Origin: Actinomycetota bacterium
Lineage (GTDB): Bacteria; Actinomycetota; Actinomycetes; Nanopelagicales; Nanopelagicaceae
DNA: 15,641 bases
Direction of reading: 5' to 3'
NCBI GenBank assembly: GCA_009705185.1
Contig: WLCS01000008.1
Coordinates: forward strand, 1 to 15,641
The position numbers and the translations under genes were made by a program. Positions 1 through 15,641 of the stretch are shown here, in pieces (positions within the stretch are counted from its first letter, which is position 1; each line of letters starts with the position of its first letter). The notes beneath the pieces are model-generated. The model did no database searches. It was not told the origin of the DNA and saw nothing but the letters and a program-made list of their open reading frames with translations.

Positions 1-946
1 GTTCGCGAGCTACTGCTGCTGGGATAGGACCGTAACCTGCAAGTTGTCCTGGATTTTCAGCGAGGCCAAGAAGTGTTGGTAGATCGATTGTCACATTTAC
101 TGTAAGAGGTCTGCGATGAGGAAGAACTTCCTGCGACATTGTTGATAAGAAATCTGAACAGATAGCAGTGAGCGCATCAGAACGCTTCATATCTTTATTG
201 CGCTTAAGTGGATCAATGGCTCCAATGGATTCTTCACGCAGAATGAATGCTTCGATGGAGTTCATAACTATTTGGGCATCTGCGGCTGGAAGAATTGCAA
301 CGACAGTAGACATTCCATCGGAATCGTTATAGCAACTGACGCGCCGCATTGAATTCGCCCGCGTTGTGACATCTTCGAATTCTTCGGGGGCATATTTAGC
401 AACTGAATTGCGTACATGATTGGCGACCTGTCCAGGCGTGTGAAATTCAGCAAATGCGATTGCCTTAGATTCGATTTCAAAGATTGCGTGCTCACTCATT
501 CCATCCCGAATAGCAGATGCGGTCTCGCGCGCAATAACTGTTGCATGCGCAGATGAGATTTCTCCAAAAGCTAGTGCCGAGCAAGTATTTGGAAGATTGT
601 TGACGAGCGTTCTAGCAACATCAATTCGAAATTGCGCAGTTGCGGGCGCAAGTCTGAGCGCCGTTGAAACATCTTCGCGCTCGGATTCATCGACTCCAAA
701 CATTGCACCTTCACCTTCGGAAGGTTGAGCGCCAGCCACCGCGGTAATTGCACGTTGTTTTAGAGCAAATAACCATCCATCTTGTCGCTCGAGTGCAGAG
801 AGAAAATCAATCTTGTCGCTGGCATTGAGAGTAAATGGATCAATTACTGCAAGTTTTTGAAGTGTGGTTGCACTAGGAATTGCAGAGAGCAGCGCTGCGA
901 CTTCGCGGGATATGGAATCCACATCGTGTAGGTGCGCTGTTGTCAT
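1..946 (-). CDS. DUF222 / HNH-endonuclease family protein, N-terminal part (runs off left edge)
   Basis: The reading frame is open from the ATG at 946 to the left edge (315 codons), so the C-terminus is missing. The visible part is an alpha-helical, Ala-rich DUF222 ('13E12 repeat') domain. The hallmark end of that domain is seen at about residues 285-315: PLTVNVTIDLPTLLGL followed by GQLAGYGPIPAAVARE. In this family an HNH nuclease domain normally follows directly, and would lie beyond position 1; it is not visible here. The family is abundant in Actinobacteria and has no firmly established role. The ATG at 946 is chosen because CACTAT lies exactly 6 nt upstream, as for other genes here; an in-frame GTG lies further upstream, at about 991, without a better signal. 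Divergently transcribed from trhO. Family call is confident, function is not. Confidence 0.85.
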   Translation of the reverse strand, partial: MTTAHLHDVDSISREVAALLSAIPSATTLQKLAVIDPFTLNASDKIDFLSALERQDGWLFALKQRAITAVAGAQPSEGEGAMFGVDESEREDVSTALRLAPATAQFRIDVARTLVNNLPNTCSALAFGEISSAHATVIARETASAIRDGMSEHAIFEIESKAIAFAEFHTPGQVANHVRNSVAKYAPEEFEDVTTRANSMRRVSCYNDSDGMSTVVAILPAADAQIVMNSIEAFILREESIGAIDPLKRNKDMKRSDALTAICSDFLSTMSQEVLPHRRPLTVNVTIDLPTLLGLAENPGQLAGYGPIPAAVARE

Positions 947-952
947 GTGGTG

Positions 953-958
953 ATAGTG
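953..958 (-). promoter_or_regulatory. -10-like hexamer CACTAT, leaderless start of the DUF222 gene
   Basis: On the minus strand CACTAT is followed by 6 nt (CACCAC) and then the ATG at 946. This matches the relaxed form (xAxxxT) of the hexamer seen at the same distance before other starts here. No convincing -35 is visible. Confidence 0.35.
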
Positions 959-1080
959 AAGTGTTGCGCTGACATTGAGTGCGCGAGTCACGAGGAGATT
1001 GAGATTATGTGGAAAAGTATTTTCGTAGGCGTAACTATGGGTAGGGAAATCGACCGTTTTATTACTCCGAGTGGACGTTA

Positions 1081-1086
1081 TAGAAT
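1081..1086 (+). promoter_or_regulatory. -10 hexamer TAGAAT, leaderless start of trhO
   Basis: TAGAAT is followed by 6 nt (GCATCC) and then the GTG at 1093. This places a predicted transcription start on the start codon itself. There is no Shine-Dalgarno sequence, which supports a leaderless mRNA and supports GTG as the true start. An ATG at 1085 in another frame ends at a stop after three codons. Confidence 0.6.
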
Positions 1087-1092
1087 GCATCC

Positions 1093-2016
1093 GTGAACAA
1101 GCACGCCCCGAAGCTAAATAAGGTGGTTCTGTATTACGGGTTTACACCTGTGGCAGATCCAGAGGCGCTGCGTCTTTGGCAGAAACAATTGTGCGAGACT
1201 CTCAATCTCAAGGGTCGCATTTTGATTTCAAAGCATGGAATCAACGGAACAGTCGGTGGCGAAATGGCCGATGTAAAAAAATATGTTCGCGAAACTCGCC
1301 GCTACCAAGGATTCAAAAACATGGTCTTCAAATGGTCGGACGGAACCGGAAATGAATTCCCACGACTTCGCGTCGTTGTAAAAGATGAACTCGTAGCATT
1401 TGGAAATCCAGATGAAATTAAAGTCGATGAAAACGGAGTCGTCGGCGGCGGAATTCACTTGCGTCCAGAGCAAGTAAATGAGTTAGTAAAAGAACGTGGC
1501 GATGAAGTCGTCTTCTTCGACGGACGTAACGCTTACGAAGCAAAAATTGGAAAATTCAAAAACGCTGTCGTACCTGATGTCGAAACTTCTCGCGATTTCG
1601 TAGCAGAAATTGAAAGCGGAAAGTATGACCACCTCAAAGATAAGCCGGTTGTTACTTATTGCACAGGTGGAATCCGTTGCGAAATTCTCTCTGTCGTTAT
1701 GAAAAATCGCGGCTTTAATGAGGTCTACCAAATCGACGGCGGCATCGTGAAGTACGGAAATAGATTCGGCGATGAAGGTTCTTGGGAAGGCTCTCTCTAT
1801 ATCTTTGATGATCGCATGTCGATGGATTTCTCTGACAAAGCCAAAGTCATTGGAAAATGCGACAAGTGCAGCGCGCCAACAAAAGATTTCCGCAATTGCA
1901 ACACAGCATCATGTCATCAGTTAATTTTGCTCTGCGATAACTGTGCGTCACTTCCATCGAATTTGAGTTGTACTCACGACCAAAGTCGTCAACGTGATTC
2001 TGAAATGGTTGGCTAA
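1093..2016 (+). CDS. trhO: tRNA uridine(34) 5-hydroxylase TrhO (YceA-type rhodanese-domain protein)
   Basis: TrhO hydroxylates C5 of uridine 34 in certain tRNA anticodons, an O2-dependent step towards 5-oxyacetyl/methoxyuridine. The 307-residue length fits the family. The N-terminal acylphosphatase-like domain covers about residues 8-100 ([18 protein letters not shown], then [14 protein letters not shown]). The rhodanese domain covers about 125-225, with the active-site loop CTGGIRCE (Cys190; second Cys196). The C-terminal tail is Cys-rich (Cys256, 259, 269, 274, 281, 284, 293), as in other TrhO/YceA proteins, and may bind metal. GTG start; no Shine-Dalgarno; a -10 hexamer sits 6 nt upstream, suggesting a leaderless transcript. 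Stands apart from the next gene by 52 bp. Family assignment is strong; the activity is inferred from the family. Confidence 0.93.
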
Positions 2017-2056
2017 CACTTCCACTCACGGACCTGCTAACGCAGACCCTCTGCCA

Positions 2057-2062
2057 TAAGAT
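2057..2062 (+). promoter_or_regulatory. -10 hexamer TAAGAT, leaderless start of the GNAT gene
   Basis: TAAGAT is followed by 6 nt (TGACGC) and then the ATG at 2069. The same hexamer at the same distance precedes mec. No Shine-Dalgarno precedes this ATG. Confidence 0.6.
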
Positions 2063-2068
2063 TGACGC

Positions 2069-2650
2069 ATGATCTGGTGGCCGAATGAGATTGCAACGCT
2101 GTCTCATGGGCTCGTCACGCTTCGCCCAAGTACAGAAAATGATATTGACGCAATATTCAACGCGTGCCAAGACCCTTTGATCCCGGCGTTTACAACTGTC
2201 CCTGCTCACTACACGATGGATCACGCAATTGAGTTTGTTCGTTCTCATCCATTTGCATTTGCAGAGCGTAGAGAAATTCTTTTCGTCATCGAACACGGAA
2301 ACGGAAGCGATGCGCAATTTGCTGGTGTTATCTCATTGCACACGATCAATGTTAAAAATCACACTGCAGAAATTGGCTACTGGATGGACTCTTCAGCTCG
2401 CGGCAAAGGAATCTGCACAACAGCTGCCCAAATAATTACTGATCTCGGAATCAGAGAAATTGGTTTCCGCAGAATAGAAGGCCTTGTCGATACAGATAAT
2501 CTCGCTTCTCAACGTTTACTCATCTCGGCTGGCTATGAAAAGGAGGGTGTTCTGCGAAACAAGGTCACGCGCGATGATGGTCGCCAAATTGATATGGCAC
2601 TCTTTGCAGTAACAACCGAGTCGTGGGAGAGCTATTCATGGAATCGCTAG
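2069..2650 (+). CDS. GNAT family N-acetyltransferase, RimJ/RimL type
   Basis: This 193-residue protein transfers an acetyl group from acetyl-CoA to an amino group, either a protein N-terminus (as RimJ/RimL do) or a small molecule; the substrate cannot be read from sequence. Family signs are LVTLRPSTENDIDAIF at the N-terminus, the central strand EIGYWMDSSARGKGI with the acetyl-CoA-binding R-x-x-G-x-G-like turn (about residues 111-116), and DTDNLASQRLLISAGYEKEG, the conserved N-x-x-S helix near the C-terminus. The ATG follows TAAGAT at a 6-nt gap, so transcription probably starts here and continues into the overlapping membrane-protein gene and the GH18 gene. Acceptor specificity unknown. Confidence 0.88.
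   Translation: MIWWPNEIATLSHGLVTLRPSTENDIDAIFNACQDPLIPAFTTVPAHYTMDHAIEFVRSHPFAFAERREILFVIEHGNGSDAQFAGVISLHTINVKNHTAEIGYWMDSSARGKGICTTAAQIITDLGIREIGFRRIEGLVDTDNLASQRLLISAGYEKEGVLRNKVTRDDGRQIDMALFAVTTESWESYSWNR
2625..2629 (+). promoter_or_regulatory. Shine-Dalgarno GGGAG deciding the start of the small membrane protein
   Basis: GGGAG lies 8 nt before the ATG at 2638, inside the end of the GNAT gene. It favours this ATG over the in-frame GTG at 2623, which would lie upstream of the site and has no signal of its own. Confidence 0.6.
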
Positions 2651-2958
2651 CTCTCGTTGTTTCCATCTTGGTCCTCATTTGTTTTTTTAGTGGACCTCTT
2701 GGATTTTTTCTCACCAGTCGTCTAATTACTGGCGCTACTTCACATCCAGTGGCATTTGTAGCCAGAAGAACTCTTGTTGTGATCAACGGATTACTTGGCA
2801 CAATGGTTTCTGGCTTCTTCTTGTTCGGGCCGATACCACTTTTCCTTAGGATAATTTCACTCGCATCATTGGGTTTGAACATCTGGGCACTCGATCGTGA
2901 ATTCGGTAGCCATATCTATTCCTACATTCAAAAGCATCTCAGGAACAAGAATGCGTAG
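2638..2958 (+). CDS. Small integral membrane protein, 106 aa, unknown function
   Basis: I do not recognise this family. The protein is strongly hydrophobic, with about three membrane segments: residues 3-24 (LALVVSILVLICFFSGPLGF), 45-64 and 66-85. A short basic loop (about residues 25-44, with two Arg) separates the first two, and a charged tail follows ([11 protein letters not shown]). No catalytic motif is seen. It overlaps the GNAT stop by 13 nt and the GH18 start by 8 nt, so the three genes are almost certainly co-transcribed and probably translationally coupled. The ATG at 2638 is chosen over the upstream GTG because of the Shine-Dalgarno at 2625-2629. The context suggests a membrane or envelope role next to a secreted GH18 protein, but that is inference. 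Confidence 0.75.
   Translation: MESLALVVSILVLICFFSGPLGFFLTSRLITGATSHPVAFVARRTLVVINGLLGTMVSGFFLFGPIPLFLRIISLASLGLNIWALDREFGSHIYSYIQKHLRNKNA
2941..2945 (+). promoter_or_regulatory. Shine-Dalgarno AGGAA deciding the start of the GH18 gene
   Basis: AGGAA lies 5 nt before the ATG at 2951. This start gives a standard signal peptide (MRRFKRSS then a hydrophobic core). The longer in-frame ATG at 2897 would bury that signal behind 18 residues and has no ribosome-binding site. Confidence 0.65.
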
Positions 2959-4726
2959 ATTCAAGCGCTCTTCGTTATCCGCAGCAATTGTGATTTCGCT
3001 CGTGACATCACTATTTGCAACATCTGCGCCAACATCTTCTGCAGATGCGGTTCCGAGGAAAATTCTTACCGGTTGGATTCCTTATTATTCGATGAAAACG
3101 GCGCTGCCCGACGCTCTGAACAACGCTGATCTCATTAAAGAAGTGATGCCTTTTTGGTACACCTTGAAATACACGGAAAAAACGAAAGCAATTGGCATTA
3201 CAGATTTGTATGCACCAGCTAATCCAAGTATTCCAATTTCAGAACCGCTTGCCGCACTTCGCAATGCGAATTTTCAAATAATCCCAACGATTACTGATGG
3301 AACTGCAAAGGGTGTTCTCGCTGGCCTGCTTAAGTCACCAACATCCAGAAAACAGATTATTACCGCCATTATGAATCTTGTTCAGACAAATAATTATGAT
3401 GGAATTGATTTAGATTTTGAAGGTTTCGCATTTGTAGATGGAAATACCACCTGGAAAGCTACGGCGCCGCTCTGGGCAACGTTTGTCAAAGAATTAGCTG
3501 TCGTACTCCATTCTCAGAAAAAATTGCTCTCCGTTTCTACCCCATATGTTCTGAATCCTGCAGATAAGCAAAAAGGTTATTACGTCTATGCGTGGGCAGA
3601 TATTGCTTCATCAATCGACAAACTTCGCATCATGACTTATGACTATTCAGTTTCTAAAGTTGGCCCACTTGGACCAATTACCTGGGCAGAGAGAACAGTG
3701 CAGTATGCAGTCTCCATCATGCCTGCCTCTAAAGTTTTTGTTGGTGTTCCCGGATATGGAAGAGATTGGGTTACCGCAGTATCAGGTGTGTGTCCGTCGA
3801 ATGTTTCGAACTCGGTAAAAGTTGGCGCTAAAGCTGCAACATTTGTGATGCGCGATGCTCTCACTCTTGCATCAACTTATGGTGCAACGCCTACGTATAA
3901 CGAACAATATGGCGAAGTCTCGTTCACCTACCAAAAGGTTTATAACGGAACAACAGCAAGTGGGCTCTCCACATCATGTACTGCAACCAGAACAGCGTGG
4001 TACCAAGATGCGAAGGGATGGGCGCTGCGTGCAGCTCTTGTCACTAAATATCGAATTGGTGGAATTACAGCATGGACATTTGGCATGGAAGAACCGCTTG
4101 CCATGGAATCGATTCGAACTGTCGCTAAAGAGATTGCGCCAGATCAAGTAAATGTCACAGCGAGTGTAGATAAGAACGAAATCAACTACGGCGAAGCAGT
4201 AACAATTAATTCGCTCTTCGCAATTAAAGATAAATCGCCTCTCGTAAATATTCCTGTGCGAATTGAATCCAAGTCACCTGCTGATGCGACATGGAGATTA
4301 TTGGCCACAGTGCCAACCAACGCAGAGGGAAGAGTTGAAAAGTCATTGATTCTTGGAAAATCTACAACGCTCAGACTTTATACAGAGTCATCGTGGGAGA
4401 GAACAGAAGGAATTTCCCAAGAGATTGCCGTATCCGTTCTTCGTCGAATCGTTATCGAACCACCAACGTCAGTGAAGTCTGGGAAGTCATTTACTCTCGC
4501 TGGTAGTGCGCGCCCACGAGCTGCAGATATTGGTGTGACTCTTGAGAGACTAGTGAATAACGAGTGGAAAGTGCTTGATGACAAAGCGATCACAGATGCA
4601 AACGGTCAATTCACTTTCACCGTGCCAGCACAGAGTCGAAGCATTATGACTCTGCGAGTCGTGCTGCGTGAAGATTCAAACTGGAGCGCTGTTACTGGCC
4701 AAACATTTAATATCATTATCCGGTGA
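2951..4726 (+). CDS. Secreted glycoside hydrolase family 18 protein with C-terminal Ig-like domains
   Basis: This 591-residue exported protein probably cleaves a beta-1,4-linked N-acetylglucosamine polymer, either chitin or peptidoglycan as in the YaaH/YdhD branch. A signal peptide is visible: basic MRRFKRSS, hydrophobic core at about 9-24, possible cleavage after SADA near residue 33. The GH18 TIM barrel spans about 36-395. It carries DGIDLDFE (residues 150-157), the DxxDxDxE motif with catalytic Glu157, then MTYDYS (Tyr230, a typical substrate-positioning Tyr), GVPGYGRDW, and [12 protein letters not shown] near the barrel end. Cys281 and Cys343 may form a disulfide. Residues about 400-591 look like two beta-rich Ig-like modules, probably for wall or polymer binding. 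The start overlaps the upstream membrane-protein gene, and the stop TGA overlaps the clpS ATG by one base. Substrate is unproven. Confidence 0.88.
4714..4719 (+). promoter_or_regulatory. -10-like hexamer CATTAT before clpS
   Basis: CATTAT is followed by 6 nt (CCGGTG) and the ATG at 4726. It lies inside the last codons of the GH18 gene, so it could let clpS be transcribed independently of GH18. It matches only the relaxed xAxxxT pattern and may be chance. Confidence 0.35.
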
Positions 4727-5019
4727 TGGTAAAAACCGCCGATAAAATCGAAGAAGAGATTCGTGCAATCTTTTCTGGCGATACACCTTGGGTGACCATC
4801 GTTTGGGATGACCCGGTAAATCTTCAGACTTATGTTGTCTATGTATTTATGGAGTTATTCGGATATTCAAAAGCTCGCGCCACTGAATTGATGTTGCAAG
4901 TTCATAATGACGGAAAAGCAATTGTTTCAACCGGAAGTCGCGAAGAGATGGAACATGATGTAGCTCGACTTCACGAATATGGTTTATGGGCCACCCTTCA
5001 GCGCGGAGATCAACTATGA
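4726..5019 (+). CDS. clpS: ATP-dependent Clp protease adaptor ClpS
   Basis: ClpS binds proteins with destabilising N-terminal residues and hands them to a Clp AAA+ unfoldase (ClpC in Actinobacteria). The 97-residue protein shows the ClpS core: [19 protein letters not shown], then the helix [22 protein letters not shown], which contains the pocket His. Two pocket positions differ from the usual residues: by alignment to E. coli ClpS, Asn34 is Asp (WDD instead of WND) and the gate residue Met40 is Gln. The start is the ATG at 4726, overlapping the GH18 stop (TGATG); GTG at 4723 is an alternative adding one residue. The gene overlaps the DUF2017 gene by ATGA. The clpS-DUF2017 pair is standard in Actinobacteria (Rv1331-Rv1332 in M. 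tuberculosis). Confidence 0.93.
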
Positions 5020-5606
5020 CCGCTACGGAAGGATTTAAGCGCCACGGCGATCATTCCTACGTTGCTCATTTTGCAGATAGCGAGAAAGAAGTACTGCTTA
5101 ATCTCTGCGAACAAATCATAGAACTTTTGGCAGAGCGAACCGATCATGGTCATGAAGATCCACTAGCGGCGATGGTGGGAATAACTTCGCACGATTCTCC
5201 GCCCGAAGATGAAGTTTTACATCGGTTACTTCCAAATGCATATGCAGATTCAGTGGATGCATCTGAATTCCGTAGATATACAGAATCTACTTTGCGAGGA
5301 AAAAAACAAGCACATGCGATATCAATGCGCATACATCTGAAATCTTCAGATGATGGAATCGTCGATTTAGATCACGACAATGCCAATGCTTGGTTGGGTG
5401 CAATCAACGACATCCGTTTAGCACTAGGTGTGCGACTCAAGGTTGGCGAAAATTCCAACGAGCATCTAGAGATACTTTCACCAGATGATCCACTTCGTGG
5501 CGTGTATGCGGTTTACACCTGGCTGGGTTGGCTTCAAGAAACACTGCTCTCTGCTCTCATTGATGATGCAGATGAAGATGAAGAATCTCAACTTGGAAAT
5601 TCTTAA
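5016..5606 (+). CDS. DUF2017 family protein
   Basis: This is a 196-residue protein of the actinobacterial DUF2017 family, whose biochemical role is not established; M. tuberculosis Rv1332, at the same place, has been annotated only tentatively as a regulator. Recognisable stretches are [20 protein letters not shown] (about residues 70-90), [21 protein letters not shown] (about 122-142) and [16 protein letters not shown] near the C-terminus, followed by an acidic tail (DDADEDEE). It is soluble, with no signal or membrane segment. The ATG at 5016 overlaps the clpS stop (ATGA), with Shine-Dalgarno GGAG at 5005-5008 at a 7-nt distance. Tight coupling to clpS suggests a link to the Clp N-degron pathway, but that is inference from position only. 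Confidence 0.88.
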
Positions 5607-5618
5607 AAGAAATAACGT

Positions 5619-5624
5619 TAAGAT
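5619..5624 (+). promoter_or_regulatory. -10 hexamer TAAGAT, leaderless start of mec
   Basis: TAAGAT is followed by 6 nt (AGTCAT) and the ATG at 5631; TTGGAA at 5594-5599 could be a -35 with a 19-bp spacer. There is no Shine-Dalgarno. This would give the cysteine module its own transcription start inside the longer gene block. Confidence 0.6.
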
Positions 5625-5630
5625 AGTCAT

Positions 5631-6047
5631 ATGACTTTAGAAATCTCGCGCGCTTTTGTAGACGCAATCCTTGAGCAATCTAGAGCGGAATATCCAGATG
5701 AATGCTGTGGAGTAATCCTTGGACCAATCGGTTCAGATAAAGCTCTTCGCCATAAACCAATGGTGAACTCAGCACACTCTCCAACTTTTTATGAGTTTGA
5801 TCCCAAAGACTTACTCTCTCTCTACAGAGAAATAGATGACAGCGACGAAGAAATTGTCGTCATTTATCACTCGCATACCGAGACCGAGGCGTATCCCTCA
5901 CGCACAGATATTTCTTACGCTGGCGAACCCGGCGCACATTATGTTTTGGTCTCTACCCGCAAAGAGATTGCACCTGCAACTGAGTTCCGTTCTTATCGCA
6001 TCATCGATGGAGCAGTCACAGAGGAACCCGTCGTTATTCTCAATTAG
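5631..6047 (+). CDS. mec: JAMM/MPN+ metallopeptidase Mec, cleaves cysteine from CysO-Cys
   Basis: Mec is a zinc peptidase that releases cysteine from the C-terminus of the sulfur carrier protein CysO. The 138-residue protein shows the full JAMM signature: Glu24 in PDECCGVILGP, then HSHTETEAYPSRTD, which is H-x-H-x7-S-x-x-D with His80, His82, Ser90 and Asp93. It is soluble and single-domain. It is followed 32 bp later by cysO and then cysM, the same order as Rv1334-Rv1335-Rv1336, and this context separates it from other JAMM peptidases. The start fits a leaderless transcript (TAAGAT-6 nt-ATG). All catalytic residues are present; the substrate is inferred from the neighbours. Confidence 0.92.
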   Translation: MTLEISRAFVDAILEQSRAEYPDECCGVILGPIGSDKALRHKPMVNSAHSPTFYEFDPKDLLSLYREIDDSDEEIVVIYHSHTETEAYPSRTDISYAGEPGAHYVLVSTRKEIAPATEFRSYRIIDGAVTEEPVVILN

Positions 6048-6067
6048 AGTTCGCCACGTTTTTTCGA

Positions 6068-6073
6068 CATAAT
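6068..6073 (+). promoter_or_regulatory. -10-like hexamer CATAAT, leaderless start of cysO
   Basis: CATAAT is followed by 6 nt (GCGCAT) and the ATG at 6080. There is no Shine-Dalgarno. cysO may therefore have its own start in addition to read-through from mec. Confidence 0.5.
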
Positions 6074-6079
6074 GCGCAT

Positions 6080-7305
<1,226 letters not shown>

Positions 7306-7318
7306 AGCGCTTGGCGGT

Positions 7319-7324
7319 TAGACT
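7319..7324 (+). promoter_or_regulatory. -10 hexamer TAGACT, leaderless start of murI
   Basis: TAGACT is followed by 6 nt (TCATCC) and the ATG at 7331. TTGGGC at 7296-7301 could serve as -35 with a 17-bp spacer, the best-formed promoter of this class in the window. There is no Shine-Dalgarno before murI. Confidence 0.6.
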
Positions 7325-7330
7325 TCATCC

Positions 7331-8128
7331 ATGAGTAACGCGCCAATCGGTATCTTCGATTCTGGCGTTGGCGGACTCACAGTTGCTCGAGCAATTCTTG
7401 ATCAACTTCCGAATGAATCAACTCTTTACATTGGTGACACAGCACGTGGTCCGTATGGACCCAGAAGTTTGGCTGAAGTCAGAGATTACTCACTTGAGAC
7501 TCTTGATTTTCTTGTAGACCAAGGAGTCAAAGCGCTCGTTATCGCATGTAACACTGCAAGTGCTGCGATGTTGCGCGATGCGCGAGAGAGATATTCAGTT
7601 CCTGTCATTGAAGTGATTCAGCCAGCAGTTCGTCGCGCAGTTGCCGCAACTCGATCAGGCAGAGTTGGTGTTATTGGAACCCAAGGCACAATTGATTCGA
7701 AGGCTTATCTCGATGCATTCGCTGCAGCGCCACAGTTACATATTGAATCAATTGCATGCCCATTATTTGTCGAATATGTAGAGCGCGGTGAAACTTCCGG
7801 TGAAGCAATCACTCGAGTAGCTCGCGAATATTTACAGCCAATGATTGATGCTGATATCGATACTCTCGTTTTGGGATGTACGCATTACCCGCTTCTCACA
7901 GGTGTGATCTCGTATGTAATGGGTAACGGCGTTTCATTGGTTTCTAGCGCAGAAGAGACAGCAAAAGATTTGTATCGCGTATTGGTTGAAAACAACCTTT
8001 TGCGTGCAGCAAATAGCGATGCAGCTTCACATAAATTCCTCGCAACCGGGGATGCAAAAGCATTCGAATCTTTGGCCCGCCGATTCTTGGGGCCAGAGGT
8101 TGGAACTGTTCAGCACCAAGATCTTTAA
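7331..8128 (+). CDS. murI: Glutamate racemase MurI
   Basis: MurI interconverts L- and D-glutamate, supplying D-glutamate for peptidoglycan. The 265-residue protein has the N-terminal [14 protein letters not shown] motif (Asp10, Ser11) and both catalytic cysteines: Cys73 in ACNTASAA and Cys183 in LGCTHYPLL, the latter followed by the conserved His. The phosphate-free substrate site [11 protein letters not shown] is also intact. It sits 25 bp after cysM in the actinobacterial order cysM-murI-rph-rdgB; the rhomboid-type and metallo-beta-lactamase-fold genes found between these in M. tuberculosis are absent. It probably starts as a leaderless transcript. Confidence 0.96.
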
Positions 8129-8175
8129 TTCACCACTAGATTAATTCACTCACTAGTTATAGATAGAGGAAGCAC

Positions 8176-8901
8176 ATGGCTCGCAATGATGGACGTTCAG
8201 TAGATCAACTTCGTGACATTAAAATTACTCGCGGTTGGTTAGACCATGCAGAAGGATCTGTCTTAGTTGAGTTTGGAAAAACTCGCGTGCTCTGTGTTGC
8301 TTCATTTACACCAGGTGTTCCTCGATGGTTAAAAGATTCTGGTACCGGTTGGGTGACTTCCGAGTATTCAATGCTTCCACGAGCAACACACACTCGATCA
8401 GATCGTGAAAGCGTTAAGGGAAAACTTGGCGGACGCACACAAGAGATTTCTCGTCTTGTCGGACGATCACTTCGCGGAATTGTTGATATGAAAGAACTTG
8501 GCGAGAACACAATCGTTATTGACTGCGACGTGCTTCAGGCAGATGGCGGAACACGCACAGCTGCAATCACAGGTGCTTACGTTGCACTCGCAGATGCAAT
8601 TTCATGGGCGCAAAAAGAAGGACATGTAAAAGCATCGGCTAAACCTCTTGCAGATTCAGTTGCAGCAGTAAGCGTTGGAATTATCGATGGCATACCAATG
8701 CTCGATCTCTGTTACGAAGAAGATGTTCGCGCAGAAACTGATATGAATGTTGTGTGTTCAGGCGACGGACGCTTTATTGAAGTACAGGGAACTGCAGAAG
8801 GTGCACCATTTGATCGCGCGCTCTTAGATTCATTGCTCGATTTGGCTGTGGCTGGGTGCAAAACCCTCACTGACCTACAGAAAAAAGCACTCGCTCAATA
8901 A
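8176..8901 (+). CDS. rph: Ribonuclease PH
   Basis: RNase PH is a phosphate-dependent 3'-5' exoribonuclease that trims tRNA and other RNA 3' ends, working as a hexameric ring. The 241-residue length is typical. Family signs are [37 protein letters not shown] with the phosphate-binding Arg, [23 protein letters not shown], and [17 protein letters not shown] carrying the conserved acidic metal ligands. The ATG at 8176 has a good Shine-Dalgarno (AGAGGAAG, 8165-8172), unlike its upstream neighbours. The 47-bp gap after murI is AT-rich and may hold a promoter, but I cannot fix a clear -10/-35 pair. rdgB follows with no gap. Confidence 0.96.
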
Positions 8902-9519
8902 ATGCCACACACGCTTCTATTAGCAACTCGGAATAAAGGAAAAATTGAAGAGTTTCGGCGCATTCTTGATGCAGTCGCCCCTGGCGAAATTGATTTAGTG
9001 GGGCTTGAGAATTTTCCTGATCTACATGATGTTGTTGAAGACGGGAAAACTTTCGAAGAAAATGCGTTAAAAAAAGCGCGAGAGATGTGTTTAGCGACTG
9101 GAATTCCAGCAATCGCTGATGACAGCGGACTGTGCGTTGATTTTCTTGGGGGAGATCCTGGGATTTTTTCTGCTCGTTGGGCAGGCGAACATGGCAATGA
9201 TGTAGAAAACACAAAGAAAGTACTCGAGCAATTGCGCGATGTTCCAGAAGATAAACGCACTGCACACTTCACATGCGTAGCAGCTCTCTATCTTCCCGAT
9301 GGACGAAGCCATTGCGAGGAAGCGGAATTTCATGGCTCGATTTTGTTTTCACCCGTGGGTGAGCACGGGTTTGGCTATGACCCAATTTTTCAACCTGACG
9401 GCTATTTGGTTTCTAGCGCACAAATGAGCGCAGAAGAGAAGGATGCAATCAGCCATCGCGGGAAATCACTGCGGGCAATAGCACCTCATGTGATCACTTT
9501 GCTGCGGAGCCTAGGTTAA
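8902..9519 (+). CDS. rdgB: XTP/dITP diphosphatase RdgB/HAM1 (non-canonical purine NTP pyrophosphatase)
   Basis: RdgB hydrolyses dITP, XTP and similar deaminated nucleotides to monophosphates, keeping them out of DNA and RNA. The 205-residue protein shows LLATRNKGKIEEFRRIL (substrate loop), FEENALKKAREM, AIADDSGLCVDFLGGDPGIFSARWAG (metal-binding and catalytic Asp), FGYDPIFQPDG and AEEKDAISHRGKSLRA. All the conserved blocks are present. The ATG follows directly on the rph stop TAA, with no ribosome-binding site of its own, so translation probably depends on ribosomes finishing rph. The rph-rdgB pairing is usual in Actinobacteria. Confidence 0.95.
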   Translation: MPHTLLLATRNKGKIEEFRRILDAVAPGEIDLVGLENFPDLHDVVEDGKTFEENALKKAREMCLATGIPAIADDSGLCVDFLGGDPGIFSARWAGEHGNDVENTKKVLEQLRDVPEDKRTAHFTCVAALYLPDGRSHCEEAEFHGSILFSPVGEHGFGYDPIFQPDGYLVSSAQMSAEEKDAISHRGKSLRAIAPHVITLLRSLG

Positions 9520-9528
9520 ACTTGTACC

Positions 9529-9534
9529 TATATT
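9529..9534 (+). promoter_or_regulatory. Possible -10 hexamer TATATT before the lysine-rich membrane protein gene
   Basis: TATATT fits TAxxxT and lies 10 bp after the rdgB stop. It would start transcription near 9541 and give a leader of about 40 nt that contains the AAGGAG ribosome-binding site (9567-9572). No good -35 is seen. Confidence 0.4.
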
Positions 9535-9580
9535 CCGGCGAGATTAGTCCAGATGTTCATCAACTCAAGGAGATAAAAAA

Positions 9581-10414
9581 GTGGCAGTAAAAAAGAAGGC
9601 AGCAGCTAAGAAAGCTGCACCAAAGAAAGCAGTAAAGAAGAAGTCAGCTGTTAAGAAGACAGCAGCGAAGAAAGCTGCACCAAAGAAGGCTGCCAAGAAA
9701 GTTGTTAAGAAGGCAGTAAAGAAGTCTCCTGCAAAGAAGACTGCTAAGAAGACAGCAAAGCGTGCCGTTAAGAAGTCTGCAATTAAGAAGTCAACAGGTT
9801 CACAGGTAGTTATTCCTCCAGTGCCTTCAGTAGGTTCTTCACGAGTGAATGTCTCAACTACTCCGACTTCATCTCGCCCTGCCGCATCATCTAAATCTTC
9901 TGCTAGCGCTGCAAAGCCAGCAGCAAAGAGCCAAGGATCTAATTCGAAGGTACTTTTCGTAGTTCTTCTTGGAATTCTTGCACTCGGCGCAATCGTTATC
10001 TCAAACTCAAATAAAGATGGCGATGATGCACCTGCTCCGGTTCCAGCTGTAACAGAGAGCGCTGAACCAGCGGCTACAGAATCAGCAGCACCAGAAGCAA
10101 CTGCTGAAGAAGCTCCAGCTGCGACAACAGGTGAAGCTCCATCACGATTTATCGGAAATTGGAAAGACAGCGCAAAGTCAGTAATGGTTATTACGTGGAA
10201 GGCACCAGCTGGAGATGTGAAGGGTTACAAAGTAGAGACACGTGCAAACCCAGGAGACTGGAAAGTTGTATCTGAAGTTTCTGCAACAACTCTCTCTGCA
10301 GAATTTGCAAAGACATCAACAGATGGATCAACATCATTTAGAGTTTCTGCAGTGTATGCAGATGGCTCAGTTGGTGTAGCTACACCATTCGGATTTGCTG
10401 GTCAGTTCGAATAA
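9581..10414 (+). CDS. Membrane protein with histone-H1-like lysine-rich N-terminus and FN3-like C-terminal domain
   Basis: This 277-residue protein has three parts. Residues 1-71 are a Lys/Ala/Pro repeat tail (KKAAPKKA-type units) like eukaryotic H1 tails and bacterial histone-like proteins, which suits DNA binding. Residues 72-122 are a Ser/Pro-rich linker. Residues 124-141 form one membrane segment (VLFVVLLGILALGAIVIS). An acidic Pro/Ala/Glu/Thr-rich stretch follows (about 145-188), then a beta-rich module (about 189-277) resembling fibronectin type III (VMVITWKAP, VKGYKVETR, TSFRVSAVYADGS). Positive-inside topology puts the lysine tail in the cytoplasm and FN3 outside. GTG start with strong AAGGAG at 8 nt. 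Lysine is coded mostly by AAG, unlike neighbours, which hints at high expression. The role as a nucleoid-envelope tether is inference; no named family is recognised for the whole protein. Confidence 0.85.
   Translation: MAVKKKAAAKKAAPKKAVKKKSAVKKTAAKKAAPKKAAKKVVKKAVKKSPAKKTAKKTAKRAVKKSAIKKSTGSQVVIPPVPSVGSSRVNVSTTPTSSRPAASSKSSASAAKPAAKSQGSNSKVLFVVLLGILALGAIVISNSNKDGDDAPAPVPAVTESAEPAATESAAPEATAEEAPAATTGEAPSRFIGNWKDSAKSVMVITWKAPAGDVKGYKVETRANPGDWKVVSEVSATTLSAEFAKTSTDGSTSFRVSAVYADGSVGVATPFGFAGQFE
9584..9795 (+). repeat. Low-complexity AAG-rich repeats coding the Lys/Ala tail
   Basis: This tract has imperfect direct repeats of the unit aagaaagctgcaccaaagaa (seen near 9609 and 9669) and many shorter aagaagncagc units. 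It encodes the lysine tail. Such tracts can change length by slippage, so copy number may vary between relatives. Confidence 0.7.
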
Positions 10415-10424
10415 TTTCAGTAAG

Positions 10425-10459
10425 AAAAAACCCCGGCCAAGAAATTGGTCGGGGTTTTT
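10425..10459. terminator. Bidirectional rho-independent terminator
   Basis: A 10-bp stem, CCCCGGCCAA (10431-10440) against TTGGTCGGGG (10445-10454) with one G.U pair in RNA, encloses a GAAA loop. It is flanked by six A's on the left and five T's on the right, so it works in both directions. It lies 10 bp after the plus-strand gene ending at 10414 and 26 bp after the minus-strand gene ending at 10486. Confidence 0.92.
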
Positions 10460-10485
10460 CTTTTCTCACTACTTCTGCTTCTTGC

Positions 10486-12225
10486 TTACAAGTATTTAAG
10501 GATTTCCTTTACATACACTGCGACGCCCGTAGGAACTAAGTGAACACCGTCTGGTGCAAAGTATTCAGGATGGCCCTCTGAAATTGAATTCCAGTCAACG
10601 ATTCTAATTTTCGGATAACGTGCAGCAACTTCTGAAATGAGTGCATTATTAGCATCGCGCCACGGTCTAGGAACTGCAGTGTTTACTACAATAATCTTCG
10701 GTTGATTTTTCACCATTTCAAATATCGCTTCAACATCGCTTCTGACCAAAAGACCGTTATTACCTAGATTAAAAATCACCGGCGACTGGGTTACTTGACC
10801 TTTATCGTGTGCAATCACTTCACGTAGCTCAGGCGCTTGTCGGCCAATACGAGCATTGATGAGTGAGATCGGTTGCTGTTCTGCAAGCACTGAGCGAATT
10901 CCCAAAATTACCGAGTCACCTGTAATCCAAAGACCGTTATCTGCTTTTGCAACACTGATTTCAGGTGTTGATAAAGCTTTCTCTAACTGCATTCTTTGCT
11001 GGTTGCCAAGTGAAATAGCGCGAACACTGACGACTGCTGAACAGAGAAGAACAACGGCGAACATGACGGCAAAGATCCGAGTTTGTTGAGTGCGCTCCTT
11101 CTTCGTTCTGTACTTAAGTCCTTTGAGCCAGAGTTTTATAGCTCCTCGTCTGATTGGCAGTTCTATATAGCGCAGTGAAATATCTGCCAGAGCAAAGACA
11201 ATGAGAATTCGAAGTGAATACAGCGCCCACATTTGGCCAGCGAGATCAACGGTAGGGCGAGTTACCTGAAAGATAATCCAATGCCATAGGTACATTGCAT
11301 ATGAACGTTCGCCAATCCAGATCAAGATTGGGTGTTGCAAAATTGGCGCAAAACGTGAAGCTGGGTGAACAACGGACATAATGATTGCAGCACCAAAAAT
11401 TCCAGCTAGCGGGAATGCAATCTTGTATAGAGTCGGTTTGGTTTCATCAATAAATAGGAAAGTTGCAAGGATTCCAATGAAGCCAAAGACTCCAACTCCA
11501 TCAATGAAATTCTGTGCATTTTTTGCAACTGATGTAGTGAAATTCTGAGGAATCCAACTGACAGCGAGTGCTGCACCTAAGAAAAGGCCGATGCTATGAG
11601 TATCTGTACCAAAGTACACGTGGCTCACTTTTGAAGAGTTGCTCGCATCAAGTGAGAATGAGACAAGAAGTAGCGTGATACCTGAAGCTGCTGCAATTGT
11701 TAACGCTGCGAAAGGAATTCGATTCTTTCCTAGACGTTTCAAAATAAAGTAAAGAATAAGCGGCCAGATTAAATAGAACTGAGCTTCTACGGCCAGTGAC
11801 CATGTGTGCTGCAGAAGAGGGGGGCGACCGATACTTTCGAAGTAATCCTGATGGCGTGCAACTAGCCACCAATTCATAGTTCCTGTGAGAGAAAACGGTA
11901 GGTCTGTAACAAATCGCTTGATGGTATCTGGAGCCCAAATTCCAACTGCAATAGTTGTTGTAATGACCGTAAAAAGAAGTGCTGGAAGAAGGCGCCGAGC
12001 GCGGGCGATATAAAACCCGCGCAGATCTAAACCACCACTTTGAGCAATCGAATCAAGCAGAAGTCGTGTGATGACGTAACCAGAGATTACAAAAAATAAA
12101 TCTACACCAAGAAATCCACCAGGTATCCAAGAAAAACCTAAGTGATAAAACATCACCGCGATTACAGCAAGTGCGCGCAGCCCATCAATTGCAGGGATGT
12201 ATTGGATACCGCGTTTGGCAGCCAT
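10486..12225 (-). CDS. Acyltransferase-3 (OafA/YrhL-type) membrane protein with C-terminal SGNH domain
   Basis: This 579-residue protein probably moves acyl groups from the cytoplasm to an extracellular polymer (polysaccharide, peptidoglycan or glycolipid). Residues 1-400 form the multi-helix acyltransferase-3 domain: AIDGLRALAVIAVMFYHLG with catalytic-type His28, GFLGVDLFFVISGYVIT, RARRLLPALL, HTWSLAVEAQFYLIWP and GERSYAMYLWHW. The last helix is about 383-401. Residues about 430-579 form an SGNH hydrolase-like domain outside the cell: TGDSV (nucleophile Ser438), GNNG (block III) and DGVH (Asp559, His562). All acyl-transfer residues look intact. The start is 5 bp after the stop of the coiled-coil gene, so the two are one operon; the shared terminator lies downstream. 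The acceptor polymer cannot be read from sequence. Confidence 0.92.
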   Translation of the reverse strand: MAAKRGIQYIPAIDGLRALAVIAVMFYHLGFSWIPGGFLGVDLFFVISGYVITRLLLDSIAQSGGLDLRGFYIARARRLLPALLFTVITTTIAVGIWAPDTIKRFVTDLPFSLTGTMNWWLVARHQDYFESIGRPPLLQHTWSLAVEAQFYLIWPLILYFILKRLGKNRIPFAALTIAAASGITLLLVSFSLDASNSSKVSHVYFGTDTHSIGLFLGAALAVSWIPQNFTTSVAKNAQNFIDGVGVFGFIGILATFLFIDETKPTLYKIAFPLAGIFGAAIIMSVVHPASRFAPILQHPILIWIGERSYAMYLWHWIIFQVTRPTVDLAGQMWALYSLRILIVFALADISLRYIELPIRRGAIKLWLKGLKYRTKKERTQQTRIFAVMFAVVLLCSAVVSVRAISLGNQQRMQLEKALSTPEISVAKADNGLWITGDSVILGIRSVLAEQQPISLINARIGRQAPELREVIAHDKGQVTQSPVIFNLGNNGLLVRSDVEAIFEMVKNQPKIIVVNTAVPRPWRDANNALISEVAARYPKIRIVDWNSISEGHPEYFAPDGVHLVPTGVAVYVKEILKYL

Positions 12226-12230
12226 GAAAA

Positions 12231-13049
12231 TTACTTACGCTTTGGAGAAGTTTTCTTAGCTGTCTTCTTAGGCGCTTCTAATGCACGGCTAGTGCGCTTG
12301 CTTTCAACTTTAATGGGAGCAGACTTCTTTACAGTTCCATCTTCGTTGATCGCATTGTTAACAACATCTTGCATGCGGCTAAGTCGTGCAAAAGCTGAAT
12401 CGAGTTTTTCGCGAGATTGAGCAATCGCTGCTTCTGCTGCGCTAAGAGCTTGTGTTTGTGTACGGTATAAACGCTCTGACTCAGAGATCATGTCAGCTAA
12501 CCATGCGCGGTAGTCATTTACATTTGTTGACGCTTCAGAAATTACTCGCTCTGCTTCACGACGTGCTGCAGTTGCAAGAGCTGCTGCTTCACGACGCTTT
12601 CCATCGACAATTGATTCTGCTTCGCGCACCTTTGCATCAGCTACAGCTGCTGCCTCGCGGCTAGCATCTCTAATGAGTTCTGAGGCTTCGACCTCAGCGG
12701 CCGAGATGTACTTGCGGCCACGACTTTCGGCGCCTGCCAGAATGCTGCGCGCCTTATTTTCTGCACTTTCAAGAGTGTCTTTCGCATTGCGTGATGACTC
12801 TGTAATTAAGCGTTCTGCAGCTGCGTTTGCTTTAGCTTCGCGTGCTTGCGCGGACTTAACCATCGCCATCGCTGTTTCAGTAGCGAGAATTTCAAACTCT
12901 TCGCGTGAGAGACCAGTGATATCGCGGCGAGAACGTAGATCAGCAAGTTGTGATTCGAGATCGCGAATACGATCGACAGGGTTTCCTACTGGTTCGCGTT
13001 CTGTTTCATCGCGGAAACCAACCCAGTTGCGAAAATTCTTCTCGGCCAT
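12231..13049 (-). CDS. Ala/Glu-rich coiled-coil protein, DivIVA/SepIVA-like, with lysine-rich tail
   Basis: The first 60 residues include a short N-terminal coiled coil (DRIRDLESQLADLRSRRD). About residues 55-215 are a long Ala/Glu/Arg heptad region with repeated units such as ESAENKARSILAGAESRG, SREAAAVADAKVREAES and TAARREAERVISEA. This pattern is like actinobacterial DivIVA/Wag31 and SepIVA scaffolds, but the typical DivIVA N-terminal membrane-binding module is not seen, so I do not assign a name. The C-terminus is basic (KKTAKKTSPKRK), resembling the lysine tail of the protein at 9581-10414. I chose ATG 13049 (272 aa), with a weak GAG ribosome site; ATG 13064 would add five residues. It is co-transcribed with the acyltransferase gene, suggesting a role in cell growth or envelope assembly, by inference. 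Confidence 0.8.
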   Translation of the reverse strand: MAEKNFRNWVGFRDETEREPVGNPVDRIRDLESQLADLRSRRDITGLSREEFEILATETAMAMVKSAQAREAKANAAAERLITESSRNAKDTLESAENKARSILAGAESRGRKYISAAEVEASELIRDASREAAAVADAKVREAESIVDGKRREAAALATAARREAERVISEASTNVNDYRAWLADMISESERLYRTQTQALSAAEAAIAQSREKLDSAFARLSRMQDVVNNAINEDGTVKKSAPIKVESKRTSRALEAPKKTAKKTSPKRK

Positions 13050-13132
13050 CGTAACTACTCTCATTCACGGTATCGAAGGGATCTGTGTCGGGGGCTTTAC
13101 ATCCCGGCAGAGGCCAAGATTAGAGCATTTCT

Positions 13133-13780
13133 CTACTTTCGGTAAATGGCGAAGGAGACCGCTAAGTATTGAGAAATCCATGCGGCGAGCACAAAAATAT
13201 GGAAGAGCTCGTGGAAGCCAAAGTACTTTGCGTTGCGGCCAGGCAATTTAAGCGCGTAGAAAATTGCGCCGATGGAATATAAAAGACCCCCAACAAGAAT
13301 TGGAATTAACACCCACAAACCGCCCTCGCGATAAAGCTGAGGTGTGTAAATAACTGCTACCCATCCAAGAGCTAAATAATTGGCGACATATAACCAACGG
13401 GGCGCACCGACCCAGAAGACTCTGATTGCGACCCCTGAAAGTGCCCCGATCCAAATGACTGCAAGCAGAATATTTCTGTCGTGATCATTAAGTAGTGCAA
13501 CAGCAAATGGCGTGTAGGAACCTGCAATAAGTAAATTGATATTGGCATGATCCCAACGGCGCCAAATTTTCTTTTTGCTAGGCACCCAAGGAACGCGGTG
13601 ATAAACAGCCGATACGCTAAATAACATAATCGCTGTCAACGAATATAGAGCAACGGCAAACTTGAAAGATTCGCGACTGAGGATAAACAGAACCAGTGAA
13701 GCGATGATGACAACAGGGGTTGCAGCGAGATGAAACCAACCTCGTAATTTCGGAGGAGTAATGACGGGGTCAGTAGTCAT
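13133..13780 (-). CDS. Hemolysin III / PAQR family membrane protein
   Basis: This 215-residue protein has about seven membrane segments and the PAQR/HlyIII metal site: Ser and His61 in SVSAVYHR, Asp77 in WDHANINLLIAGSYTPF, and His190/His194 in GFHELFHIFVLAAW. Eukaryotic relatives (adiponectin receptors) hydrolyse ceramide-type amides; bacterial members have no settled function, and the name hemolysin is historical. It starts 10 bp after the MFS transporter stop, so they are probably co-transcribed. TAGGCT sits 7 nt before the ATG and could be an internal -10, one base off the spacing seen elsewhere. The 68-bp or longer gap after the stop separates it from the coiled-coil gene and shows no clear terminator. 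Confidence 0.92.
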   Translation of the reverse strand: MTTDPVITPPKLRGWFHLAATPVVIIASLVLFILSRESFKFAVALYSLTAIMLFSVSAVYHRVPWVPSKKKIWRRWDHANINLLIAGSYTPFAVALLNDHDRNILLAVIWIGALSGVAIRVFWVGAPRWLYVANYLALGWVAVIYTPQLYREGGLWVLIPILVGGLLYSIGAIFYALKLPGRNAKYFGFHELFHIFVLAAWISQYLAVSFAIYRK

Positions 13781-13790
13781 AGTCGTAAGC

Positions 13791-15002
13791 CTAGGGGTTT
13801 TCTAGCTCGCGAACGGATTTCACAAAGAGTGAAAGTACGGCAGCTGTAAAAGTAATTGCTCCTGTGATGAAAAGGATGTTATTTACTCCAAAATGCATCG
13901 CTAACGGGCCTGCAACCACAATTCCTAATGGCGCAATTCCATACGAACCAAGAGTGTCATAAGAGCTCACTCGTGAATACGACTCTTCAGGCACATGGCT
14001 TTGCAGCGATGTATTCCAGGTGACCATAAATACTTCAAGGCTAATTCCTGATAACACTGAGGCAAAGACTGTCATCGCTAAAGGAAGGTCAAAAGCGAGC
14101 GAGAAATCCCAGACCGCGGAGATTGCAATGAGCACCATGGCGAGAAAAAGTGGTTTTTTGATTTTAACTTTGAGAACCCAGATTCCACCAATCAACATTC
14201 CAATTGATAATCCGGCTAAGTTATAAGACCAATGACGAGGTCCTGTCTCTGGATCGTTAAAGTTCAGAGGGCCAAGAACTGAGAGCATTGATTCAAATGC
14301 CATATTGATAAGCGCGAATGCAAAGACCATTGCAATCACCCAAGAACGAGAGATAAATTCTTTCCAGCCCACAATTAAGTCGTGCAAAATTCCTGGACTC
14401 TTTTCTTTAACTTTTCCAATAATCGGTAAATTCCACACAATCGCGCCTGCAATAAAAAATGAAATTGCATCCGTTAGCAAACCCCATCCGGCGCCTACAG
14501 TGGAGACCAAAATGCCGCCCGCAAGTGTTCCAACTATGTAACCAATATTCGTCAGTAACCCGATGACCGCATTACCTTCCTGCAACTTCTCTTTCGGCAA
14601 AATTTCTGGCAATACTCCAGACATTGCGGGCCACCAAATTGCATTAAGAATTCCAAATAAAGCGCCCATCAAAGCAAGAAGCCATACAGATGAAAAACCT
14701 GCGATTAATGAGATTGCACTAACTGCCGCTAAGAAACTTCCGAGCATGTCACTTCCGCCAACAAGTCGGTTACGTTGAAAACGATCTGCGATAACTCCGC
14801 CAAAGAGCATGAATGCAAGAAGCGGACCAAAGCGGGCAGCCATCACAATCGAAAGATCTTTACCGTCGGCGCCATCGAGACTCAAAACGCCGTATGCCAA
14901 GGCAATCGGGGAGACGCCATTGCCAACATTGGAGATAAACCTAGAGATTGCCAAGCTAGTGAACCCCTTATGAGCTTGCAGAGTTCGAAGCTGGGCGATC
15001 AT
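13791..15002 (-). CDS. Major facilitator superfamily transporter (MFS_3-like, drug/siderophore-exporter type)
   Basis: This 403-residue protein has about 12 hydrophobic segments. The N-terminal ISRFISNVGNGVSPIALAYGV and the loop GGVIADRFQRNRLVGGSDM, the A-motif equivalent between helices 2 and 3, are typical of MFS_3-like exporters. Other conserved stretches are AIWWPAMSGVLPEILPKEKLQEGNA and the second-half PEESYSRVSSYDTLGSYGIAPLG. The substrate cannot be told; the branch includes putative multidrug and enterobactin exporters. The start fits a leaderless transcript (TACCCT, 6 nt, ATG). Divergent from the rhodopsin gene across 225 bp and leads the minus-strand block. Confidence 0.9.
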   Translation of the reverse strand: MIAQLRTLQAHKGFTSLAISRFISNVGNGVSPIALAYGVLSLDGADGKDLSIVMAARFGPLLAFMLFGGVIADRFQRNRLVGGSDMLGSFLAAVSAISLIAGFSSVWLLALMGALFGILNAIWWPAMSGVLPEILPKEKLQEGNAVIGLLTNIGYIVGTLAGGILVSTVGAGWGLLTDAISFFIAGAIVWNLPIIGKVKEKSPGILHDLIVGWKEFISRSWVIAMVFAFALINMAFESMLSVLGPLNFNDPETGPRHWSYNLAGLSIGMLIGGIWVLKVKIKKPLFLAMVLIAISAVWDFSLAFDLPLAMTVFASVLSGISLEVFMVTWNTSLQSHVPEESYSRVSSYDTLGSYGIAPLGIVVAGPLAMHFGVNNILFITGAITFTAAVLSLFVKSVRELENP

Positions 15003-15008
15003 CTGCCA

Positions 15009-15014
15009 AGGGTA
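15009..15014 (-). promoter_or_regulatory. -10 hexamer TACCCT, leaderless start of the MFS gene
   Basis: On the minus strand TACCCT is followed by 6 nt (TGGCAG) and the ATG at 15002. It fits TAxxxT at the same spacing as the other starts. No -35 match is seen. Confidence 0.45.
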
Positions 15015-15087
15015 GCGTTCAGGGTGAAGTTACCGATTTTTCTTCAAAGTCACGCTCAATATCCCCTAAAAAGATGCAAAACACTTG

Positions 15088-15107
15088 CAATTTGGTGGTG
15101 CAAATTG
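15088..15107. promoter_or_regulatory. Inverted repeat CAATTTG-N6-CAAATTG, possible operator
   Basis: Two perfect 7-bp arms (15088-15094 and 15101-15107) flank a GTGGTG spacer, midway between the divergent MFS and rhodopsin genes. The size and symmetry suit a dimeric regulator. A TTGGGG that could act as -35 for the rhodopsin promoter overlaps its right arm. Which gene it controls, if any, is unknown. Confidence 0.45.
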
Positions 15108-15132
15108 GGGAATTCAGGCGCACACTATTCCT

Positions 15133-15227
15133 GTCGACGGCCGCTGGAGTTCCTCGAGGACCCCAAGGGCCATTGAACGTGTGGGTCAACCGGCCCGCAA
15201 CGATAAGCACTCACGGAGGCTTAATAC
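15133..15227 (+). promoter_or_regulatory. GC-rich, potentially folded 5' leader of the actinorhodopsin gene
   Basis: The region is clearly richer in G and C than its surroundings. It contains the 10-bp palindrome TCCTCGAGGA (15151-15160) and an interrupted hairpin: GGGCC-A-TTGA (15167-15176) pairs with TCAA-CC-GGCCC (15186-15196) around a 9-nt loop. GACCC (15159-15163) could instead pair with GGGTC (15183-15187), which would exclude the hairpin. It ends in the Shine-Dalgarno GGAGG (15215-15219), 8 nt before the ATG. No riboswitch class is recognised, and the transcription start is not known. Confidence 0.4.
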
Positions 15228-15641
15228 ATGTCAGTAACACTCGACAGCAACCAATGGAACCTCGTTTATAACGTATTTTCATTCGGTTTGATTTCAATGC
15301 TCGCTTGCACTGTGTACACCCTCGTATCACAGTCACGCGTTCTTCCTAAGTACCGCAATGCTCTAGTGATGTCATCAATGGTTACATTCATTGCTGGCTA
15401 CCACTACTTCCGTATCTTCAACTCATTCGGTGAAGCTTCAGAAGGCATGGCTGTAAATGTTTCAGGTGAACAAGGTGCATTCAACGAGGCATACCGCTAC
15501 GTTGACTGGCTACTTACTGTTCCACTTCTACTTGTAGAAGTTATCGCTGTATTGGCACTTGCTAAGGAAGTTTCAAAGTCACTTATCATGCGTCTAGTTC
15601 CAGCATCAGCTGCGATGATCGCACTTGGTTACCCAGGTGAA
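15228..15641 (+). CDS. Actinorhodopsin, light-driven proton pump, N-terminal part (runs off right edge)
   Basis: The first 138 residues of a microbial rhodopsin are present, covering about helices A to D. Helix C has YRYVDWLLTVPLLLVE: Arg90, Asp93 (proton acceptor, Asp97 of proteorhodopsin), Thr97, Leu101 (green tuning, position 105) and Glu104 (proton donor, position 108). This D-T-E set marks an outward proton pump. His59 in IAGYHYFRIF matches the helix-B His that pairs with the acceptor. The sequence is closest in type to actinorhodopsins of the xanthorhodopsin/proteorhodopsin group. The retinal lysine (helix G) and the site that would admit a carotenoid antenna (helix F) lie beyond the window. 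Strong GGAGG ribosome site; codon choice is narrow (frequent tca, gtt, ctt), suggesting high expression. Confidence 0.95.
   Translation, partial: MSVTLDSNQWNLVYNVFSFGLISMLACTVYTLVSQSRVLPKYRNALVMSSMVTFIAGYHYFRIFNSFGEASEGMAVNVSGEQGAFNEAYRYVDWLLTVPLLLVEVIAVLALAKEVSKSLIMRLVPASAAMIALGYPGE

What the first reader, a model, noticed from the sequence alone, without database searches (positions are those of the whole stretch)
9581..10414. Histone-H1-like lysine tail fused to a membrane anchor and an external FN3-like domain
The layout is seen directly: about 70 residues of Lys/Ala/Pro repeats, one transmembrane helix, an acidic spacer and a beta-sandwich-like module. If the tail binds DNA, as similar tails do, the protein would tie the nucleoid to the envelope, with a sensor or wall-binding module outside. 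Such a one-protein link is not a described system that I can name. A strong ribosome site, AAG-biased lysine codons and its own terminator suggest high, independent expression.
Basis: partly seen in the sequence, partly recalled or inferred. Interest (0 to 1): 0.7.

Follow-up and report, generated by a model that had tools for sequence, protein, structure and literature searches.

The report
Membrane-anchored lysine-tail protein with outer domain
Most genomes of one family of freshwater bacteria carry a gene for a membrane protein with a DNA-binding-like lysine tail inside the cell and a fibronectin-type domain outside, which may tie nucleic acid to the cell envelope, although no binding has been tested.

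Summary
ORF 9581-10414 (277 aa) has a disordered Lys/Ala tail (31 Lys, no Asp/Glu in residues 1-75), one predicted transmembrane helix (122-141), an acidic spacer and a confidently predicted FN3 domain (187-277). It is not a chance extension: 265 of 296 genomes of the order match (two of these are doubtful), gene order is conserved, and in 394 genomes of the class all full-length matches listed are in the own family.

In this family AKK-type tails also sit on HU, a DksA-like protein, sigma factor, ribosomal protein L17 and topoisomerase I. The best reading is an envelope-anchored nucleic-acid tether, most likely for the nucleoid (confidence 0.5). DNA versus RNA is not settled by sequence.

This protein adds an outer FN3 domain and matches no Rv3852 model. 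I call it a new variant of a known kind.

The parts
9514..9523 (+). GGTTAAACTT, conserved promoter-like (-10-like) element overlapping the rdgB stop codon
   Evidence: 39 of 46 family upstream regions hold GGnTAnnCTT; pattern picked by eye first; Markov control mean 0.6, max 3. Consensus sigma-70 scan finds nothing here.
9567..9572 (+). AAGGAG ribosome-binding site, 8 nt before the GTG start
   Evidence: sequence; AGGAG-like site in 46 of 46 members, start choice partly circular
9581..10414 (+). whole gene, 277 aa, lysine tail - transmembrane helix - acidic spacer - FN3
9581..9805 (+). residues 1-75, Lys/Ala tail (31 Lys, 0 Asp/Glu), predicted disordered
9806..9829 (+). residues 76-83 VVIPPVPS, conserved proline motif at the end of the tail
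   Evidence: motif found in 222 of 230 full-length members
9944..10003 (+). residues 122-141, single transmembrane helix
   Evidence: hydropathy at least 2.19 in 230 of 230 members
10004..10138 (+). residues 142-186, acidic Ala/Pro/Thr/Glu spacer
   Evidence: first 45 residues after the helix net acidic in 228 of 230
10139..10411 (+). residues 187-277, FN3 domain, predicted outside the cell
10426..10459 (+). terminator-like stem between two convergent genes
12231..13064 (-). coiled-coil protein with weak Wag31/DivIVA similarity and a short Lys-rich C-terminal end; conserved neighbour and possible partner
   Evidence: partnership is inference

Best explanation
A single-pass membrane protein with the tail inside and the FN3 domain outside. 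The roughly 75-residue lysine tail, on a further flexible linker, binds nucleic acid in the cytoplasm without sequence specificity, most likely the edge of the nucleoid, and so tethers it to the membrane. The outer FN3 domain, on its acidic spacer, contacts the cell wall or another envelope protein and decides where the tether sits. The conserved coiled-coil neighbour may help to place it, as Wag31 and Rv3852 are reported to interact in M. tuberculosis. Shown by computation: anatomy, predicted fold, conservation and gene order. Inferred: topology (positive-inside rule), nucleic-acid binding, DNA rather than RNA, the FN3 ligand and the partner.
For: Conserved across the family: 265 of 296 genomes of the order match, with tail, helix and FN3 in the 26 aligned members. 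Charge layout: 29 to 51 Lys+Arg and 0 to 4 Asp/Glu before the helix in 230 members, net acidic after it in 228. FN3 fold. The same kind of tail in this family sits on HU, a DksA-like zinc finger, sigma-70, L17 and topoisomerase. Precedents: Rv3852, tethered to the membrane while bound to DNA, and HbhA, whose AKKA-bearing C-terminal part is necessary and sufficient for DNA binding, both from passages. Conserved coiled-coil neighbour in 19 of 19 long loci; joint presence 258, neither 22, one alone 16 of 296.
Against: No binding, localisation or expression data. Similar repeats on L17, and the failure of RplV to bind DNA, fit RNA binding as well. The nucleoid role of Rv3852 itself is called disproved in PMC6155035 (passage). 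Genera g5, g6, g7 and g14 give no full-length match even with the profile, so the tether is dispensable there. Co-occurrence with the neighbour may only reflect linkage and shared descent.
Confidence: 0.5

Rival explanations
1. RNA or ribosome tether: the tail binds rRNA or mRNA and holds ribosomes or nascent membrane-protein complexes at the membrane.
For: AKK-type tails also on ribosomal protein L17 in genus g14; in M. tuberculosis the AKKA-bearing RplV failed to bind DNA and is known to bind 23S rRNA (PMC10665949, passage).
Against: Tails on HU, sigma-70 and topoisomerase point to DNA as much. No ribosome-related gene is in the conserved block.
Confidence: 0.2
2. General polyanion anchor: the tail binds acidic lipid head groups or polyphosphate, or only enforces topology, with no chromosome role; the FN3 domain does the work outside.
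For: Tail length is loose: P0001 has the same FN3 but a tail 20 residues shorter; composition rather than sequence is conserved.
Against: A tail of about 30 Lys is far more than topology needs (inference); it keeps its near-total lack of acid across genera and resembles the tails of nucleic-acid proteins.
Confidence: 0.18
3. Reversed topology: the lysine tail is outside as an adhesin for polyanions, like the glycoconjugate-binding role reported for HbhA.
For: The HbhA C-terminal domain is reported to bind sulfated glycoconjugates (PMC10665949, passage).
Against: 34 Lys and 3 Arg before the helix and an acidic stretch after it put the N-terminus inside by the positive-inside rule; no signal peptide before the tail by eye.
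Confidence: 0.05
4. Chance low-complexity extension on an FN3 membrane protein.
For: Tail length varies, also between near-identical sequences; 6 of 239 gathered gene models have no tail, not checked for truncation.
Against: The tail is present across the genera aligned, with 230 of 239 models starting MA[AV]KK or nearly so.
Confidence: 0.03

Closest known systems
Rv3852 (annotated H-NS) of Mycobacterium tuberculosis, NCBIfam NF050153
   Same: Lysine-repeat region plus one transmembrane helix; reported membrane tethering while bound to DNA (PMC8233713, passages). Reported partner Wag31/DivIVA; a weakly Wag31-like gene lies two genes away here.
   Different: Rv3852 has its helix at the C-terminus; here 136 residues follow the helix, including FN3. 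The window protein has no NF050153 match at E up to 1.
HupB and HbhA of M. tuberculosis
   Same: Lys/Ala/Pro repeats reported to give sequence-independent DNA binding (PMC10665949, passages).
   Different: The passages describe no transmembrane helix or FN3 domain; the repeats lie in the C-terminal part.
HC2 / histone H1-like proteins (PF07382)
   Same: Lys/Ala repeat composition; 20 of 26 members touch the model at E up to 1.
   Different: The window protein scores 17.5 bits against a cut-off of 40; membrane helix and FN3 are extra.
   Same: Lys/Ala/Pro tail plus one hydrophobic helix in 5 of 20 regions fetched; two scanned resemble Rv3852_fam below cut-off, 80.2 and 43.8 bits against 100.
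   Different: No domain after the helix.
DdbA-type DksA-like protein with an H1-like tail in Streptomyces (recalled; one listing only)
   Same: Same tail type; the family of this window has its own DksA-like tailed protein.
   Different: Soluble, no transmembrane helix by hydropathy.

Membership tests
Fibronectin type III domain | Seven-strand beta-sandwich of about 90 residues | tested here: met
Fibronectin type III domain | Match to Pfam PF00041 above cut-off | tested here: inconclusive
   10 of 26 family members match at E up to 1, best 2.9e-4; the window protein itself does not. The family profile does hit FN3 chains in the PDB, best E 7.4e-18
HC2 histone H1-like (PF07382) | Score above the curated 40 bits | tested here: not met
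   17.5 bits
Rv3852 family (NF050153) | Match to the curated model | tested here: not met
   No NCBIfam family at E up to 1
Rv3852 family (NF050153) | Transmembrane helix at the very C-terminus | tested here: not met
   Helix at 122-141 of 277
Rv3852 family (NF050153) | Lysine-repeat region plus a single membrane helix | tested here: met
Nucleoid-associated proteins | Binds chromosomal DNA | not testable with these tools
   Inferred from composition and from proteins that carry similar tails

The most novel reading that the evidence does not exclude
A lineage-wide trans-envelope coupler: one polypeptide grips the nucleoid inside, crosses the membrane and reads or binds the wall outside, positioned with its coiled-coil neighbour as a reduced chromosome-envelope organiser in tiny streamlined cells in which 10 of 10 genomes searched show no Pfam DivIVA match.
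Probability: 0.22. Interest if true: 0.78.

Novelty: new variant of a known kind. Interest (0 to 1): 0.5.

Why it matters
If the tail binds DNA, nearly the whole family (Nanopelagicaceae by record names) would carry a dedicated chromosome-to-envelope tether with an outside module, whereas Rv3852 is described as confined to M. tuberculosis and close relatives (PMC8233713, abstract). It would make nucleoid-envelope coupling testable with a single gene and give a natural comparison between genera with and without it.

Tried and rejected
Rejected: chance extension. Rejected: no precedent. Not supported by scan: a consensus sigma-70 promoter. A DivIVA identity for the neighbour 12231-13064 is not shown: no Pfam DivIVA match in the scan, only a weak NCBIfam Wag31 match, E 2.7e-4, 20.9 bits against a cut-off of 260; PF05103 rang in 0 of 10 genomes while ringing in 7 of 14 controls. 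A rooted gain-or-loss history: the tree of rph plus rdgB leaves the forks at the base of the family open and has long branches, so gain versus loss of the gene in g5 and g6 is unresolved. Literature searches for this protein: searches gave nothing on it in the listings; PMC11039613 (passages) does not contain the words fibronectin, histone or nucleoid. The library holds open-licence papers only.

Not followed: whether the 6 tail-less gene models of 239 are real; which surface of the FN3 domain is conserved; expression data.

Doubtful rows and rows dropped: of the 265 matches, G037 and G040 lie near E 1e-3 and are not borne out by the profile search (none in G037; the G040 hits are FN3-range pieces in open frames of 1,959 and 3,945 aa). 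G091 was a miss but has the gene. G029 shows only the start of a lysine-rich gene at a contig end. Truncated or gapped loci L017, L024, L028, L031 were left out, and L001 was left out as the window itself.

Full report

More than chance. 265 of 296 genomes of the order have a match at E up to 1e-3, and 102 of 108 of the good-quality ones. Two of the 265 (G037, G040) are doubtful and one miss (G091) has the gene. The tail is not a quirk of one genome: of 239 gathered proteins 230 begin MA[AV]KK or nearly so, and these have 29 to 51 Lys+Arg and 0 to 4 Asp/Glu before a strongly hydrophobic helix, with a net acidic stretch behind it in 228. These 239 are top hits and fetched loci, not a random sample. 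The VIPPVP-like motif is in 222 of the 230. Members are down to 39 percent identical to the window protein and keep the layout. Nine of the 239 gene models do not begin so: six have no tail, two start inside it, one is extended; I did not check whether the six are truncated.

Gene neighbourhood. In the 19 long loci the coiled-coil gene comes next in 19. A GGnTAnnCTT element is upstream in 39 of 46. It was picked after looking, and the sequences are related, so the control (mean 0.6, maximum 3) overstates the case.

Where it stops. In 394 genomes of the class, 39 genomes, all of the own family, have matches from tail to FN3 at E 1e-59 or better; the next match listed is at 4e-14 and covers the tail only. 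The matches listed outside the family cover the tail region or the FN3 domain, some reaching the helix region. Within the family, the profile finds no full-length copy in the genomes of g5, g6, g7 and g14 that were searched. In three g6 loci rdgB is followed directly by a convergent MFS-like gene (named by eye), and the acyltransferase gives no match in five g6 genomes. The tree cannot say whether this is loss or late gain.

What tails of this type do. In the same family AKK-type tails are on HU, a DksA-like zinc-finger protein, sigma-70 and, in g14, ribosomal protein L17; a topoisomerase in g7 has a lysine-rich stretch. Each of these works on DNA, RNA or RNA polymerase. The window protein is the only tailed membrane protein of the family met here; whole genomes could not be listed, so others may exist. 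The HU gene of the own genome is cut by a contig end before any tail.

Precedent. Passages of PMC8233713 describe Rv3852 as tethered to the membrane by a C-terminal helix while bound to DNA, and as binding and helping to place Wag31. PMC6155035 (passage) says that the role of Rv3852 as a nucleoid protein was disproved, citing a paper not held. PMC10665949 (passages) reports DNA binding by the AKKA-bearing C-terminal part of HbhA, credits the AKKA/PAKKA repeats of HupB with efficient DNA binding, and reports no DNA binding by RplV. So tail composition alone cannot decide between DNA and RNA. In 5 of 20 regions fetched for lysine-rich or FN3 hits, mostly outside the family, a lysine-repeat protein with a C-terminal helix turned up, all in one unnamed family f4; two were scanned and resemble the Rv3852 model below its cut-off.

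Possible partner. The neighbour 12231-13064 is a coiled-coil-like protein with a weak Wag31 match. It matches in 267 of 296 genomes. Both genes are present in 258, neither in 22, only the FN3 gene in 7 and only the coiled-coil gene in 9. They lie close together on the chromosome and share descent, so this is a hint and no test.

Verdict. Anatomy and conservation are firm. Membrane topology is very likely. A nucleic-acid tether is the best reading at 0.5, because the nucleic-acid step is inferred. The kind is known from Rv3852; the outer FN3 domain, the N-terminal position of the tail and the family-wide conservation make it a new variant.

Noticed in passing
G035 contig C57 (genus g5, same family), hits from about 88352 to 116899; L214: A single open frame of 16,932 residues with many FN3-like matches, in a genome of about 1.9 Mb that lacks the full-length protein of this report.
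   Followed up: no
window 9581-9805 against P0001: P0001 is identical in the FN3 part but its tail is 20 residues shorter, as if one repeat block were lost or gained.
   Followed up: partly
window 9806-9829 and relatives: A proline motif VIPPVP directly behind the tail is in 222 of 230 members; other tailed proteins, such as the DksA-like one, also have a proline run (MPPPPRP) some way behind their tail.
   Followed up: partly
L218, L220, L222, L224 (genus g14): Ribosomal protein L17 carries a long C-terminal AKKAPAKKA tail (Pfam scan on L218 only).
   Followed up: partly
L158-L160 (genus g6): rdgB is followed directly by a convergent MFS-like gene; the FN3-tail gene is absent there and the acyltransferase gives no match in five g6 genomes, as if a block were missing.
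   Followed up: partly
L065, L068, L091, L092, L121: Records titled Bifidobacterium breve or Streptomyces griseus MAG hold this family's gene; the titles may be wrong.
   Followed up: no
window 12231-13064: The coiled-coil neighbour has a Lys-rich C-terminal end and AAG-rich lysine codons (14 of 19), the highest AAG share of the 15 other window genes counted.
   Followed up: partly
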